Assembly (NCBI RefSeq): GCF_026810365.1 | Contig: NZ_CP113948.1 | Span: 810,001 to 874,000 of the forward strand | Length of the DNA: 64,000 nt | Direction: 5' to 3' | Source of the DNA: Flavobacterium praedii | Lineage (GTDB): Bacteria; Bacteroidota; Bacteroidia; Flavobacteriales; Flavobacteriaceae | Shown here: in pieces, positions 1 through 64,000 of the stretch | Numbering within the stretch: the first letter of the stretch is position 1 | Layout: each line of letters starts with the position of its first letter | Program-made: the position numbers and the translations under genes | The notes under the pieces: generated by a model | Databases searched by the model: none | The model's input: the letters and a program-made list of their open reading frames with translations, nothing else | Told to the model about the DNA's origin: nothing

Positions 1-1
1 A

Positions 2-259
2 AATGTAACTATATATGATAAATTGCATAACGAAATTTATTCTGAGGTTGCTACCGGTAAAGCTGGTATTATGAAAACCTATAGTCTTGAGGAATTTCCT
101 GATGGTGTTTATTTTTTGGAAGTGGAAACAAACTTAAAAAAAGTAACACACGAGATTGTGATCTCAAAAGATGTGCCTTCATTATCTAGAAAAGCTATTG
201 CAGAAGTGTATAAAGGTAATCTAAAAATGAAAAATCAAAATGTAGTAACTTTGAATTAA
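2..259 (+). CDS. C-terminal end of a small secreted protein (5' end outside window)
   Basis: The frame is open from base 2 and gives about 85 residues ending KNQNVVTLN. The visible part is a short beta-sandwich-like stretch: VTIYDKLHN, then FPDGVYFLEVETN, then HEIVISKD. The G-V-Y-F-L-E-V strand recalls C-terminal sorting or DUF3244-like domains of secreted Bacteroidota proteins, but it continues about 30 residues past the usual end of a T9SS tail. The start and any signal peptide lie outside the window. A hairpin terminator follows 40 bases after the stop. Product class is inferred from pattern only. Confidence 0.6.
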   Translation, partial: NVTIYDKLHNEIYSEVATGKAGIMKTYSLEEFPDGVYFLEVETNLKKVTHEIVISKDVPSLSRKAIAEVYKGNLKMKNQNVVTLN

Positions 260-300
260 TAAAGTCATACGTTAAGAACACTATTTACTTCGAATTTATG

Positions 301-334
301 AAAAACAGCTCTTATATGGAGCTGTTTTTTGTTT
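301..334 (+). terminator. Rho-independent terminator of the first gene
   Basis: The arms AAAAACAGCTC (301-311) and GAGCTGTTTTTT (319-330) enclose a 7-base loop and are followed by a T-rich run. It sits just after the stop of the partial gene on the same strand. Confidence 0.8.
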
Positions 335-381
335 TAGTATATTTATTTTAAAACCAATAAAAAGGTTATGAAAACTAATTT

Positions 382-535
382 GCATGAGGGATGGAAATGG
401 CATCTCCCGATTTAGAAAAACAAGGCTTTTTGCCGTAGTTTTTGTTAATCGGGAATACAATGGACAGCCCGACCTTGTTGTTTGAAAATGATGTTATTTG
501 CCCAAAATGATCTGCAACAAGGACATGCCCAAATT
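382..535 (+). ncRNA. Structured RNA candidate, copy 1 of 3 (Flavo-1-like)
   Basis: It shares a frame with two other elements in this window (24393-24511 and 46697-46820): it opens GCATGAGGGAT, holds AGCCCGACC in the middle and closes ACATGCCCAAAT. The ends pair (GCATG with CATGC). Inside, TCCCGATT pairs with AATCGGGA and CCTTGTTG pairs with CAACAAGG. In the other copies the outer pair is GCGTG/CACGC, so one base pair has changed on both sides. From memory this resembles the Flavo-1 motif of Flavobacteria. Strand is taken from the GCGTGAG...GCCC orientation and is not certain. Confidence 0.55.
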
Positions 536-1212
536 TTATTTTTTGATTGTAAAGAAAAGCCACCTAAAATAATTTGATGGCTTTTAAAACTATACTTTTT
601 AAAATAACTTTCACGAAATATTTATTTAAAATTTAATAAAAATTCTTCGCTTGAATCTTTAAAAAAATTATATAGAGAACTAATTTTAGAATTATACCAT
701 AGTAATGCAAGCGTATCTAAAGTAGAAAAAGATGAATAATTTAATTGGATAACATATAATAAAAAGAGATAGTCAAATGCCGGGGATTTGAGTATTACTG
801 CGAAAATTGATGCAGTTGATTATCAAAAAATAAAATCTGAATATAGGAAAATTAAAAATTTACTAAAGATAATACTCAAATATTTTTTAGATGATATGCA
901 AAGTGCTGAAAAGAGGATTTTCAATCACCCAAAAAACACATTTCCAACAAACCTTAACTGTGATGTATTTGGGACTGATTCGGCCGATCAGTTCTTAATT
1001 TCAGAAGTCTAAAGCTAATATTTTTTTTAAAAATGTATTTTAGATTATATATTTCAGTATGAAAAGAGTGGTAATTAATTTAATTTATAATCATATTTTT
1101 GCGTCATAAATATCATTTTAGAGATTAATTCAAGACTATTAGTCAAGGATAACATATTGAATTTAGAATAGATTTACCTTTTAGAAATATATTTCTTTAC
1201 CGTCACAAGAGT
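536..1212. other. Intergenic stretch with no recognisable gene
   Basis: AT-rich DNA. A reading frame at 788-1012 (+, 74 codons from TTG) encodes a lysine-rich sequence with no family I recognise and no good ribosome binding site. An in-phase-looking fragment just before it (about 640-738) ends at a stop. These may be remnants of a decayed gene, but neither is supported well enough to be called a CDS. Confidence 0.4.
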
Positions 1213-1249
1213 AATAAAAAAAAGCCCTTCAGAATTTCCGAAGGGCTTT
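1213..1249 (-). terminator. Terminator of the histone H1-like gene
   Basis: The arms AAGCCCTTC (1222-1230) and GAAGGGCTT (1240-1248) have an A-run at 1215-1223, which is the U-run on the minus strand. It lies 12 bases past the stop of the gene at 1261-1437. Confidence 0.85.
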
Positions 1250-1260
1250 ACATTGAAATC

Positions 1261-1437
1261 TTATTTTTTTGATTCTTCAACAGAAACTTTTCTAAATTCT
1301 TTTAAAAGTTTTTCCAATTCCAAAGTCGATTTACGGGCTCTTGGTCCAGCTGCTTTGGTTCCTTTTTCAAGTAGTGATTCAGATTCGGTTTTGAATGTTT
1401 CGAATTCGGCGTTGATTTTTGCAACTAATTCTTTCAT
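1261..1437 (-). CDS. Histone H1-like DNA-binding protein
   Basis: A 58-residue protein beginning MKELVAKINAEFETF and ending EFRKVSVEESKK, rich in Lys and Glu, with the AAGPRARKSTLELEKLL core typical of the very short H1/Hc1-like nucleoid proteins of Bacteroidota. It probably binds DNA non-specifically. A longer frame starts nine codons earlier (1464), but the Met at 1437 is the family start and lies a normal distance from the promoter box at 1462-1469. The gene is monocistronic: its own promoter is in front and a hairpin terminator behind. Confidence 0.85.
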   Translation of the reverse strand: MKELVAKINAEFETFKTESESLLEKGTKAAGPRARKSTLELEKLLKEFRKVSVEESKK

Positions 1438-1461
1438 GATAGTACGGTTTAAATTAGGGTG

Positions 1462-1469
1462 CAAAAATA
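1462..1469 (-). promoter_or_regulatory. -7 box of the histone H1-like gene
   Basis: On the minus strand this reads TATTTTTG, matching the Bacteroidota primary sigma -7 element TAnnTTTG. The start codon follows 24 bases downstream, leaving a short leader and supporting the start at 1437. Confidence 0.6.
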
Positions 1470-1890
1470 GAAGTTTACTGATGGGATTGGAATAAATTGC
1501 TGTTAAAATTGATATAAATGAACGAAGATTTTATTTTTTATTATGCTAAAACGAACTCATATAATTGTAAGTAGTTGGTGCATTTAGGCTTACTTATTTC
1601 TTAGTCCATAAAAAAACATGAAGTTGGTATAGCTATTATGTTAAAAAGCATTCGCAAACCGATGGGTATTGCTAAATACTGCTACTTCTGAAAGCGTTTT
1701 TATAATTTTATTTATATATACAACACGTTGTATTTTAAGTGATTAATAACTTTAGGGATTAAAACCAAAATTATAAAACGGGATGTTTTTCATTTTTAAT
1801 ATTTTTTTTAGGTCCTCTAATACCAATAATTCGTTAATGAAATATTTACTTAAAATAGCACTTTTTTAGGATTTCAGTATGTTTGTAATT
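1470..1890. other. Intergenic region, nothing recognised
   Basis: AT-rich DNA without a convincing reading frame, tRNA, repeat or hairpin. The longest ATG frames are under 20 codons. Confidence 0.4.
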
Positions 1891-1919
1891 ATTGAGGAAG
1901 CCATTTTATCAACCTCAAT
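1891..1919 (-). terminator. Possible terminator of the CPBP protease gene
   Basis: ATTGAGG (1891-1897) and CCTCAAT (1913-1919) form a 7-bp stem 26 bases after the protease stop. There is no clear U-run, so this is a weak call. Confidence 0.4.
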
Positions 1920-1945
1920 AATATATACCTTACTATTATTCATGT

Positions 1946-2812
1946 CTAATTGTTTCCTTCTTTCCAATAAGGATTGACAATTTTCTTTTTACTTAATTGT
2001 ATTAAAATGAACGCTGCCAGTAAGCAAAAAACAATTGCTTGTACTGTTCCTTCCGGACCAAATTCTCCACCAGTAATTAAATCACTTCCTGAGATTTTAG
2101 TAGTTAATAGGCTAGATGTTTTTTCATTACCAGAGGTAATTGCCCCAAAAATTCCTGATTGCATAAAATTCCAAGAAAAATGTATAGCAATCGGGAACCA
2201 TAGATTTCTTGCATAAATATAAGCAGCTCCCATTAAGAATCCAGCTTCGATACCCACACACAACCCGGATTGTAACGTACTATTTGGGTTGGCTAAATGC
2301 AATGCTCCAAAAATTATTGCTGTAATTAGCAAGGAGATGTAACTACCTAATTTTTCTTCCAGTATTCTAAAAATGATACCTCTAATTAAAATTTCTTCAA
2401 AAATGGCAACTGAAAAAGCTACCGTGAACGGAATGATCATATTAGAAATAGGATTAATAGAAACTATTTCAAAACCACCACTAAGGGTAATAACCAATAT
2501 TGTCAAGCATTGTAATACTATCCCTATTAGAGTTCCAATGATGATATATTTGGCTATTCCTTTTTTTGAAAATTCTGTTATTTCCCTTTTTTCATATTTT
2601 TTATAAAAATAACTGTAGGCTCCAATGACTGCTGCAGATGAGATTATACCTTTTATCAGATTTCTATAATTCTTATCTAAAGTGGTTAAATCAAGTAATT
2701 TTCCAGTCAATTGCTGTGCAAGAATAAAAGCTATAAAACAGACTAAAAGCCCGAATAGGATTCTGGTTATTGGTGCATTTAAAATTCGTTGTTTGGTGGT
2801 AATTGCTTTCAT
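1946..2812 (-). CDS. CPBP-family intramembrane glutamic protease
   Basis: A 288-residue protein with about eight hydrophobic segments. The three motifs of the CPBP (Abi/CAAX-like) family are present: EEILIR (Glu139, Glu140, Arg144), an FGALH strand (His172) and the H-x3-N pair in AIHFSWN (His211, Asn215). The paired glutamates are the catalytic residues in this family. It acts in the inner membrane; the substrate cannot be told. The gene stands alone. Upstream at 2855-2910 it carries the repeated ATAGGA control site also found before the SDR and the dithiol oxidoreductase operon, so it is probably controlled with them. Confidence 0.9.
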   Translation of the reverse strand: MKAITTKQRILNAPITRILFGLLVCFIAFILAQQLTGKLLDLTTLDKNYRNLIKGIISSAAVIGAYSYFYKKYEKREITEFSKKGIAKYIIIGTLIGIVLQCLTILVITLSGGFEIVSINPISNMIIPFTVAFSVAIFEEILIRGIIFRILEEKLGSYISLLITAIIFGALHLANPNSTLQSGLCVGIEAGFLMGAAYIYARNLWFPIAIHFSWNFMQSGIFGAITSGNEKTSSLLTTKISGSDLITGGEFGPEGTVQAIVFCLLAAFILIQLSKKKIVNPYWKEGNN

Positions 2813-2854
2813 AAGTTTATTTTTTTTAGTTAATGTTTGATTACAAATAAATGT

Positions 2855-2910
2855 TAAAAGTACTTTAAGAAGTAAAGTGACAGATAGGATAAAAATGAAA
2901 TTGTATAGGA
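2855..2910 (-). promoter_or_regulatory. ATAGGA-repeat control site A with -7 box, CPBP gene
   Basis: Two ATAGGA repeats (2884-2889 and 2905-2910 on the plus strand) are spaced 21 bp apart in a 35-bp block almost identical to sites at 14875-14901 and 19548-19574. Exactly 21 bases separate the nearer repeat from a -7-like box, TACTTTTA on the minus strand (2855-2862), one base off TAnnTTTG. The two-turn spacing suits an AraC-type activator binding next to RNA polymerase. Confidence 0.7.
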
Positions 2911-2944
2911 CTTATGTGGAATTAAATATGAATTTCCATTACAA

Positions 2945-3769
2945 TTATTGAATGGTGTAATTTGTCACATCGGCTTCGCTTAACCTGAAATAGCCCAGTG
3001 GATAGTTGTCAAAATTTGTTTCGTTTTTAATATTTCCTTTGACAGTAGCTGGTGGGGTCTGAAATGGTCCGCCTCCTGAACTTCCTGACACGCTCAATAG
3101 TATGGTCATGTAATTGAAATAGGCCTTTGAAATACCGTAGTGTGTAATTTCAACCTTTTCACCTGGTTTTGTATCTTCTTCAAGTACCAAACTATAAAAT
3201 GTATTCCCCTGAAAAAAGAGATCATCATCTAACGAGTACTCCGGTTTTAGGTTTTTTGTAAATTTATATTTATAGAGATAATAATTATTGGCGTCTGCAG
3301 GATCATTAAAAAAAGTTTTGATTTTTAAGAAGTCTGTTCCTAATCCTGTTTGAATTTCTTGCGTTACCGACGTTATTGCCGCAACTGATTTTAAGGTTTC
3401 TGCGGCAGTATACTTCTGTCCGTTATGGATCACTGTCAAAGTGTAGGTTTGGTCAATAACTGGAACAAAATTGGAACAAACATACATTCCAGTATTGGGT
3501 GTTTCAATAAAATTAAAAATGATATTTGAACTGTTTGTTATAAAAACGGTTGCGCCTGAAACCACTGGTATCACGTTTGTATAAAAATCGGTTGTTGTAG
3601 ACAGTTTTATGGTTTGGTTATTGCCGAGTGATCCTTTTATCCAATTAATGTTGGCATCAATTACTAATCTTGGTTTGTCCGTATTTAAAGGAATGTCGAC
3701 CACATCCTGACAGCTGTTAAAAAAGAAGACTGTTAGTATTCCTATTATGAAATAAAATTTATTTTTCAT
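2945..3769 (-). CDS. DUF4249 family lipoprotein
   Basis: A 274-residue protein with a lipoprotein signal ending FFFNSC, so Cys20 is probably lipidated. The body is all-beta: an Ig-like N-terminal part after PRLVIDANINW, then a second domain. This is the layout of DUF4249 proteins, which are encoded directly behind a TonB-dependent receptor and are thought to be surface-exposed partners of it. It starts 12 bases after the receptor gene and shares its operon. The ligand is unknown. Confidence 0.85.
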   Translation of the reverse strand: MKNKFYFIIGILTVFFFNSCQDVVDIPLNTDKPRLVIDANINWIKGSLGNNQTIKLSTTTDFYTNVIPVVSGATVFITNSSNIIFNFIETPNTGMYVCSNFVPVIDQTYTLTVIHNGQKYTAAETLKSVAAITSVTQEIQTGLGTDFLKIKTFFNDPADANNYYLYKYKFTKNLKPEYSLDDDLFFQGNTFYSLVLEEDTKPGEKVEITHYGISKAYFNYMTILLSVSGSSGGGPFQTPPATVKGNIKNETNFDNYPLGYFRLSEADVTNYTIQ

Positions 3770-3781
3770 TTTTGTTTATTT

Positions 3782-6193
3782 TTAAAATTTGAAGTTATAA
3801 CTGACTGCTGGAACTATACCGAAAATGGAGGTTCTTAACGCTTCATTATTTCCAGTATCAGCATTTTGCTGAAAGCCAATCGAAGCGGCGTTTTTACGAT
3901 TGTACACATTATAAATACTGAATACCCATTCTGAATTCCAGCTTCGGTTGTCGTTTTTATGAGGTGTTAGAGTTGCCGAAAGGTCCAAATGGTTATAAAT
4001 TGGCAATCTATTTTCGTTTCTTAAGCCATAGCTGGGTACTAAAATGTCTTGATAGGTGTATTGGCCGTTTGGATAGGTTACGGGTTGTCCCGATTGAAGA
4101 ATAAAATTGGCTCCAAAACTCCATTTTTTGTTTAAATTATAACTGCTTGTAACGGCGAGGTTGTGTAATTTATCGTAAGCGGAGCTGTACCATTTTCCAT
4201 TATTGATTCCAATTTCTGAACTGTTTCGTCCTGGAGTTTGCTGCTCTGATTTTGATAAGGTATAGGAAATCCAACCGGTAAATTTCCCTTCGTTTTTGCG
4301 AAACATCAGTTCTAGGCCATAAGAACGCATTTGTCCATTGAGGATTACCTGTTCAATGGCTTCGTTTGCTATCAAATCTGCGCCGTCTATGTAATCCATT
4401 CTGTTTTGGATTTTTTTGTAAAAAGCTTCCGCCTCGAAGGAATACATTTCCTCGTTGAAATTCCTGAAATAACCCAAAGCTACTTGGTCTGCAATTTGTG
4501 GTTTGATTAAGTTGTCACTAGGCATCCAAATATCAAGTGGTGTCGGTGATGAAGTATTGGAAACCAATTGTAAATACTGAACCATTCTATTGTAACTTGC
4601 TTTTAGAGACTGATTTTTATCTATACCATAAGCGACAGAAAACCGAGGCTCTAAGTAATTATAGTGCTGAATTACTTTGTTTTTATCATAAAATTTAGAG
4701 CCAATAGGAGTTGCTTTTTCATAAATCTGTAGCTCTTGATTGAAAGTTACAGGTTCATTATTGGCATAAACATTTGTAGTTGATTGACCTAGCCTATAAA
4801 ACAGGCTGTATCGTAAGCCATAATAAAGGGACACTTTTTTGGAAATTTCCTGTTCGGCTTCAATATATAGTGCAGGTTCAAAAGCATATTTTTTATCCAA
4901 TTGACTAAAATTTATTCCTGAATTTGGATTTGTCGGATTTATTGTTCCAGGATTGAAATCATAATAAATGCTATTTACACCAAAATTCAATTTGAATTTA
5001 TCCGAAATATAATTCTTGAAATCATATTTTATATTGTAATTTTTAATTCCGGAATCCCATTTGAAACCAGCTAAATCTAGATCTAAACCAAAATAATAAT
5101 CGCTATAGATTACAGATAGATTTGAAAATAATTTGTCATTAAATAAGTGATTCCAACGCAAGTTTAAAGTTGAATTGCCATAAGTGTTTGTGAAACTTTT
5201 GTCTAAACTAAAGACATCCCGACCAAAATACCCCGATAGAAACAAATTATTGTTTGGGTTTAGCTTATAAGATAATTTAGTATTCAAATCATAGAAATAG
5301 GCAGCATTATTCTTCTGTTCTTGTGATAGTTTTAAAAATAGATGTGCATAAGAGGCACGACCACCGATAAGAAAAGAACCTTTGTCTTTCACTATTGGTC
5401 CTTCAGCCAATAACCTACTGGAAATTAATCCAATTCCACCATTCATGTGAAAACCAGTGCTGCTTCCATCTTTCTGATAAATATCCAGAACCGAAGAAGC
5501 TCTTCCTCCGTATCGTGCAGGTATTCCGCCTTTATAAAGTTTCAAATCCTTAATTGCATCAGGGTTAAATACCGAAAAGAATCCAAAAACATGCGAAGAA
5601 TTAAATATGGTGGCTTCATCCAATAGAATCAAATTTTGATCCGCACCACCGCCTCGAACATTAAAACCAGACGCACCTTCGCCCGCGTTGGTGACTCCCG
5701 GCAATAGTAAAATAGACTTCAGGACATCAACTTCTCCCAATACTACAGGCATTTTTTTTATTGTAGCAATAGATAGTTTATTGATACTCATTTCTGCTTT
5801 TGCAATATTGGTCGCCTTTTTATCAGTTGTAATAACTACTTCTTGTAATTGCTCTCCAATGCTTGAAAGTTTGAAATTATTTTTAGTGTTTTTCTCCAAA
5901 TTGACATTTTCGGTTACCGTTTGAAAACTTACGTAACTTACTTGAACTTCATAATTGCCTTTAGGTATCGTGATGGAATAAAAACCATATTCGTTCGTAA
6001 TTGTTCCTGTTTTTAATTCAGGGAAATATACGTTAACGCCAATTATGCTTTCATTGCTTTTAGCATCAGAAATGGTTCCGCTTAAAGTATATTTTTTCTT
6101 CGCCAGTTCGTTTCCGCTCTTGTCTTGCGAATAGATACTACTAAAAAAGAGTAGCAATATTAGCGTTAATAGATAAATTATTTTTGTGTTCAT
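3782..6193 (-). CDS. TonB-dependent outer-membrane receptor with carboxypeptidase-like N-domain
   Basis: An 803-residue protein. After a signal peptide (to about residue 22) comes a carboxypeptidase-regulatory-like beta domain (about 35-110, YTLSGTISDAKSNESIIGVN), then the plug (about 130-240, with GFNVRGGGADQNLILLDEA) and a 22-strand type barrel ending in a C-terminal Phe (SYNFKF). It is predicted to import a substrate across the outer membrane using TonB energy, with the DUF4249 lipoprotein encoded next. The NTF2-like gene and the LytTR system stand upstream. The substrate cannot be read from sequence, and no polysaccharide enzymes are nearby. Confidence 0.92.
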   Translation of the reverse strand: MNTKIIYLLTLILLLFFSSIYSQDKSGNELAKKKYTLSGTISDAKSNESIIGVNVYFPELKTGTITNEYGFYSITIPKGNYEVQVSYVSFQTVTENVNLEKNTKNNFKLSSIGEQLQEVVITTDKKATNIAKAEMSINKLSIATIKKMPVVLGEVDVLKSILLLPGVTNAGEGASGFNVRGGGADQNLILLDEATIFNSSHVFGFFSVFNPDAIKDLKLYKGGIPARYGGRASSVLDIYQKDGSSTGFHMNGGIGLISSRLLAEGPIVKDKGSFLIGGRASYAHLFLKLSQEQKNNAAYFYDLNTKLSYKLNPNNNLFLSGYFGRDVFSLDKSFTNTYGNSTLNLRWNHLFNDKLFSNLSVIYSDYYFGLDLDLAGFKWDSGIKNYNIKYDFKNYISDKFKLNFGVNSIYYDFNPGTINPTNPNSGINFSQLDKKYAFEPALYIEAEQEISKKVSLYYGLRYSLFYRLGQSTTNVYANNEPVTFNQELQIYEKATPIGSKFYDKNKVIQHYNYLEPRFSVAYGIDKNQSLKASYNRMVQYLQLVSNTSSPTPLDIWMPSDNLIKPQIADQVALGYFRNFNEEMYSFEAEAFYKKIQNRMDYIDGADLIANEAIEQVILNGQMRSYGLELMFRKNEGKFTGWISYTLSKSEQQTPGRNSSEIGINNGKWYSSAYDKLHNLAVTSSYNLNKKWSFGANFILQSGQPVTYPNGQYTYQDILVPSYGLRNENRLPIYNHLDLSATLTPHKNDNRSWNSEWVFSIYNVYNRKNAASIGFQQNADTGNNEALRTSIFGIVPAVSYNFKF

Positions 6194-6276
6194 TTTTTAG
6201 TTTTTTATATAAGATTGTTTTAATGCTAAACTTGATCATGTGCTTTTGTAATCAATTGTTTAGTGATACTATTTAG

Positions 6277-6798
6277 TTATTCTATTTTACCATTTTCTCT
6301 ATTTGGTTCTGGGTTAATTTTTTCAGATTCAAGGGAAAAAAGCACACTTGTTATTTTCCATTTTCCGTTTATTTTGACAAGCCCCCAACTTTCTTTACCC
6401 CAATTTGTTTTTATTTTGCTTTTCCAAAAACTATAATCAAATGTTACTGCTGCAATACAACCGTCTTCATTAATTGTTATGTTGTAAAACTTTTCTTCAT
6501 CGGTACCCGTATCTGAAATAAGTCTATAGAATTCTTGATAGGTACTTTCAAAATAATTTTTCCTGGTGCTGTCTTTTTTCAGCATGACTTCATGCGTTTT
6601 GTTTTTAATAACTCCAATCCAAACTATTGGATCATTATGAAAGAGATTATAAAACTGTATGCTGTCCTTTTTTATAATACAGGTCATAAATGTGTTTATA
6701 ATCTGCTTTATTTCTTTTGGATCATTTGTTGCTTTGTTTTGGCTAAAAGATATATTTGAAAGAAGTACTGCGGTAAAAAGGAGTGCTATTTTTTTCAT
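6277..6798 (-). CDS. Secreted NTF2-like (SnoaL/DUF4440-type) protein
   Basis: A 173-residue protein with a clean signal peptide (MKKIALLFTAVLLSNISFS). The mature part has the cone-fold pattern of the NTF2/DUF4440 superfamily: a helix with EIKQIINTFMTCIIKKDSIQ, then strands ending WGLVKINGKWKITSVLFSL. Members of this fold range from enzymes to binding domains, so no reaction is assigned. It lies 83 bases before the TonB receptor gene and about 85 bases after a 46-residue membrane protein gene. All may be read from the promoter at about 7060. Confidence 0.7.
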   Translation of the reverse strand: MKKIALLFTAVLLSNISFSQNKATNDPKEIKQIINTFMTCIIKKDSIQFYNLFHNDPIVWIGVIKNKTHEVMLKKDSTRKNYFESTYQEFYRLISDTGTDEEKFYNITINEDGCIAAVTFDYSFWKSKIKTNWGKESWGLVKINGKWKITSVLFSLESEKINPEPNRENGKIE

Positions 6799-6883
6799 TG
6801 ATTTTCGGGATTAAAAGGGTTTATACGTCCTCATTATTTTGACGTGATTGTACAAGAATAGTATGCTAATTGTCTTTTGGATA

Positions 6884-7024
6884 CTATATTTCCACTGTAG
6901 GGTAAGTTAGAAATGGGGTGACAGTTTTGGTTTTTACATTTTTATCCATAGTGATTAGGCTGAGGCAATACATCAGTATAGATAAAATAACAATAAGGGA
7001 ATAGGGGTAGATAAGCTTTTCCAT
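6884..7024 (-). CDS. Small single-span membrane protein, 46 residues
   Basis: The frame begins MEKLIYPYSLIVILSILMYC and ends FLTYPTVEI. Residues 7-25 form one hydrophobic segment, followed by a lysine- and threonine-rich tail. A good Bacteroidota-style ribosome site (AAAGGAACC) lies just before the ATG. The start is about 40 bases below the conserved promoter-like box at 7061-7068 and below the paired GTCTGCAA repeats at 7118-7146, so this is the first gene read from that promoter. No family is recognised. It could be a regulatory or sensor-associated peptide, or a short structural membrane protein. Confidence 0.5.
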   Translation of the reverse strand: MEKLIYPYSLIVILSILMYCLSLITMDKNVKTKTVTPFLTYPTVEI

Positions 7025-7042
7025 AATGGTTCCTTTTGTATA

Positions 7043-7155
7043 AATTGATATTATTTTATACAAAAGTCTAGGAATAAGGTTAGGGCTACAATTTTATTAT
7101 GCGAAGTAGGTGAAGATGTCTGCAAACTATAATTTTAGGTCTGCAAGGCAATTGC
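7043..7155 (-). promoter_or_regulatory. LytTR-type operator and promoter, copy 1
   Basis: GTCTGCAA occurs at 7118-7125 and again at 7139-7146, a 21-bp spacing typical of LytTR-domain direct repeats. Forty-nine bases downstream on the minus strand is GACTTTTG (7061-7068), a -7-like box. The whole block of about 110 bases recurs at 12463-12573 with the same spacings. It lies directly behind the LytTR response regulator gene. Confidence 0.65.
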
Positions 7156-7162
7156 TGAATAT

Positions 7163-7858
7163 TTAAATTCTATTGTTTATTATCTTAAAAAACAGCTCTT
7201 TATACGTTTCAGAAATTGGGATTATCTGATTGGAAATTTTTATTCTCATTCGTTCAATAGAATCTATTTTGTTAATTCCAACCATATAGGATTTATGAAC
7301 TCTACAAACCAAATTGGAGGGGATAATTTGTTCTAGTTCACTAAAATTTTGTAGCGTCATAATCTTTTTACTTATCGTATGAATTCTGCGGTAATCGCGC
7401 ATACCTTCAATAAATAAAATTTCACTTAAATTTATTTTCTCCAAGCGATTTTCCGTCTTCACAAATATAAAATCTTGTTGAGGGTTCGAAATGGGCTGGA
7501 CTATGTTTTCCTGAGCTTTGTTTACTGCTTTTAGAAACCGATCAAACGTAAAAGGTTTTAATAAATAATCCGTTACATTGAGTTCATAGCCTTTTATGGC
7601 ATATTCTTGATAGGCTGTGGTTATGATAACTTGGCTTTCAATTTTGGAACTTTCAAGCAATTCAATTCCAGACAATTCATCCATATTGATATCTAAAAAA
7701 AGCAAATCGACTTTATTTGATTTTAAATAGGACAAACCATCTAGTGCATTTTCAAAAGTACCACATAAATTCAAAAAGGGTATTTTGCATACAAAACTCT
7801 TGGTTCTTTCCAGCGCCAAGGGTTCGTCTTCTATTATAATACAAGAATATCTATCCAT
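7163..7858 (-). CDS. LytTR-family response regulator
   Basis: A 231-residue protein. Residues 1-120 form a receiver domain with the acidic pair at 10-11, the phosphoacceptor Asp56 (LLFLDINM) and the conserved Lys in YLLKPF. Residues 130-231 form a LytTR DNA-binding domain (FVKTENRLEKINLSEILFIEG, then RVHKSYMVGINKI). Its ATG overlaps the end of the histidine kinase gene by 8 bases, so the two are translationally coupled. LytTR proteins bind paired direct repeats about 21 bp apart; such repeats occur at 7118-7146, 12536-12564 and, weakly, at 9004-9032. Confidence 0.95.
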   Translation of the reverse strand: MDRYSCIIIEDEPLALERTKSFVCKIPFLNLCGTFENALDGLSYLKSNKVDLLFLDINMDELSGIELLESSKIESQVIITTAYQEYAIKGYELNVTDYLLKPFTFDRFLKAVNKAQENIVQPISNPQQDFIFVKTENRLEKINLSEILFIEGMRDYRRIHTISKKIMTLQNFSELEQIIPSNLVCRVHKSYMVGINKIDSIERMRIKISNQIIPISETYKELFFKIINNRI

Positions 7859-8918
7859 TTTTGATTGTTAATTTTACGCTGTAAAGATTAATTTGTTTGT
7901 CTAATTCCAACAGATGGTGCTCTGGATATATCAAATGTAGCCGTTTCTGAATAAGATCATTGCCTAAACCGTTGCTTTCTTGTATTATTTTTCGATTGGG
8001 ATCGAACTTGTTTTCACATACAAACTGGATATTTTCTTCATTAATAAATAGCTGAACAGTAATGGCATTGTCTATTTTCTTATTGGTACTGTGCTTAAAG
8101 GCATTTTCAATAAATGGAATAAAAACCATTGGTGCTATTGTTATACTGGCCGGATTACCTAGTACCTCAAAGCTTACATAATTTGCATTTGCCGTTCTTA
8201 TTTTTTGCAATTCTATGTATTTCTCTATGTATTCAATCTCTTTTTTAAGCAAAATTTCATCTGTTTTCGTTTCGTAGAGCATAAAACGCAAGATATCCGA
8301 TAGCTTATTTAAATAATTGGAAGCCACTGTCGCATCTTTTAAAATTAACACATCGATATTATTCAGTGTATTAAATAGAAAATGGGGATCCAATTGGGAT
8401 TTGATCAAAGCCATTTCTGTTTCATGATTTTTTTGTTTCAACTCTTCTTTCAATTTTATTTCTTTTACCCAAGTAATAAAACCTTTAAGAATGAATGCTG
8501 CTAAACCAGCTATTGAAGCAATAAAGCTCATAAATAATATTGTTCGAACAGCAGTAGACCTTCCATTTACGCCTCCTTTATCCATGTCAATAAGTTGTCC
8601 TGATTCTATTAAATAGCGCATCAGGATATAGGCTATTGTCGAAGCAGCAATTGAAATTAGTATGCCGAAAAAAAAGGAAAGTAGAAACTTTTTTTGTTGT
8701 AAGTATTTTGTAAATAGTATTAAATAGCAACCATAAAATGTTAGAAACGAGGGGAGAAAAGCAAACAGAAAAAGGGATTTGAATGCATTTAATATTCGTT
8801 CTGTTTGATCTATTGCAGGATTACTACTTCTGTAAAAGACGGCTAATAGGATTCCTATTAACAGTAAATAGCAAAACCAAAAACCAATATGCAACAAAAT
8901 AACGATTGATTTTTTCAT
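7851..8918 (-). CDS. LytS/YehU-type sensor histidine kinase
   Basis: A 355-residue protein with four membrane segments (about 5-28, 45-70, 79-101 and 124-148), a short coiled linker, then the His_kinase domain with the phosphorylated His179 in SQLDPHFLFNTLNN. The ATPase part follows, with the N-box MVFIPFIENAFKHS and the glycine box SNGLGNDLIQKRL. It has no extracellular sensor domain, so the signal is probably sensed in the membrane. It is the first gene of a two-gene operon with the LytTR regulator. A weak copy of the regulator repeat lies about 90 bases upstream, which would allow autoregulation. Confidence 0.93.
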   Translation of the reverse strand: MKKSIVILLHIGFWFCYLLLIGILLAVFYRSSNPAIDQTERILNAFKSLFLFAFLPSFLTFYGCYLILFTKYLQQKKFLLSFFFGILISIAASTIAYILMRYLIESGQLIDMDKGGVNGRSTAVRTILFMSFIASIAGLAAFILKGFITWVKEIKLKEELKQKNHETEMALIKSQLDPHFLFNTLNNIDVLILKDATVASNYLNKLSDILRFMLYETKTDEILLKKEIEYIEKYIELQKIRTANANYVSFEVLGNPASITIAPMVFIPFIENAFKHSTNKKIDNAITVQLFINEENIQFVCENKFDPNRKIIQESNGLGNDLIQKRLHLIYPEHHLLELDKQINLYSVKLTIKNG

Positions 8919-9003
8919 AACTTCAAATTTAGGGATTTAGAAGAACAATATTCGATGATTTTAAAGGCATTAGAAAATATAGTATTCCAACTGGGAATAT
9001 TCG

Positions 9004-9032
9004 TCTGCAAGATTGGGGAAGATTGCTGTAGA
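9004..9032 (-). promoter_or_regulatory. Weak LytTR-type repeat before the kinase gene
   Basis: One perfect GTCTGCAA (9004-9011) is followed 21 bases on by TGCTGTAG (9025-9032), which matches at four of eight positions and keeps the preceding GAAGAT seen in the strong copies. Position and spacing suggest autoregulation; the second half is degenerate. Confidence 0.35.
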
Positions 9033-9065
9033 TGGTTTCGAAAAATAGGCTTGCAATAGTATTAC

Positions 9066-9096
9066 TAAAAAAGCCGAAACTATTTTCGGCTTTTTA
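9066..9096 (-). terminator. Terminator of the papain-like peptidase gene
   Basis: The arms AAAAAGCCGAAA and TTTCGGCTTTTT enclose a 4-base loop, with A and T runs on both sides, and lie 67 bases after the peptidase stop. The hairpin separates this unit from the kinase operon. Confidence 0.8.
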
Positions 9097-9162
9097 TAAA
9101 ATATGTATCGTCCTAAAATCAGTAGAACATTTTCTATGGATGTTATTGTATCAAATGATATT

Positions 9163-10599
9163 TTAAAAAGTTTGACTGTTTTTTTTTACTTTTTTCATAA
9201 TTTCCTTTGGGACAGCATTTTTATTGATCATCACCGAAATTGTTTTTAAAAGTAAATATTCTTTGGACATATAAAGATATCCTCCGCAATCCTTTGCATC
9301 GCCTGAATTTTTAACAATATAAAATCTATTGCCTTTTTCGTTCTCTGCAATACCAATAATGTGCATATTATGGATGTCTTCAGTGGTGCGATTATCAAAT
9401 GCTGCCTGTCTAATCTGTTGCGTAATAATTTTAGTTTCACCCAGAACTGCAAATCCATCGTTAAAACCTTCATATATATCCCCATCCCAACAAACGGAAT
9501 AATTATGCATTAGGGCATCATCAATTACAGTACTGAAATCATCGATTGGTAGATTTAAATAGTAATTGTTATTCCAGTTAGCCTCAATCTCCAATGCAAA
9601 TTTTGAATAAAATGGATGGTGGTTGAAAGAGGTAATTTCTACATAATCATCTGGATTGATTCCAATCCTTTCTTTTGCAAAAGATTTAGCTGTAAATTGT
9701 TTGCCATCGTAAACAAAAGTATCAGGAATTTTTCCCAAAGTTTGTGTCAGTATTTCATCCATGTCTCTTCTGTAAATCTCAGGTGTCAGATCTCCATGTG
9801 AGTTTTTATAGAATTTAACTTTCTCCATTAATGCATTATTCATGTCCGCATGATCGTGTTTAGCATCCGAATCCAATTTTCCAGAATAGACATTTTCAGG
9901 AATGGCACCGAATTCTCTGTATGCTTTCAGTACACTAAAAGTTAAATCACCTTCGCCAAAAAAACTACTTCCATTCCTTCTTATATAATTCTCTGCTTTA
10001 TTGATATAAGTAGGTCTAACAAAAAACATTGGAGTGAGTACTACTGGCTTTTTTCCTAGTCTTATGGCTTCTGTTTCAATAAAGGAAGTGGTGGCAAAAC
10101 TCCAGCAATCACCAGTTGCTTGCTGGTCTTTAAGAGGGGTGGTTTCAATTAATTTAATTATTTTATAACCTGCTACTTGGGGGTTTGTATTTGTTTTGAG
10201 TTTAAATACATAGTTTGTTCGGCTTAATTGTAAAGGTGTACTGCCACCCCAGACACCGTCTATAACGGAGTCTCCTGGCATCATTACTCCTTTGAAAATT
10301 AATGGAGCCGTCTCAGGCCATCCTAGTGACTTTCTTGCATCTGCAAATACGCTATCCTTAACGCTCCAAACTTTATCTAGTGAGATGTCTTTTAATCTTT
10401 TATCCGGAAAATCCATATAGCCTTTGATTGCCTTTTTTTTCAATTCAAATCTAAATAGAACTAGTTCTGACATTGATAAGTCTTTGGTATTTGTTTTCCC
10501 CATCCAAGAACCTTCTAGTGAAGTTTCCTTTTTATTCTGCCCATTGATTATCATTCCGATACATAATAGGGTAATTGTAATTGAAATTTTTATTTTCAT
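9163..10599 (-). CDS. Secreted papain-like (C1) cysteine peptidase, bleomycin-hydrolase type
   Basis: A 478-residue protein with a signal peptide (to about residue 20), an all-beta N-terminal domain (about 25-135, ending TNYVFKL) and a C1-type peptidase domain. The catalytic Cys165 lies in DQQATGDCWSFA, the catalytic His in IHNMHIIGIAENEKG and the Asn in YIVKNSGD, an order typical of the PepC/bleomycin hydrolase branch. The long insert between Cys and His also fits that branch. The extra N-terminal domain and the export signal are unlike cytoplasmic PepC, so it probably degrades peptides in the periplasm or outside the cell. It has its own promoter and terminator. Confidence 0.85.
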   Translation of the reverse strand: MKIKISITITLLCIGMIINGQNKKETSLEGSWMGKTNTKDLSMSELVLFRFELKKKAIKGYMDFPDKRLKDISLDKVWSVKDSVFADARKSLGWPETAPLIFKGVMMPGDSVIDGVWGGSTPLQLSRTNYVFKLKTNTNPQVAGYKIIKLIETTPLKDQQATGDCWSFATTSFIETEAIRLGKKPVVLTPMFFVRPTYINKAENYIRRNGSSFFGEGDLTFSVLKAYREFGAIPENVYSGKLDSDAKHDHADMNNALMEKVKFYKNSHGDLTPEIYRRDMDEILTQTLGKIPDTFVYDGKQFTAKSFAKERIGINPDDYVEITSFNHHPFYSKFALEIEANWNNNYYLNLPIDDFSTVIDDALMHNYSVCWDGDIYEGFNDGFAVLGETKIITQQIRQAAFDNRTTEDIHNMHIIGIAENEKGNRFYIVKNSGDAKDCGGYLYMSKEYLLLKTISVMINKNAVPKEIMKKVKKNSQTF

Positions 10600-10695
10600 A
10601 GTACGATTGTTTAAAATATTTTTTTCATTTTGTAAAATAATTTTTGCTTAAAATTTATCTTGGTATTTTTCTTTTGAAAAATATTATTTATTCAG

Positions 10696-10703
10696 CAAAG
10701 GTA
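10696..10703 (-). promoter_or_regulatory. -7 box upstream of the C1 peptidase gene
   Basis: The minus strand reads TACCTTTG, a perfect TAnnTTTG, followed by CTGAATAA, the same downstream sequence as at the promoters at 14846 and 19519. It stands 97 bases before the peptidase start. The ATAGGA repeats of those promoters are absent here. Confidence 0.55.
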
Positions 10704-10746
10704 TTTTAACGTAAAAACCACTTATTATAAAGAACTTCGTCAAAAG

Positions 10747-11069
10747 CTATTTTTTTTCTTCAATTAGCTGTATCAAAGATGCTCCAGTAATAGTTTTGCT
10801 GATTGATCCAATATTCATGATTGTATTTGGAGTAAAGGGTATTTTGCCCTCCAAATCAGCATATTCGTATCCTTTAGTCTAAACTAAGCTTTTGTTAATG
10901 ATTTTAGCTGCTGCAAGTCCTACAATTCCCGATTCAATCCTTTTTTTTCGACGAAACTGTTAATAGAATCTCCTCTATTTTGGACAGTTTTGTTTGTTGC
11001 TAGGAATTTCAAATGTTGTGAGTATACGGTAGTCATCAGAAAAATGGTGATTATTACTGATGATTTCAT
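10747..11069 (-). pseudogene. Decayed beta-lactamase-family serine hydrolase
   Basis: The ATG overlaps the stop of the esterase gene as ATGA, so this was once a coupled second gene. It opens with a signal peptide (MKSSVIITIFLMTTVYS). At a run of eight A the frame shifts; the next frame continues SGIVGLAAAKIINKSLV, meets a TAG, then continues KGYEYADLEGKIPFTPNT and NIGSISKTITGASLIQLIEE before a stop. SISK is the Ser-x-x-Lys catalytic motif of class C beta-lactamase-like hydrolases. About 100 residues of a normal 350-450 remain, so the gene is frameshifted, interrupted and truncated. Confidence 0.8.
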
Positions 11070-12283
11070 TTTTTATTTTTTATTAATGAATTTAGTTTCT
11101 CTCTAGTTTCACTGATTTCTTTTTTTGCTAATGTTTTTTGATACCATACAATAGCATTCTTTGTGTCGCCGATAGTGTTATAATAATCACCAAAAGAATC
11201 CAGTAGGTTTGCATCTTCAGGAAAATTTAAAACATTCATTTCAAACAATTCTTTAGCTAATGCAAATTGTTTTTCATGTAGAGCACGATATCCAAAGTTG
11301 TTTACCAATGATTTTTCAGGCAGGACTTTGTAGCCCATTTGTTTAGAAATCGTATTATAATGGTCTGTAATTAGTGCTTTTAATTGAGGGTTCTCAGTAG
11401 TATAATTGGCATACTTGGGGAGTTCATAATAATCAAATAGAAAACGAAGTGCATCATATGCAGCAATAAATGTAACAGTGCTATGACTCTCATTTTCGTA
11501 ATACTTATACTTAAAGCGCAATTTATTCTTTGGATGTTGTTTTATGTTATGTATTAACTCCAAATTATAGCGAATCAATTCTGTTTTTTCAGAAGTGTCC
11601 GATTGAACTGCTGTAGTGTCTATTCCTTTTTCCATTCGATTAGCTATCGCTAAAAACATTATTTTATTTTTATAATCGTTTTTTTCAAGAGCGACCTTAG
11701 CTTCTTTTAGTATTTTATGATCATCCCACCAAATAGCAGCATCAATGGGGATATAAGCGTTAAATAAATCGGTATGATGAATTAGTGTGTGCATTACCAT
11801 TAATCCGCCCAGTGAATGCCCCATAAGAATTTTATAGGGTGCAGTAGGGTAGTACGATTCTATATAAGGCATCAATTCTTTTTCTAAAAAGGATATAAAT
11901 TTTTCACCACCTCCCGTGTTTTTTAACCCATCGCTATTATTTTCAGATGCTGTAGGGGTTAAATCTCTGGTTCTATTCGTATTTGATATGCCAACGACAA
12001 TCATTGGTGGACAAACGCCACTGTTTACTATGCGTTCCACGATTGCAGCTACAGAACGGAAATGATTTTCACCATCCAATACATATAGTACAGGATAGGT
12101 TTCCTTTATTGAAGGTTTTATCTTTTTATTGGCATATGAAGTGTAAATTAATAACTGACGCTGCTCGTTAAGAACAGTAGATTTTATACTGTCAGCAAAG
12201 CCCAGTGTAAAATCGGGTTGCGATTGTGCAATGGCTCCTTGAGCCAAAAGAATAAAAAAACAAAGATAAATGAGATGTTTCAT
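11066..12283 (-). CDS. Secreted alpha/beta-hydrolase esterase (IroE/Fes-like, PF00756 type)
   Basis: A 405-residue protein with a signal peptide ending AQGAIAQS. The putative-esterase fold follows: YPVLYVLDGENHF, MIVVGISNTNRTRDLTP and the nucleophile elbow GHSLGG, with a late ESHSTVTF holding the likely His. Residues about 330-400 are helical and repeat-like, close to a tetratricopeptide motif (LFEMNVLNFPEDANLLDSFGDYY is its clearest part). It resembles esterases often called enterochelin-esterase-like, but no siderophore genes are nearby, so the substrate is open. The LytTR-type block at 12463-12573 is its upstream region, and the decayed serine hydrolase overlaps its end. Confidence 0.85.
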   Translation of the reverse strand: MKHLIYLCFFILLAQGAIAQSQPDFTLGFADSIKSTVLNEQRQLLIYTSYANKKIKPSIKETYPVLYVLDGENHFRSVAAIVERIVNSGVCPPMIVVGISNTNRTRDLTPTASENNSDGLKNTGGGEKFISFLEKELMPYIESYYPTAPYKILMGHSLGGLMVMHTLIHHTDLFNAYIPIDAAIWWDDHKILKEAKVALEKNDYKNKIMFLAIANRMEKGIDTTAVQSDTSEKTELIRYNLELIHNIKQHPKNKLRFKYKYYENESHSTVTFIAAYDALRFLFDYYELPKYANYTTENPQLKALITDHYNTISKQMGYKVLPEKSLVNNFGYRALHEKQFALAKELFEMNVLNFPEDANLLDSFGDYYNTIGDTKNAIVWYQKTLAKKEISETREKLNSLIKNKK

Positions 12284-12462
12284 AGTTTTTGCTAATTTTA
12301 ATTAATGATGAAGCCGTCTTATTTAAATTGTTTTTTATGTAAAGATAATTTATATAAGAATCTAAATAGTTTAATTAAATTGTGTTTGATATTTAAATAG
12401 TTACATAAAAGCAGTAATTAGTCGTAAATCTGCTTTTCTAAAATTGTTTATTAAGTATAAAT

Positions 12463-12573
12463 TGATAATTAATTTATACAAAAGTCTAAGGATAAAGTTA
12501 GAAGTACAATATTAATATGCTAAGTAACTGAAGATGTCTGCAAATTACTGCTTTAAGTCTGCAAGACATTAAT
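12463..12573 (-). promoter_or_regulatory. LytTR-type operator and promoter, copy 2
   Basis: GTCTGCAA at 12536-12543 and at 12557-12564 (21-bp spacing), with GACTTTTG on the minus strand at 12479-12486, 49 bases away. All spacings equal those of copy 1 at 7043-7155, and most bases between match. The downstream gene on this strand is the esterase, whose start is about 195 bases away; no small reading frame fills that leader. Confidence 0.6.
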
Positions 12574-12685
12574 TAAAAAACAATGCATAAATCTTGATTT
12601 GGTTAATAGACTATGAAATTTTGATTTAGTCAATTAACTTGAATAGCATTAAATGCAAGTAGGTGTTTTTTTTTATGTTATAAAT

Positions 12686-14059
12686 CTAAAATTTGAATGT
12701 GGATTTAAAAGATAGATACGTTACATCTTTGCCTTTTCCGGTGGTTTTCGGATAACTTCCAGCGTCAAAATAAGAGGCATCAAAAGCGAAGGAAAGATTC
12801 TTTGTTTGTTGATAATTGGTTTCCAAAAGATAGAATTTACCCAGTGTTTTTTTGTCTGAAGCAAAAAGAGCAGTAGGTCTTGGTCTGTTTTCTATCATTC
12901 CAGGCGAATAGGTTCCGTCTTGATTGCTATTTCTAGACATAAAGAATACTTGTGCTAGAATGTTTAGTTTTTGGATAGGGTTTATTTTAATGTAAGGTGA
13001 CAAACTAATGATATTGGTTGCACCAATAGGAATTGCTAGACCATAAGCAGGTTTTGCATATATTAAATTGTAGGTATTTAATTGGTTATCACCATTGTTT
13101 TTGTCCCCTGAAGCTACATTAGTTGCAAAACCAATTATTCCTTTTTTATTAGGCAATACATTCATATTTACATCAGCCAAAACACTATAGGCACTTATAT
13201 TTAAATCATTAAACTTACCTGATTGATAACCGCCTTCGAATTCAAAATTGACTTTCTTATAGTTTGAAAATAGGCGTAAGCCGTAGGTTTGTCTGTTTTC
13301 AAATCCGCTTACATAATTATACTTTCTAGCTTTGGATTGAAAATCAACAACAAAATAATCCATTCCCATTTTGTGATTAGAAAAATACTGCGTTCCATAT
13401 ATTCCATATAATCCGTCATGCATGCTTTCGTCATCAAAAACATATTGTTTGGAAACTACTTTAGAAACTGCAAATAAATCGATTGCACCATTTTTGAATT
13501 TATGTTTTACGACAAGTCCGTCAAAAGCCTGTCTTGTGTTTGGTCCTTCTCGAACAGTAATCAGTCGATGATTGCCATAGTACATCTCTTGATAGCCTAA
13601 CCTGAAATTCCAATTGGTCAATTTTAATTCTGCAAAAGCTTGATGAAGGCTTAATTGATTTTCGTCGATTTCGGGAACAATCGGGTTGTCATTCAAAAAG
13701 CGAAGCGTACTATTAAGTTGCACAAAAAAGCGAAAATGATTGCCTAATTCAATATTGGAATGCACCATTAATCGGTGCCAAAGTTGATTGGTTGAAATAT
13801 CTTGAAAAGTGGGAGGGACATCTCCAAAGTTAATACTATTATAAACCTGAAATTGTTCGCGCAATTCACCTCCAAAAGAAATAAAATTGTTTTTTCCAAT
13901 AGGAATATATTTTAGTTGATTGAACCCTTTTTTGACACTGTCTTTTTTTACCAGCGAAAAGTCATCTTCATAGCGCATTAGGCTGATTTTATTTTGAGCC
14001 TGTATTGATGAAACTGTCATTGAGACCAAAAAAGTCATTATAAAAATTAAATTTTTCAT
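12686..14059 (-). CDS. Alginate-export-family outer-membrane porin
   Basis: A 457-residue protein with a signal peptide (to about residue 21), then alternating amphipathic beta strands to a C-terminal Phe (TYLSFKSTFKF), as expected of an outer-membrane barrel. The central stretch LGYQEMYYGNHRLITVREGPN and the following TRQAFDGLVVKH match the alginate_exp family seen in many Bacteroidota, where members are general porins of unknown substrate. No alginate genes are adjacent. It stands alone, 126 bases before the leftward LytTR-type block that serves the esterase. Confidence 0.8.
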   Translation of the reverse strand: MKNLIFIMTFLVSMTVSSIQAQNKISLMRYEDDFSLVKKDSVKKGFNQLKYIPIGKNNFISFGGELREQFQVYNSINFGDVPPTFQDISTNQLWHRLMVHSNIELGNHFRFFVQLNSTLRFLNDNPIVPEIDENQLSLHQAFAELKLTNWNFRLGYQEMYYGNHRLITVREGPNTRQAFDGLVVKHKFKNGAIDLFAVSKVVSKQYVFDDESMHDGLYGIYGTQYFSNHKMGMDYFVVDFQSKARKYNYVSGFENRQTYGLRLFSNYKKVNFEFEGGYQSGKFNDLNISAYSVLADVNMNVLPNKKGIIGFATNVASGDKNNGDNQLNTYNLIYAKPAYGLAIPIGATNIISLSPYIKINPIQKLNILAQVFFMSRNSNQDGTYSPGMIENRPRPTALFASDKKTLGKFYLLETNYQQTKNLSFAFDASYFDAGSYPKTTGKGKDVTYLSFKSTFKF

Positions 14060-14101
14060 GAGTATTGTAATACGTTGGTACTAGTACCAACAATTATTTG
14101 A

Positions 14102-14217
14102 TTAAATTTTGATTGTATCTCCAGTTACTGAAGCTCGATTGAAACTCATCCATAAACCGAAGGCCATTACCATTGCAAAATAATGACCCACGGATGCTTT
14201 CGCTTTCGCGAATAATA
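14102..14217 (-). pseudogene. Possible C-terminal gene fragment behind the SDR gene
   Basis: An open minus-strand frame without a start codon reads LLFAKAKASVGHYFAMVMAF and ends TGDTIKI at a stop. It looks like a membrane-protein tail and directly follows the SDR stop. It may be the remainder of a deleted neighbour. The source family is not recognised and chance is possible. Confidence 0.25.
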
Positions 14218-14220
14218 AGA

Positions 14221-14814
14221 TTACGGTTTAATGATATGCCCTGTACCAGCTCCGAAAACACTTTTGCGGAACATAAACTCCAGTTGTTTCATAGTAGTTG
14301 GAATTTCTCCTGGGAAATATGGAAAATAATGAGGAGAATTTTCAATCACTGTTGGACTAACCGCATTAATACGAATTCCATTTTCAAGTTCAATGGCTGC
14401 TCCACGAACAAATGCTTCCACTGCTCCGTTGGCAGCTGATGCATTGGCGAAGTTTATTTGCGGTTCCTCTGTCAAAGCACCGGTAATTAAAGTAAAAGAC
14501 CCTTTAGGATTGATATAATGTTGTCCGATTAGTACCAAATTAATTTGTCCCATCATTTTTCCTTCAACCCCTTTTCGGAATGTCTCGTCATTTAATTTCT
14601 TCCATGGTCCAACAAAAGTGGGTCCAGCTGTCGAAATAAGAGCGTCAAATGGACCTACCGCTTGAAAGAATTTTTCAATTTCTTCAGGCGAAGTAATGTC
14701 CACTTGAAAGTCTCCTCCTTGAGAAGCTACTCTGATGATTTCATGTTCATTTTCAAATGCACTTGATAAGTACGTTCCCATAGTGCCTGTTGCACCTACG
14801 ATGATAATTTTCAT
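14221..14814 (-). CDS. Short-chain dehydrogenase/reductase, atypical
   Basis: A 197-residue Rossmann protein. The nucleotide site is GATGTMG at residues 7-13, followed by the SDR-type strand ALISTAGP. The usual Tyr-x3-Lys is not present: the corresponding region reads NASAANGAVEAF, as in a known subgroup of short SDR-like proteins, so catalysis may be altered. INAVSPTVI matches the SDR helix after the active site. It is short for the superfamily (about 250) and lacks the variable C-terminal lobe. Control site B with a -7 box lies upstream, and it diverges from the MDR oxidoreductase gene. Confidence 0.85.
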   Translation of the reverse strand: MKIIIVGATGTMGTYLSSAFENEHEIIRVASQGGDFQVDITSPEEIEKFFQAVGPFDALISTAGPTFVGPWKKLNDETFRKGVEGKMMGQINLVLIGQHYINPKGSFTLITGALTEEPQINFANASAANGAVEAFVRGAAIELENGIRINAVSPTVIENSPHYFPYFPGEIPTTMKQLEFMFRKSVFGAGTGHIIKP

Positions 14815-14845
14815 TTGTTTGAATTTTAATTGATTATTTATTCAG

Positions 14846-14901
14846 CAAAGATATTTCAAGGGCTAAGGCACATGATAGGATAAAAATGAAGTTGAATAGG
14901 A
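14846..14901 (-). promoter_or_regulatory. ATAGGA-repeat control site B with -7 box, SDR gene
   Basis: ATAGGA repeats at 14875-14880 and 14896-14901 (21-bp spacing) lie in the same 35-bp block as sites A and C. The minus-strand -7 box TATCTTTG (14846-14853) is separated from the nearer repeat by 21 bases, as at the other two sites. The SDR ATG is at 14814. Confidence 0.75.
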
Positions 14902-15065
14902 CTTATTTTAAATAGTACTTGAACGCTTTTAAAGAACAGCATTGGATGTGAATATTTTTGTAATAGTCTATCTCTATATTATTATCTTAAGTGATTTGTA
15001 AAATTTTAGAGCGCACTTTTTTTTATTTCTTAACTAAAGTCAATGGATGAGGAAAACAATGCTAT

Positions 15066-15073
15066 TACATTTG
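15066..15073 (+). promoter_or_regulatory. -7 box of the MDR oxidoreductase gene
   Basis: TACATTTG fits TAnnTTTG and lies 24 bases before the ATG at 15098, the usual short leader in this genome. Confidence 0.55.
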
Positions 15074-15097
15074 TGCCGTTAAATAATTAACCCTAAC

Positions 15098-16060
15098 ATG
15101 AAAGCAATAGTTTACACACAATATGGTTCTCCAGAAGTTCTTGAATTGAAAGATGTCGAAAAACCAATTCCAAAGGACAATGAAATTCTGATACGAATTA
15201 GGGCAACAGCAGTCAATTCGGGTGATGTGAGATTGCGAAAAGCAGATCCTTTTGCCGTTCGATTATTTTTTGGACTTTTTAAACCAAAAACAAGCATACT
15301 TGGTAGTGTTTTTTCAGGTGAAATTGAAAGTATCGGTTCAAGTGTGCAACATTTTAAAGTTGGTGATGAAGTTTTTGGCCATACCGATATGAGTTTTGGC
15401 ACGTATGCCTCCTATAAATGTTTTCCAGAAGATGGTTCTATAGCATTAAAACCTAATACTATTACACATCAAGAAGTAGCGGTAATTCCATTTGGAGGAA
15501 CAACAGCTTTGCATTTTTTGAAAAAAGCTTCTGTTCAAAAAGATCAAAAAGTGCTTGTTTTTGGTGCTTCAGGAGCCGTTGGGACTGCTGCTGTTCAACT
15601 GGCAAAATATTTTGGAGCAAATGTCACAGGAGTTTGCAGCACTGCCAATATTGATTTAGTGAAATCATTAGGAGCAGATAAAGTAATTGATTATTCCAAA
15701 GAGGATTTTACTAAAAATGGAGAAACTTATGATTTGATTTTTGATTCGGTAAATAAAATGTCTATTTCAGATAGTTTGGACTCTCTGAAAATTTATGGAA
15801 CCTTGATTTTAAGTGCAGCAGGATTATCGGAAACTTTACAAGGTTCATGGATATCAATGACTAATAGCAGAAAGATAAAAGTTATGACTGGTATAATTAG
15901 CCATAAAGCGGAGGATATCAATTTTCTTAAAACGCTTATTGAGGCTGGTCAATTAAAACCGGTTATTGATCGAACGTATTCATTAGAACAAATGGCAGAA
16001 GCACATACTTATGTTGAAAAAGGGCATAAAAAAGGGAATATAGCAATCGAGATTCATTAA
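15098..16060 (+). CDS. Medium-chain NADPH:quinone oxidoreductase-like dehydrogenase
   Basis: A 320-residue MDR protein. The GroES-like N-terminal half includes NEILIRIRATAVNSGDVRLR and GSVFSGEIESIG; the zinc-binding cysteines of alcohol dehydrogenases are missing, which points to the quinone reductase/zeta-crystallin branch. The Rossmann half carries VLVFGASGAVGTAAVQLAK (NADP site). It probably reduces quinones or enones with NAD(P)H in the cytoplasm. It diverges from the SDR gene and is followed after 19 bases by a membrane-protein gene, suggesting a two-gene unit. Confidence 0.92.
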   Translation: MKAIVYTQYGSPEVLELKDVEKPIPKDNEILIRIRATAVNSGDVRLRKADPFAVRLFFGLFKPKTSILGSVFSGEIESIGSSVQHFKVGDEVFGHTDMSFGTYASYKCFPEDGSIALKPNTITHQEVAVIPFGGTTALHFLKKASVQKDQKVLVFGASGAVGTAAVQLAKYFGANVTGVCSTANIDLVKSLGADKVIDYSKEDFTKNGETYDLIFDSVNKMSISDSLDSLKIYGTLILSAAGLSETLQGSWISMTNSRKIKVMTGIISHKAEDINFLKTLIEAGQLKPVIDRTYSLEQMAEAHTYVEKGHKKGNIAIEIH

Positions 16061-16079
16061 ATTGCCAATAAAATTTGAA

Positions 16080-16475
16080 ATGAATAAAACGCTAAATTCG
16101 ATACAAATATTGCTAGGAATGCTATTAATGGTGACTGTTTTTCACTTTTTCATAATGCTAAAACTTATTCCTTATGACATTGCTTGGGGAGGTCGTCTTA
16201 CAAATGATACTGAAATGTATATATTCGAAGCAATTTCGATCTTGATCAATCTATTTTTAATTTCCATTGTATCAATTAAAGGAAACTATTTAAAATTGCG
16301 AGTCAATGAAAAAGTAATAAATAGCATATTGTGGATTTTCTTTATCCTTTTTCTTCTTAATACTCTTGGAAACCTATTAGCCAAGACAAACTTTGAAAAA
16401 ATATTTTCTGTTTTGACGTTAATTTTAGCCTTATTGATTTGGAATATTCTGAAAAAAAATAAATACCATTGTTAA
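16080..16475 (+). CDS. Four-span membrane protein of unknown function
   Basis: A 131-residue protein from the ATG at 16080 (MNKTLNSIQILLGMLLMVTV); an upstream TTG at 16062 extends it by six residues and is less likely. Four hydrophobic segments lie at about 9-27, 45-66, 82-100 and 105-122. A conserved-looking loop, IPYDIAWGGRLTNDTEMYIF, lies between the first two. Proteins of this build are common in Flavobacteria but have no function known to me. It is probably co-transcribed with the MDR gene. Confidence 0.75.
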   Translation: MNKTLNSIQILLGMLLMVTVFHFFIMLKLIPYDIAWGGRLTNDTEMYIFEAISILINLFLISIVSIKGNYLKLRVNEKVINSILWIFFILFLLNTLGNLLAKTNFEKIFSVLTLILALLIWNILKKNKYHC

Positions 16476-16529
16476 ACGATACTTTATAAAAATATGGAAT
16501 CATTATTCAATGAAACAATCAAAATTCAA

Positions 16530-17126
16530 TTAGTAAGAACTTGAATTTTGATTGTTTTGAGCTATCCGCTTTCTTATTCTGCTCAATGATTCCGGTTTGA
16601 CACCTATATAACTGGCAATTTGGTATTGCGGTATTATTTGAAATAATTCAGGTCTTGAATTTAAGAGTTTCACGTAACGTTGTTCAGGAGTATCAGTGGT
16701 ATAAGATGACATTATTTCCTGTTGTTCTGTAAATACTTTTTCCATTACTTTTCTGGAAACGGTTTCTAGTTTTGGAAATCGACGGTATAAATCTTCTTCT
16801 TTTTCTCTATTACCAACCACAAGAATACAGTCTGTAGAACAAGCCATATAATGATTTGAAGGAAGGTTATTACTAAAACTGTTTAAAGAAATTACCCATT
16901 GTTCTTCGGTGAAAAAATTACCCGTTTTTTCTTCTGCATCAACAATAAAATACTGCCTCACACAGCCTTCTAAAACAAAATAAGCCTCTGTTGAAATCTG
17001 TCCCTCTTTAAGTAATACAGTACCTTTTTCATATTTTTTAATCACCATAGTGGCTGCAATAGCATCAGCTTCTTCCTTTGAAATAGACATTATTCTAGAA
17101 AAATAATTTAAGAGTTTGTCTTCCAT
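16530..17126 (-). CDS. Crp/Fnr-family transcriptional regulator
   Basis: A 198-residue protein. Residues about 20-115 form a cyclic-nucleotide-binding-type beta roll (KYEKGTVLLKEGQISTEAYFVLEGCVRQYF); the phosphate-cassette Arg-Ser of true CRP is missing, as is usual for this Bacteroidota group. The C-terminal helix-turn-helix is IPQYQIASYIGVKPESLSRI. It converges with the MDR/membrane-protein pair. It may sense a small ligand or redox state; the target is unknown. Confidence 0.9.
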   Translation of the reverse strand: MEDKLLNYFSRIMSISKEEADAIAATMVIKKYEKGTVLLKEGQISTEAYFVLEGCVRQYFIVDAEEKTGNFFTEEQWVISLNSFSNNLPSNHYMACSTDCILVVGNREKEEDLYRRFPKLETVSRKVMEKVFTEQQEIMSSYTTDTPEQRYVKLLNSRPELFQIIPQYQIASYIGVKPESLSRIRKRIAQNNQNSSSY

Positions 17127-17332
17127 CGTTTTGTTGTCATTAGATTTGTGGCAAAGTTGAGTCGCTTTTTTTAATTCCGATGGCTAATTTACAATAAAGA
17201 TTTTATAGCCAAAGGGATGTTCAATTAAACACTAGTTGTCTTTTATTGTAAAACATAATTGATAGTACGACAAACTTTTAAATTATATAGGAATAAAAGG
17301 ATTTATTCTATGATTAACAGCATTAAATTTTA

Positions 17333-17489
17333 ACCATATAAGCCATATAAGATATTTTTTACTGTGCTTTAAACGAGCACCCTAAAGAGAATATAAGTTA
17401 AAACCCTTGATCCGACTACGAGCTTTGACTTAAATGAACTTAATTTTATGCGCTTTCTTAAAAAAGAAAACTTATATGACTTATATGGT
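17333..17489. mobile_element. MITE-like element with 19-bp terminal inverted repeats
   Basis: ACCATATAAGCCATATAAG (17333-17351) and CTTATATGACTTATATGGT (17471-17489) are inverted repeats with one mismatch. Each arm is itself a tandem of CATATAAG. The 119-base interior is non-coding. The element fills most of the gap between the Crp-type gene and the methyltransferase end. There is no transposase and no clear target duplication, so it could equally be a large transcript hairpin. Confidence 0.45.
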
Positions 17490-17569
17490 CGAAAAATAGT
17501 AAACAAATGCTGTTGTTTATAGAATTAAGCGGAATAAAACTAAAATCTCTAAAATTCTATTAAAGAGAG

Positions 17570-18205
17570 CTATTTTTTCCTTCCAACAAACCGAATCACG
17601 GAACCTTTTCCGATATGATATTTGCCTTCTTCTAATGTGATTTCTTTTTCTTCTAATAGTAGGATCTCATAATTTTCGAAGTCGGCTGCTATTTCAGCAG
17701 TAGAAAATAGCATATTAAAATCTTTGGGGCCTCCCACTTTTGGATCACGTTCATTATAAACTAAGTGCAATTTACTAAAAGCCTCGAAAATAATAATACC
17801 TCCTGGTTTGACATACTCATTTAATTTTTTGTGCAAAAATGATTTCTTTTCTGCAGCAAAGTGGGCATAGATTAGTCCAATAGCATCAAATGATGCTGCT
17901 TCAAAATGAAGTTGCTCGATATCACCAACTCTATATTCTAGTGAGACATTCTTTTCTTTGGCCAATGCAAATGCTTTTGATTTCCCCTCTTCACTTAAAT
18001 CAGTTGAAGTTACTTTCCAACCCAATTTTGCTGCAAAGACACCATTACGTCCCTCGCCATCAGCAGGCATTAATAGAGTACCAGGCTCAAATTTTTGAAC
18101 CCATTCTTTAAAAAATAGATTGGGTTCTTTGCCGTACACAAATTCGTTTTCTTTGTAACGCTCGTCCCACATATTTTTATATTCATTATCCCAAGATGTA
18201 TTCAT
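17570..18205 (-). CDS. Class I SAM-dependent methyltransferase (TehB/TPMT-like)
   Basis: A 211-residue protein. It opens WDNEYKNMWDERYKENEFVYG, a pattern common in tellurite-resistance/thiopurine-type methyltransferases. The SAM site motif I is degenerate (LLMPADGEGRNGVFAAKLG), followed by VTSTDLSEEG, the acidic SAM-ribose strand. GDIEQLHFEAASFDAIGLIY and the NEYVKPGGIIIFEAF strand complete the fold. It is third in a tight operon (10-base gap) behind the dithiol oxidoreductase, so it may methylate thiols or toxic small molecules; that is inference. Confidence 0.88.
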   Translation of the reverse strand: MNTSWDNEYKNMWDERYKENEFVYGKEPNLFFKEWVQKFEPGTLLMPADGEGRNGVFAAKLGWKVTSTDLSEEGKSKAFALAKEKNVSLEYRVGDIEQLHFEAASFDAIGLIYAHFAAEKKSFLHKKLNEYVKPGGIIIFEAFSKLHLVYNERDPKVGGPKDFNMLFSTAEIAADFENYEILLLEEKEITLEEGKYHIGKGSVIRFVGRKK

Positions 18206-18215
18206 AATTGTATTT

Positions 18216-19247
18216 TTAAAATTGTTCTAAAATCATTTTTTTACTAGCCATCATACCTGCAGCTGTTCCCATTGCTACAGAATTTGCGACTGAACGCATA
18301 CGTGTTGTATTGTCACCGCAGGCAAAAACGCCATCGATAGTAGTTTCTTGAAAAGGATTTACTTTGATATAGCCTTCGTCATTTAATTCACAACCCAAAG
18401 ATTCAGGAATAGTGCAATGTTGTTCAAATGAGTTGCGGGAATACATAGCCTTGACTTCTGCTTTTGTTCCGTCTTTGAAAATGATATTTTTAAGGTAACC
18501 ATTATTGTGTTCCAATTTTTCAATTTCTGTATCAACTATTTTTATTTGATGTTTCTTCAGCTTTTCTGTTTGCTCCTCGGTCAAAGTTGATTTCCCATTG
18601 GTATATAACGTTAAATCATTTGTCCAATTTGAAATCAACTTGGCTAATTCATTGCCGTGTTCACCATTGCCTAGTATACCCGTTTTTTGATTTCGGACTT
18701 CGTATCCATGGCAATAGGGACAGTGCAACATTGATATTCCCCAACAATCTGAAAACCCTTCAATTTTTGGCATTTCATCTTTTATACCTGTTGCAAAAAT
18801 TAATTGATCTGCTTGAAATAGTTCTCCAGAAGCCACTTGAATTTCAAATCCATTATCCGTTTTGCTTCCATTTGTTGCCAAACCATCAAAAAACGAAACG
18901 GTATCATACATTTCGACTTGTTGTTTGGCGAGAGTTGCAATTTCTCCTGGAGTTTTTCCATCTTGGGTAAGGAAATTATGGGAATGGGGTGTTGGCGCAT
19001 TACAAGGTTTACCACTATCAATAATTAAAACTTGTTTCAAAGCTCGGCCTAAAGCCATACCAGCAGCAAGGCCTGAATAACTGCCTCCAACTATAATTAC
19101 ATCGAATTTTGTAATATTTTTCATTTTAGTGTCGTTTGAAATTTTTGTTTTGGGGAATGGCAATGTAAGTGCTACAATTGCCAGCCCACTTTGTCTAATG
19201 AATTTTCGTCTAGAAGAAAAGTGTAAAGTTTTCTTGCTAACTTTCAT
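18216..19247 (-). CDS. Thioredoxin-reductase-like FAD oxidoreductase with twin-arginine signal
   Basis: A 343-residue protein. The FAD site DVIIVGGSYSGLAAGMALG is at about 49-67, the redox motif in HCPYCHGYE at about 174-182, the NADPH-side loop GILGNGEHGNELAKLI after it, and the FAD-binding end DGVFACGDNTTRM near 315. CPYC followed by HGYE is the arrangement of dithiol oxidases of the GliT/HlmI kind rather than the CATC of thioredoxin reductase. A 41-residue N-terminal extension contains SRRKFIRQSG and a hydrophobic run, a Tat export signal. A second Met (MKNITKFD) would give a cytoplasmic form. It is second in the operon. Confidence 0.9.
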   Translation of the reverse strand: MKVSKKTLHFSSRRKFIRQSGLAIVALTLPFPKTKISNDTKMKNITKFDVIIVGGSYSGLAAGMALGRALKQVLIIDSGKPCNAPTPHSHNFLTQDGKTPGEIATLAKQQVEMYDTVSFFDGLATNGSKTDNGFEIQVASGELFQADQLIFATGIKDEMPKIEGFSDCWGISMLHCPYCHGYEVRNQKTGILGNGEHGNELAKLISNWTNDLTLYTNGKSTLTEEQTEKLKKHQIKIVDTEIEKLEHNNGYLKNIIFKDGTKAEVKAMYSRNSFEQHCTIPESLGCELNDEGYIKVNPFQETTIDGVFACGDNTTRMRSVANSVAMGTAAGMMASKKMILEQF

Positions 19248-19253
19248 GCTAGA

Positions 19254-19478
19254 TTATTTTTTGTTGACTTCAGTTGAAAGTTGACGCAGAATAAAATCTA
19301 CAAAAGGAACACCTGCAAAAACGACCCAAGGCACGAGTATAAGAGTTAGAAATAATGTCTTAAGAAACAAAGGTAATTCCAATGACGATTTACTCAATAA
19401 ATAAAGAAATAATGTGATAGAGGGATATATTACAATCCAGATTTTTAAGGCCGCTGTTAATTTCATTTTTGTTTTCAT
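19254..19478 (-). CDS. Small two-span membrane protein
   Basis: A 74-residue protein with two hydrophobic segments (about 12-30 and 36-58) and a basic start (MKTKMKLTAALKIW). An internal Met at residue 5 is an alternative start. The C-terminal part (VPFVDFILRQL) is amphipathic. It is first in the operon with the Tat-type oxidoreductase (6-base gap) and the methyltransferase. No function is known to me. Control site C stands directly upstream. Confidence 0.75.
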   Translation of the reverse strand: MKTKMKLTAALKIWIVIYPSITLFLYLLSKSSLELPLFLKTLFLTLILVPWVVFAGVPFVDFILRQLSTEVNKK

Positions 19479-19518
19479 GTCGATATACTTTTTTTGAATA
19501 TTTATATTATTTATTCAG

Positions 19519-19574
19519 CAAAGGTATAAGTAACAGTAAGCTGGTAGATAGGACAAAAATGAAGTTGGATAGGA
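19519..19574 (-). promoter_or_regulatory. ATAGGA-repeat control site C with -7 box, oxidoreductase operon
   Basis: ATAGGA repeats at 19548-19553 and 19569-19574 (21-bp spacing). The minus-strand -7 box TACCTTTG is at 19519-19526, again separated by 21 bases. The upstream end touches the stop codon of the AraC-type gene, which makes that regulator the natural candidate for binding. Confidence 0.75.
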
Positions 19575-19575
19575 C

Positions 19576-20439
19576 TTATTTAAAGTTGTTTCGGAAAGCT
19601 TCCGGTGTATAATCAGTATGTTTTTTAAAAAAACGTATGAAATAGGAAATATCATCATATCCAAGCTGATCCGCTATTTGGTTCACTTGATTGGATGTTG
19701 CCAGAAGTTGTCTTTTTGATTCTAAAACAATGTGCTCATTAATAAGTTCAGAAGGTGTTTTATTTAGCGATGTCTTTGTAATAGCATTCAGTTGATAGGT
19801 TGAGATATTCAGCATATCGGCATATTGAGATACTTGTTTGTTTTTAGTAATGTTTGTTTCTAAAAGTTCTAGAAATTTCTCCAGTTGTTCCTGCAAATAG
19901 GGATTATTCTCTTTAGACGCCATTTTTTTGTTTTGACGATGTCTAACTAATTCGATAAAGAAAATACTCAAATTGGATTTAATAACCTCTTGATAGCCTT
20001 CTTGTTTTTCGCTGTACTCTTTTAATATATAAGACAAAATAGTCTCCAGCTTATTAAATCCATCACTATCAATGCTACAAAAGTTGATGTGACTAACCTT
20101 GCGTAAAAGCTCCTGTGCTAATTTGTTTTGAGAGTTAAAAAAATCTGTTTTAAATTGAAGCAAATACCCTGAACTGCCCGTTTTTAAAGTAAGTTGATGT
20201 ACCTGTCCCGGGCGCATCAGGAATATAGTATGATTGCGAACTTCATATGGTTTAAAGTCTATCTCATGAGAGCCACTTCCTTTTTTTAAAACCAGTATAT
20301 AGTAAAAATCATGCCTATGCAGCTCTTGAACCATATCTTTCTCCAATAGCAAGTTTTGAATATCTCTTACGCTAAAACTTCCAGACAAGTTTGGTTCTTT
20401 TGGGCCTTCATGAATATGTCTTATTGGAATAGTTTCCAT
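19576..20439 (-). CDS. AraC-family transcriptional regulator
   Basis: A 287-residue protein. Residues about 20-130 form a cupin-like sensing domain (ELHRHDFYYILVLKKGSGSHEIDF, then MRPGQVHQLTLKTG). Residues about 185-287 form the AraC double helix-turn-helix: VSQYADMLNISTYQLNAITK and VNQIADQLGYDDISYFIRFF. It is oriented with the three-gene operon downstream (membrane protein, dithiol oxidoreductase, methyltransferase). It probably activates from the ATAGGA direct repeats seen three times in this window. No copy lies before its own gene, so autoregulation through this site is unlikely. Confidence 0.95.
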   Translation of the reverse strand: METIPIRHIHEGPKEPNLSGSFSVRDIQNLLLEKDMVQELHRHDFYYILVLKKGSGSHEIDFKPYEVRNHTIFLMRPGQVHQLTLKTGSSGYLLQFKTDFFNSQNKLAQELLRKVSHINFCSIDSDGFNKLETILSYILKEYSEKQEGYQEVIKSNLSIFFIELVRHRQNKKMASKENNPYLQEQLEKFLELLETNITKNKQVSQYADMLNISTYQLNAITKTSLNKTPSELINEHIVLESKRQLLATSNQVNQIADQLGYDDISYFIRFFKKHTDYTPEAFRNNFK

Positions 20440-20748
20440 TTTTTTTAGGTCTCTACTTATTTAAGCGTTGGTAAAACTTAGTTGGAATATTACTTTTTGT
20501 TTTGAAATTAGATAAATTATTAAATATGAATCTATTTCGGTATAAATTACATTTTATTTATTTAACGCTGTAAGTATTTATTTAATGAAATATTATATTT
20601 GGTTGTCTAAATATTTGTGTAAAGTTAATAATAAAAACTTTGTGCATTTGCTATTTAGTTTCTGTTTAATTTTTGGTCTTTGTTCAAAACTTTTGCACCT
20701 GATCCGTTTTTTTTAAAATAGTCGATGTGTTAGTAGTAAAATAGATAA
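20440..20748. other. Upstream region of the AraC-type gene, nothing further recognised
   Basis: AT-rich DNA without a reading frame. It must hold the promoter of the AraC-type gene. I see no convincing TAnnTTTG box close to the start and no ATAGGA repeat. Confidence 0.35.
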
Positions 20749-20790
20749 TAAAAAAAAACGGGACAAAAGAAGATTTTCTTCTTTGTCCCG
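20749..20790 (-). terminator. Terminator after tRNA-Arg
   Basis: CGGGACAAA and CTTTGTCCCG arms lie at 20759-20790 with an A-run (20751-20758), the U-run on the minus strand. It begins five bases past the tRNA 3' end. Confidence 0.85.
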
Positions 20791-20795
20791 TAGAG

Positions 20796-20869
20796 TGACC
20801 TTGACTGGATTCAAACCAGTAACCTCTTGAGCCGTAATCAAGTGCGCTATTCAGTTGCGCCACAAGGCC
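20796..20869 (-). tRNA. tRNA-Arg (anticodon ACG)
   Basis: Seventy-four bases on the minus strand. The acceptor GGCCTTG pairs with CAAGGTC (one G-U pair). The anticodon arm is CTTGA, loop TTACGGC, TCAAG, giving anticodon ACG, whose first base is normally edited to inosine. The T arm is CTGG-TTTGAAT-CCAG, and the discriminator is A. CCA is not encoded. A terminator follows. Confidence 0.93.
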
Positions 20870-20983
20870 ATTTTGCTTACTTATTCATTGTTTTCAAAGT
20901 TGTACATTGAACGTGTTTGCGGGTGCAAATATAGGAATAAATATGTATCTTGCAAGCATGAAATTACATAAAAATTAAAAAAA

Positions 20984-21496
20984 ATGAGTTTAAAAGATTA
21001 TATACGTGATATTCAGGGATTTCCAAAAGAGGGAATTGTGTTTAAAGACATCACTCCGTTATTAATTGATCCAAATGCAAGAAAAGAATGCCTCGAAATC
21101 TTGGTTTCATCGGTAAAAGGCAAAAAAATTGATAAAGTAATTGGTGTAGAAAGCCGTGGTTTTTTTTTCGGGATGCTTTTAGCGCAGGAATTGAACGTAG
21201 GTTTTGTTCCGGTTCGTAAACCCAATAAATTGCCTTTTGATACGATTTCGGCTTCTTATGATTTAGAGTATGGTACCGATACACTCGAGATTCATACCGA
21301 TGCGATTCAAAAAGGGGATAGAGTTTTGATTCATGATGATGTTTTGGCCACTGGCGGAACGGCAAAAGCAGTTTGTGAATTGGTAGAACGATTAGGAGGT
21401 GTAATTGTACAATGCAATTTTCTGATGGAAATCACTTTCTTGAACGGAAGGGAAAAGATTGCTGGGAATGAGATTTTTGCGGCAATAACATACTAA
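20984..21496 (+). CDS. apt: Adenine phosphoribosyltransferase
   Basis: A 170-residue protein, the normal length of Apt. It begins MSLKDYIRDIQGFPKEGIVFKD, contains IGVESRGFFFG and carries the PRPP-binding loop VLIHDDVLATGGTA. It converts adenine and PRPP to AMP and pyrophosphate in purine salvage. It is a single gene in its own transcription unit, divergent from the tRNA. Confidence 0.97.
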   Translation: MSLKDYIRDIQGFPKEGIVFKDITPLLIDPNARKECLEILVSSVKGKKIDKVIGVESRGFFFGMLLAQELNVGFVPVRKPNKLPFDTISASYDLEYGTDTLEIHTDAIQKGDRVLIHDDVLATGGTAKAVCELVERLGGVIVQCNFLMEITFLNGREKIAGNEIFAAITY

Positions 21497-21587
21497 ATGC
21501 TTTTGGTCTAATATTGTTTAAGCAGAAGTAGTCAAAACAACATTAAACTTTAAACCATCCAATCAATTTTAAACTATTCAGGAATTT

Positions 21588-21728
21588 TTATCCAAGCGCT
21601 CTGGTAGTTACATAATAACGATATCCAATTATTGCCATTTGCCATTTTTTAGCTTTGGAAACATCCAATCTTTGTTTGGTGAAGCTTGGAAAAATAAGTT
21701 TGTTGATTTGGGCAAGGATTTTAAACAT
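21588..21728 (-). CDS. Short basic protein, 46 residues
   Basis: It begins MFKILAQINKLIFPSFTKQR and ends IGYRYYVTTRALG. It is basic and aromatic, with no membrane span. Similar short sequences occur, as far as I remember, in other Flavobacteriaceae, which supports it as a real gene, but no function is known to me. It lies between the M56 peptidase gene and apt, 60 bases from a strong terminator, and so is probably transcribed alone. Confidence 0.6.
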   Translation of the reverse strand: MFKILAQINKLIFPSFTKQRLDVSKAKKWQMAIIGYRYYVTTRALG

Positions 21729-21752
21729 TGTTTAATTTTTTTCAAAGATATA

Positions 21753-21789
21753 AAAAAAGACGGTTTTGATGAGAAACCGTCTTTTTTTT
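21753..21789. terminator. Bidirectional terminator
   Basis: The arms AAAAGACGGTTT and AAACCGTCTTTT enclose a short loop, with A and T runs on both sides. It ends the M56 peptidase transcript on the minus strand. Confidence 0.85.
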
Positions 21790-21803
21790 GAATTTTAATA
21801 GAA

Positions 21804-23687
21804 TTAATTATTTTCTTGATCCATTTTTGACTGATATTCCTCCATTTGTTTTTCGTAAACTTTCATTTTCTCTTCAAAAATTTCCATTTGTTCGTTGAAA
21901 GGCTCCATTTGTTTGTCAAATTCTGCCATTTGTTTGTCGAAAGCTTCCATTTGAGGTTCTAGTTTTTTCATTTTGGCATCATATTCTTCCATTTTCTTTT
22001 CAAACTCTTTCCAAGCTTTTTTATCTCCATTTATTGGGTCTCCTTTTGGACTTTTAGGTGCTTTTGGGAATGCAGGAGGAGCAGGAGTTTTAATTTTCAT
22101 AACCGGCGGAGTAGGAGGTACAGGCGGAACAGGCATGTTTTTGTCTTGGTTATAGTTTCTGTTTTTTGTTATAATTCGGATTGTTTTCCCCTCCTTATTC
22201 ACATCCATAGTTTCGATTGTTCCTTGATCTAAATTGTCTAAATCATTTTGTTCGACTTTTTTGCCATTGATATAAATGTCATTCTCGCTGCCTATTTTTG
22301 CGAATTTTTTTGTAGTAATTCTGATTTCTTGTTTTTCATTATTTTTATTGACATTTACTGTAGCAATTTCGTTTGGATCTAATTTGTCCATTTCGACTTT
22401 GTCTGATTTTGATCCGTTTATATAAATTTGAGTATCAGCTGAAATAGGTGTATCCGCCGAAACAATATTATTTACAACAACTAACTTGTCAACTGATTTA
22501 TCCTCTTCGACAAAATCGATTCCCAGTATTCCTTTTGAATCTTTTGAAATAGCTATGCCAAAAGGTTTTATTGCCTCCGAACTAGCAACATTTCTATTAC
22601 TGGAAATCTCTTTTCCTTTTTTCAATTCAACAGTTATAGCCGTGAGTTCGTTATTGGAGTTTCTTTTTGTATTTGAAAAAAGAACGGTTATGCCATAGTT
22701 TTTAGTGATTGTTTCTGCTTTTTCTTTTAATTCAGCTTCGGAGGTGTTCTTGGTAATTTTATAAACATCTTCATCATTTGAAGTTGAAGTCAGTTTTTCT
22801 GCTTTTGGAATCTGATTTTTCTCTTTTGCAATTACTTCCATTTGGAATAAAATTACAAACGCGACTAGAGCCGGAAGTACCAAAACATACTTCCAAGAAT
22901 TCCATTTTTTTGATTGATTTTTGTTTAACATAACGATTCGTTTTTTGATTAATGATTGATAAAAATGATTGGTAAGCACAACACAATTTTCGTGCGCTGT
23001 TATTTTTAAAAGCGTGAGTTGATACGCTTTTTTATCGGATAAATTTTTGGTTGCTTCACTGTCTGCAATAAACTCCAAGTTTTGCAAAATGGCTTTTTTG
23101 TACAGCCAAACAAATGGATTGAACCAGAAAAGAATACAAAATAAACGCGTGATTAAGACGTCTATGGTGTGGTATTGTTCGCTGTGTACTTTTTCATGCT
23201 CCAGTATACTTTCCAGTTCGGACTGAGTATATAAAGTGGAGTTATAAACAATAGTATTGAAATAGGAAAAAGGAGCAATATTTTCTTTTAAGTCAATGAA
23301 TTTATGGTCGGCTTGTTGTTGAATGGTTTTGCCTTTTAAAACGCGATTAAGGCTGTAAAAGTCAAAAGCAAATTGGATTAAAAACAACACCGTTCCAATA
23401 CCATAAGCAGCAACCAAAACAAGTTGCCAATTGATTTCAAAACTTTCTTTTTGTACTGGAACACTATGAGGGATTTTGGACCAATCAAAATTGTTTGGTG
23501 TTGGTTCTACCCAAACAATAGTGGTAAAAACGATCCAAGGCAAAATTACAGAGGTGACCAATCCTGCCAAAAGATACCAACGATTTGCACTGAAGAAAGT
23601 TTCTTTTCGCAATAGGAAATAATAAGCGATATAGAACATTGCTATCAGTCCACTGGATTTTGCTATATTTAGGAATAGTGTTTCCAT
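21804..23687 (-). CDS. BlaR1/MecR1-type M56 metallopeptidase with long C-terminal extension
   Basis: A 627-residue protein. Four membrane spans surround the M56 zinc site: HEKVH at 164-168 and the third ligand in NLEFIADSEATKN (Glu205). After the last span (about 266-285) come two homologous plug-like units (each with IYING and a VNVNK- or MDVNK-type strand, about 420-510), then a proline-rich stretch (PVPPVPPTPPVMKIKTPAPP) and a charged coiled coil of heptad-like KQM units to the end. The penicillin-binding sensor domain of true BlaR1 is absent. It probably cleaves the partner repressor on an envelope signal. It starts 5 bases after the BlaI-type gene. Confidence 0.9.
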   Translation of the reverse strand: METLFLNIAKSSGLIAMFYIAYYFLLRKETFFSANRWYLLAGLVTSVILPWIVFTTIVWVEPTPNNFDWSKIPHSVPVQKESFEINWQLVLVAAYGIGTVLFLIQFAFDFYSLNRVLKGKTIQQQADHKFIDLKENIAPFSYFNTIVYNSTLYTQSELESILEHEKVHSEQYHTIDVLITRLFCILFWFNPFVWLYKKAILQNLEFIADSEATKNLSDKKAYQLTLLKITAHENCVVLTNHFYQSLIKKRIVMLNKNQSKKWNSWKYVLVLPALVAFVILFQMEVIAKEKNQIPKAEKLTSTSNDEDVYKITKNTSEAELKEKAETITKNYGITVLFSNTKRNSNNELTAITVELKKGKEISSNRNVASSEAIKPFGIAISKDSKGILGIDFVEEDKSVDKLVVVNNIVSADTPISADTQIYINGSKSDKVEMDKLDPNEIATVNVNKNNEKQEIRITTKKFAKIGSENDIYINGKKVEQNDLDNLDQGTIETMDVNKEGKTIRIITKNRNYNQDKNMPVPPVPPTPPVMKIKTPAPPAFPKAPKSPKGDPINGDKKAWKEFEKKMEEYDAKMKKLEPQMEAFDKQMAEFDKQMEPFNEQMEIFEEKMKVYEKQMEEYQSKMDQENN

Positions 23688-23692
23688 ATTTG

Positions 23693-24052
23693 TTATTGTT
23701 TTTGCTCAATCATGGCAAGAATTTCTCTCAGTTCATCGGCGGTTATTTTTTCTTCTTTGGCAAAAAAGGAAACCATATTTTTATACGAACTGTTGAAATA
23801 ATTATCAATGGCAGTATTCATAAAGCGTTTTCTGTAATCTTCTAATGTCACTATTGGGTAATATTGATGGGTATTTCCAAAGGCATTATACGAAACATAT
23901 CCTTTTTCTTCAAGATTGCGAATAATAGTCGATAAAGTATTATAATGCGGTTGATCCTCTGTGATTTCGGCCATTACTTCTTTTACAAATGCTTTTTTGA
24001 GCTTCCATAAAATGTGCATGATTTCTTCTTCTTTGTTTGTTAGTTTTTGCAT
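23693..24052 (-). CDS. BlaI/MecI/CopY-family repressor
   Basis: A 119-residue protein, the normal length. The winged helix reads EEEIMHILWKLKKAFVKEVM, then YNTLSTIIRNLEEKGYVSYN; the dimerisation helices are at 85-119. It represses until cleaved by its membrane peptidase partner, encoded next. Its own upstream region contains several short TAGTTTGTAAACTA-like inverted repeats (about 24075-24135) that would suit an autoregulatory operator. Confidence 0.93.
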   Translation of the reverse strand: MQKLTNKEEEIMHILWKLKKAFVKEVMAEITEDQPHYNTLSTIIRNLEEKGYVSYNAFGNTHQYYPIVTLEDYRKRFMNTAIDNYFNSSYKNMVSFFAKEEKITADELREILAMIEQKQ

Positions 24053-24074
24053 GATGATTTAATTTGAAACAAAC

Positions 24075-24135
24075 TTACAACTATATTTCTAGTTTGTAAA
24101 CTATAAATATAGTTATTTAACTAAAATTTTAGTTT
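24075..24135 (-). promoter_or_regulatory. Likely BlaI-type operator upstream of blaI/M56 pair
   Basis: The sequence contains ACTATATTT, TAGTTTGTAAACTA, AAATATAGTT and AAATTTTAGTTTTA, overlapping dyads built on TAGTTT/AAACTA. BlaI-type repressors bind short dyads in their own promoter. Position (just before the ATG at 24052) and symmetry support this; the exact site is not defined. Confidence 0.45.
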
Positions 24136-24177
24136 TATATTGGTTTTGTTGGGATTGGGATTGGGATGTATAATTGT

Positions 24178-24204
24178 CCTAACAGGTTTCCAAAACCTGT
24201 TAGG
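24178..24204. repeat. CCTAACAGG palindrome, copy 1
   Basis: Perfect 12-bp arms CCTAACAGGTTT and AAACCTGTTAGG with a 3-base loop. The same palindrome recurs at 24309-24335 and, less perfectly, at 56001-56030. It is REP-like. Confidence 0.7.
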
Positions 24205-24308
24205 TATTTTTATCAGATTATTTTAATATTTAAGCAATGTTTTTAAAATCTAAAAGTCCTGAAAAGTTATTGGAACTTATTAATGCTTATAGAATACAAC
24301 AAGGAATA

Positions 24309-24335
24309 CCTAACAGGTTCTGAAAACCTGTTAGG
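24309..24335. repeat. CCTAACAGG palindrome, copy 2
   Basis: 11-bp arms CCTAACAGGTT and AACCTGTTAGG with a 5-base loop. The DNA between copies 1 and 2 contains a 28-codon frame (24237-24323, MFLKSKSPEKLLELINAYRI) that ends inside this palindrome. Confidence 0.7.
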
Positions 24336-24392
24336 ATACGTGTATAAAAGCGATATAATTACAAAATATCAAATGGAACACAACTTTTTTTT

Positions 24393-24511
24393 GCGTGAGT
24401 GATAGAAGCTAGCTACCGAAGTAGCGCGGATAGCACGACCCCATTAAGAAAAAGAGCCGAATAAGCGTTGCTATAAGTTGGCTCTTTTTCTTAATGGGGT
24501 CACGCCCAAAT
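24393..24511 (+). ncRNA. Structured RNA candidate, copy 2 of 3 (Flavo-1-like)
   Basis: It opens GCGTGAGTGATAGAAG, contains AGCACGACC and closes TCACGCCCAAAT. The ends pair as GCGTGA/TCACGC. The inner stem is 20 bp and perfect: it starts CCCCATTAAGAAAAAG (24439-24458) and its complement ends at 24499. A small hairpin GCTACCGAAGTAGC lies between. The element stands just beyond the end of the MFS gene. Confidence 0.6.
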
Positions 24512-24540
24512 ATAGCTTAAATTGTCGCTGAAGTAGGTTA

Positions 24541-25758
24541 TTATTTTTGCTCGTGCTGTATCATTTTGTTGAGCCAAATGCCGCAAAGTAATGCTAAGAT
24601 TCCAAGGCTTCCCATTATAAACCAATTGACAAAATAACCAAAATGAGCAATGATTTCGAGTCCCGTTTTTGAACTGGCAATGTGTGCCAAACTGAAACTC
24701 ATGGTGTAAAGTCCCATATATTGACCTTCTTGCCCTTTTGGTGCTCGGTTGATGGCAACAGCATTGGCGAAAGGGAAGGAAAATATTTCGCCCAAAGTAA
24801 GTAATACAATGCTGATGACTAAAATACCTACCCAAGAATCGAATAACAAAATGTAATATCCTGCCGCAATGCATAAGGAGCCATAGCCGATGTTCTTGAT
24901 TTTGTTGGCTTTTTTGCGTTCCAATCTACTGACGATAGGCATTTCTAAAAGGAAAACCAATAGTCCGTTGACGGAAAGGAGCAGACCGGTTTGGAATTCG
25001 CTTAAGCCAAATTTCTCATGATGGTATAAAGGAAGTGTGGTGAATATTTGGAAAAAAACCATCGCGGTGATAAAACTGATGAACAACAGCAACCAAAAAG
25101 GTTTGTCTTTGTAAATGGGTTTTGGGATGGTTTTGGTCGCAGCATCCTCTATGGCAATTGGGATTCTCTTTTTCTCTTTGATGTAAAAGGCAAATATCAA
25201 AATCGCAATGATGCAGGAACTTCCATCGACCCAAAAGAGACCGCGATATCCCATCCCTAAAATAATCAACCCGCCTAATGTGGGACCGGCCGTAAAACCC
25301 AGATTGACTGCCAATCGTACTAGGGATAGGGCTCGAACTCTGTTTTCGGGTTTTGCATACACGCTCAGGGAAACGAACATGGCGGGGCGAAACATATCAG
25401 AAATGGCCATGATGATAAACATACCAATACACAATCCCCAAAAAGAGGTGATGTATTGCAGGATAAAAAACAGTATTCCGCTCGTAAAAAGGCTGAAAAT
25501 CATGATTTTATAAAATCCAATCTTATCGGTCAATTTACCTCCTAGCCAAGAACCCAGCATAGATCCCAAGCCAAAGGCGACCATAATCCATCCCACTTCG
25601 CCATAGGTAAAGTGTAAATTTTCTTTTAAATATTTGGATAAAAACGGCAGCACCATCGTACCCGCTCTGTTGACAAAAGTGATTAAAGCCAGTATCCAGA
25701 CTTCACGTGTGAATCCTTTGAAATTGTTGATGTAGCGACCGAGAGCAGTTTTGAGCAT
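24541..25758 (-). CDS. MFS transporter (multidrug-efflux type)
   Basis: A 405-residue protein with 12 hydrophobic segments split by a cytoplasmic loop at about 195-215 (KEKKRIPIAIEDAATK). The signature loop between spans 2 and 3 reads GGKLTDKIGFYKIMIF, a variant of the MFS motif GxxxDrxGrk. LAVNLGFTAGPTLGGLI in span 5 resembles the antiporter motif C of drug-efflux members. It is probably a proton-coupled exporter of small molecules; the substrate is unknown. It is a single gene. Confidence 0.9.
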   Translation of the reverse strand: MLKTALGRYINNFKGFTREVWILALITFVNRAGTMVLPFLSKYLKENLHFTYGEVGWIMVAFGLGSMLGSWLGGKLTDKIGFYKIMIFSLFTSGILFFILQYITSFWGLCIGMFIIMAISDMFRPAMFVSLSVYAKPENRVRALSLVRLAVNLGFTAGPTLGGLIILGMGYRGLFWVDGSSCIIAILIFAFYIKEKKRIPIAIEDAATKTIPKPIYKDKPFWLLLFISFITAMVFFQIFTTLPLYHHEKFGLSEFQTGLLLSVNGLLVFLLEMPIVSRLERKKANKIKNIGYGSLCIAAGYYILLFDSWVGILVISIVLLTLGEIFSFPFANAVAINRAPKGQEGQYMGLYTMSFSLAHIASSKTGLEIIAHFGYFVNWFIMGSLGILALLCGIWLNKMIQHEQK

Positions 25759-25829
25759 GTAGTAAATTATTATATAGCAAATCTACAAAGTTTTTTAGGA
25801 GCTATTTCCAGCTATACACTGCAAATGTA

Positions 25830-25961
25830 TTCACTGAACACAAAAAAAAATAAAAGCAAGTGAAGTAATCTTTTTATTTTTAAAGAAAAAATAAAAAGGA
25901 TTTTCGTTTCAAACGAAGTTCACTGAACTCCAATGAAAATAAATTTTAAGTGAAGTAATCT
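25830..25961. repeat. Pair of imperfect 42-bp repeats in an intergenic region
   Basis: TTCACTGAAC followed at a similar distance by AAGTGAAGTAATCT occurs at 25830-25871 and again at 25919-25961. Within each unit TTCACT and AGTGAA are complementary, so each can form a hairpin. They lie between the MFS start and the DUF1684 gene on the other strand, so they may lie in either promoter region. The rest of this 304-base gap shows nothing else. Confidence 0.5.
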
Positions 25962-26062
25962 GGGCTAGAGAGATATTTATTGTATTTCAAGATATTTGTT
26001 TCTCTAAATATAAACTTTGTAGCTTTCCAACTTTAAACTATTTTTGTTTAAAATTTTAAAAT

Positions 26063-26665
26063 ATGAGAGTTATACTGACTTTGGTTCTATTGACATTATT
26101 TAATGTAGACTTTGCCCAAGAAAAATTTGATGTGGCGGTTGTCGAAAAATTTCAAAAAGAGCTGAATGCTGAATATGCAGATGCCAAGACAAGTCCACTG
26201 TTAGCTGAAGATTTAGCTCGTTTCAAGGCGCTGGATTTTTATCCTATAAATGAAAAAGCTTTTGTGGTTGCTCAATTCATCAGAACTGAGAACGAAAAAC
26301 CGTTTGAAATGCCAACTTCAACAACCAGAAAGCCAATGTATGTGAAATATGGGGAAGCTCGTTTTCAGATGGAAGGAAAAGAGTTCAAACTGAATATTTA
26401 TCGTAATATTGAACTCTCCAAAAAAGAGGAATACAAAGACTATTTGTTTTTACCCTTTTCGGATTTGACCTCCGGTAAAGAGAGTTACATAGGAGGAAAG
26501 TATATTGACTTGAAAATACCATCTGGAAACACGATTGTTATTGATTTTAATTTATCCTACAATCCTTATTGTGCTTACAGCCCTAAATATTCTTGTCCAA
26601 AAGTACCTTTGGAAAACGATTTAGGAATCGAAATCAAAGCGGGAGTAAAGAAGTTCCATGATTAA
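26063..26665 (+). CDS. DUF1684 family secreted protein
   Basis: A 200-residue protein with a signal peptide (MRVILTLVLLTLFNVDFAQ). The core strands MYVKYGEARFQMEGKEFKLNIYRN and FLPFSDLTSGKESYIGGKYIDL, followed by the end motif NLSYNPYCAYSPKYSCPKVP, are diagnostic of DUF1684. The conserved Tyr and Cys residues near the end suggest a binding or enzymatic site, but no reaction is known. The stop overlaps the TatD gene start by one base (TAATG). Confidence 0.9.
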   Translation: MRVILTLVLLTLFNVDFAQEKFDVAVVEKFQKELNAEYADAKTSPLLAEDLARFKALDFYPINEKAFVVAQFIRTENEKPFEMPTSTTRKPMYVKYGEARFQMEGKEFKLNIYRNIELSKKEEYKDYLFLPFSDLTSGKESYIGGKYIDLKIPSGNTIVIDFNLSYNPYCAYSPKYSCPKVPLENDLGIEIKAGVKKFHD

Positions 26666-27318
26666 TGAAATATTTTAATTTACATACTCATCATTTTACG
26701 AATCAGGACACGGTTTTAGAACTCGTTAATCAATATCCGCATGAATTTGATGCAACTATTCCGTTTTATTCAATTGGGATACATCCTTGGTATATCGATG
26801 AACAAAGATTGGAGGCTGATTTGGAAATCATTGAAAATAAATTGCAGGAACCCAATTGTCTCGCTCTAGGCGAATGTGGATTGGACAAGCGCGTAGAGAT
26901 TCCGCTTGAATTGCAACAAATGGTTTTTGAAAAACAATTGCTTTTAGCACAAAAACAGAATAAACCTGTTGTAATCCATTGTGTGGCGGCATTTCAAGAA
27001 GTAATTGCTACCAAGAAACGTTTGAAAATTACAGTTCCGATGATTATTCATGGTTTTTCAAAAAACAAACAAGTGGCTAAGGAAATGATTGATAATGGAT
27101 TTTATATTTCGTTTGGTAAATATTTAATGCGCAATCCAGAATTGAAAGAAGTTTTCGAAACTATACCCAATGATCGATTTTTTCTCGAAACCGATACTTT
27201 GGAAGAAGGAATCGAAGAAGTGTATGCGTTGGCAGCCCGATATAAAAAATGGGACATAGATGAAATACAACAACAAATACAACGTAATTTTGCAGCAGTT
27301 TTTAAAAAGCAACTTTAA
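26665..27318 (+). CDS. TatD-family metal-dependent hydrolase
   Basis: A 217-residue protein. The first metal motif His-x-His is present as NLHTHHF. LALGECGLDKR carries the conserved Glu. PVVIHCVAAF and MIIHGFSKN supply further His ligands, and FFLETDT has the last Asp. The fold is a TIM barrel of the amidohydrolase superfamily; relatives act as DNases or phosphodiesterases. It is short for TatD (about 260). It is second in an operon of DUF1684, TatD and tcdA. Confidence 0.9.
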   Translation: MKYFNLHTHHFTNQDTVLELVNQYPHEFDATIPFYSIGIHPWYIDEQRLEADLEIIENKLQEPNCLALGECGLDKRVEIPLELQQMVFEKQLLLAQKQNKPVVIHCVAAFQEVIATKKRLKITVPMIIHGFSKNKQVAKEMIDNGFYISFGKYLMRNPELKEVFETIPNDRFFLETDTLEEGIEEVYALAARYKKWDIDEIQQQIQRNFAAVFKKQL

Positions 27319-27341
27319 GAAATAAAATAAAAAGAATTAAT

Positions 27342-28058
27342 ATGGCAGAGTGGACAGAAAGAGCCGAACTATTATTTAAAAAAGAAGGATTACAAAATTT
27401 ACAGAATGCCCACGTAATGGTCGTAGGGCTTGGCGGAGTGGGGTCTTTTGCAGCCGAATTTTTGGCTAGAGCAGGAGTGGGAACAATGACCATTGTAGAC
27501 GGAGATGTGGTTGATATTACCAATATCAACAGACAATTACCCGCTTTGCATTCAACAGTGGGACAACCTAAAGTGGACGTTGTAGGAGATCGATTGATGG
27601 ATATCAATCCCAAATTGAATTTGATACGAATAAAAGAGTTTCTTTCGCCAGAGCGCGCTTTTGAAATTGTTACGGATGAATATGATTATGTTTTAGATTG
27701 TATAGATAGCGTTACGCCAAAATTAAATTTAATCATTGCAGCCAAAAGAAAACGTGTAAGAATTTTAAGCAGTATGGGAGCGGGAGGAAAAATGGAAGCT
27801 TCTAAAGTAAAAGTTACTGATATTTCTAAAACAATCAATTGTTATTTTGCCAAAACCATCAGAAAGCGTTTGAAAAAAGAAAAAATTAATAAAGTGAAAG
27901 TGGTTTTTTCGTCTGAAATTCAAGATGAATCCAGTCTAAAAATGACTGATGGTTCCAATTTTAAAAAATCTTTCTACGGAACCAATAGCTATATGCCAGG
28001 TTTATTTGGTTTATATGCTGCAGAAACGGTAATTCGCTATTTGCTTAAGAAAGAATAA
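27342..28058 (+). CDS. tcdA: tRNA threonylcarbamoyladenosine dehydratase
   Basis: A 238-residue E1-like protein. The ATP site VMVVGLGGVGSFAAEFLARAG is followed by TIVDGDVVDITNINRQ, whose Asn-Arg-Gln is the usual nucleotide contact, and LDCIDSVTPKLNLI. It lacks the C-terminal ubiquitin-fold parts of MoeB/ThiF, as in TcdA (CsdL). It cyclises t6A37 to ct6A in tRNAs using ATP. It starts 23 bases after TatD. Confidence 0.93.
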   Translation: MAEWTERAELLFKKEGLQNLQNAHVMVVGLGGVGSFAAEFLARAGVGTMTIVDGDVVDITNINRQLPALHSTVGQPKVDVVGDRLMDINPKLNLIRIKEFLSPERAFEIVTDEYDYVLDCIDSVTPKLNLIIAAKRKRVRILSSMGAGGKMEASKVKVTDISKTINCYFAKTIRKRLKKEKINKVKVVFSSEIQDESSLKMTDGSNFKKSFYGTNSYMPGLFGLYAAETVIRYLLKKE

Positions 28059-28200
28059 AAAGTTTACATTGTTTAAGAGTTTAAAAAGTTTAAGGTTGGG
28101 CTAAAACTAAATTTCAGAGAATGTTTTACCAATGTTAAACGACTTTCATTAAACAATTTGAAACTAAATAAAACTTTAAACAATTTAAACTAAAATTTTA

Positions 28201-28854
28201 ATGATACAAACCGTAATTTTCGACATGGATGGTGTAATTGTTGATACAGAACTCGTACATCGTTATGCGTATTACCAACAATTTGGCGAACTCAATATTG
28301 AAGTTCCAGAAGAAATGTACACATCTTTCACAGGATTATCAACTCGCAATACTTTTCAGAAATTGAAAGAGCATTTTCAGCTAGAAAAAGATGTAGAAGA
28401 TTTGATTTTGAGAAAAAGATCTATTTTTAATAATGCTTTCGATAGCAAAGAAGACTTGGCTTTACTGGAAGGGGTGGAGCATTTAATTAAAGATTTTCAT
28501 CAAAACGGGATGCAGTTGATTGTGGCTTCATCGGCTTCTAAAGTGACTATTGATCGGGTTTTTCGTCGATTTGATTTACACCAATATTTTACCCATATCG
28601 TAAGTGGTGAAGATTTTCCAAAATCAAAACCACATCCTGCTATTTTTGAGCATGCGGCTTCATTATCTATTGCACCAAAAGAAAATTGTATCGTAATTGA
28701 GGATAGTACCAATGGTGTAAAAGCAGCTAAAGCTGCTGGTATATTCTGCGTTGGATACAATAGTTTTCATTCAAAAGATCAAGATTTAGTATTGGCTGAT
28801 GTGGTAGTAAATCATTTTAATGAATTGAATTTTGAAATTGTTTCGAAATACTAA
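28201..28854 (+). CDS. HAD-superfamily phosphatase (beta-phosphoglucomutase-like)
   Basis: A 217-residue protein with motif I FDMDGVIVDTE (nucleophile Asp8), a helical cap (about 17-80), motif II IVASSAS, motif III Lys in FPKSKPHP and motif IV VIEDSTNGVKAA. This is the layout of the subfamily IA group holding sugar-phosphate phosphatases and beta-phosphoglucomutase. The exact substrate is not given by the sequence. It stands alone after a 142-base gap of short GTTTAAA-type repeats. Confidence 0.9.
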   Translation: MIQTVIFDMDGVIVDTELVHRYAYYQQFGELNIEVPEEMYTSFTGLSTRNTFQKLKEHFQLEKDVEDLILRKRSIFNNAFDSKEDLALLEGVEHLIKDFHQNGMQLIVASSASKVTIDRVFRRFDLHQYFTHIVSGEDFPKSKPHPAIFEHAASLSIAPKENCIVIEDSTNGVKAAKAAGIFCVGYNSFHSKDQDLVLADVVVNHFNELNFEIVSKY

Positions 28855-28878
28855 ATCTGAATTAAGATATAATTAACA

Positions 28879-28906
28879 TTTGGCACTTTCTGAATTTGTA
28901 AATTTG
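28879..28906 (+). promoter_or_regulatory. Near-consensus Bacteroidota promoter of the DUF2911 gene
   Basis: TTTG (28879-28882), 16 bases, then TAAATTTG (28899-28906). This matches the -33 TTTG and -7 TAnnTTTG pair. The ATG is 22 bases downstream. Confidence 0.7.
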
Positions 28907-28928
28907 AGCAATTACTTAAACCAATAAC

Positions 28929-29774
28929 ATGAAAAAAATATGTATTGCTATAGCTTTTATTATAGCTCCTTTTATTTCTGAGGCTCAATTGAAAACACCT
29001 CAAGCAAGTCCAAAAGCCACTGTTTTCCAAACTGTAGGATTAACAGATGTTGAAATTGTTTATTGTAGACCGGCCGCAAGAGGTAGAGCCGTTTTTGGAA
29101 ACTTAGTCCCATTTGGGAAAATTTGGAGAACTGGAGCCAATGAAAATACAACGATTTCATTTAGTGAAGATGTTGTCATCGATGGTAAAACCTTGCCAAA
29201 AGGGAAGTATGCTTTGTACACGATTCCCAAAATTGAAAGTTGGGAAGTAATTTTTTATTCCACTACAAACAATTGGGGAAATCCAGAAGTTTGGAATGAA
29301 GCAAATGTTGTACTTAGAACTACTGTGAAAGAAGAATCTTTGCCAAAAGCGGTAGAAAGTTTTACTATTGGTATAAATAGTCTGGATGCTAATTTCGCTT
29401 ATTTGGATATGGCGTGGGAGAATTCTTCAGTTTCTATGAAATTTGAAGTTCCAACTCAAAAAGTAACTCTTGCCAATATCGAAAAAGCTCTAGCAGGGCC
29501 TACATCTGGAGATTTCTTTTCGGCAGCACAATATATTTTTCAATCGAATGGAGATAATACAAAAGCTTTATCTTATGTGAATAAAGCATTAGATATGAGC
29601 TCTGATAAACCATTTTGGTATAACAGATTGAAATCATTGATTCAAGCCAAATTGGGAGACAAAAAAGGGGCTATTGAAACAGCTAATCTTTCTCTTGCAG
29701 CTGCTGAAGTGGCAAAAAATCAAGATTATGTAAAAATGAATAGAGAAAGTATCGCTGAATGGAGTAAAAAATAG
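28929..29774 (+). CDS. DUF2911 family secreted protein
   Basis: A 281-residue protein with a signal peptide (MKKICIAIAFIIAPFISEAQ). The DUF2911 domain spans about 25-165, with VEIVYCRPAARGRAVFG, IWRTGANENTTISFS and GKYALYTIPK, a beta sandwich. Residues about 175-281 form helical repeats with tetratricopeptide character (ALSYVNKALDMSSDKPFWYN). It probably acts in the periplasm; function is unknown. A strong promoter precedes it and a terminator follows. Confidence 0.92.
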   Translation: MKKICIAIAFIIAPFISEAQLKTPQASPKATVFQTVGLTDVEIVYCRPAARGRAVFGNLVPFGKIWRTGANENTTISFSEDVVIDGKTLPKGKYALYTIPKIESWEVIFYSTTNNWGNPEVWNEANVVLRTTVKEESLPKAVESFTIGINSLDANFAYLDMAWENSSVSMKFEVPTQKVTLANIEKALAGPTSGDFFSAAQYIFQSNGDNTKALSYVNKALDMSSDKPFWYNRLKSLIQAKLGDKKGAIETANLSLAAAEVAKNQDYVKMNRESIAEWSKK

Positions 29775-29842
29775 TTATTTTTTCAATGTAGAATGAATAG
29801 TTAGTAAGTTTGTTTTGAAACTTTACGATTGTTATTAAACTG

Positions 29843-29884
29843 AAATACCCCCAAAAAGGAAGATGCTTTTGGGGGTATTTTTAT
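29843..29884 (+). terminator. Terminator of the DUF2911 gene
   Basis: The arms AAATACCCCCAAAA and CTTTTGGGGGTATTT are followed by a T-run. It is a strong hairpin 70 bases past the stop. Confidence 0.88.
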
Positions 29885-30133
29885 GAATAAAAATCAAGTA
29901 TAAGGTATTAGAGCATGTATCGGGTATCCAATCAATATAATAGATTATTTCATTTATTTTTATGAAAGATTTTAATTATGCTTTTTAGAAAAGTATGAAA
30001 TGATAAATTGTATTATTTGTATATACTATATTCTATTTTAATAAATTATAGCCTCTTTACTATAAATGGTATTAAAGAACTTTTTGTATTGAATATGAAA
30101 AGAAGTTTTTAACTTTATATTCAAAATAATAAA

Positions 30134-30169
30134 CCAAAAATGGGTTTGATTGCTCAAACCCATTTTTGG
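30134..30169 (-). terminator. Terminator of the NrfD/cytochrome operon
   Basis: Perfect 16-bp arms CCAAAAATGGGTTTGA and TCAAACCCATTTTTGG with a 4-base loop, 18 bases after the cytochrome stop. The 250 bases between this and the previous terminator hold no gene. Confidence 0.88.
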
Positions 30170-30187
30170 TATAAAATTATAATGATA

Positions 30188-30604
30188 CTATTTCATAGTT
30201 CTCATATAGGCAACAACAGCCCAAATTTCTGAATCACTTAATTTTTCTTTAAATGAAGGCATTGGTTTTCTACCTATTTTTGTTTTGTAGAACAATTCTC
30301 CATCAGACAATGATTGAAATTCTTTTGAAGAAAAATTACCACAACTAATATCAATTTTGTCCGCTTTTGTTCCATCACCAAGTCCTTTAACACCATGGCA
30401 AGATTTACAATCTTTTCCCCAAATGGCTTTTCCATCACTTATAGCTGTTGCATCTCCAGCTTTTACTGTACTTTTCTTGCTTGCATCAGCAGCAGGAACT
30501 TTCCATTCTTTACCTTTTGGTTTTGCTTGTGCATTACTAGTTTGAGTAAACATTAATACTGTTACTACGGCTATACCTAAAAGGATTTGTTTCAAATTTT
30601 TCAT
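30188..30604 (-). CDS. Periplasmic monoheme c-type cytochrome
   Basis: A 138-residue protein with a signal peptide ending TQTSNAQA, so it is soluble or loosely bound in the periplasm. One heme site, DCKSCHGVKGLGDG, and a candidate axial Met in GRKPMPSFKEKLSD, the class I pattern. The C-terminal helix is SEIWAVVAYMRTMK. It is last in the operon after the iron-sulfur, NrfD-like and anchored Ig-like proteins, so it is the likely acceptor that shuttles electrons away from the membrane module. Confidence 0.92.
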   Translation of the reverse strand: MKNLKQILLGIAVVTVLMFTQTSNAQAKPKGKEWKVPAADASKKSTVKAGDATAISDGKAIWGKDCKSCHGVKGLGDGTKADKIDISCGNFSSKEFQSLSDGELFYKTKIGRKPMPSFKEKLSDSEIWAVVAYMRTMK

Positions 30605-30632
30605 AATTGTAAATTTAATAGTTGTTTTAAAA

Positions 30633-31184
30633 TTAATTTTTATACTCTGTACCTAATCTTTTTATTCTAAACACTTGTATTACGGAGTAAATTAAATATC
30701 CCCATACTAGACCAATAGCTAATAAAGAGGAAACAATAAAATAGATTGGAGCTTCATCTCTTCCGGCTGAGATTGAACGTTCTTGTACATTTGAGTTATC
30801 ACTCACAACAATTTTACCCCAATTTACTTCAGCTCTTGCTTCAGTATTCATATAGTTTTCGTCGTCAGCTATTTTAGCAAATATAATCAATTTTCCGTTT
30901 CTAGATGGAATATCTTGAGGAATTTCAAAAGAAGCCACACCTGTAGAATCTGTAGCTACCTCTTCGCCTATGGGTAAATTACTGAATAAGCGCTTTACAG
31001 ATAAATTTACAGGTACTTCAGAAACTGGCTGTCCTTCAGATGTTACTAAAGCTTTGCAAATGTAAAGAGAATCCGCTTTTTCAAAAGTTAAGGTGATTTT
31101 TGCTACTTTATCTTGTGCATTTGAAATTGTTATAGCAAACAAAATCAATAAGCAAGTTGTCATAAAATATCTATATTTTTCCAT
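30633..31184 (-). CDS. Membrane-anchored periplasmic accessory protein
   Basis: A 183-residue protein with a signal peptide (to about residue 23), an all-beta, Ig-like domain (about 27-130, with VPVNLSVKRLF and DSTGVASFEIPQDIPSRNGK) and one C-terminal span (about 146-170, IYFIVSSLLAIGLVWGYLIYS) with a short basic tail. No heme or cysteine motif. It lies between the NrfD-like and cytochrome genes (7 and 28 base gaps) and probably helps assemble or dock the cytochrome. I know no named family. Confidence 0.75.
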   Translation of the reverse strand: MEKYRYFMTTCLLILFAITISNAQDKVAKITLTFEKADSLYICKALVTSEGQPVSEVPVNLSVKRLFSNLPIGEEVATDSTGVASFEIPQDIPSRNGKLIIFAKIADDENYMNTEARAEVNWGKIVVSDNSNVQERSISAGRDEAPIYFIVSSLLAIGLVWGYLIYSVIQVFRIKRLGTEYKN

Positions 31185-31191
31185 TTGGGAA

Positions 31192-32568
31192 TTATTTATA
31201 ATTAATGATTTCTTCTTTTCCTTCTAATTTTCCTTCCGCAACTTCCCATACAGATATGATTGGGAAAAATCTTGAGAACAAGGTTGTAATAAGCATGGTC
31301 CCGGCAATTGTTGCTGCTACTATAGTCATTTCAATCAAACTCGGTGTGTAATGTTTCCATGACGCTGGAACATCTTGTATAGGCAATAAAGGATGAGAGA
31401 GACCAGGTATTACAATCAAATAAAATTTAAACCAGCCTGCAATTAATACAGCGAGTGCTATAATTGTTAGCGGTAATGGTTTTCTCATTTTTTTGAACAT
31501 CGGCAAAACACTTGGTACCAAAATTCCAAAAAACACAACTGACCAATAAAAAAAGGCATTATTACCAACAAATAAATCCAATAAGTGATTGGCATGCAAA
31601 CCTGACATTTTATATGCAGGAACAAGATATTCATTGATGTTAAAGTAGGCATAAATTAATCCCATCAGTACCATTGCTTGACCTAATTTGTCAAAGTGCA
31701 TTTCTGTTAAATATTTTTCTAAATGGTATAATTTTCTAAAGGAAGAAATAGCGATAATCATTACTGCAACTGTTAATAAAGCAGAACCTGAAACAAAGTA
31801 GGCACCAAAATTAGTACTATCCCATTCTGGTCTTAAGGTTGTTGAGAAAAGCCATGCGCTTACTGTTCTTAATGCAATTCCTAAAGGAATTAGTAAAACG
31901 GTCAAAATAAGAACTGTTTTTTTAAGTATTTTCCATTGTTCTGCCGTGCCGTGCCAACCAAAAGAAAGAATGTCATACATTTTTAATTGCCATTTCGGAA
32001 GATTTTTCAAATGATTTTTGCAAGTTGATAGAGATGGTATTAATGCAATAAAAAGGACCAATACACAGGTTACAAAATAAGTCGCTACAACTATAATGTC
32101 CCAAACAATAGGAGATTGTATTCGTCCATATATAAATAAATGATGCAGTCTATCTGGACGTCCCATTGAAATCATTATGCAGATTCCAGCCATGGTTATA
32201 CTAGATAATGAAATCACATCTGCAATTCTAGAAAGAGGTCTGTACCATTCAAAATTCGTCAATTTTAATATTGCAGACATAAATACAGATGATAAACTTA
32301 AGGCTACTAAAAACAAAAAGTTGGAGATATAGATCCCCCACATGGTATAATCTCTTAAGCCAGTAGTAACATATTTACCCCTTGATTCTTGTAAATAATA
32401 GGCAACAACTCCTGCCAAGAATACTGCTGTTAGAAATGCAATCCATATTTTACCTGCTTTTCCAATCTTTTCAATTGGTCTGAGCAAGTCGTCTTTCATA
32501 ATCATATACTCTTCCTGGGTAAAGGTTTCGTATTTTGTTGATTCGGGTATATTTTTTTCTTCAGACAT
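31192..32568 (-). CDS. NrfD/PsrC-family quinol-interacting membrane subunit
   Basis: A 458-residue protein with about ten hydrophobic segments. Early motifs fit NrfD/PsrC: TGLRDYTMWGIYISNFLFLV, a helix ending in a Ser-rich turn, then SRIADVISLSSITMAG and SMGRPDRLHHLFIYGRIQSP, a stretch strongly conserved in alternative complex III and related NrfD subunits. It should oxidise or reduce menaquinol at the periplasmic side and exchange electrons with the iron-sulfur protein encoded 17 bases upstream. No catalytic molybdopterin subunit is encoded with it. Confidence 0.92.
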   Translation of the reverse strand: MSEEKNIPESTKYETFTQEEYMIMKDDLLRPIEKIGKAGKIWIAFLTAVFLAGVVAYYLQESRGKYVTTGLRDYTMWGIYISNFLFLVALSLSSVFMSAILKLTNFEWYRPLSRIADVISLSSITMAGICIMISMGRPDRLHHLFIYGRIQSPIVWDIIVVATYFVTCVLVLFIALIPSLSTCKNHLKNLPKWQLKMYDILSFGWHGTAEQWKILKKTVLILTVLLIPLGIALRTVSAWLFSTTLRPEWDSTNFGAYFVSGSALLTVAVMIIAISSFRKLYHLEKYLTEMHFDKLGQAMVLMGLIYAYFNINEYLVPAYKMSGLHANHLLDLFVGNNAFFYWSVVFFGILVPSVLPMFKKMRKPLPLTIIALAVLIAGWFKFYLIVIPGLSHPLLPIQDVPASWKHYTPSLIEMTIVAATIAGTMLITTLFSRFFPIISVWEVAEGKLEGKEEIINYK

Positions 32569-32585
32569 AATTTTCTTTTTAAAGA

Positions 32586-33521
32586 TTATTCTTTTGTGTT
32601 ATGTGCTTCGGTTGCATCTTCAAACGGGAAATTACGAGCAACTGGAGGAAGGTAGTATACACGTGGTTTTGTACCTAATTCTTCAAATTCACGATAAGCT
32701 CCTCTATCTTGTAGAAGTTTTTTCAGTCTGAAAGTGTCTTCACCATTGGTAACTACATCTTCTAATTCGTCACCATGAAGTATGGCACCATTTGGACATT
32801 CTACTACACAAGCAGGCAATAGCCCTTTAGAAGATCTGTCAGTACAGAAATCACATTTTGCAACAGTTCCTTCTTGTGCAAAAGGCGTAGTACAGTGGTT
32901 TGGATCCGAAGTGTCGTTTTTATGTTCTTCGGTAAATTTTAATTGTTCTGGTCTTCCAAAATTAAAAGTACGGGCAGAATATGGACAAGCAGCCATACAG
33001 AATTTACATCCTATGCAACGATCATAATCCATGGCAACTATTCCGTCAGAACGTTTATAGGTTGCGTCAACTGGACATACTTTTGTACAAGGTGGATTGT
33101 CACAATGGTAACACATAGTAGGGAACCAGTATGGAGATGTTAATTCTGAATCTTGCATCTTTTTTACCTTGATATACTCAATAGGCGCTAATATGTTATG
33201 CGCTTTTTGACAGCCTTCAATACATTTTCTTTCATTAGCACATTTTGCTAAATCAATAACACGTATGAATTTTTTACCTTCAACCCCTTGGCGAATTTCT
33301 TCTTTGGAAAAGTTATCATTTGAAGCATGATGATCAACATGTGAGCTATCAACCTCGATTAATTTTCCATCAGCTGTAAGTACTTTTACTTTTTTCCCGG
33401 TTTTTTCTTTATCATCACATGAAATAGTACTTACTACTGCTGTTCCTGCTAAAGCTACACTACCTAAAGCGCCAAGTTTTAGGAAATTCCTGCGGGACGA
33501 TTTGTTGTCTTCTTTTTCCAT
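32586..33521 (-). CDS. Tat-exported 4Fe-4S ferredoxin-type subunit (NrfC/PsrB-like)
   Basis: A 311-residue protein. The Tat signal SSRRNFLKLGALGSVALAG places it outside the inner membrane. Cysteine groups: KCANERKCIEGCQKAH, MCYHCDNPPCTKVCP, RCIGCKFCMAACP and KCDFCTD with ACVVECP, enough for four cubane clusters in the usual interleaved arrangement of DmsB/NrfC. First gene of the four-gene operon (iron-sulfur, NrfD-like, anchored protein, cytochrome c). It is the electron bridge between the NrfD-like protein and a cytochrome. Confidence 0.93.
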   Translation of the reverse strand: MEKEDNKSSRRNFLKLGALGSVALAGTAVVSTISCDDKEKTGKKVKVLTADGKLIEVDSSHVDHHASNDNFSKEEIRQGVEGKKFIRVIDLAKCANERKCIEGCQKAHNILAPIEYIKVKKMQDSELTSPYWFPTMCYHCDNPPCTKVCPVDATYKRSDGIVAMDYDRCIGCKFCMAACPYSARTFNFGRPEQLKFTEEHKNDTSDPNHCTTPFAQEGTVAKCDFCTDRSSKGLLPACVVECPNGAILHGDELEDVVTNGEDTFRLKKLLQDRGAYREFEELGTKPRVYYLPPVARNFPFEDATEAHNTKE

Positions 33522-33610
33522 CTTATTTCTATTTATATGTAAATAATTATTTCAAAACATTTGAAGATTTATGTTTTTGAAAAGGGATAATGATGCGGAG
33601 TTTTATAAAT

Positions 33611-33654
33611 AAAAAAGAGGATTACATATCGGGATGATATAAACCCTCTTTTAT
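33611..33654 (-). terminator. Terminator after the DUF5777 gene
   Basis: AAAAAAGAGG (33611-33620) pairs with CCTCTTTT (33644-33652), with A/T runs outside. It separates the barrel/monoheme unit from the iron-sulfur operon. Confidence 0.65.
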
Positions 33655-33676
33655 TAATAGTATTTTTAAAAACTGC

Positions 33677-34516
33677 CTACCAAGATTTTGTAATATTAAA
33701 TCCTATCATGAATTCTCCATCAAAGAAATCATTAGAATTATACATAATGTTTTGTTGGTTAACAATTCCTTTAGAATTGCTTATAAACAATTGGAATGCA
33801 TGCTGAACAGCACTGTATTCCAACCCAATACCAAAACCTGGTTTTGGGGTACTTTGCTCATACTTCATCAAAGGAGTAGTAGCATCAACAATAAGTGATA
33901 TGTCTGGGATAAACATATATCTACCACCTGCACTAAAGGCTGCCATATCGTTTTTTATTGCCTTATCTACTCGATTATAGTGAGAATAGCTTGGAGCAAT
34001 TTGAAAAGAAATTGTTTTGCTTACCTTTCTAGAAATTATTAATTGATTGTAAAAGGACCAACGATCTGAGGTGTGATAAAAACCCTCTTTCGGTGATGCA
34101 TTAACAGTCCAGTTTCCATAATAAGTTAAATTAAAAGGCATTTTGTCATTTTTAGTTTGTTTAAAAATAGCTGCTTTTAAATTAAAATCTTGTAGTCTAC
34201 TGTCTTTTGTAGAACCAAATCCAACGGTAATTCTATCTGTAACTGCATAACTTAAGGCTATGCGAATGTTGGTAGCTCCCCAAACTCCTATCATGTCATT
34301 TGTGCCAGTTACCAAACCAAAACGGTGATTCATAATAAATTCTATAGTACCTTTTGAAAAAACGCGATCAGTTTGGTTGTCTATCAAACCAGTACTTTCG
34401 AAAGCTGGTTTTTCATATTCAATCTCTACGGGTGCAATAGTATCTGTTTCCTCTTGCGCCAATAGCGAAAGGGGGAAAACAAACAGCGCTATATATATTA
34501 ATTTATATAATTTCAT
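33677..34516 (-). CDS. DUF5777 outer-membrane beta-barrel protein
   Basis: A 279-residue protein from the Met at 34516 (MKLYKLIYIALFVFPLSLLA, a signal peptide); a frame-only start 25 codons earlier runs back into the preceding gene and is rejected. The body is alternating beta strands: IDNQTDRVFSKGTIEFIMNH, ITVGFGSTKDSRLQDFNLKA and a C-terminal strand MIGFNITKSW, diagnostic of DUF5777. Such barrels occur beside cytochromes in Bacteroidota. Encoded 16 bases after a monoheme lipoprotein. Predicted outer-membrane location; it could be a porin-like sleeve for a heme protein. Confidence 0.88.
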   Translation of the reverse strand: MKLYKLIYIALFVFPLSLLAQEETDTIAPVEIEYEKPAFESTGLIDNQTDRVFSKGTIEFIMNHRFGLVTGTNDMIGVWGATNIRIALSYAVTDRITVGFGSTKDSRLQDFNLKAAIFKQTKNDKMPFNLTYYGNWTVNASPKEGFYHTSDRWSFYNQLIISRKVSKTISFQIAPSYSHYNRVDKAIKNDMAAFSAGGRYMFIPDISLIVDATTPLMKYEQSTPKPGFGIGLEYSAVQHAFQLFISNSKGIVNQQNIMYNSNDFFDGEFMIGFNITKSW

Positions 34517-34532
34517 TTCTGTTCTTTTTAAA

Positions 34533-34916
34533 TTAGTTATTAAGAGCGCCATCATTAATCCATTTTTTGACCAATTCAATTTTTGAATCACTTAATTTTC
34601 CTGCAGGAGGCATTAGTGGTGCTCCCACACCAATTAAACATTTATATAAAATGCTATTTGCTGCGTCTGCTGGAACTACATATTTGTTGTTTTTTGTTAA
34701 AGCAGAATAGGAATTTGCAGCCGTTAAATCCGGTGCCGTTGATCCAGTCGAATGGCAATTTACACAATTTTGATTCCACAATGGTTGAACATCTTTTGCA
34801 TATGAAACAGTGTCTGGAAGAGGAGTAATTGCTTCTGGTGGCACTTCGTCATAGTAACAGGATGTGGCCATCAAACTCACTGTTAGCATCATTATATATT
34901 GAATTATTTTTTTCAT
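34533..34916 (-). CDS. Monoheme c-type cytochrome lipoprotein
   Basis: A 127-residue protein with a lipoprotein signal (VSLMATSC, Cys20). One heme site, NQNCVNCHSTGSTAPDL, and a possible axial Met in APLMPPAGKLSD. The order of parts (YAKDVQPLWNQNCVNCH, then LVKKWINDGA) is that of the small planctomycete-type/PSCyt1-like cytochromes. It is lipid-anchored, probably in the outer membrane facing the DUF5777 barrel, its operon partner. Confidence 0.9.
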   Translation of the reverse strand: MKKIIQYIMMLTVSLMATSCYYDEVPPEAITPLPDTVSYAKDVQPLWNQNCVNCHSTGSTAPDLTAANSYSALTKNNKYVVPADAANSILYKCLIGVGAPLMPPAGKLSDSKIELVKKWINDGALNN

Positions 34917-35325
34917 CTTTTTATTTTTTAATTGAATAATTGTTTTATAAAGTTTTATTCAACAATTTTCATTGTCAAAAGATTTAAAATTTCGTAAACA
35001 ATCGCTATGTAACTAAAGAAAGAGTGTTATGCCAAATTTTATTTCTTTTACAAATTTCAAATTTTGTTACTCATACAGTATAATTGTTTGCTAACTTCCA
35101 AGTAATATTTACATTCTCGATTTGTTCAATTTACTGTTTTGATTTTGATATTGTTTCTAGAATTATTTTCTACATAATAACTACTTTCATTAATAGTTTC
35201 AGTAGCAACTACCATTATAAAGAAGTGTTCAATAAAAAGAACTCTAGCAATCAATGGAATAACGCATCTTGCTGATTAAGATTCCTATATTCAATAGTTA
35301 TATTAGAATGTAGTACTGTTTTATT
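34917..35325. other. Intergenic region between the two cytochrome lipoprotein genes
   Basis: AT-rich. It must hold the promoter of the monoheme/DUF5777 unit. A plus-strand frame (35084-35275) has no ribosome site and no protein-like pattern. Confidence 0.4.
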
Positions 35326-35355
35326 AATACCTCCGGGTTTTTGCCCAGAGGTATT
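35326..35355 (-). terminator. Terminator of the hexaheme gene
   Basis: AATACCTC-C-GGG and CCC-A-GAGGTATT form a hairpin 18 bases past the stop. The T-rich tail is on the plus side, so the strand assignment rests on the position. Confidence 0.6.
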
Positions 35356-35372
35356 TTTATTATTATATTTTT

Positions 35373-36704
35373 TTATTTTAAAGCTTCAATAGAATTTTGG
35401 ATTAAAGCCATTGAGTAAAGTGGATTGTGAACTCCTTTACCTTCATCTCCTGTTACTAGTTTGTAATTCCAATAAGCTTGTACATATTTTAAAGGAAAAT
35501 CTGTTCTTGATTGATACCAAGTTGTTGCAGTTGTTGTTCCTGAAGCTGGTGTTGTTGGGAACGGAGTATTGCCATTAGCGCTATCATATGCTATTATACT
35601 TACACTAGATCCAGAAACTTTAAAATAAGTTGGTTTTGATGCGAATGCAGCTACTAATTTAGAAACTTCAGTATCAAATTTTGCATGGAAAGTTTCTAAT
35701 GTGGCTTCTGGAGTAGGATGACATGATACGCAAACATTAAAAGCAAGTTTCATTGTGTGTGAACCCGTATTTGTAGTTCCAGTTTTTGGAGTATCCATGT
35801 GGCATTTTACACATGAAACAGATTTGAAGTGAGCAGCCGTTTTAGAAGCAGGTAAGTGTGTAGTTGTTCCTTCAATATCAATACCGTTGATTCCCATCCA
35901 TAAATCTCCTTGTTCTGAAGCGTGTACTCCAGTACCAGTATTAGAGTAATTTTTGTAATAGGTAGTACCTGCTGGATAAGGAGCAATTGCATCTGCCAGT
36001 TTTCTTTGAGACCAAAATCTATATAAAGGACCTTTTACAGGATCATTAGTTATGACAACATTCCCAGAAGCATCTTTTTCTGCCATTTCAATAACGGGTC
36101 TTTTGTAATATCCATTTGAATCTGGTCTTGCTTGGTGACATCCAATACAAGTGTTTGCAGAACTAACACCATCAGTTGGAGATGCATTTAAAAAGAAACC
36201 TGGATTCGTTTTTTGAGGTACAGCATCTATATTTCTTAAACCATAATCATTTCCGTCGGTTGTAAAATTAAGGGATCTGTGGGTAGTTCCATGACAACCA
36301 GTACAAGAGATTGAGGTATAATTGTCATATCCTCTAGGATTTGGTTTTCCATACATTTTTGTGTCTATATATCCTTCTTGTGAGTGACATTGAGAACAAA
36401 ATGCTCGATTGCTATTTAAAGATCCATCAGCAAAAGTAGTATTTGTTCCATAAGTATGTTGAGAATATACACCAGTTGCTTCGTTTAAAACCCCTTTTGC
36501 GTGCACTGATTCTCCATAAGCTGCAATAATAGGCGCTTTGTGAGCTACAGAGTGACAAGATTCACAAGAGGCAGTTCCAGCAATTCCGTCTGTTCCGTTT
36601 GTTCCTGCAGGACCTGGAACCGGTACATAGTCATCATGGCTACAACCTTGCAACACAAAGACAACTGAAAAAAGTAGGAATATTCCTTTTTTTAATGTTT
36701 TCAT
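35373..36704 (-). CDS. Hexaheme c-type cytochrome lipoprotein
   Basis: A 443-residue protein. Lipoprotein signal FVLQGCSHDD (Cys21), then a short collagen-like run PGPAGTNGTDGIAGTA, then six Cys-x2-Cys-His sites: CESCH, CSQCH, CTGCH, CIGCH, CVKCH and CVSCH, with additional His residues suited to bis-His ligation. The region after the sixth heme (about 360-443) is soluble and mostly beta. It is an outer-membrane-anchored multiheme protein, possibly exposed at the surface. It has its own unit just upstream of the monoheme/DUF5777 pair and the NrfD operon. Confidence 0.93.
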   Translation of the reverse strand: MKTLKKGIFLLFSVVFVLQGCSHDDYVPVPGPAGTNGTDGIAGTASCESCHSVAHKAPIIAAYGESVHAKGVLNEATGVYSQHTYGTNTTFADGSLNSNRAFCSQCHSQEGYIDTKMYGKPNPRGYDNYTSISCTGCHGTTHRSLNFTTDGNDYGLRNIDAVPQKTNPGFFLNASPTDGVSSANTCIGCHQARPDSNGYYKRPVIEMAEKDASGNVVITNDPVKGPLYRFWSQRKLADAIAPYPAGTTYYKNYSNTGTGVHASEQGDLWMGINGIDIEGTTTHLPASKTAAHFKSVSCVKCHMDTPKTGTTNTGSHTMKLAFNVCVSCHPTPEATLETFHAKFDTEVSKLVAAFASKPTYFKVSGSSVSIIAYDSANGNTPFPTTPASGTTTATTWYQSRTDFPLKYVQAYWNYKLVTGDEGKGVHNPLYSMALIQNSIEALK

Positions 36705-37195
36705 AATAGTGGTGGTTTTAGTTTTTAAAAATTTTGATTTATTTTATTGTAAAAGTCTTAAATATCTTTTATTTAGAGTATGACATTTATCATATTCTTA
36801 ATGTTATCATAATTTATGTTAAATTTAATAAAAATAAATGTATGAGAGAGGAAAAGTTAAATATTTTTTTTAAAAAACTGTTTTAAATTATAAAAAGTTA
36901 GGTTAATTCTAAAAAAATATTTAAAAATTAGATTCAGCAGGGTTGTATCTCTTCATATTTTACTGCTTTAATTGTGATTTATTGATGTTAAGTAATTTAA
37001 TATCAGAAGCTTTATGGTGTGTGATTTGGTTGTTTGTTTTGTGCTCTTAATTTAAGATTTTTAATTAAAAAAGGTAAATTCCTTAAATATTTAGTCAAAA
37101 TTCTATTAGTTGTGTAACTTTTATTTTGTCTTTTTAAGTGCTTTTTTAATAAAAACAGAATGTATTGAATAAACGGTACCTAAAAATTATACAAA
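36705..37195. other. AT-rich upstream region of the hexaheme gene
   Basis: About 490 bases with long A and T runs and no reading frame over 30 codons. It must contain the hexaheme promoter, which I cannot place with confidence. Confidence 0.4.
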
Positions 37196-37197
37196 TA

Positions 37198-37232
37198 CAA
37201 AAAGGATGAGCCCGAAACAATATCGAGCTCAT
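37198..37232 (-). terminator. Terminator after the possible thioester-domain gene
   Basis: GATGAGC and GAGCTCAT arms enclose a CCGAAACAATATC-type loop, with an A-run on the outer side giving U on the minus strand. It lies about 90 bases past the stop at 37322. Confidence 0.6.
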
Positions 37233-37321
37233 TTTTGTTGCAATTACTTTAATATTTACTTGCTTATTTGTTGACTTTTCAGAAATTGAAATTCTTTTCA
37301 GAATAAAAAATTAAAAATGAT

Positions 37322-38323
37322 TTAATTTGCTCCAACACAAATTGTTTTTAGTACGATAGAATAATCAGGATTTAGAGGTTCATTGGTTTGTGCTAATCTT
37401 TGTGATCCTGTATTTGCAGGACATGCAATGTCATTTGTAGCATCATAGATAAGTGGTTTTCCATTTAAACCAACAATTAGTTCTTTGGGAACATATATTT
37501 GTACTTTTGTTACGGAATAACCAGAAGGGATATAACGAATAAAATATCCATCTGGGTGTAATGTCCATATTCCGCTAGGATAATCAGTTCTAGGCTGCGC
37601 AATACCTGCTATAATTGCATACTTTTCTATTTCTTGATAGGAATAACTTCCAGAAGTGATTAAACCACGAATATTGTTTTCGGCCTCAAAAATTGTTTGT
37701 ATGCTTTCTGGAAGTTTTGATTTGGCTTCATTAATAATTTCATCTGGTAAAAAGCCTAATGCTCCATCTTCAAGTTGGGATAATTGTTTTTTGGTGAGTA
37801 ACTTGACTGCTGTTAGTTTTATTTCAGTATTAAAATTAATAAATTTAGTTTTGGCGATAATAGCCCATAACAAAACTTGAATATCATGTTGATTTATTTC
37901 AGGGTGTTTTTCTGCACTTTTTAGGATAGCACTCACAATTTCTTTTTTAGAACCATTTGTTTGAGCGTACATATAACCATCTCCTGATGAAGGTGCAAAT
38001 GTACCAGCGTGGAGACAGTAGCTTTTATTGGTCATTTCAAAATAACCTGCGCAAAGTATAAAACCTCCATCATGTGCTTTGGGTAATAAATATAAGGGTT
38101 GAACATCTCCCAACTTAAAGAAATTTGGCATTTTGGAACCTTCTTTTTTGACATCTTCAAATGAAGTTGTTATCGCTGCAGGTTTCTTAAATAATTTTTC
38201 AATTCCAAGTGTTGATGCACCTAGTTTTAAAAGGTCTGTAGAAATTCCAAATTGAGAATAGGTTACATTGCTACAGATTATTTGAAATAAAAATGTTAAT
38301 CCAATAATTTTGATTGTTTTCAT
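37322..38323 (-). CDS. Secreted protein of unknown function with a Cys/Gln thioester-like signature
   Basis: A 333-residue protein with a signal peptide (to about residue 23). Conserved-looking features: NKSYCLHAGTFAPSSGDGY (Cys103) and NQHDIQVLLWAI (Gln149, Trp153). A Tyr-Cys-hydrophobic motif followed some 45 residues later by hydrophobic-Gln-x-hydrophobic-hydrophobic-Trp is, as I remember, the signature of surface thioester domains in which Cys and Gln side chains are crosslinked. A helical middle (165-235) and a beta C-terminal part follow. No family is recognised with certainty. It stands alone. Confidence 0.7.
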   Translation of the reverse strand: MKTIKIIGLTFLFQIICSNVTYSQFGISTDLLKLGASTLGIEKLFKKPAAITTSFEDVKKEGSKMPNFFKLGDVQPLYLLPKAHDGGFILCAGYFEMTNKSYCLHAGTFAPSSGDGYMYAQTNGSKKEIVSAILKSAEKHPEINQHDIQVLLWAIIAKTKFINFNTEIKLTAVKLLTKKQLSQLEDGALGFLPDEIINEAKSKLPESIQTIFEAENNIRGLITSGSYSYQEIEKYAIIAGIAQPRTDYPSGIWTLHPDGYFIRYIPSGYSVTKVQIYVPKELIVGLNGKPLIYDATNDIACPANTGSQRLAQTNEPLNPDYSIVLKTICVGAN

Positions 38324-38480
38324 CTATAAAAATAGGTTAGGAAATAGTTTCTTCAAAATTAGATTTTAATTTTATATATTAACACTATTTTTATTATTTA
38401 TAGAAATAAATTCATGTGAAATTTAAATTATAATTCTTATTTTTTAGCTTATTGGTTAAAAAAGATGTACCTAAATTATT

Positions 38481-40223
38481 TTAATTTTGAATATTTTCTG
38501 TACTTGGAATTTCATCTTTATCATCAAAAATAGTCGTTTGTAAAATATACGATACTACTAAAGTAAGTAATGCCCCTATAAAATTTAGCCATAAATAGCC
38601 TAGTTTTTCTGCACCACTTGGGTAAATAAAATTGGTAAAATAATATATAATTATGATAGTAATTTGACTGATTATTGCGGCATAATAAATTGATTTGCCA
38701 TGTATTTTTTTGGTATAAAAGCCAACTAAGAAAATCCCTAAAACAGTACCATAAAATATGGAACCAATTATGTTTACTAGTTGGATTAAATTTTCAAAAA
38801 GTGTTGCAATACAAGCAAAAGCGATTGCTATAATTCCCCACATAAGGGTAAAAAGTTTTGTTGCATTTAGATAATGTTTTTCTGTTTTTTCCTTTTTTAC
38901 ATTACGTTTATAGATATCAATAGCAGTTGTCGAAGCCAATGCATTTAGTCCAGAAGCAGTGGAGGACATTGCTGCAGAAATGATTACGGCTAGCAATAAA
39001 CCAATTAAGCCTTTGGGTAGGTAGTGTAATATAAAATAGAAAAAGACATAATCTTTGTCATTGGTTTCACTGTTTGAATCTGCTTTTGATATAATTTCTC
39101 TTGCGTGTGCTCTTAATTCCTTTTCCTTGAGAGCAAGATCAACTAACTCTTTTCGCAATGTTGGATTATCATAATCTTGATTGAGTTGGTCTATATAGAG
39201 TAAATTGATTACTTTTTCATCTTCGGAAAGTTTATTTAAATCTTTCTGTAAATTTTTATATTCCTGTTTGTATTTTGAGTTTTCAACTATTATTTTATTG
39301 TTTGGGTTAAAATTTAAGGGTGTTTCATTAAATTGAAAAAACACAAACACCATTACTCCAGTAAGTAAGATTAGGAATTGCATAGGAACTTTTAGTAGGC
39401 CATTCATAATCAAACCCATTTGGCTTTCACGAACTGATTTTCCAGACAAATAGCGCCCCACTTGTGATTGATCAGTACCAAAATAAGCAAGTGCTAGAAA
39501 AAAACCACCTGTTATCCCACTCCAAAAAGTATATTTTTCATCCAAGTCAAATGAAAAATTTACAATATTCATTTTTTGATTGGCACCTGCAATATGAAGC
39601 GCATTGTCAAACGTCATATCGTTTGGTAGGTATTCTAGAATAAGACAAAAAGTTATGACCATTCCGGAAAGTATCACAAACATTTGCTGTTTTTGAGTAA
39701 CATTCACGGCTTTGGTGCCTCCAGAAAAGGTATAAATGATCACCAAAATTCCAATAATGATATTCATATAGGTAAGATTCCAACCTAACAAAGCCGATAA
39801 TATTATTGAAGGTGCATAAATTGTTATTCCTGTTCCTAAGCCTCGCTGTACCAAAAAGAGGATAGCTGCTAGGGAGCGTGTTTTAAGGTCGAATCTTTTT
39901 TCTAAATATTCATATGCTGTAAAAACTTTATACTTGTGGTAAATAGGGATAAATGTGAGGCATATAATTACCATTGCAATAGGTAAACCAAAATAGAATT
40001 GTACAAATCCCATTCCATCATGATAGGCTTGTCCGGGAGTTGACAGAAAAGTAATGGCACTTGCTTGGGTAGCCATAACGGAAAGGCCCACAGTGAACCA
40101 TGGGGTTTCATTGTTGCCTAAAATATATTCTTCAACGTTTTTACTTCCTCTTGTTTTCCAAGCACCGTAAATTACAATAAATAATAATGTTACTATTAAA
40201 ACAATCCAGTCAAATAATTGCAT
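38481..40223 (-). CDS. Sodium:solute symporter (SSS family)
   Basis: A 580-residue protein with about 13-14 membrane spans. Family features: ATQASAITFLSTPGQAYHDG in the first repeat (Na+ site region), GGTKAVNVTQKQQ, and SGLNALASTTAIDIYKR in the second repeat, whose Ser-Thr belongs to the Na2 site. A charged cytoplasmic loop of about 75 residues (310-385) is longer than in PutP or SGLT. It may import a sugar or glycoside product; the PIG-L gene upstream supports an amino-sugar link. It is last in a three-gene operon, 3 bases after a 35-residue membrane protein. Confidence 0.92.
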   Translation of the reverse strand: MQLFDWIVLIVTLLFIVIYGAWKTRGSKNVEEYILGNNETPWFTVGLSVMATQASAITFLSTPGQAYHDGMGFVQFYFGLPIAMVIICLTFIPIYHKYKVFTAYEYLEKRFDLKTRSLAAILFLVQRGLGTGITIYAPSIILSALLGWNLTYMNIIIGILVIIYTFSGGTKAVNVTQKQQMFVILSGMVITFCLILEYLPNDMTFDNALHIAGANQKMNIVNFSFDLDEKYTFWSGITGGFFLALAYFGTDQSQVGRYLSGKSVRESQMGLIMNGLLKVPMQFLILLTGVMVFVFFQFNETPLNFNPNNKIIVENSKYKQEYKNLQKDLNKLSEDEKVINLLYIDQLNQDYDNPTLRKELVDLALKEKELRAHAREIISKADSNSETNDKDYVFFYFILHYLPKGLIGLLLAVIISAAMSSTASGLNALASTTAIDIYKRNVKKEKTEKHYLNATKLFTLMWGIIAIAFACIATLFENLIQLVNIIGSIFYGTVLGIFLVGFYTKKIHGKSIYYAAIISQITIIIIYYFTNFIYPSGAEKLGYLWLNFIGALLTLVVSYILQTTIFDDKDEIPSTENIQN

Positions 40224-40226
40224 AGG

Positions 40227-40334
40227 TTACGAGTATAATTTCATGATTAAATAAAAAATAATAATATATAAAGCATTGGCAACTAAAACCAATGAATAGC
40301 TTTTTGACCAAATTTTAGAATTTTTAGATTTCAT
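40227..40334 (-). CDS. 35-residue membrane protein between PIG-L and the symporter
   Basis: It begins MKSKNSKIWSKSYSLVLVAN and ends FYLIMKLYS: a basic N-terminus, one hydrophobic segment (about 14-31) and a short tail. It starts 14 bases after the PIG-L stop and ends 3 bases before the symporter ATG, so it is translated in the same operon. Small partners are known for other SSS carriers (YhdT with PanF, the DUF485 protein with ActP), and a similar role is possible. No homologue is named. Confidence 0.65.
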   Translation of the reverse strand: MKSKNSKIWSKSYSLVLVANALYIIIFYLIMKLYS

Positions 40335-40348
40335 GTTTTTTACTTTTA

Positions 40349-42880
40349 TTAATTTTTAACTTTTTGGTTTGGGACGCTAATAGTAGGTTTTATCGAAATC
40401 ATATTCGATATTAATTTAAAAGCTCCAGGAACACCTTCCGGTAATTCTCGAAACAGACTTAATCCTGTATAAATGTAATTGCCTTTTCCATAGGGAGCGA
40501 TTAATAACGCCCCTTCCTTGGCACTTTCGCCTTTGTCATTTGAAGATAGAATAGGAGTAAAGGCTTTGTCATACTCTTTTGGATAATATAATCCTTGTTC
40601 CTGTTTCCATCCCTTAAAATCATTTGGTGTAATTATATTTGGGTAATTCAAAACAGGATGATTAAGTGTAAGAAAACGAACCTCGGCATTTTCTTCGGTT
40701 ACTCTGTCTTTTGAAATTTTTAATGGAAATGGTGCAATATTTGTGGTAACCAAATCATCGGTAGTGTTATATTGTACAATCATAGTTTTTCCTCCTTTTA
40801 CAAAATCGAATAAAATTTCTTGTTTGTTTGCCAAAGCTTGAATAGTATTGTACGCACGTATACCCGTCATAACTACATCATACGACTCTAATTTTTCTGG
40901 AGTTATTTCTTCTGTTTTCAAAAGGGAAACTTTGTATCCCATTTGAGTCAAACTTTTGGGAACGTCATCTCCAGCTCCCATGATATATGCAATGCTTTCT
41001 ACATTGGTTTTTAAATCCAATCGAATGCATTTTAATTCGGATGCTTTTAAAACCTGCTGTTTTGTAATATGATCGTAATTAATGTTGATTTGTTCTTTGT
41101 CATATTGTATCCCGTCAATGGTTGCAATGCTTTTTCCCATTATTTCACTCATTTGGGCCGGTGGAGTAACTTCAAAATAAACGGTTTGTTCTGTCCCTTT
41201 TTTACTTATTTGAAAAGGAATGGATGGGGGAAAAACTTTCCAATCTTTGGGTAAATCCAATTTTAATTCCCCTTTTATATCATTTTTTCCTGCTTTTATA
41301 CTTACACCAACATATTTGGGTTTGGTGTTTGGAAAAAGCAATACTTTATCTTGAATTGTTGTCGTTACTTCAGGTACTATGTCTAGGAAATTATACATTT
41401 CACCTTTTACATCATCATTGTATTTGTAAACAATCGTCCTTTCGAACGGTATTTCTACACCATTGATTTTTATATTAAAAATTATTTTTACTTCTCTTAT
41501 AATATCAGGAATTCCAATGTTTTGTTGATCATTTACAGCATATAGTCCTTCAGTTCCTTTTTCGTTTAACCAATAGGGTTGTGTATAATTTATAGATTTT
41601 GGTAATTGTAGGTCAAGGCTATTATTTTGCAAAATATTATACCTTAAATCAGTGTTCAATACTGTGGTTTTTTGTTCTGGTAAAGTAGTAACACTGATGA
41701 GTTGCATTACTACTGTACTTCGATTTATTGTTTCTAAATTAAGTTTAACAATACTGCCAGGAGTCGCTTCTTGAGAGTTTGAAACTGCTTCAAGATACAA
41801 TCCAGAACAACCTGTAATTATTTTTTTTAATTCATCCGTTTTTATGATTTTCCAATGATTTTCCTCCAATGCTTGAATCATGGAATATGCTTTTACTAAA
41901 TTTGGAATACTAGCAGATGGGTTTTTAAAATCGTACTGTTTCGTAATAAGACTTATCAATTCTCCAATTGGTTTGCCTCCTTTTATGCGATTCCAGCTTG
42001 TATCGATTCCATCAAAAAGAGAAGATTTATCTTTTAGGGGTTCCCCTTTTAAAAATTCTAAATATTCGGTGTCCTCTCCTCGAACCCCAGTACTACCAAA
42101 ACCCTGTGATTTATGAGAGCTTCGACTTAATGCTGCTATTTCTTGATTGGATTTTCCGAGAGTTGGAAAAAACACACCTGTAGAAATACTAAATAAATTG
42201 GTTTTATCGGCTGAGTCAAATTTTTCTTTACTTCCATAAAACCACCAAGAAGTATTGAAAAATAGACGTTTAGGCTGCCAAGTTTTTACGAGTTTCAATT
42301 GTTCTGGAAACGAAGTGGAATTATTGGCTAAATCAAATCCTTCTACACTAAGCATTGCTGACGAAGTGTGATGACCATGAGTAGTTCCAGGTGAGCGATG
42401 GTCAAATCGATTAATGATCACATCGGGTTGGAATTTTCGGATTGTCCAAACAAGATCAGCAAGTACTTTTTCTTTGTCCCAAATTGCAAGTGTTTCATCA
42501 GGATTTTTGGAAAATCCAAAGTCATTGGCTCTGGAAAAAAATTGTTCTCCTCCATCTATTTTTCTTGCTTCAAGGAGTTCTTGAGTCCTAATAACCCCAA
42601 GTAATTCCCTTAATTGTGGACCAATTAAATTCTGACCGCCATCACCTCTCGTTAATGATAAATAACCCGTTCTAGCATGAACTTCATTTGCCATATAAGA
42701 TATTAAACGAGTGTTTTCATCATCTGGATGTGCCGCTATATATAAAACGCTACCAAGAAAATTTAGTTTCTCAATTTGATTGTATATTTCAGCAGCATTT
42801 GGTTTTTGAGGTTTTTGAGCGTTTATTATTTGTATGGAGAGAAGAAAATAGAGAATTGATTTTATAAAAATCTTTTGCAT
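40349..42880 (-). CDS. PIG-L-type deacetylase with long C-terminal domains
   Basis: An 843-residue secreted protein (signal to about residue 21). The PIG-L/LmbE domain is at about 45-290: the zinc motif AHPDDE, RGDGGQNLIG, the second part VIINRFDHRSPGTTHGHH with its paired His. A beta-rich middle (350-610) looks like NEW3-type sandwich domains (GVSIKAGKNDIKGELKLDLP). The C-terminal 620-835 is a Rossmann-like, GATase/ThuA-like domain (DVVMTGIRAYNT, GGKTMIVQYNTTDD). It probably deacetylates an N-acetyl sugar in the periplasm. It is first in the operon with the small protein and the symporter. Confidence 0.9.
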   Translation of the reverse strand: MQKIFIKSILYFLLSIQIINAQKPQKPNAAEIYNQIEKLNFLGSVLYIAAHPDDENTRLISYMANEVHARTGYLSLTRGDGGQNLIGPQLRELLGVIRTQELLEARKIDGGEQFFSRANDFGFSKNPDETLAIWDKEKVLADLVWTIRKFQPDVIINRFDHRSPGTTHGHHTSSAMLSVEGFDLANNSTSFPEQLKLVKTWQPKRLFFNTSWWFYGSKEKFDSADKTNLFSISTGVFFPTLGKSNQEIAALSRSSHKSQGFGSTGVRGEDTEYLEFLKGEPLKDKSSLFDGIDTSWNRIKGGKPIGELISLITKQYDFKNPSASIPNLVKAYSMIQALEENHWKIIKTDELKKIITGCSGLYLEAVSNSQEATPGSIVKLNLETINRSTVVMQLISVTTLPEQKTTVLNTDLRYNILQNNSLDLQLPKSINYTQPYWLNEKGTEGLYAVNDQQNIGIPDIIREVKIIFNIKINGVEIPFERTIVYKYNDDVKGEMYNFLDIVPEVTTTIQDKVLLFPNTKPKYVGVSIKAGKNDIKGELKLDLPKDWKVFPPSIPFQISKKGTEQTVYFEVTPPAQMSEIMGKSIATIDGIQYDKEQININYDHITKQQVLKASELKCIRLDLKTNVESIAYIMGAGDDVPKSLTQMGYKVSLLKTEEITPEKLESYDVVMTGIRAYNTIQALANKQEILFDFVKGGKTMIVQYNTTDDLVTTNIAPFPLKISKDRVTEENAEVRFLTLNHPVLNYPNIITPNDFKGWKQEQGLYYPKEYDKAFTPILSSNDKGESAKEGALLIAPYGKGNYIYTGLSLFRELPEGVPGAFKLISNMISIKPTISVPNQKVKN

Positions 42881-43173
42881 AGAAAGAATATTTGTAGTTC
42901 TAAATTAATTTTTAGAATAAATTTAAATGGATTAGCTTCAAAAATACTAATTTAATTATGGGATTTTTTAACAACAAATACAAAAGTTATGTTAATGTTT
43001 TTTGTCCATTTTCAAGAGTATATTTTTAAATCATTGAAAAATCATTAAAAAAATTAAATTTTATAATTGATATTATTTAAAATTAGAATAGTAAATTTAG
43101 AGTATTGAAAACAGTATTTTAACAGGTATAACAATAGATGTATTTTGAAATAAAGTAACTTAACCTAATTACG

Positions 43174-44127
43174 ATGCGTATGAAATACATCGAAGATATC
43201 TTAAAAAATGGATTTGAACAAACTACAATTATTCATGCCGACGATTATGAAGGTGCTGTTGTTTCTACTTTAATTCGGAAAAAGAATCCAAATCAATCAA
43301 AAAAAGCTGTTTTATGTATTCATGGATTTAATGATTATTTTTTTCAAACAATTATTGCTGAAAAATTCTTGGATGAAGATTATAATTTTTATGCTTTAGA
43401 TTTAAGGAAATATGGCAGGTCTATTCTGCCCAATCACAAACCCAATAACGTCAGAAATTTATCAGAATATTATGAAGATTTGGATTCCGCTTTAACAATC
43501 ATCAAAAATGAAGGTAATACAGAAATTGCTCTTTATGGCCATTCAACTGGAGGACTTATCATATCATTGTATGCGGCGGATCGAAATAGAATCGAGCTCT
43601 TTGATGTATTGATTTGTAACAGTCCTTTTTATGATTTTAACGTTCCTTGGATTCAAAAAAAGACTGTAATTCCGTTGCTTGCTTTTTTGGGTAGACTAAA
43701 TCCAAATATTGCTCTGCCTATTGGTTTTTCTAAGTTTTATGGCAAAAGTTTGCATAAAAATGATTTTGGAGAATGGGATTATAATTTAAAATGGAAACCT
43801 CACGCAGCTCCTTCTATTAATGCGGGTTGGGTAAATGCTATACATCAGGGGCATTCTAGTATTGCAAAAGGAATTTCTATTTATAAATCAATTTTGATAT
43901 TACACTCTTTAAAATCAGTTTATCCAAAAATATGGAGTGAAAAAATGTTTGAGGGAGATGCTATTCTGAATGTAAATGATATAGTAAAAAGAGCGAAATT
44001 AATTGAGTCACCTAATAAAGCTATTATTGAATTTGAGGGTGCTATACACGATTTAGTGTTGTCGAGAAAACCGATTCGAAATTTTGTATTTGCAGCTATT
44101 TCTGAATGGTTAGAGGCGCATTTGTAA
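43174..44127 (+). CDS. Alpha/beta hydrolase (lysophospholipase-like)
   Basis: A 317-residue cytoplasmic protein. The strand and oxyanion region CIHGFNDYFFQ is followed by the nucleophile elbow YGHSTGG; a late EGAIHDLVLSRKP contains the likely catalytic His. This is the serine-aminopeptidase/monoglyceride-lipase group. The start MRMKYIED is chosen at the first ATG; a second Met follows two codons later. It diverges from the PIG-L operon. Substrate not assigned. Confidence 0.88.
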   Translation: MRMKYIEDILKNGFEQTTIIHADDYEGAVVSTLIRKKNPNQSKKAVLCIHGFNDYFFQTIIAEKFLDEDYNFYALDLRKYGRSILPNHKPNNVRNLSEYYEDLDSALTIIKNEGNTEIALYGHSTGGLIISLYAADRNRIELFDVLICNSPFYDFNVPWIQKKTVIPLLAFLGRLNPNIALPIGFSKFYGKSLHKNDFGEWDYNLKWKPHAAPSINAGWVNAIHQGHSSIAKGISIYKSILILHSLKSVYPKIWSEKMFEGDAILNVNDIVKRAKLIESPNKAIIEFEGAIHDLVLSRKPIRNFVFAAISEWLEAHL

Positions 44128-44156
44128 ATATAATTTTATTGGCATACAGATTGAAG

Positions 44157-44197
44157 CAAAAAAGCTGCAACAGTTGTAAATGTTGCAGCTTTTTTTT
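44157..44197. terminator. Bidirectional terminator
   Basis: Perfect 14-bp arms AAAAAAGCTGCAAC and GTTGCAGCTTTTTT, with A and T runs outside, between two converging genes (the alpha/beta hydrolase and the LVIVD lipoprotein). Confidence 0.88.
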
Positions 44198-44261
44198 AAT
44201 CCAGATTATACTTTAGTGACCTACTATGTCTGGTTTTGATTCTATAAATAAATTCATAACA

Positions 44262-45884
44262 TTATAAATTGGTTCCGGTATATTTTCCAGTAATCGTAAC
44301 GCCAGAATTTTTAGTCACTTTGCCATAAACTGTAATTGAAGAATCATTTCCTAAGAATGAAATTTTAGCACCGCTATTCATTACGAGGTCACCCCAAATA
44401 ACAACAGAACCTTCAATTTGTAATTCACCATTAACAGTAAAACGAGTTGGATTTGCTTGTTGGTATTTACCTTGACTTAAGGTTCCGTACATTTTAAAAA
44501 TTCCACCCGAATTGATATTTACGTCATTTTGGATAGAAATGGCACCACAATGTGTAAAACTTGCATTGATATTAGCTTTATTAATAGCAGTAGATCCTGA
44601 ATATCCTACTGTTTGTCCAGAATTAATATTTAATTCCTGACCACCATTGTAAACTGGTAAGCCAGAACAATTAATAGAAGGTGTTGTAACCGGTTTTTCC
44701 ATTTTGATGATTTTTAATCCACCTTTACCGCTGGCAACATAAATATAATTACCACTTGTTTTAACATAATTAGAGGATCCGTTGATTCCTACGGTTCCTA
44801 TTAATGCTAATTGATCTGATGATTTGTATACATTAAGTCCATTTCCTCCATTGGCAACAAAAACATAATCGCCATTTACTGATACGGCATTTGTCACAAC
44901 ATCATCAGGTTCTGTAGTTGCGGTTGGAATTAATGCTATAGTTTGAATTTTTGTTCCCGAAGTCATATTATAAACTCCCAATCCTTGATAACCTTCGGAG
45001 ACAAAAAGTTTATCACCAATAAAATCTATGGTTCTTTTAGCACCTTGTACTTCATCTTTCCAAGTAGAAAATGATTTAACCAATTCTAAATTTAATGTAT
45101 TGTATATGTTAATCCCTTTTGTACCGCTTAAAGTGACTATTTTGTCATTGATAACTGCTACAGATCTTAGATCTTCAATAGCTTTACTGCCCAATATTTG
45201 TTTAGTAGTATTGTCAAATTTATATAAGCTTCCTGTGTCTCCCGAAACAGCAAAATAATTAGAGCTATTTGCTGTAACATCTGTAGCTGCGAAACTTGAA
45301 ATATCATTTGTACTATAGTTGTTTGTTAGCGCTCCACTCGATGTTAGTTCCATATACATTACAATAGCAGGTGATTGAATTGCAGTATTTTTATCAGAGT
45401 TGGTAGCGCCACCAATAACTAATTTACCATTTGTATAGACTAGGGAAGTAATATCGGTATCTGCAATTAAAGCTGACATAACTAATTTTGGTAGGTACGG
45501 ATCAGATACATCAATCATATCTATAGCTCCAGAATACTCATTTCCTTGCAATGTATATGCAACGTATGCGTAATTTCCATTCACGGCTACGTGATTTGCT
45601 TGTAGTGATCTGCCTTGACTGTCTTTTGGCGCATTGAATTCAGCAATTTGTGTTAAAGGAAATTGTTCCGATTCAGTGACCAAATTTTTTCTTGTTGATG
45701 GATTGATAATTGAGATAACTCCTGAGTTGGTTAAATCCAAACGTTGATTCAATTGCGTTTGATTGTTATTGATTACAATAGCATTTTTAACTGTATTTAT
45801 TTCTGAATTTAAATTTTCCTGATCTGTACAAGAAGTAGCAAAAGCTAGTGTAATGATTGATAATAAAAAAATACCTTTTTTCAT
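44262..45884 (-). CDS. LVIVD-repeat beta-propeller lipoprotein with beta-helix tail
   Basis: A 540-residue protein with a lipoprotein signal (LAFATSC, Cys20). Residues about 85-405 contain repeats built on NYAYVAYTLQGNEYSGAIDMI, VFVANGGNGLNVYK and YIYVASGKGGLKIIKME, the LVIVD propeller blades. From about residue 410 a second domain has short regular strands rich in Asn, Gly and Ser (INSGQTVGYSGSTAINKANI, then VNGELQIEGSVVIWGDLVMN), typical of a right-handed beta helix. Probably on the cell surface, role unknown. It stands alone. Confidence 0.85.
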   Translation of the reverse strand: MKKGIFLLSIITLAFATSCTDQENLNSEINTVKNAIVINNNQTQLNQRLDLTNSGVISIINPSTRKNLVTESEQFPLTQIAEFNAPKDSQGRSLQANHVAVNGNYAYVAYTLQGNEYSGAIDMIDVSDPYLPKLVMSALIADTDITSLVYTNGKLVIGGATNSDKNTAIQSPAIVMYMELTSSGALTNNYSTNDISSFAATDVTANSSNYFAVSGDTGSLYKFDNTTKQILGSKAIEDLRSVAVINDKIVTLSGTKGINIYNTLNLELVKSFSTWKDEVQGAKRTIDFIGDKLFVSEGYQGLGVYNMTSGTKIQTIALIPTATTEPDDVVTNAVSVNGDYVFVANGGNGLNVYKSSDQLALIGTVGINGSSNYVKTSGNYIYVASGKGGLKIIKMEKPVTTPSINCSGLPVYNGGQELNINSGQTVGYSGSTAINKANINASFTHCGAISIQNDVNINSGGIFKMYGTLSQGKYQQANPTRFTVNGELQIEGSVVIWGDLVMNSGAKISFLGNDSSITVYGKVTKNSGVTITGKYTGTNL

Positions 45885-46064
45885 GTTTATTAAAAATATA
45901 TTTATAGTTTGAAGTATTTAAAAAAATAACCCTAAAGTTTTTTATAAATACTTTGTTGTGATTTATTTTAGTCCATTTATCAATAACTATGCCATTATAA
46001 GGTTTTGTTTTATTTTTTTTTTTAAAACAATTATAATGGTGAAAAATATAATTTTTAAAACCAA

Positions 46065-46095
46065 AAAAGAGCGCTTTAGATTAGCGCTCTTTTGA
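46065..46095 (-). terminator. Terminator of the HN-rich secreted-protein gene
   Basis: AAAAGAGCGCT and AGCGCTCTTTT arms with a 7-base loop, 20 bases after the stop. Confidence 0.8.
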
Positions 46096-46114
46096 TTAAA
46101 ATTGGGAAATGAAT

Positions 46115-46639
46115 TTAATGTTTTTCTTTTCCTTCATGTTTACCGTGTTTTTCACGATTGTTTTCACGATTGTTTTCACGATTTTCGTAATTACGATTGT
46201 CATTATCATGATCTTGTTTATTACGGGCATTATATTCGCCTCTACATTTTTGAGGTTTTCCTTTATAACCCTTATAGTACTTCACTTTGTGGTTGTGAAA
46301 AAAGGTGTAAGGAGAACGGCCGTGGTAATCTGTCAATACTACTTTATACCCGTTGTATAAATCATAGTTTCTGCAATGACTTGGTAGATTTCTACTACGA
46401 ATCCATTTTCCATTTCCAAAATAAATGTATTGTGCCAATCGGATATCATAATAGATTTGTATGTCTGGCAAATAGTAATATTCTACCTCATCATAGCCTA
46501 CAGGACCCCAAACAGGAGGAGTGCCTATATTTACATTGACATTAGGTGTGCCAATGTTTACATTAACCGATACCTGTGCTTGCGTTGAACTTGCTGCAAG
46601 AAACAGTAATCCGATAATAAATAATTTAATTGTTTTCAT
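46115..46639 (-). CDS. Secreted His/Asn/Arg-rich protein of unknown function
   Basis: A 174-residue protein with a signal peptide ending SSTQAQV. Right after it, VNVNIGTPNVNVNIGTPPVW is a tandem pair. The middle (50-130) is aromatic, with PDIQIYYDIRLAQYIYFGNG and WIRSRNLPSHCRNYDLYNGY, a pattern common in small flavobacterial envelope proteins. The tail (130-174) is low-complexity, made of Asn, Arg, Glu, His and Lys repeats, and may bind metals. No function is known to me. Confidence 0.8.
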   Translation of the reverse strand: MKTIKLFIIGLLFLAASSTQAQVSVNVNIGTPNVNVNIGTPPVWGPVGYDEVEYYYLPDIQIYYDIRLAQYIYFGNGKWIRSRNLPSHCRNYDLYNGYKVVLTDYHGRSPYTFFHNHKVKYYKGYKGKPQKCRGEYNARNKQDHDNDNRNYENRENNRENNREKHGKHEGKEKH

Positions 46640-46696
46640 TGTATTTAAATTTAGATTTGGGGTTTATTTATAAATTAAGTTGATATTTAATGTTTT

Positions 46697-46820
46697 GCGT
46701 GAGTGATGGCAGTGGAGCTCTTTTTTTGATTCCGTTTTTGCGGAATCAAAAAAAAGCGGGAACGTACAGCACGACCCTTGGTCTCGTCTTTTTTGACGAG
46801 GCAAAGGGACACGCCCAAAT
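46697..46820 (+). ncRNA. Structured RNA candidate, copy 3 of 3 (Flavo-1-like)
   Basis: It opens GCGTGAGTGATGGCAG, contains AGCACGACCC and closes ACACGCCCAAAT. The ends pair GCGTG/CACGC. An inner stem (TTTTTTTGATTCCG with CGGAATCAAAAAAA) lies before the core and CCCTTGGTCTCGTC pairs with GACGAGGCAAAGGG after it. Same orientation as copies 1 and 2, and again just beyond the 3' end of a minus-strand gene (mscS). Confidence 0.6.
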
Positions 46821-46879
46821 TGATATTATGAATTGATGAAGATATTAAAAACCACAAATTTGTATTTTTCTTCATCTAA

Positions 46880-47413
46880 TTAATCGGTGAACTCTTCATT
46901 GTTGTGTAAAGGTTTCTTGATAACTGAAATTCCTTTTTGGAAAAATAAATTATTGGGATAAATTACGGTTTCACCAGTATTGGTTTTCATGGTTACGTGA
47001 AAGGCACCAATGTCTTCAATTTCGCCTTCTTCGGGGAAATCTTTATCGTGAATTAAGATGATGTCACCGATTTTAAAAGGAAATGAAAAATATAAAATAA
47101 TTCCAGAAGTAATATTACTTAAAATAGACCATTGAGCAAACATTGCCACTCCAATTACAGTGGCAACTGAGGAAAGTGTGATAAAAATGTCTTCGGCTTT
47201 CACCCCCCAAATTAATATCAGAGTGATTAGGGCTAAAATAGTGATAAGGATATTGATGTATTTGATGACTAAATTGGTTCTTCGCTCTATTATCTGACTG
47301 GTTTTGGCATATTTTTGCACAACTTTGTAAACAATTGTGCGAGCAATAAAAACAAACAGCAGCAAAACTCCTGTACTGATTTCCTCTTTTAGATAATAGT
47401 TAAAAAAATTCAT
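46880..47413 (-). CDS. MscS-family mechanosensitive channel
   Basis: A 177-residue protein from the Met at 47413 (MNFFNYYLKEEISTGVLLLF); a longer frame-only start at 47446 overlaps the maf gene. Three membrane segments (about 12-30, 47-68, 75-98) lead into the small beta domain: GIILYFSFPFKIGDIILIHD and IGAFHVTMKTNTGETVIYPN. The C-terminal alpha/beta domain of full MscS is cut short, as in many short Bacteroidota homologues. It is probably a pressure-relief channel. It is last in an operon behind UbiA-like and maf. Confidence 0.88.
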   Translation of the reverse strand: MNFFNYYLKEEISTGVLLLFVFIARTIVYKVVQKYAKTSQIIERRTNLVIKYINILITILALITLILIWGVKAEDIFITLSSVATVIGVAMFAQWSILSNITSGIILYFSFPFKIGDIILIHDKDFPEEGEIEDIGAFHVTMKTNTGETVIYPNNLFFQKGISVIKKPLHNNEEFTD

Positions 47414-47423
47414 TATGTGTTTT

Positions 47424-48005
47424 TTATAAATTGACCAAATAATCAAATACTTTATCTGTTGGCATTCCCATTACGTTGGCATATGATCCTTCAATTTTGG
47501 AAACGCCTATAAAGCCAATCCATTCCTGAATTCCATAGGCTCCTGCTTTGTCATAAGGCTTATAGTTTTCTAAATAATAAAGAATGGCATCATCAGTTAA
47601 CGCATTGAAAGTGACTTTTGTTGTTTCGAATAGTACATTAGTTGATGAATTAGTCTTGAAACATACCGATGTTATGACTTCGTGCGTGGCGTTTGATAAT
47701 GATTTTAAAATATCAAAAGCGTCTTGATGGTCTTTTGGTTTGCCTAAAGCCTTATTATTATGCCAAACAATTGTGTCACTTGTAATCAGAATTTCATTGG
47801 GCTGTAATTCGCCTTCAAAAGCACTGGCTTTCAATTGTGCAAGATAGTTTGTGATTTCCTCTGCTTTTAATTCTGTAGGAAATATCTCTTCTATTTCTTT
47901 TAAGCGAATTTCAAAATCCAAGTCTAAATCTTTAAAAAATTGTTGTCTTCTTGGAGATCCAGATGCTAATATGAGTTTGTAGTTTTTAAGTTTTTCTTTA
48001 AGCAT
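47424..48005 (-). CDS. maf: Maf-family nucleoside triphosphate pyrophosphatase
   Basis: A 193-residue protein from the Met at 48005 (MLKEKLKNYKLILASGSPRR); the longer frame from 48029 lies inside the UbiA gene. Motifs: SGSPRRQQFF, SDTIVWHNNKALGKP and AGAYGIQEWIG, with the conserved late VMGMPTDKV. It hydrolyses non-canonical nucleotides (dTTP/UTP- or m7GTP-type) to monophosphates. It overlaps the UbiA-like gene by 8 bases. Confidence 0.95.
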   Translation of the reverse strand: MLKEKLKNYKLILASGSPRRQQFFKDLDLDFEIRLKEIEEIFPTELKAEEITNYLAQLKASAFEGELQPNEILITSDTIVWHNNKALGKPKDHQDAFDILKSLSNATHEVITSVCFKTNSSTNVLFETTKVTFNALTDDAILYYLENYKPYDKAGAYGIQEWIGFIGVSKIEGSYANVMGMPTDKVFDYLVNL

Positions 48006-48924
48006 GGTGCAATATGTTATAGGTAACAATAGCTATAGAAAATAGCCCAAAAAAAATGATTATTTTTAAAACAGCGCTCAAATGATGAAAATCTTGGCTC
48101 TTTTTGGCATCAGCCATTTTTATTGCAAAATAAATTAATGGAGCAACTATAGTGATTAGTGCATAAGTGGTAGCTAAATATAAATCATATGCAAAAAAGT
48201 ATTTTTTGATGTAAAATAGCACCATTACCAATGGAATTAAACTCAAAACCATTACTAATTTTGTTGTTCTACTATTGCCCAAAATAATAGGTAAGGTTTT
48301 CATTCCTTGATTATAATCCCCATTTACATCTTCTAAATCTTTTACAATTTCTCTTATAAAATTTATAACAAAAGCAAATAGTGCATAGTCTAGAATAATG
48401 GAGAACAAATCGGCCAAAACGACTTGGTTTCCGGGGTTAATGATGGGTAAAAGATCAAATATTGGAATGATGAGTACGCTGATAGCCAACAATAGCGCCA
48501 CGACAAAATTCCCGATTAGAAACATTTGCTTAAGACTTGTTGCATAAAGATACAAAGTAGCCGAAATGATAATAAAAATGGATGCAAATCCGGGCTTCTC
48601 AATCACATTCGATAAATAAAAACCAGCACCAACTCCCAATATATTCAATGCAAAATAAATATTGTAGGCTAGCGTTTCTGTTATGCTTTTGCCTACAACA
48701 ACCTGACTAGGCTTGTTATCTGTATCAGTTGCCTGATCCATTATGTTGTTGATCACATATCCGCCAGCAGCAATAAGGACTGTTGCGAAAACTAATAAAC
48801 AGTATTGCCAATCTGTAAGGGCTAAAGGAATGCTTTGAAAATTTAAAAAACCATACCGAAATAGCAATTGCATCAAGGCAAGCATCAGTAGGTTTTGGTA
48901 ACGAATGAGTTTAAGGTACTTCAT
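47998..48924 (-). CDS. UbiA-family prenyltransferase (geranylgeranylglycerol-phosphate type)
   Basis: A 308-residue protein with about nine membrane spans. The two Asp-rich motifs are NNIMDQATDTDN and REIVKDLEDVNGDYNQG, which bind the prenyl diphosphate through Mg2+. In Flavobacteria this gene is usually annotated as a geranylgeranylglycerol-phosphate transferase, though the acceptor is unproven; menaquinone MenA is another UbiA enzyme to distinguish. It overlaps maf. Confidence 0.88.
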   Translation of the reverse strand: MKYLKLIRYQNLLMLALMQLLFRYGFLNFQSIPLALTDWQYCLLVFATVLIAAGGYVINNIMDQATDTDNKPSQVVVGKSITETLAYNIYFALNILGVGAGFYLSNVIEKPGFASIFIIISATLYLYATSLKQMFLIGNFVVALLLAISVLIIPIFDLLPIINPGNQVVLADLFSIILDYALFAFVINFIREIVKDLEDVNGDYNQGMKTLPIILGNSRTTKLVMVLSLIPLVMVLFYIKKYFFAYDLYLATTYALITIVAPLIYFAIKMADAKKSQDFHHLSAVLKIIIFFGLFSIAIVTYNILHHA

Positions 48925-49178
48925 GTTGAGTGTTGAGTGTTCCGTTTTTTAGTGTTCAAATTGTAGAATCTAGTATTTAATAATCAGTTGTGGGTTATCA
49001 GATTTTAGTGTTCAGTTTGTTAGTGTTCAGATTAAAAAAATCTAGTATTCAGTTTTTAGTTCTTAAACATACTGCATGTGGTATACATTTTTTGATTTCT
49101 GGATACTAACAAGCTGAACAATGCCCCATTAATTAAGTATTACAATTGATTACTAACAAACTGATTACTTATTACTAA

Positions 49179-49706
49179 TCAATCGTGTTTTCCATCAAAA
49201 TAAGTCATCCATTTTCCTTGTACTTTCATCACTTGCTCGATTACATCACGAGCAGCGCCTTTTCCACCATTTTTATGTGAAATATAATTTGAAATTGCTT
49301 TGATTTCTGGACTTGCATCCTGCGGACACGTTGGTAATCCTACTAATTTCATCACATGATAATCGGGAATGTCATCACCCATGTACAAAACGTGTTCTGG
49401 GTTTATGGAGTAAACGTCGGTATATTCTTTGAAGGTTTCTACTTTATCAGGAGTGCCCAAATGGATGTCGGTTATACCCAAATTTCGAAGTCTTACTCGA
49501 ACGCCTTCATTGCTTCCGCCTGAGATGATGCAAACATGGTAACCGCTTTCAACAGCTGCTTTCATGGCATAACCATCACGAATATTCATTGTTCTAAGAA
49601 TTTCTCCTTCGTTGGTAACAAAGACAGAACTGTCTGTAAGTACGCCATCTACGTCAAAGACAAACGTAGTAATATCATTCATTATTTCTTTATAGCTTTT
49701 TGCCAT
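49179..49706 (-). CDS. kdsC: KDO 8-phosphate phosphatase (KdsC-like HAD)
   Basis: A 175-residue protein without cap domain, the KdsC size. Motif I FVFDVDGVLTDSSVF, motif II IISGGSNEGV, motif III Lys in DKVETFKEY and motif IV MGDDIPDYHVMKLVG. It removes phosphate from KDO-8-phosphate for lipopolysaccharide synthesis. The start at 49706 overlaps the previous gene by 17 bases; the Met at residue 9 (MNDITTF) would avoid overlap. Confidence 0.9.
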   Translation of the reverse strand: MAKSYKEIMNDITTFVFDVDGVLTDSSVFVTNEGEILRTMNIRDGYAMKAAVESGYHVCIISGGSNEGVRVRLRNLGITDIHLGTPDKVETFKEYTDVYSINPEHVLYMGDDIPDYHVMKLVGLPTCPQDASPEIKAISNYISHKNGGKGAARDVIEQVMKVQGKWMTYFDGKHD

Positions 49707-50451
49707 GATTTTGTATAGATTGGGTTAATATTTTATAAATAGTAGATTGATTTTCATTGGATAAAAAAGATTCGTGCGCTTCAATTGTTGAAATATCATT
49801 GCGTTTGGCTGGGCCTGTTTGCGCTTCTTTGGGAGAAAGCGTCAAGAGTTTTTGGGCCGTTTCAAGAATTAAAGGCTTCAAAATATCGAACGGAACGTGG
49901 TTTTCTTGGCAAATATCATTACCCAATTGGTATAAATAATTGGTAAAGTTATTGACAAAAACTGCAGCTACATGCAATGCTTTGCGTTGGTGCGAGTCAA
50001 TTTTGTAAACACTTTGAGATATGGATTTGGCTACTTTTTCCAGGATTTCATAATCGCTTTCGTTTTGGGTTTCAAGACAAAATGGAATTGCATTAAAATC
50101 GATAGTTTTCCCTTTGGTGAAAGTTTGCAAAGGGTAAAAAACACCTTTTCTATTTTTGTTATCCAAAATTGTCAATGGAGCACTCCCCGAAGTGTGAACA
50201 ACTAAACGATTCTCGAAAGGCAATTGCGAAGAAACACTTGCAATGGCATCATCAGAAACAGCAATGATATATAAATCAGTTTCTATCAAAGCATTCCAGT
50301 CATTAGTGATTTTATTCGAATCAAGAAGTGAGGAAATTTGCTTTTGGGTTCTAGAAAAAACCTGCATGATTTCTACCGCTCCGCTTTTTGCGAAAGCATC
50401 AATAAGATGTTGTGCTACATTTCCTGAACCGATAATCGTTATTTTAATCAT
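49690..50451 (-). CDS. Rossmann-fold DUF2520 protein
   Basis: A 253-residue protein. The N-terminal NAD(P) fold begins MIKITIIGSGNVAQHLIDAF, with AVSDDAI at the second strand; the C-terminal helical DUF2520 domain includes VAAVFVNNFTNYLYQLG and GPAKRNDISTIEAH. The build resembles 6-phosphogluconate or ketopantoate dehydrogenases, so it is probably an NAD(P)-dependent reductase. The substrate is unknown. It overlaps kdsC and shares its operon. Confidence 0.88.
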   Translation of the reverse strand: MIKITIIGSGNVAQHLIDAFAKSGAVEIMQVFSRTQKQISSLLDSNKITNDWNALIETDLYIIAVSDDAIASVSSQLPFENRLVVHTSGSAPLTILDNKNRKGVFYPLQTFTKGKTIDFNAIPFCLETQNESDYEILEKVAKSISQSVYKIDSHQRKALHVAAVFVNNFTNYLYQLGNDICQENHVPFDILKPLILETAQKLLTLSPKEAQTGPAKRNDISTIEAHESFLSNENQSTIYKILTQSIQNHGKKL

Positions 50452-50608
50452 TTGGCAAAATTAACAAAAAAAAATGAAGAGATTAAAGGTATTTTTTATC
50501 GACTAAATAACATTAAAAGATATGATTTATTGTTTTTTATTTAAAAAATCATCCTTAAATTTTGATTAAATTAACAATTCTCTCCTTATACAAATGGATA
50601 ATTTTAAG

Positions 50609-50616
50609 TATTTTTG
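50609..50616 (+). promoter_or_regulatory. -7 box of the ccsBA gene
   Basis: TATTTTTG fits TAnnTTTG; the ATG follows 32 bases downstream. Confidence 0.55.
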
Positions 50617-50648
50617 CGACACATAAATAAAACTAAATTCAATTCCAA

Positions 50649-53600
50649 ATGAATAAAAAATTATTCTCTGTCTTGTTTTCTACCCGATTAATGTCTTTAT
50701 TGTTTTTAACTTTTGCAATAGCAATGGGAGCGGGTACTTTTATAGAAAGTAAATACAATACTGACACAGCTCGAATTTTAGTTTATAATACTTGGTGGTT
50801 TGAAGCTATTATGCTGTTTTTTATGATTAATTTCATCGGGAACATCAAACGCTATCAATTACTCAAAAAAGAAAAATGGGCTACTTTAATGCTTCATTTG
50901 GCTTTTATTTTTATCATTGCGGGTGCTTTTATAACACGTTATATAAGTTTTGAAGGTATGATGCCAATACGAGAAGGCGCAACTGAAAATCAATTCTACT
51001 CGGATAAAACATATTTGACTCTTTATATCGATGGGGATTATAAGGGGGAGATGAAACGTAGAGTTTTTGAAAAAGCTCTTTTACTTTCGCCTGTAACCAA
51101 TAATGATTTTTCTATAAAAGGAGATTTTGACAATAAAGACTTTGAAGTAGAATATAAAAATTTCATTATGGGTGCCAAACAATACATAAAACCGGATCCC
51201 AAAGGGAGTTTGTATTTTAAATTGGTAGAAGCGGGTGATGGTGGACGAGAAGAACATTTTTTAAAAGAGGGTGAAGTACAAAATATTCATAACATTCTTT
51301 TTTCTTTAAATAAATATACTGAAGGCGCCATAAATATCAATACAACAGGAGATAGTTATACGATTCAAATGCCATTTGAAGGTGAATTTATGCGAATGGC
51401 AGATAAGTTACAAGGAAAAGTAGTGAAAGATATTACTCAACCCTTGATGATGCGTTCTTTATACAGTATTGGAGATATTCGTTTTGTTTGTCCTGAACCA
51501 GCTACAAAAGGAGTGCTTGATTATGAATCTAAAAATGATTTTAAAGAAAAAAATCTTGAGGATTTATTGGTTTTAAATCTCAAAACTGATGGACAAGTAA
51601 AGGAAGTGAAAATTATGGGATCCAAAGGGAAATCAGGAAAACCAATAAATGTGAAAATTGGAAAACTTGAGTATACATTTATATATGGAACTAAAACATA
51701 TACTTTGCCTTTCAAGATTAAGCTTAATGATTTTGTAGCCCAAAAATATCCTGGAACGGAGAAAAGCTTTTCTTCTTTTGAAAGCCATGTTACAGTTCAA
51801 GATTCAACAACCTCATTTGATTATAAAATATTCATGAATCATGTTTTGGATCACGAGGGATACCGCTTTTTTCAATCTTCATTCGATCCAGACGAGCAAG
51901 GAACTGTTTTGTCTGTAAATCATGATTATTGGGGTACAACCATAACTTATATTGGCTATTTTATGTTGTTTTTTTCAATGATGGCTATAATGTTTACTAA
52001 GCATTCTCGTTTTGCAGATTTAAAAAGAAAGTTGGAAGTTGTGAAAAATAAAAAAGCCAAATTAGTATCTATTTTTGTACTATTGTTTAGTTTGAATGGC
52101 TTTGCACAAGAACACAATCATGCTGCTGATGGAGCTAATCCTGATCAAGCTGCTCATCAAGTACGGGTAAAACCTACTAAAAAACAGTTAGATTCTTTAT
52201 TGACCATTTATACCGTAGACGAAAAGCATGCTGCAAAATTTGGTAGATTGGTTATTCAAGATGCAGGGGGAAGAATGAAACCTATCAATACCTTCTCTTC
52301 GGAGTTGTTGAGAAAAGTAAGTCATTCTGATACATACAACGGAATGAACTCTGATCAAGTATTTATTTCAATGACTCAAAGTGCTCAACTTTGGATCGAA
52401 ATACCACTGATTTATATCAAATCAGGAAATGATAGCATTCGTAAAATTATCGGAATTGATCCCAAAGATAAGTATGCTCCTTTTATTGCTTTCTTTGATG
52501 AAAAAGGAAACTATAAATTATCTCCTTTTTTAGATGGAGCCTACAAAGCAGGAAATCCAAATCAATTTGAAAAAGATTTCATAGAAACGGATAAGAAAGT
52601 AAACTTAATGGAATCTGCTTTAAGTGGAAGTATATTAAGGATTTTTCCAATACCAAATGATCCAGGGAATAAGTGGATTTCATACTTGGAACTTGGAAAT
52701 GCCGGTTTAAAAGGAATGGATTCTACTTATACCAAAAGTATTTTACCTCTTTATTTTGGAACTTTGGCAAATGCGATTGAAAGTAAAAATTACAAAACTG
52801 CCGATGAACTATTGGGAAGTATTAATGATTTTCAAAAGAAGTTTGGAAGCAAAGTAAGGCCGAGTGATGATAAAATTAATTTGGAAATCACATATAATAA
52901 ATATGATTTGCTTCAAAAACTGCCTTATGCCTATTTGTTAGCAGCAATTTTAATGCTAATGTTTACTATTCTTAAGATTTTTAAAGAATCTAAAGTTTTA
53001 AATGTTTTAGTCAATTCAATGCATGTTCTCATAGGAATATTATTTGTTTTGCATACCATAACATTAGTAGCTCGTTGGTATATTTCTGGTCATGCGCCTT
53101 GGAGTAATGCATATGAAGCCATTGTTTATGTAGCATGGGCAACAATGTTTTTTGGTTTGGCTTTTGATATAAAATCAAAATTGACTGTTGCTTCAGCCGC
53201 TTTTGTAACTGCTATGATTTTATCTGCAGCTTATGCCAATTGGGTTGATCCAGAAATTGCCAATTTGCAACCCGTATTAAATTCCTATTGGTTAATGATT
53301 CACGTAGCTGTTATTGTGGCGAGCTATGGGCCATTTGCATTGGGTATGATTTTAGGTTTTGTGTCTTTAGTTTTAATATTTTTTACAAATGAAAAGAACA
53401 AAGCCAAAATGGATTTGAATATTCAAGAAATTACTTATATAAACGAAATGGCTTTGACTATTGGTTTAATTATGTTGACCATTGGTAATTTTCTTGGAGG
53501 GCAATGGGCCAATGAAAGCTGGGGTCGTTACTGGGGATGGGATCCAAAAGAAACATGGGCATTGATTAGTATAATGGTTTATGCTTTTGTGATTCACGCT

Positions 53601-53828
53601 CGTTTTGTTCCTTCTTTAAGAGGAAAATGGATCTTTAATTTAATGAGTATGTTTGCCTTTGTTTCTATTTTGTTTACTTATTATGGAGTAAATTTTCACT
53701 TGGTAGGATTGCATTCCTATGCTAGTGGTGAGGCACATTCTTTAGCATGGATCTGGTATACACTGGGATCAATATCTTTAATTGGAGCTTTGGCTTATCC
53801 AAAATATAGAAAATATTACAAGAAGTAA
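50649..53828 (+). CDS. ccsBA: ResB-CcsA fusion, system II cytochrome c assembly
   Basis: A 1059-residue protein. The N-terminal half (1-460) is ResB-like: membrane spans and a large extracytoplasmic region with DKTYLTLYIDGDY and HEGYRFFQSSFDPDEQGT before the next span. A long periplasmic stretch (about 475-750) follows. The C-terminal half is CcsA, with the heme-handling motif in ESWGRYWGWDPKETWALI and flanking His (HTITLVARWYISGHAPW, VNFHLVGLHSY). It exports heme and ligates it to apocytochromes, which this genome needs for the hemes encoded at 30-37 kb. It is a single gene. Confidence 0.95.
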   Translation: MNKKLFSVLFSTRLMSLLFLTFAIAMGAGTFIESKYNTDTARILVYNTWWFEAIMLFFMINFIGNIKRYQLLKKEKWATLMLHLAFIFIIAGAFITRYISFEGMMPIREGATENQFYSDKTYLTLYIDGDYKGEMKRRVFEKALLLSPVTNNDFSIKGDFDNKDFEVEYKNFIMGAKQYIKPDPKGSLYFKLVEAGDGGREEHFLKEGEVQNIHNILFSLNKYTEGAININTTGDSYTIQMPFEGEFMRMADKLQGKVVKDITQPLMMRSLYSIGDIRFVCPEPATKGVLDYESKNDFKEKNLEDLLVLNLKTDGQVKEVKIMGSKGKSGKPINVKIGKLEYTFIYGTKTYTLPFKIKLNDFVAQKYPGTEKSFSSFESHVTVQDSTTSFDYKIFMNHVLDHEGYRFFQSSFDPDEQGTVLSVNHDYWGTTITYIGYFMLFFSMMAIMFTKHSRFADLKRKLEVVKNKKAKLVSIFVLLFSLNGFAQEHNHAADGANPDQAAHQVRVKPTKKQLDSLLTIYTVDEKHAAKFGRLVIQDAGGRMKPINTFSSELLRKVSHSDTYNGMNSDQVFISMTQSAQLWIEIPLIYIKSGNDSIRKIIGIDPKDKYAPFIAFFDEKGNYKLSPFLDGAYKAGNPNQFEKDFIETDKKVNLMESALSGSILRIFPIPNDPGNKWISYLELGNAGLKGMDSTYTKSILPLYFGTLANAIESKNYKTADELLGSINDFQKKFGSKVRPSDDKINLEITYNKYDLLQKLPYAYLLAAILMLMFTILKIFKESKVLNVLVNSMHVLIGILFVLHTITLVARWYISGHAPWSNAYEAIVYVAWATMFFGLAFDIKSKLTVASAAFVTAMILSAAYANWVDPEIANLQPVLNSYWLMIHVAVIVASYGPFALGMILGFVSLVLIFFTNEKNKAKMDLNIQEITYINEMALTIGLIMLTIGNFLGGQWANESWGRYWGWDPKETWALISIMVYAFVIHARFVPSLRGKWIFNLMSMFAFVSILFTYYGVNFHLVGLHSYASGEAHSLAWIWYTLGSISLIGALAYPKYRKYYKK

Positions 53829-53840
53829 TTCGGTATTGTA

Positions 53841-53890
53841 TTATATAAAAAAAGGTTTCGATAGTTTTATTGGAACCTTTTTTTATATAA
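53841..53890 (+). terminator. Terminator of ccsBA
   Basis: TTATATAAAAAAAGGTT and AACCTTTTTTTTATATAA form a long AT-rich dyad with a T-run, 13 bases after the stop. Confidence 0.75.
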
Positions 53891-54083
53891 AATAAATCTT
53901 ATTTTTTTAAATTTAAAATTGCTTTTATCGATAAAAATGGCTTTTAATTGGGTTTTGGCATGGTATTTGAAATGTCTAATACTAGATAATTGTATTAGGT
54001 TTATATTTTTTAAAATGCAAAATGGTTGGTTAGTATTTTGGTTAAAGAATACCTTGTAGATTATCATTTACAATTAGTTAATG
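53891..54083. other. Spacer between two terminators, possible short transcript
   Basis: It lies between the ccsBA terminator and the hairpin at 54084-54114. A 40-codon plus-strand frame (53937-54059, MAFNWVLAWYLKCLIL) is hydrophobic but has no ribosome site. The orphan terminator suggests a small RNA or leader. Confidence 0.3.
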
Positions 54084-54116
54084 AGATGCTCCTTTTGGAG
54101 CATCTTTTTTTTTTGA
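54084..54116 (+). terminator. Orphan terminator
   Basis: AGATGCTCC and GGAGCATCT arms with a 4-base loop, then a 9-base T-run. There is no recognised gene directly in front of it. Confidence 0.85.
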
Positions 54117-54285
54117 TGGAATATTTTAAACCAAATGTTGGTATAACTTTTTCAAATGAACAGAAAATAAATATAAGCTTTCCATTTATTTTTATAAAAA
54201 ATTAATTTAATAATAACAGTTGTTGAACTATAATATTTTCTAACAAGACAAATAAATGTTTAATTTTATATCAAAATTTTAAAAC

Positions 54286-54831
54286 ATGAAAAAATTAGTA
54301 GTAGCGATTTGCGCATTGTTCTTTTTTAGTATCCAAATTCAAGCACAAGTGAAACAAAACATCTATCAATTTAAAGTAGAAGATTTATCAGGCAAGACTT
54401 TTGATTTTGCCTCGCTAAAAGGTAAAAAAGTATTAATTGTTAATACTGCTTCAGAGTGTGGATACACACCACAATATAAAGAATTGGAAGCTTTGTATAA
54501 ACAGTACAAAGACAAAGGTTTTGTAATTGTTGGATTCCCTGCCAACAACTTTGGTGGTCAAGAGCCAGGAACCAATGCAGAGATTAAAACATTTTGTCAA
54601 GCCAATTATGGTGTAACTTTCCCTATGATGAGTAAAGTTTCTGTAAAAGGCGATGATATGTGTGAGATGTATAAATTTTTGACACAAAAATCCAAAAATG
54701 GTGTTCAAGATTCCAAAGTAGAATGGAATTTTCAAAAATACCTTATCAATGAAAAAGGTGAATTAGTCAAAGTATATCTTTCTAAAGTAAAACCAATGGA
54801 TGAAAACATTGTAAATTGGGTAAAAGGATAG
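54286..54831 (+). CDS. Secreted thiol peroxidase of the glutathione peroxidase family
   Basis: A 181-residue protein with a signal peptide (ending IQIQAQ). The peroxidatic Cys lies in VNTASECGYTPQYKELEAL, followed by GFPANNFGGQEPGTN (the conserved Gln region) and KVEWNFQKYLI (Trp-Asn). The second Cys in KTFCQANYG is where thioredoxin-dependent members carry their resolving Cys. Expected to reduce peroxides in the periplasm. It is a single gene with its own terminator. Confidence 0.93.
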   Translation: MKKLVVAICALFFFSIQIQAQVKQNIYQFKVEDLSGKTFDFASLKGKKVLIVNTASECGYTPQYKELEALYKQYKDKGFVIVGFPANNFGGQEPGTNAEIKTFCQANYGVTFPMMSKVSVKGDDMCEMYKFLTQKSKNGVQDSKVEWNFQKYLINEKGELVKVYLSKVKPMDENIVNWVKG

Positions 54832-54885
54832 TTTTTTAAGTGGTCAGTGATCAGTTTCTTAGTAATAAGTTCCGATAGCGTTAAA

Positions 54886-54922
54886 AAAAAGAGTTTGCTA
54901 ATTTTAGCAAACTCTTTTTTTA
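54886..54922. terminator. Bidirectional terminator between gpx-like and dus
   Basis: AAAAGAGTTTGCTAA and TTAGCAAACTCTTTT arms share a 2-3 base loop, with A and T runs outside, between converging genes. Confidence 0.9.
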
Positions 54923-54938
54923 TATCCATAACCCAAAA

Positions 54939-55883
54939 CTACCCTTTTGCAATAACTTCCTTAACAGTAGCTTCGTAATTTCGGATACTTTTTGATTTTT
55001 TGATGTTTTTATGAACCTTATGTGGATCTGAAAATATGGCCGAGAAATATTCCCATAAATGATGCATTTTCAGTAGTATGTGTGTTTGACCAGATAATGA
55101 CTCGCTGTATCCTTGGTAAAGCGTATCATGGAATTCGCTGAACAATTCCATTTTGTTTTTTGGATATTCTGTAGTATTACTTTTAATCATACTTGGTAAA
55201 AAAGGATCTGCAATCAATCCTCTACCAATCATCCAATGATCAATAGAAGGAAAGCGTTCTTGCATTTCGTGGAATTTAGTTACCGAAGTAATATCGCCGT
55301 TGTAATACAGTTTGTGCTTAGTGTTGTCAATACATTGTTGGAACGCATCCAGATGCACACCACCTTTGTACAGTTGTTTTCCTAAGCGGGCATGTATGGC
55401 AATGTTTTTTATTGGGTATTTGTCTAAAATTGGTAAAACATCAAGAATTTCTTGTGTTGTATCATATCCCAAACGCATTTTCATCGACACAATGATGTCA
55501 GTTTCATTATGCGCTCTTTCAAGTATATGATTGATTTTTTCGGTATTACTGATTAGACCAGAGCCCATACCCGATTTGGTAACCATTGGATAGGGACAAC
55601 CCAGATTCCAGTTTAGTTCTTTATATCCAAGTTCTCTAACATATTTTGCCACAAATATAAATTCATCTGCATCATTCGTAATCACTTGCGGAATGACTTC
55701 TAGACCAATGTTGTTTTCTGGAAGCAAATCACGCTCGTAAGATGATTTTATAGCCAATTTACCATTCAAACGAATGTAAGGTGAATAAAAAGTATCTATT
55801 CCTCCAAAATATTTATTTTGAGCATTTCTAAAACGAAAATCGGTAAATCCTTGCAAAGGGGAAGAAAGCAGTGTAAAACTCAT
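54939..55883 (-). CDS. dus: tRNA-dihydrouridine synthase
   Basis: A 314-residue TIM-barrel flavoprotein. LLSSPLQGFTDFRFRNAQNK opens the FMN site. The catalytic Cys is in WNLGCPYPMVTKSGMGSGL. SMKMRLGYD, IHARLGKQLYKG, YYNGDITS and MIGRGLIADPFL complete the family signature. It reduces uridines in tRNA D-loops with NADPH. The Dus type cannot be told. It is a single gene. Confidence 0.94.
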   Translation of the reverse strand: MSFTLLSSPLQGFTDFRFRNAQNKYFGGIDTFYSPYIRLNGKLAIKSSYERDLLPENNIGLEVIPQVITNDADEFIFVAKYVRELGYKELNWNLGCPYPMVTKSGMGSGLISNTEKINHILERAHNETDIIVSMKMRLGYDTTQEILDVLPILDKYPIKNIAIHARLGKQLYKGGVHLDAFQQCIDNTKHKLYYNGDITSVTKFHEMQERFPSIDHWMIGRGLIADPFLPSMIKSNTTEYPKNKMELFSEFHDTLYQGYSESLSGQTHILLKMHHLWEYFSAIFSDPHKVHKNIKKSKSIRNYEATVKEVIAKG

Positions 55884-56000
55884 AGTATGTATAAAAAGGC
55901 AAAGATACTATTCTTTATGGGGTTATGGTTTGTCGGTGGGGTTATGTTTTGAAGCTATTTATACCGAACAGGTTTAAAAAAAACTATTGGGAAACCGCAA

Positions 56001-56030
56001 ACCTAACAGTTTTTTTTTAACCTGTTAGGT
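56001..56030. repeat. CCTAACAG palindrome, copy 3
   Basis: ACCTAACAG and CTGTTAGGT arms with a T-rich loop, the same unit as at 24178-24204 and 24309-24335. It lies in the gap between dus and the acetyltransferase gene. Confidence 0.6.
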
Positions 56031-56087
56031 ATCATATTTTAATGATATAAATAGTAAAGTGAGAGATCAAAGCTAATTACCAAAAAA

Positions 56088-56585
56088 TCACTCCAAAATC
56101 AATTGCATAAAAACCGAATGCAACCAACGATCAAATTTATAACCAGATTCTTTGATGATTCCAACGGTTTTGAATCCAAATTTCTCATGAAAATCAATAC
56201 TGCTTTGGTTTTCGGCATCGATTACTGCAATCATAGTATGCAATTTTTGGTTTTTGGCCAATTGTATTAATTCGTATAATAGCAATTTTCCAATCCCTTG
56301 TCCATGATGTTCATTATCTACATAAACGGAATGTTCTACAGTGTATTTGTAAGCTTCTCTGAAACGAAATTCGCTATACATACCAAAACCAACGACTTTA
56401 CCATCCTGTTTTGCAACAATTACAGGGAAATGTTTGTTGGTTTTATCTTCTAAAATGGCTTTTTGTTGTTCGTAAGTTCGAATGTTGTAATCGTATAAGG
56501 CAGTTGAATTTAGAATGTTATAATTAATAATATCCAATATGGCTTGCGCGTCCTCGGTTTGGTAAGGTCTTATTTTGATTTTCAT
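56088..56585 (-). CDS. GNAT acetyltransferase (phosphinothricin-acetyltransferase-like)
   Basis: A 165-residue protein. The acetyl-CoA motif A is HSVYVDNEHHGQGIGKLLLY, followed by MIAVIDAENQSSIDFHEKFG. IRTYEQQKAILEDK and VVGFGMYSEFRFREAYKYTVE match the phosphinothricin/methionine-sulfoximine acetyltransferase subgroup (PAT). Likely substrates are amino-acid analogues. It is a single gene. Confidence 0.9.
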   Translation of the reverse strand: MKIKIRPYQTEDAQAILDIINYNILNSTALYDYNIRTYEQQKAILEDKTNKHFPVIVAKQDGKVVGFGMYSEFRFREAYKYTVEHSVYVDNEHHGQGIGKLLLYELIQLAKNQKLHTMIAVIDAENQSSIDFHEKFGFKTVGIIKESGYKFDRWLHSVFMQLILE

Positions 56586-56629
56586 TTCTTTATTTATTTC
56601 TCATCAAAAATAGTAAAAAGTTGTTCTAT

Positions 56630-56663
56630 TTGAAGGTATTCGATGGTCAAGTTTGTAACTTTG
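56630..56663 (+). promoter_or_regulatory. Promoter of menD
   Basis: TTG at 56630-56632 and TAACTTTG at 56656-56663, the -33/-7 pair with a wide 23-base spacer. Before the ATG the leader contains four near-copies of CTTCTAA (56688-56715), a simple repeat in the 5' untranslated region. Confidence 0.5.
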
Positions 56664-56722
56664 CTTTTTAGGTTGTAGTTGTAAAACTTCTAACTTCTAA
56701 CTTCTAATTTCTAACTTTAAAA

Positions 56723-58384
56723 ATGGTTTACCCCAAAATACCTTTAGCACAAAGTATTATTCAAATTTTATTAGCCAAAGGGATCACTAATATTATCATT
56801 TCACCTGGTTCTCGAAATGCACCACTTACAATAGGTTTTGCCAGTAATCCCGCTTTTCAATGTTACAGTATTGCCGATGAGCGCTCAGCAGCTTTTTTTG
56901 CACTGGGAATTGCGCAGCAAACTGGTAAACCTACCGTACTTGTTTGTACTTCGGGATCGGCATTGTTAAACTATTATCCTGCTTTTGCCGAAGCGTTTTA
57001 CAGTCAGATTCCACTGATTGTACTTTCAGCAGATCGTCCGCAAAGTAAGATAGACATTGGCGATGGGCAAACCATTCGACAGGAAAACGTATATGCCAAC
57101 CATTCTTTGTATAATGCTAATTTATTGGAAGCAGTTTCAGACGAAAATGATCTTAAAATAAACGAAGCCATCAATACGGCAATCGATAAAAAAGGTCCTG
57201 TGCATATCAATGCTCCGTTTGAAGAACCTTTGTATGAAACAGTTTCGGAACTAAGTGTAAACAGTTTCGTTTTCGCTTCCGCTAAAATTATACAGGAAAT
57301 TAATAGCCAAGAGTTGCAGGAATATGCTACTCTATGGAACAAGGCTACCCGAAAACTGATATTAGTAGGTGTAAACGATCCTGAAAGCATTTCCAATAAG
57401 ACTATCGAGGCTTTCGCCAATGATGAATCGGTAGTAGTGATGACAGAAACAACATCGAATGTGCATCACGCTAGTTTTATAAATAACATTGATACTATAA
57501 TAACACCTTTTACAGCGGAAGATTTCGAAGCTTTTCAACCTGAAATTCTTATCACTTTTGGTGGAATGGTAGTATCCAAACGAATCAAGGCTTTTTTGAG
57601 AAAATACCAACCCAAACACCATTGGCATATCGATACATTGCGAGCCTATGATACTTTTGGATGCTTGACAAAACATTTTGAGGTAACTCCCAATACTTTT
57701 TTCGAGGCTTTTATACCCTTGACAAAAATTATTGAAAGTGATTATTTTTCTAAAATGAATGCGGTTAAAACCGTGCGAAAAGAAAAACACGATATTTATT
57801 TGTCCAAAATTCCTTTTTCAGATTTCAAAGTTTTTGAGAACGTGATTGGTACTTTGCCTCAAAAGAGTCAATTGCAAATCAGTAACAGTTCGGCCATACG
57901 GTATGCGCAATTAATTCCAATTGATCCTTCAATCGAAGTCTATTGCAATAGAGGTACAAGCGGAATAGACGGAAGTACTTCGACTGCAATTGGTGCAGCT
58001 GTCGCAAATGTAAAACAGACTGTATTTATAACCGGAGATATTGGTTTTTTATATGATAGCAATGCACTTTGGAACAATTACATTCCGAAAAATTTTAAAA
58101 TCATTTTGATTAATAATGGTGGAGGTGGAATTTTTAGAATTTTGCCAGGACACGATGAAACGCCTGTTTTTAATACTTTTTTTGAAACTTCGCATAATTT
58201 GACTGCCGAACATTTGGCTAAAATGTATGGATTCGATTATGTTGCGGCCAATGATGAGTTGAGTTTGACTAACGCATTAACATGTGTTTATAGTCAAAAT
58301 GAAAATCCTTGCATTCTTGAAGTTTTTACCCCAACATTAGAGAATAATTCTATTTTATTGCAGTATTTTAAAGAGTTGGTTTAG
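56723..58384 (+). CDS. menD: 2-succinyl-5-enolpyruvyl-6-hydroxy-3-cyclohexene-1-carboxylate synthase
   Basis: A 553-residue thiamine-diphosphate enzyme. ISPGSRNAPLTIGFA and IADERSAAFFALGIAQ (Glu for ThDP activation) identify MenD. The ThDP/Mg2+ site is GDIGFLYDSNALWNNYIPKN. It joins isochorismate and 2-oxoglutarate in menaquinone synthesis, which provides the quinol for the NrfD-type subunit at 31-33 kb. Length is normal. It is alone here. Confidence 0.96.
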   Translation: MVYPKIPLAQSIIQILLAKGITNIIISPGSRNAPLTIGFASNPAFQCYSIADERSAAFFALGIAQQTGKPTVLVCTSGSALLNYYPAFAEAFYSQIPLIVLSADRPQSKIDIGDGQTIRQENVYANHSLYNANLLEAVSDENDLKINEAINTAIDKKGPVHINAPFEEPLYETVSELSVNSFVFASAKIIQEINSQELQEYATLWNKATRKLILVGVNDPESISNKTIEAFANDESVVVMTETTSNVHHASFINNIDTIITPFTAEDFEAFQPEILITFGGMVVSKRIKAFLRKYQPKHHWHIDTLRAYDTFGCLTKHFEVTPNTFFEAFIPLTKIIESDYFSKMNAVKTVRKEKHDIYLSKIPFSDFKVFENVIGTLPQKSQLQISNSSAIRYAQLIPIDPSIEVYCNRGTSGIDGSTSTAIGAAVANVKQTVFITGDIGFLYDSNALWNNYIPKNFKIILINNGGGGIFRILPGHDETPVFNTFFETSHNLTAEHLAKMYGFDYVAANDELSLTNALTCVYSQNENPCILEVFTPTLENNSILLQYFKELV

Positions 58385-58545
58385 TTCTAGAATTAAGTTG
58401 TGAAATTAATAAATGTATAATTCTTACTTTGGTAAAAATATAATTAAAAATGCTTTAAAAAAATAATGTATAAAAATCGCACATATTTAAAATAAATGAT
58501 TAAATTTGAGATAGTTAAACTAAAATAATCTTTAAATATTTTATT

Positions 58546-58887
58546 ATGAGTGCAAGAGATGAATTAATTTTAAAGTATGCAGCCGATTTGAAAGACAAAT
58601 GCGGCATTGTTCCGGATATGAATTTATTGACAAAAGTAACTATTGGTTGTGGACCGTCAATTTATAATCCAGATTCTTCTACAGTTTCAGGAACACAAAA
58701 AGCAGAATTGGTTACTGTCAAAAATAATTTTTTAATTAAGAAATTGGGTTTACCTGATGATTCAGCTCTTGATGCAGGTATAGATGCTGTTTTAGAAATA
58801 TATGGAAAATCAAATAAAAATAAATACAGAGCCGTTTTTTATTATTTATTGGCTGTTCATTTTAAAAAAGAAAGTGTTTTCAATTAG
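58546..58887 (+). CDS. DUF2853 family protein
   Basis: A 113-residue protein, beginning MSARDELILKYAADLKDKCG and containing VTIGCGPSIYNPDSSTVSGT and ELVTVKNNFLIKKLGL, a compact helical cytoplasmic protein. This matches DUF2853, whose function is unknown. A terminator follows. Confidence 0.88.
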   Translation: MSARDELILKYAADLKDKCGIVPDMNLLTKVTIGCGPSIYNPDSSTVSGTQKAELVTVKNNFLIKKLGLPDDSALDAGIDAVLEIYGKSNKNKYRAVFYYLLAVHFKKESVFN

Positions 58888-58908
58888 ACCATAGATTGAC
58901 CCGAATAT

Positions 58909-58936
58909 AAACGTCCTTAATTGGGCGTTTTTTTAT
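58909..58936 (+). terminator. Terminator of the DUF2853 gene
   Basis: AAACGTCC and GGGCGTTT (one G-T pair) around TTAATT, with seven T. Confidence 0.8.
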
Positions 58937-58971
58937 GGGATTATTTTTCGAATTCCCATTTTCAAACTTCG

Positions 58972-58979
58972 TACCTTTG
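58972..58979 (+). promoter_or_regulatory. -7 box of the cvfB-like gene
   Basis: TACCTTTG, a perfect TAnnTTTG, 43 bases before the ATG at 59022. Confidence 0.6.
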
Positions 58980-59021
58980 CGCTTTAAATAAGTTGTTCAA
59001 CAACTCAGAATCGATACAAAA

Positions 59022-59876
59022 ATGATTGAAATAGGAAAATACAATACGCTTACTATATTACGGGATACCAAAGTAGGTTTGTTTTTAGGAAACCCAGAGC
59101 AAGACCCCGAAGGAGTACACGATATTCTTTTACCCAATAAATATGTTCCAAATGAATTTGAAATAGGCGAGGAGCTTATTGTTTTTGTTTATTTGGATCA
59201 CGAAGAACGTCCAGTTGCTACAACTTTAGAACCTTATATTTTACTTAATGAATTCGCACTCCTACGTGTGAATTATACCAATCAAATAGGAGCTTTTATG
59301 GATTGGGGTATGGAAAAGGATATTCTAGTTCCGTTCAAAGAGCAAGCGCGTCCTATGGAAAAAGGAAAGCGTTATTTGGTATACCTGTATATGGATGAAA
59401 AAACAAATCGTTTGGTAGCCTCTAGTAAATTGAATCAATTTTTGAAAAATGATCATCTTACCGTTGAAAAAGGAGAAGAAGTAGAACTAATCGTTTCTCA
59501 TATAACAGAACTTGGTATCAATGTGATTATCAATGAACTGCACAAAGGGCTTTTGTATAAAGACGAAGTTTATGATGACGCTATTCGTACAGGCGATCGT
59601 ATGCGAGGATATGTCAAGAATATTAGACCGGATAACAAAATAGATGTTTCGTTGCAAATTCAAGGTTATCAGAGTATAGAGCCCAATGCTGAAAAAATAT
59701 TAGACGAATTGAGAGCCAGTAGGGGCTTTTTGCGTCTAACAGATAATTCTCATCCCGAAGACATAAAAACGGTTCTTAAAATGAGCAAGAAAACTTTTAA
59801 GAAAGCCATTGGTGCTTTGTATAAAGAGAAACTTATCGAGATAAAAGAAGATGGTATTTATTTAGTAAAGGAATAA
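59022..59876 (+). CDS. cvfB: CvfB-type S1-domain RNA-binding protein
   Basis: A 284-residue protein. Three S1-like OB domains follow each other (about 1-65, 70-140, 145-215; the third contains ELGINVIINELHKGLLYKDE and the second INQIGAFMDWGMEKDILVPF-like strands), then a C-terminal winged helix (about 225-284: SKKTFKKAIGALYKEKLIEI). This is the layout of CvfB/YitL. It probably binds RNA and affects gene expression. It is a single gene with a terminator. Confidence 0.9.
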   Translation: MIEIGKYNTLTILRDTKVGLFLGNPEQDPEGVHDILLPNKYVPNEFEIGEELIVFVYLDHEERPVATTLEPYILLNEFALLRVNYTNQIGAFMDWGMEKDILVPFKEQARPMEKGKRYLVYLYMDEKTNRLVASSKLNQFLKNDHLTVEKGEEVELIVSHITELGINVIINELHKGLLYKDEVYDDAIRTGDRMRGYVKNIRPDNKIDVSLQIQGYQSIEPNAEKILDELRASRGFLRLTDNSHPEDIKTVLKMSKKTFKKAIGALYKEKLIEIKEDGIYLVKE

Positions 59877-59882
59877 AAAAAA

Positions 59883-59922
59883 AGAAAGACTAGTCATTTT
59901 GATTAGTCTTTCTCTTTTTACT
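59883..59922 (+). terminator. Terminator of the cvfB-like gene
   Basis: AGAAAGACTA (59883-59892) and TAGTCTTTCT (59904-59913) with an 11-base loop, then a T-run. Confidence 0.8.
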
Positions 59923-60569
59923 TTTGTTTGTATCCTGTAGACATAAACAAAAATAAAACATTTTCGAACATTCTAGAAAGTGTTCAAACTCTTTTTAAAC
60001 TCAAAGTATATAAAATACTAAATTAGTATAAAGATAAAAACTCTTTTTAAAATGGATTGTCTATAAATAGAGCTATTACTTTGATAGTAAAATGTAAATT
60101 TCACAATAAAACCATTGGTTTTCTATACATTTAAAGATTGCAATCTAGTAGTGTACTTGTGTAAAGTAGTTGTATTGTAAATCTTTTTCCTAACCTTTAG
60201 GTGTTACTTTTTATCAATTACTATTTGGGTAAAAGCGGTATTTAATTGCTTGTATTTTAAAATAGTTTTTGAAAAAATTATATAATTTAAAACCATAAAA
60301 ATAGAAGCGACAATAATTTCAATTTTACTCAAAAAAATCATTTTTTAGGTTAATAAATCAGTGAAAAATAGATTTGCTAATCTTGACATAAAACTAATGT
60401 TGACTTAATATTACTATGATTAGCAGGAAATAAAAGTAATAAATAATTCAACTTGTGATTGTTAAAATAACAGGTATTTTTTCTTTTTTTTAAACTTTAA
60501 CACTTCTAAAGTTATATTGAAAGAAATGATTTAATAATTGATTTTCAGTGATTTGTATATTCGTATTAA
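59923..60569. other. AT-rich intergenic region without recognised gene
   Basis: About 650 bases. No frame over 30 codons, no tRNA, and only one weak dyad, TGCTAATC (60375-60382) with GATTAGCA (60418-60425), too far apart for a terminator. Confidence 0.4.
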
Positions 60570-61433
60570 TTAAAATTGCATATTGAAATTAAGTCCCCAA
60601 ATGGCTTTATTGCTTCCATTATCAAAACCTACTGGAGCAATGTTTAGTTGGGTTGTACGTTGGTCTTTATAACCAAAACCATCTAATATAGTATTGAACG
60701 GGTCAATTAATAATAGCGATGTGTATCCTAAAAATTTTGAATTCAGTACTTTTTTATCATGTTTTACGATGCTTTTTTTGACATAGAAAAAACCTTCCCC
60801 TATAATAGAACCTATCACTGGTGTAACTATTAAATCTTGTTTAGATGGAATTTCAGCAAACGCCTCGATACCATATTCCCAGAAAAAAGTAGACATAAAA
60901 GCCGAATATAAAAAGGACTCAAAAATATTGAAACCACTGCTTCTGGCGGTCATATAATAAACGCCTCCAGAATATGGATGTGTAATGTAATTTAGTACCC
61001 AATCATCGTTATCCCAAACTGGACCTGCTTTTACATTTTGTTTCCATTTGTTGAAAATCCCGTTTTTTTTCATATCCTTTTTGTCCCAATTGGTTACACT
61101 TTCCGGCATAGAATACAAAACACCAAATGCAATAATTGTAGCACCTACATACATTGAAGTATTATAACTTAATCTTGTATAATCTCTAGTTGCAGGTGGG
61201 TAGACATTTAAAGGTTGCGCCGTTTTTAATGTGTCTATACTGTTGATTAGAGTATAGTTGAGTGTGTCTTTTTTAATTGCATTTTGAGAAATGGAATCTT
61301 CAATTGTATTTTGGGCAAGAACTTCGAGAGATTGGTTTTGCGTGATTTCGGATTGATCCGCTTGTTGTGCAAAAAGGGTATTTCCAAAAAAGGATAATAG
61401 AAGTAGGTATAAAACAGTTTTAAATGAATTCAT
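60570..61433 (-). CDS. DUF3943 family outer-envelope protein
   Basis: A 287-residue protein from the Met at 61433 (MNSFKTVLYLLLLSFFGNTL, a signal peptide); a TTG start at 61466 adds eleven residues and is unlikely. A polar linker (25-85) precedes the DUF3943 domain: NVKAGPVWDNDDWVLNYITH, then YSGGVYYMTARSSGFNIFES. The last strand WGLNFNMQF ends in Phe, suggesting an outer-membrane barrel or a domain packed against one. Function unknown. Confidence 0.85.
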   Translation of the reverse strand: MNSFKTVLYLLLLSFFGNTLFAQQADQSEITQNQSLEVLAQNTIEDSISQNAIKKDTLNYTLINSIDTLKTAQPLNVYPPATRDYTRLSYNTSMYVGATIIAFGVLYSMPESVTNWDKKDMKKNGIFNKWKQNVKAGPVWDNDDWVLNYITHPYSGGVYYMTARSSGFNIFESFLYSAFMSTFFWEYGIEAFAEIPSKQDLIVTPVIGSIIGEGFFYVKKSIVKHDKKVLNSKFLGYTSLLLIDPFNTILDGFGYKDQRTTQLNIAPVGFDNGSNKAIWGLNFNMQF

Positions 61434-61966
61434 TTGGGGAATATAAAAGCGGTTAAAGTTGTCCAAAAAATGAATTTGGTTTTAATAATAGGAACTGATT
61501 TTGTAATTAAAACCATTGAATTGCAATTACTTTTAGATTGAATTTGAATAGTTTTAAAACGGCGCAAATATAATTAATTAATAAGAACATTGAAGTTATT
61601 TTTTGAGTCTTAAGGTTAAATTAATAAATGGTTCTTGTCTCATGCGTTTGTTGCGTAATTTACTTTTTTTCAATTGTAAGAATTACATTGGTTTATGCCG
61701 TTATAGCTTATGATAAACAATAAATAAATAGAGTTTTAATTGAAAGCGAATTGTTAAATTTGATAAAATTACTTTTAAAATTAAATCTTGAATATCTCTA
61801 ATTACAATTTAACTAGAAGTTGAACAATTTGAAAGTGTAAGTATTTATCTTGTAGAATTCATAATCACTTAAAATAATTAAAATTGACCTTATTTACGGT
61901 TTTCCTCAAAAAGTATCGTATAAATTTCAATACCTTAGCGGTTATAAAAATAGATAATACCCTATA
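61434..61966. other. Upstream region of the DUF3943 and hsdM genes
   Basis: About 530 bases of AT-rich DNA between divergent genes. A -7-like TACCTTAG (61931-61938) stands 28 bases before the hsdM start. Nothing else recognised. Confidence 0.4.
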
Positions 61967-64000
61967 ATGGCAGCCGAACAAAAACAAAAATTAGAACAAC
62001 AACTCTGGAATATCGCCAACACCCTACGTGGGAAAATGGATGCCGATGATTTCCGTGATTACATATTAGGTTTTATTTTCTACAAGTACCTGAGCACCAA
62101 AATGGACTTGTATGCCAACACCATCCTAAAACCAGACGGTTTGACTTTTCAGGAAGTCGAAGGTCATGCAGATGAAGCGGCTTTGCTGGAAGAAATCAAA
62201 CAATTGGCTTTAGACAAATTAGGTTACTTTTTGCTCCCATCCGAATTGTTCTCGGAATTGGCACGAAGAGGCAACGCAGGCGGAAAAAACAATTTTATTC
62301 TGGGTGATTTAGCCAAAGTATTGACGCACATTGAGCAAAGTACGATGGGTTCTGAAAGTGAAGAAGATTTTGGAAACCTGTTTTCTGACCTCGATTTGAC
62401 TTCCCACAAACTTGGAAAATCCGAAGCCGACAAAAACGAACTCATTGTAAAAGTCCTCGTGCATCTGGATGAAATTGATTTTGATTTAGAAAATACCGAC
62501 AGTGATGTTCTGGGAGATGCCTACGAATATCTAATTGGGCAGTTTGCCAGTGGCGCAGGCAAGAAAGCAGGCGAATTCTATACCCCACAACAAGTCAGTA
62601 GCATTTTGGCACAACTGGTAACGGTGGGCAAAGACAAACTCAAGAGCGTTTATGACCCTACTTGCGGTTCCGGTTCGTTATTGTTGCGTGTAGCCAAAGA
62701 AGTAAAAGACGTAAGTGCTTTTTACGGACAGGAAATGAACCCTACGACGTACAACTTATGCCGCATGAATATGATTATGCACGATGTGCATTACAAGCGA
62801 TTTGACATTAAGAACGAAGATACGCTGGAACGCCCACAGCATTATGATATGCGTTTTGAAGCCATTGTTGCCAATCCTCCTTTTTCTGCCAATTGGTCTG
62901 CCAGCCCTTTGCACATGAACGACGAGCGTTTCTCTGCCTATGGGAAACTCGCACCAAGCTCCAAAGCCGATTTTGCCTTTGTGCAACACATGGTGCACCA
63001 ACTTGCCGATAACGGAACTATGGCAATCGTTCTCCCTCACGGTGTTTTGTTTCGTGGTGGTGCCGAAGGACACATACGCGAATATTTGATCAAAGAAAAA
63101 AACTACCTCGATGCCGTAATTGGTTTGCCAGCCAATATTTTTTACGGAACCAGCATACCAACCTGTATTCTGGTTTTGAAGAAAAAGCGTACCGATGCCG
63201 AAAATATTTTGTTTATCGATGCCAGCCAGCATTTTGAAAAGGTGAAAACCCAAAACGTGTTGCGTACCGAGGATATAGATAAAATAATTAGCACTTACGA
63301 AAACAGAACCGAAGAAGATAAATATTCGCATATTGCCCCTATTGCGGCCCCTATCATCCGTACAGACGCGATTAATCGTACAGACGCGATTAATCGCGTC
63401 TCTACATCATCATTATTAGACGCGATTAATCGCGTCTCTACCAGCATCGCCGAAAACGATTACAACCTGAATATTCCTCGTTATGTGGATACTTTTGAAG
63501 AAGAAGAAGAAATTATTGTTAATGATATCTGTATTAGCTTAGAAAAACTATCTGATTTATCAAACAAAAATGATGATATTCTTAAAAAACAATGTGATAT
63601 TCTAAAAATTCCTTTTCCAAACGGACATAATATATCATTATTAGAACAATACAAAAAAGGCGTAATGCAACAATTGTTCTCCGGTAAATTAAGGTTTAAA
63701 GACGAGAACGGAAAGGATTATCCGGATTGGGAGGAGAAAAAGTTGGGGGATGTTTGTGAAATTGTTGGTGGAGGAACACCAGATACTAATATTTCAGAAT
63801 ATTGGGGAGGAGAAATTCAGTGGTTTACACCAACAGAAATTAAATCTGATTTTGTTTCAAGTAGTATTAGAACAATAACAGAATTAGGTTTACAAAAATC
63901 CTCAGCTAAGAAATTACCTATTGGAACAATCCTTCTTACTACAAGAGCTACAATTGGTGAAGTTTCAATAGCACGAGAAGAATGTTCAACAAATCAAGGG
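61967..64000 (+). CDS. hsdM: Type I methylase HsdM fused in frame to an HsdS specificity subunit (3' end outside window)
   Basis: One frame is open from the ATG at 61967 to the window end, 678 codons. Residues 1-460 are HsdM: an N-terminal helical domain ([20 protein letters not shown]), the SAM site [18 protein letters not shown] and the catalytic [14 protein letters not shown]. After a 28-residue insert of palindromic repeats, the usual HsdM end resumes ([14 protein letters not shown]). No stop follows; the frame continues into [20 protein letters not shown], then [20 protein letters not shown] and [12 protein letters not shown], a target-recognition domain. GC content falls visibly after about 63500. 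HsdR is not in view. Confidence 0.9.
63360..63441. repeat. GACGCGATTAATCGCGTC palindromes inside the hsdM frame
   Basis: The perfect 18-bp palindrome occurs at 63383-63400 and 63419-63436, each followed by TCTAC. A half copy (GTACAGACGCGATTAATC) stands at 63360-63377. The units are in frame and add a repeated TDAINR / DAINRVSTS peptide between the methylase core and the HsdM end. They resemble dispersed palindromic repeats that begin GTAGAGACGCG in many genomes. Confidence 0.85.

Follow-up and report, generated by a model that had tools for sequence, protein, structure and literature searches.

A conserved seven-gene set of Bacteroidota that looks like a small membrane machine between the quinone pool and surface heme proteins

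Seven genes, all on the minus strand and lying within positions 30188–36704 of a 64,000-nucleotide stretch of Flavobacterium praedii DNA (the window; contig NZ_CP113948.1), are a conserved unit in Bacteroidota. Together they look like a small membrane machine that would lead from the quinone pool to heme proteins at the cell surface, and to the job that we infer for it, quinol-dependent electron export by a two-part module, we give a chance of just under even. No prior description of the gene set was found in literature searches, among the matches listed, nor of an outer-membrane electron route in Flavobacterium-like Bacteroidota, and for DUF5777, the family of the barrel encoded in the set, the literature search returned no paper. 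A survey of quinone oxidoreductases for extracellular electron transfer gives only 0, 5 and 1 Bacteroidetes homologues for its three types (PMC6295460). The features are, in the order in which the genes are read:

35373..36704, minus strand: hexaheme c-type lipoprotein (six CxxCH; OcwA/NrfA profile matches; signal C-SHDDY)
34533..34916, minus strand: monoheme class I-like cytochrome c lipoprotein (C-YYDEV; PF13442, E 1.6e-6)
33677..34516, minus strand: DUF5777 predicted outer-membrane beta-barrel (PF19089, E 2.1e-66; AlphaFold2, 12 strands)
32586..33521, minus strand: Tat-exported FeS protein of the DsrO/NrfC type (DsrO match; 15 cluster cysteines; Cx5Cx3Cx3H)
31192..32568, minus strand: NrfD-family, ActC-type quinol-binding membrane subunit (PF03916, E 1.5e-20)
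30633..31184, minus strand: protein with signal peptide, Ig-like domain and C-terminal transmembrane helix (weak MG4/Big_1 matches; fusions)
30188..30604, minus strand: periplasmic monoheme cytochrome c (Cytochrome_CBB3; PF13442, E 3.1e-13)
30133..30170, minus strand: terminator-like hairpin of 17 pairs, 3' of the last gene (cytochrome c)

Layout and conservation of the gene set

The list of open reading frames bears out the location, leftward strand and gene order that a sequence-only reading of the window had given, and likewise the heme motifs, six CxxCH in the hexaheme lipoprotein and one each in the monoheme lipoprotein and the cytochrome c. In the list, the DUF5777 frame extends to 34591, where it opens with a GTG that lies within the monoheme gene; translation more probably starts at the ATG at 34516, 16 bases beyond the stop codon of the monoheme gene. 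That the genes form three adjacent transcription units, as had been proposed, is plausible from the gaps of 456 and 155 bp separating the three gene units and from the 3' hairpin, but finds no support in promoter scans: a Bacteroidota-type pattern has a single match in 30188–36704, within the Ig gene, and none above chance at these genes, and sigma-70-like sites are not enriched (35 observed, 37.5 in shuffles).

A search for the same ordered set in other Bacteroidota, which had been suggested as a check, returned a conserved unit. The order is identical in 17 of 20 Flavobacteriaceae relatives, the remaining 3 being cut by contig ends, and the first gene of these 17 loci encodes a hexaheme protein in 11 and a diheme protein in 6. 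The pair of barrel and monoheme genes accompanies the NrfD operon in all 17 Flavobacteriaceae relatives with enough contig. In a wider scan, where 78 of the best 80 matches carry Bacteroidota names, the pair adjoins the operon in 40 of the 51 loci with enough flank, which favours export. Linkage to the barrel and heme units, whose loss in relatives was to count against the earlier proposal, therefore mostly holds, the exception being the 11 of 51 loci without the pair, which speak against export; in two of them, L087 and L119, DUF5777 is nevertheless encoded close by. Since gene order is conserved in relatives, chance is excluded as the cause of the clustering. Also in favour of export, DUF5777 is present in 11/11 family genomes with this NrfD versus 65/138 without it, and divergence is correlated between barrel and monoheme protein (r 0.70) and among the four operon genes (FeS, NrfD, Ig and cytochrome c; r 0.61–0.84). 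Correlations between the two blocks are lower (r 0.33–0.60); all derive from 36 of 63 loci with no species-tree control, so that they rank pairs and do not prove interaction.

The NrfD operon and the search for a catalytic partner

The membrane subunit is indeed of the quinol type, as had been read from the sequence, and is ActC-like. An NrfD profile without ActC (A2) matched four distinct ActC chains in the PDB (E 7.5e-58 to 2.7e-60), with ActC first and ActF next among the relatives, which favours export; another profile (A1) was set aside because it held the genome's own ActC. Identity to the window copy is 34–87% inside its own group and 26–30% for ActC, and the DsrP match stays below the curated cut-off (83.8 of 350 bits). 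For the ActC of R. marinus a quinone site of His139, Ser164, Asp169 and Asp253 is described (PMC8076601). The window NrfD retains two of the four, S152 matching Ser164 and D157 matching Asp169, a point for export, but has S134 for His139 and L240 for Asp253, a point against it.

The FeS protein, which had been called a Tat-exported four-cluster ferredoxin, has a directly readable Tat motif (SRRNFLK), a Fer4_11 match (E 5e-19) and an NCBIfam DsrO match (E 8.7e-52) whose 175.9 bits lie under the cut-off of 200. The number of clusters carries a caveat, however: the first motif reads Cx5Cx3Cx3H, so that 15 and not the usual 16 cluster cysteines are present, and the second Cys of this motif is Ala, Glu or Leu in 22/22 aligned homologues. 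Of the Ig-like anchored protein, the anchor stands as a C-terminal transmembrane helix, but the MG4 and Big_1 matches of the Ig-like part are weak and under the Pfam cut-offs. It is likely the tether between NrfD and cytochrome c. Natural fusions, of Ig with NrfD in two genomes and of Ig with cytochrome c in three loci, count for export and suggest that FeS protein, NrfD, Ig-like protein and cytochrome c make up one membrane complex, a putative stripped-down relative of alternative complex III. The set shares with that complex the ActC-type NrfD and, in FeS–NrfD–tether–monoheme cytochrome c, a gene order matching its ActB–C–D–E. Unlike it, the set is without ActA, ActF and the molybdoenzyme-like half of ActB, and its 311-aa FeS protein stands alone and has lost a different cysteine. 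A fragment or decayed form of alternative complex III is ruled out, because an operon for that complex is present elsewhere in the genome (L049) and this NrfD belongs to a separate group.

The pentaheme ActA, the large ActB and ActF are all absent from the window cluster, no molybdopterin catalytic subunit was found in it, and the three PF00384 matches of the genome all lie away from it. No ActA or ActB linked to the set was found in the fetched loci of relatives. When 360 proteins of at least 400 aa from these loci were searched by phmmer, the NarG query found NarG in three loci, and the ActB query returned, apart from the locus it came from (L049), the three NarH-like proteins. A regularly linked molybdoenzyme, ActA or ActB, which was to argue against the proposed path, is thus largely missing; the exception is 3 of 80 loci in which narG and narH-like genes adjoin the NrfD unit, and this does speak against export. 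A hidden molybdoenzyme partner is ruled out, none of the PF00384 matches being near, within the reach of phmmer, which would miss a very distant molybdoenzyme.

The NrfD unit could also be a plain periplasmic quinol:cytochrome c oxidoreductase serving oxidases or periplasmic reductases, next to outer-membrane genes with another job, for instance one that involves YceI and a lipid or quinone-like molecule. This explanation, which we consider unlikely, would account for the echo of ActB–C–D–E, for the neighbouring narG, for the up to 11 of 51 loci in which the unit occurs without the barrel and monoheme pair, and for cross-block correlations below those within blocks. It would also suit the DUF5777 loci without this NrfD, where YceI is nearby in 18/18 loci examined, a finding against export, and the monoheme gene in 16/18; the window genome itself has such a set, the YceI label of its copy being confirmed by Pfam. 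These DUF5777–monoheme–YceI sets of Flavobacteriaceae share both protein families with the window set but contain YceI where that set has the NrfD operon and a third heme lipoprotein. Against a mere neighbourhood, however, stands the joint occurrence of pair and operon in 40/51 loci and in 17/17 Flavobacteriaceae. Moreover, as alternative complex III is already encoded in the genome, a second quinol:cytochrome c enzyme would need a separate partner.

Parallels are found in CbcSTU/Cbc4 of Geobacter, NrfCD of Melioribacter and SirCD of Shewanella, in which FeS and NrfD proteins serve cytochromes and for which links to metal reduction are proposed or shown. CbcSTU/Cbc4 and Melioribacter NrfCD are quinol dehydrogenases that, like the window set, have no catalytic subunit, whereas SirCD belongs to a sulfite reductase (MccACD). 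In favour of export, this sulfite reductase quinol pair is described as also able to serve ferric citrate reduction (PMC11434368). Unlike all of these, the window set adds an ActC-type NrfD, an Ig tether, its own cytochrome c and an outer-membrane triad.

The barrel and the heme lipoproteins

The DUF5777 match scores 224.1 bits against a curated cut-off of 23.1, and the AlphaFold2 model is a barrel of 12 strands with a mean pLDDT of 90. The nearest solved folds are FapF, KdgM, NanC and autotransporter barrels; no conduit porin is among the PDB sequence and fold matches listed, which by itself proves nothing. In the monoheme lipoprotein, M102 (conserved in 24/27 aligned) is likely the distal heme ligand.

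The earlier comparison with porin-cytochrome conduits has been weakened, while its path from quinol to the outer membrane keeps the conserved unit, the ActC-type NrfD and the surface-export-like signals on its side. Like Mtr and Pcc, the set combines a barrel gene with neighbouring genes for a multiheme lipoprotein and a further cytochrome. Those conduits, however, are described with barrels of 18–28 predicted strands, 18–22 for Pcc, holding a periplasmic cytochrome of 5–14 hemes (PMC4245776). With 12 strands and a partner with one CxxCH, a difference that counts against export, the window barrel cannot be built like Mtr or Pcc, and its family is also met near YceI where NrfD is missing.

One heme paired with one barrel also recalls Cyc2, in which the one heme is proposed as a plug of the barrel, with Fe(II) entering the pore (PMC8406198). 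Electrons might flow inward, a surface heme lipoprotein or a monoheme-plugged, split Cyc2-like barrel oxidising an outside donor such as Fe(II) and the NrfD unit relaying them, which appears quite improbable to us. The monoheme profile matches FoxE (E 3e-7), and several relatives' record titles contain site codes that we take to mean lakes and groundwater. The kinship to FoxE is only at the level of class I cytochromes c, however, and Cyc2 is a fused protein of 16 predicted strands, whereas the window has two genes, 12 strands and an extra heme lipoprotein, with no kinship shown between the two. Furthermore, the cultured genera named among the relatives are heterotrophs, and driving menaquinone with Fe(II) is uphill.

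The hexaheme lipoprotein has its CxxCH motifs at residues 47, 103, 134, 186, 298 and 325, and a collagen-like linker follows the lipid cysteine. For its six hemes it has as many candidate distal His (four in 20/20 aligned, the others in 19/20 and 17/20), in line with electron transfer. Its profile matches OcwA, NrfA and, weakly, HAO, in the C-terminal part only; OcwA is the best PDB relative (profile positions 232–359 of 365), in favour of export, but the window protein alone, without profile, has no OcwA or NrfA match, which counts against it. OcwA of Thermincola, to which this kinship is distant, is a cell-surface multiheme terminal reductase but has nine hemes and a Gram-positive host. The structure model (pLDDT 53; best Foldseek match E 0.25), a further point against export, was too poor to use, and a fold assignment from it was dropped.

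OcwA is also described as acting on nitrite and hydroxylamine (PMC6703420). The hexaheme protein could itself act as an enzyme on a soluble external substrate (nitrite, hydroxylamine or a sulfur oxyanion), a surface cousin of NrfA and OcwA, with the rest of the set supplying electrons. The profile kinship of its C-terminal part would fit this idea, to which we attach very little probability. With six candidate distal His, none of the hemes is clearly open, and CxxCK is absent from 20/20 aligned hexaheme proteins, although the open hemes of OcwA are also without CxxCK. In addition, relatives have other heme lipoproteins at this position: of the 40 pair-bearing loci, 34 encode a third heme lipoprotein (21 EB_dh, 6 diheme, 5 hexaheme and 2 other heme proteins), a diversity more in keeping with an electron outlet than with one substrate. 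Against export, 6 of the 40 have no such protein upstream, and in four family genomes an EB_dh-type gene lies between the hexaheme and monoheme genes, so that the types add as well as swap.

The proposed electron path and the surface signals

For export as we propose it, the first part of the module would be a single inner-membrane complex of FeS protein, NrfD, Ig-like protein and cytochrome c, comparable to Geobacter CbcSTU in having no catalytic subunit of its own. NrfD would oxidise menaquinol at the periplasmic side, and the FeS clusters would relay the electrons to the small cytochrome c on its Ig-like tether. The second part, the DUF5777 barrel with the monoheme and hexaheme lipoproteins, would be an outer-membrane assembly that brings these electrons to the exterior; there the third heme lipoprotein may hand them, as terminal donor, to an external acceptor (metal oxide, humics, a flavin or a partner cell). 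The weakest step is that of the barrel: since 12 strands cannot hold a folded cytochrome, it might be a mouth or dock plugged by a lipoprotein, or a partner in lipoprotein assembly. If the barrel is in the path, it would be an exception to the rule that conduits require a wide barrel with a multiheme wire inside it.

It is a more doubtful proposition that the set is the native extracellular electron-transfer system of Bacteroidota, in which a minimal ActC-type menaquinol dehydrogenase feeds a new outlet, with an unusually small 12-stranded barrel, a variable surface heme lipoprotein and a lipoprotein export route replacing the porin-cytochrome tube. Lakes, sediments and groundwater commonly harbour Bacteroidota, and a conserved gene set from the quinol pool to candidate surface hemes is a directly testable candidate in culturable Flavobacterium species, F. 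fluvii and F. franklandianum being two such carriers among the matches of the wider scan.

The surface-export signal described for F. johnsoniae is SDDFE (PMC5080379). An acidic residue at +2 to +6 is found in 22/22 labelled hexaheme proteins (19 of them truly six-heme), 6/6 diheme, 19/21 EB_dh and 47/57 monoheme proteins versus 56/118 other lipoproteins, in a crude test that was confined to proteins with a recognised lipobox (which removed 7 EB_dh and 17 monoheme proteins) and whose set of 118 controls contains a few diheme relatives that BLAST had missed. The hexaheme and monoheme lipoproteins of the window likewise carry, to judge from their sequences, surface-export-like signals (C-SHDDY and C-YYDEV).

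Gene cluster and conservation of gene order

The genome of Flavobacterium praedii is one contig of 4.17 Mb, of which the window comprises bases 810001–874000. The sequence-only reading had described seven leftward genes filling one stretch of it, which we confirm with respect to genes, order and strand:

30188–36704, leftward: hexaheme lipoprotein, monoheme lipoprotein, DUF5777 barrel, Tat-exported iron-sulfur (FeS) protein, NrfD, Ig-like protein with a C-terminal membrane helix, cytochrome c

The genes of the last operon (FeS–NrfD–Ig–cytochrome c) are separated by 17, 7 and 28 bp, there are two larger gaps of 155 and 456 bp in the cluster, and a hairpin of 17 pairs lies downstream of the cytochrome c gene. 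The window also contains a Flavo-1 RNA (RF01705) at 46692–46780 (54 bits).

All of 149 Flavobacteriaceae genomes have at least one NrfD match. Among the matches listed, those outside the group of the cluster's NrfD (31192–32568, leftward) have identities of 27–30%, which is the level of ActC, the NrfD-like subunit of alternative complex III. The special NrfD was found in 11 of the 149 family genomes, the window genome included (E 7e-78 or better), in 11 of 150 genomes of the genus (E 1e-60 or better) and in 8 of 296 phylum genomes (E 1e-80 or better), its closest named match among those listed being from a Flavobacterium MAG (92%). The neighbourhoods were retrieved from all 20 other genomes of the family and genus sets that have it. 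The order heme lipoprotein–monoheme–DUF5777–FeS–NrfD is the same in 17 of the 20, the first gene coding for a hexaheme protein in 11 and a diheme protein in 6; in the other three (G293, G192, G216) the upstream side is lost at contig ends. The Ig protein and cytochrome c come next, save where a contig end removes cytochrome c (G034) or both (G162). In four relatives a gene of EB_dh type separates the hexaheme from the monoheme, six family genomes have two or three tandem copies of FeS–NrfD–Ig–cytochrome c, and in G044 there is a second operon without the three upstream genes (L050).

A species-genome collection scanned with a peptide pattern of the special NrfD group yielded at least 591 stretches. 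As the tblastn filter applied to them (E 1e-3, passed by 584) is a loose one, some may fall outside the group. Of the best 80 of these 584 loci, 78 bear Bacteroidota names (we take the genera named to belong to this phylum) and two are designated 'uncultured bacterium' only. NrfD was called in 79 (L095 was dropped), and 51 had at least 5 kb upstream and at least 2.5 kb downstream. These 51 contain genes for the FeS protein (51), the Ig protein (50) and cytochrome c (47), and in 40 both DUF5777 and monoheme lie on the same strand within 9 kb. With these 40 loci and the 17 syntenic relatives, the proposal that the ordered set is kept together is strongly confirmed. A third heme lipoprotein is encoded upstream of the monoheme in 34 of the 40 (21 EB_dh, 6 diheme, 5 hexaheme, 2 other) and was not found there in 6; several EB_dh proteins have an inserted c heme.

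In many relatives DUF5777 and FeS are separated by a small additional gene, which was not seen in the window. Its products have 86–96 amino acids, for example:

L041, 14710–14976: small extra protein
L063, 7896–8156: small extra protein
L042, 4549–4839: small extra protein

Both sequences read (L041, L063) have a Tat-like start, and a short segment of each, about LxxDGxxVxV, recurs in the FeS N-terminus. In some loci hemA (glutamyl-tRNA reductase) adjoins the cluster (L040 7165–8376 and L046 15270–16487 by Pfam; L125 by BLAST label), which is consistent with an extra heme demand. In G022 an eleven-heme cytochrome (L047 16230–18967) and an NHL-repeat protein are encoded next to each other beside the cluster.

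A probable inner-membrane complex

A profile built from 13 NrfD proteins, no ActC among them, matched four distinct ActC chains in the PDB (E 2.7e-60 to 7.5e-58), followed by four chains of ActF, another subunit of alternative complex III (1e-8 to 4e-5); beyond these, the PDB gave no match under E 0.001. For ActC from Rhodothermus marinus, a section of PMC8076601 names His139, Ser164, Asp169 and Asp253 as quinone-site residues. Ser164 and Asp169 are kept in the window NrfD as S152 and D157; His139 and Asp253 are replaced by S134 and L240.

The FeS protein (32586–33521, leftward) scores highest in NCBIfam with DsrO, under its cut-off. In all 22 sequences compared (the window protein and 21 homologues) one of the usual sixteen cysteines, the second of the first motif, is replaced, and C94, C100, C104 and H108 are invariant, the first motif thus being Cx5Cx3Cx3H. 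ActB of the window genome has lost a different cysteine. NrfD is fused to the Ig protein in two genomes, and the Ig protein to cytochrome c in three loci; the operon products therefore very likely form one complex.

In three of the best 80 of 584 loci (L130, L145, L149) narG, above its NCBIfam cut-off in each, and a narH-like gene adjoin FeS–NrfD. For L149, the one locus analysed in more detail, narH and narI score above their cut-offs and narJ below. These three loci also have the cytochrome c–Ig fusion, with a diheme cytochrome in between. In the F. praedii genome PF00384 matches a 1196-aa frame of about NarG length (C1:1690835–1692121), unlinked to the cluster.

Barrel and monoheme lipoprotein elsewhere

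DUF5777 is present in 76 of the 149 Flavobacteriaceae genomes, and in the best 80 of 584 loci 53 of 58 DUF5777 genes are no more than two ORFs away from a monoheme gene. From the 65 family genomes with DUF5777 but without the special NrfD, 18 loci (12–17 kb) were chosen, one per genome. By BLAST against a reference set, in which YceI came from the second DUF5777 set of the window genome, YceI is found in all 18 and the monoheme in 16. The barrel and monoheme therefore have an older or wider role, and coupling to the NrfD operon may be one use of several, which counts against the electron path proposed below. The divergence correlations over 36 loci agree with this, being 0.70 for barrel versus monoheme and 0.61–0.84 among operon genes, but 0.33–0.60 across the two blocks. 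In the second DUF5777–monoheme–YceI set of the window genome (C1:4086340–4088442; L003 9341–11443), YceI scores above its Pfam cut-off and the monoheme below its own. This set is preceded by genes of the ECF sigma, FecR, TonB-receptor plug and tRNA_anti-like types.

Proposed electron path

The best-supported reading is that of a minimal ActC-type menaquinol dehydrogenase, which would pass electrons to periplasmic and then to outer-membrane hemes. A sulfite reductase has SirCD as its quinol pair, which is in line with what PMC8076601 says of MccACD. A passage of PMC3534657 describes for Melioribacter an NrfCD pair without a molybdoenzyme as the proposed electron source for an outer-membrane Fe(III) reductase. 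The module is of a kind already known, a quinol dehydrogenase without a catalytic subunit; its outer-membrane half may be new. A prior description of the gene set was not found in the literature searched, most subscription papers being outside its scope.

The third lipoprotein varies in type between loci, which would fit a general outlet. A porin-cytochrome-like conduit, as had been suggested, is plausible, but not in the Mtr/Pcc form. Our guess is that a lipoprotein flipped to the outside via a Bacteroidota export route could plug, or dock on, the small barrel.

Distant from the cluster, the genome encodes a ten-heme cytochrome (Cytochrom_CIII; C1:922780–924245, L005 4780–6245), accompanied by a small, membrane-protein-like product that matches no Pfam family.
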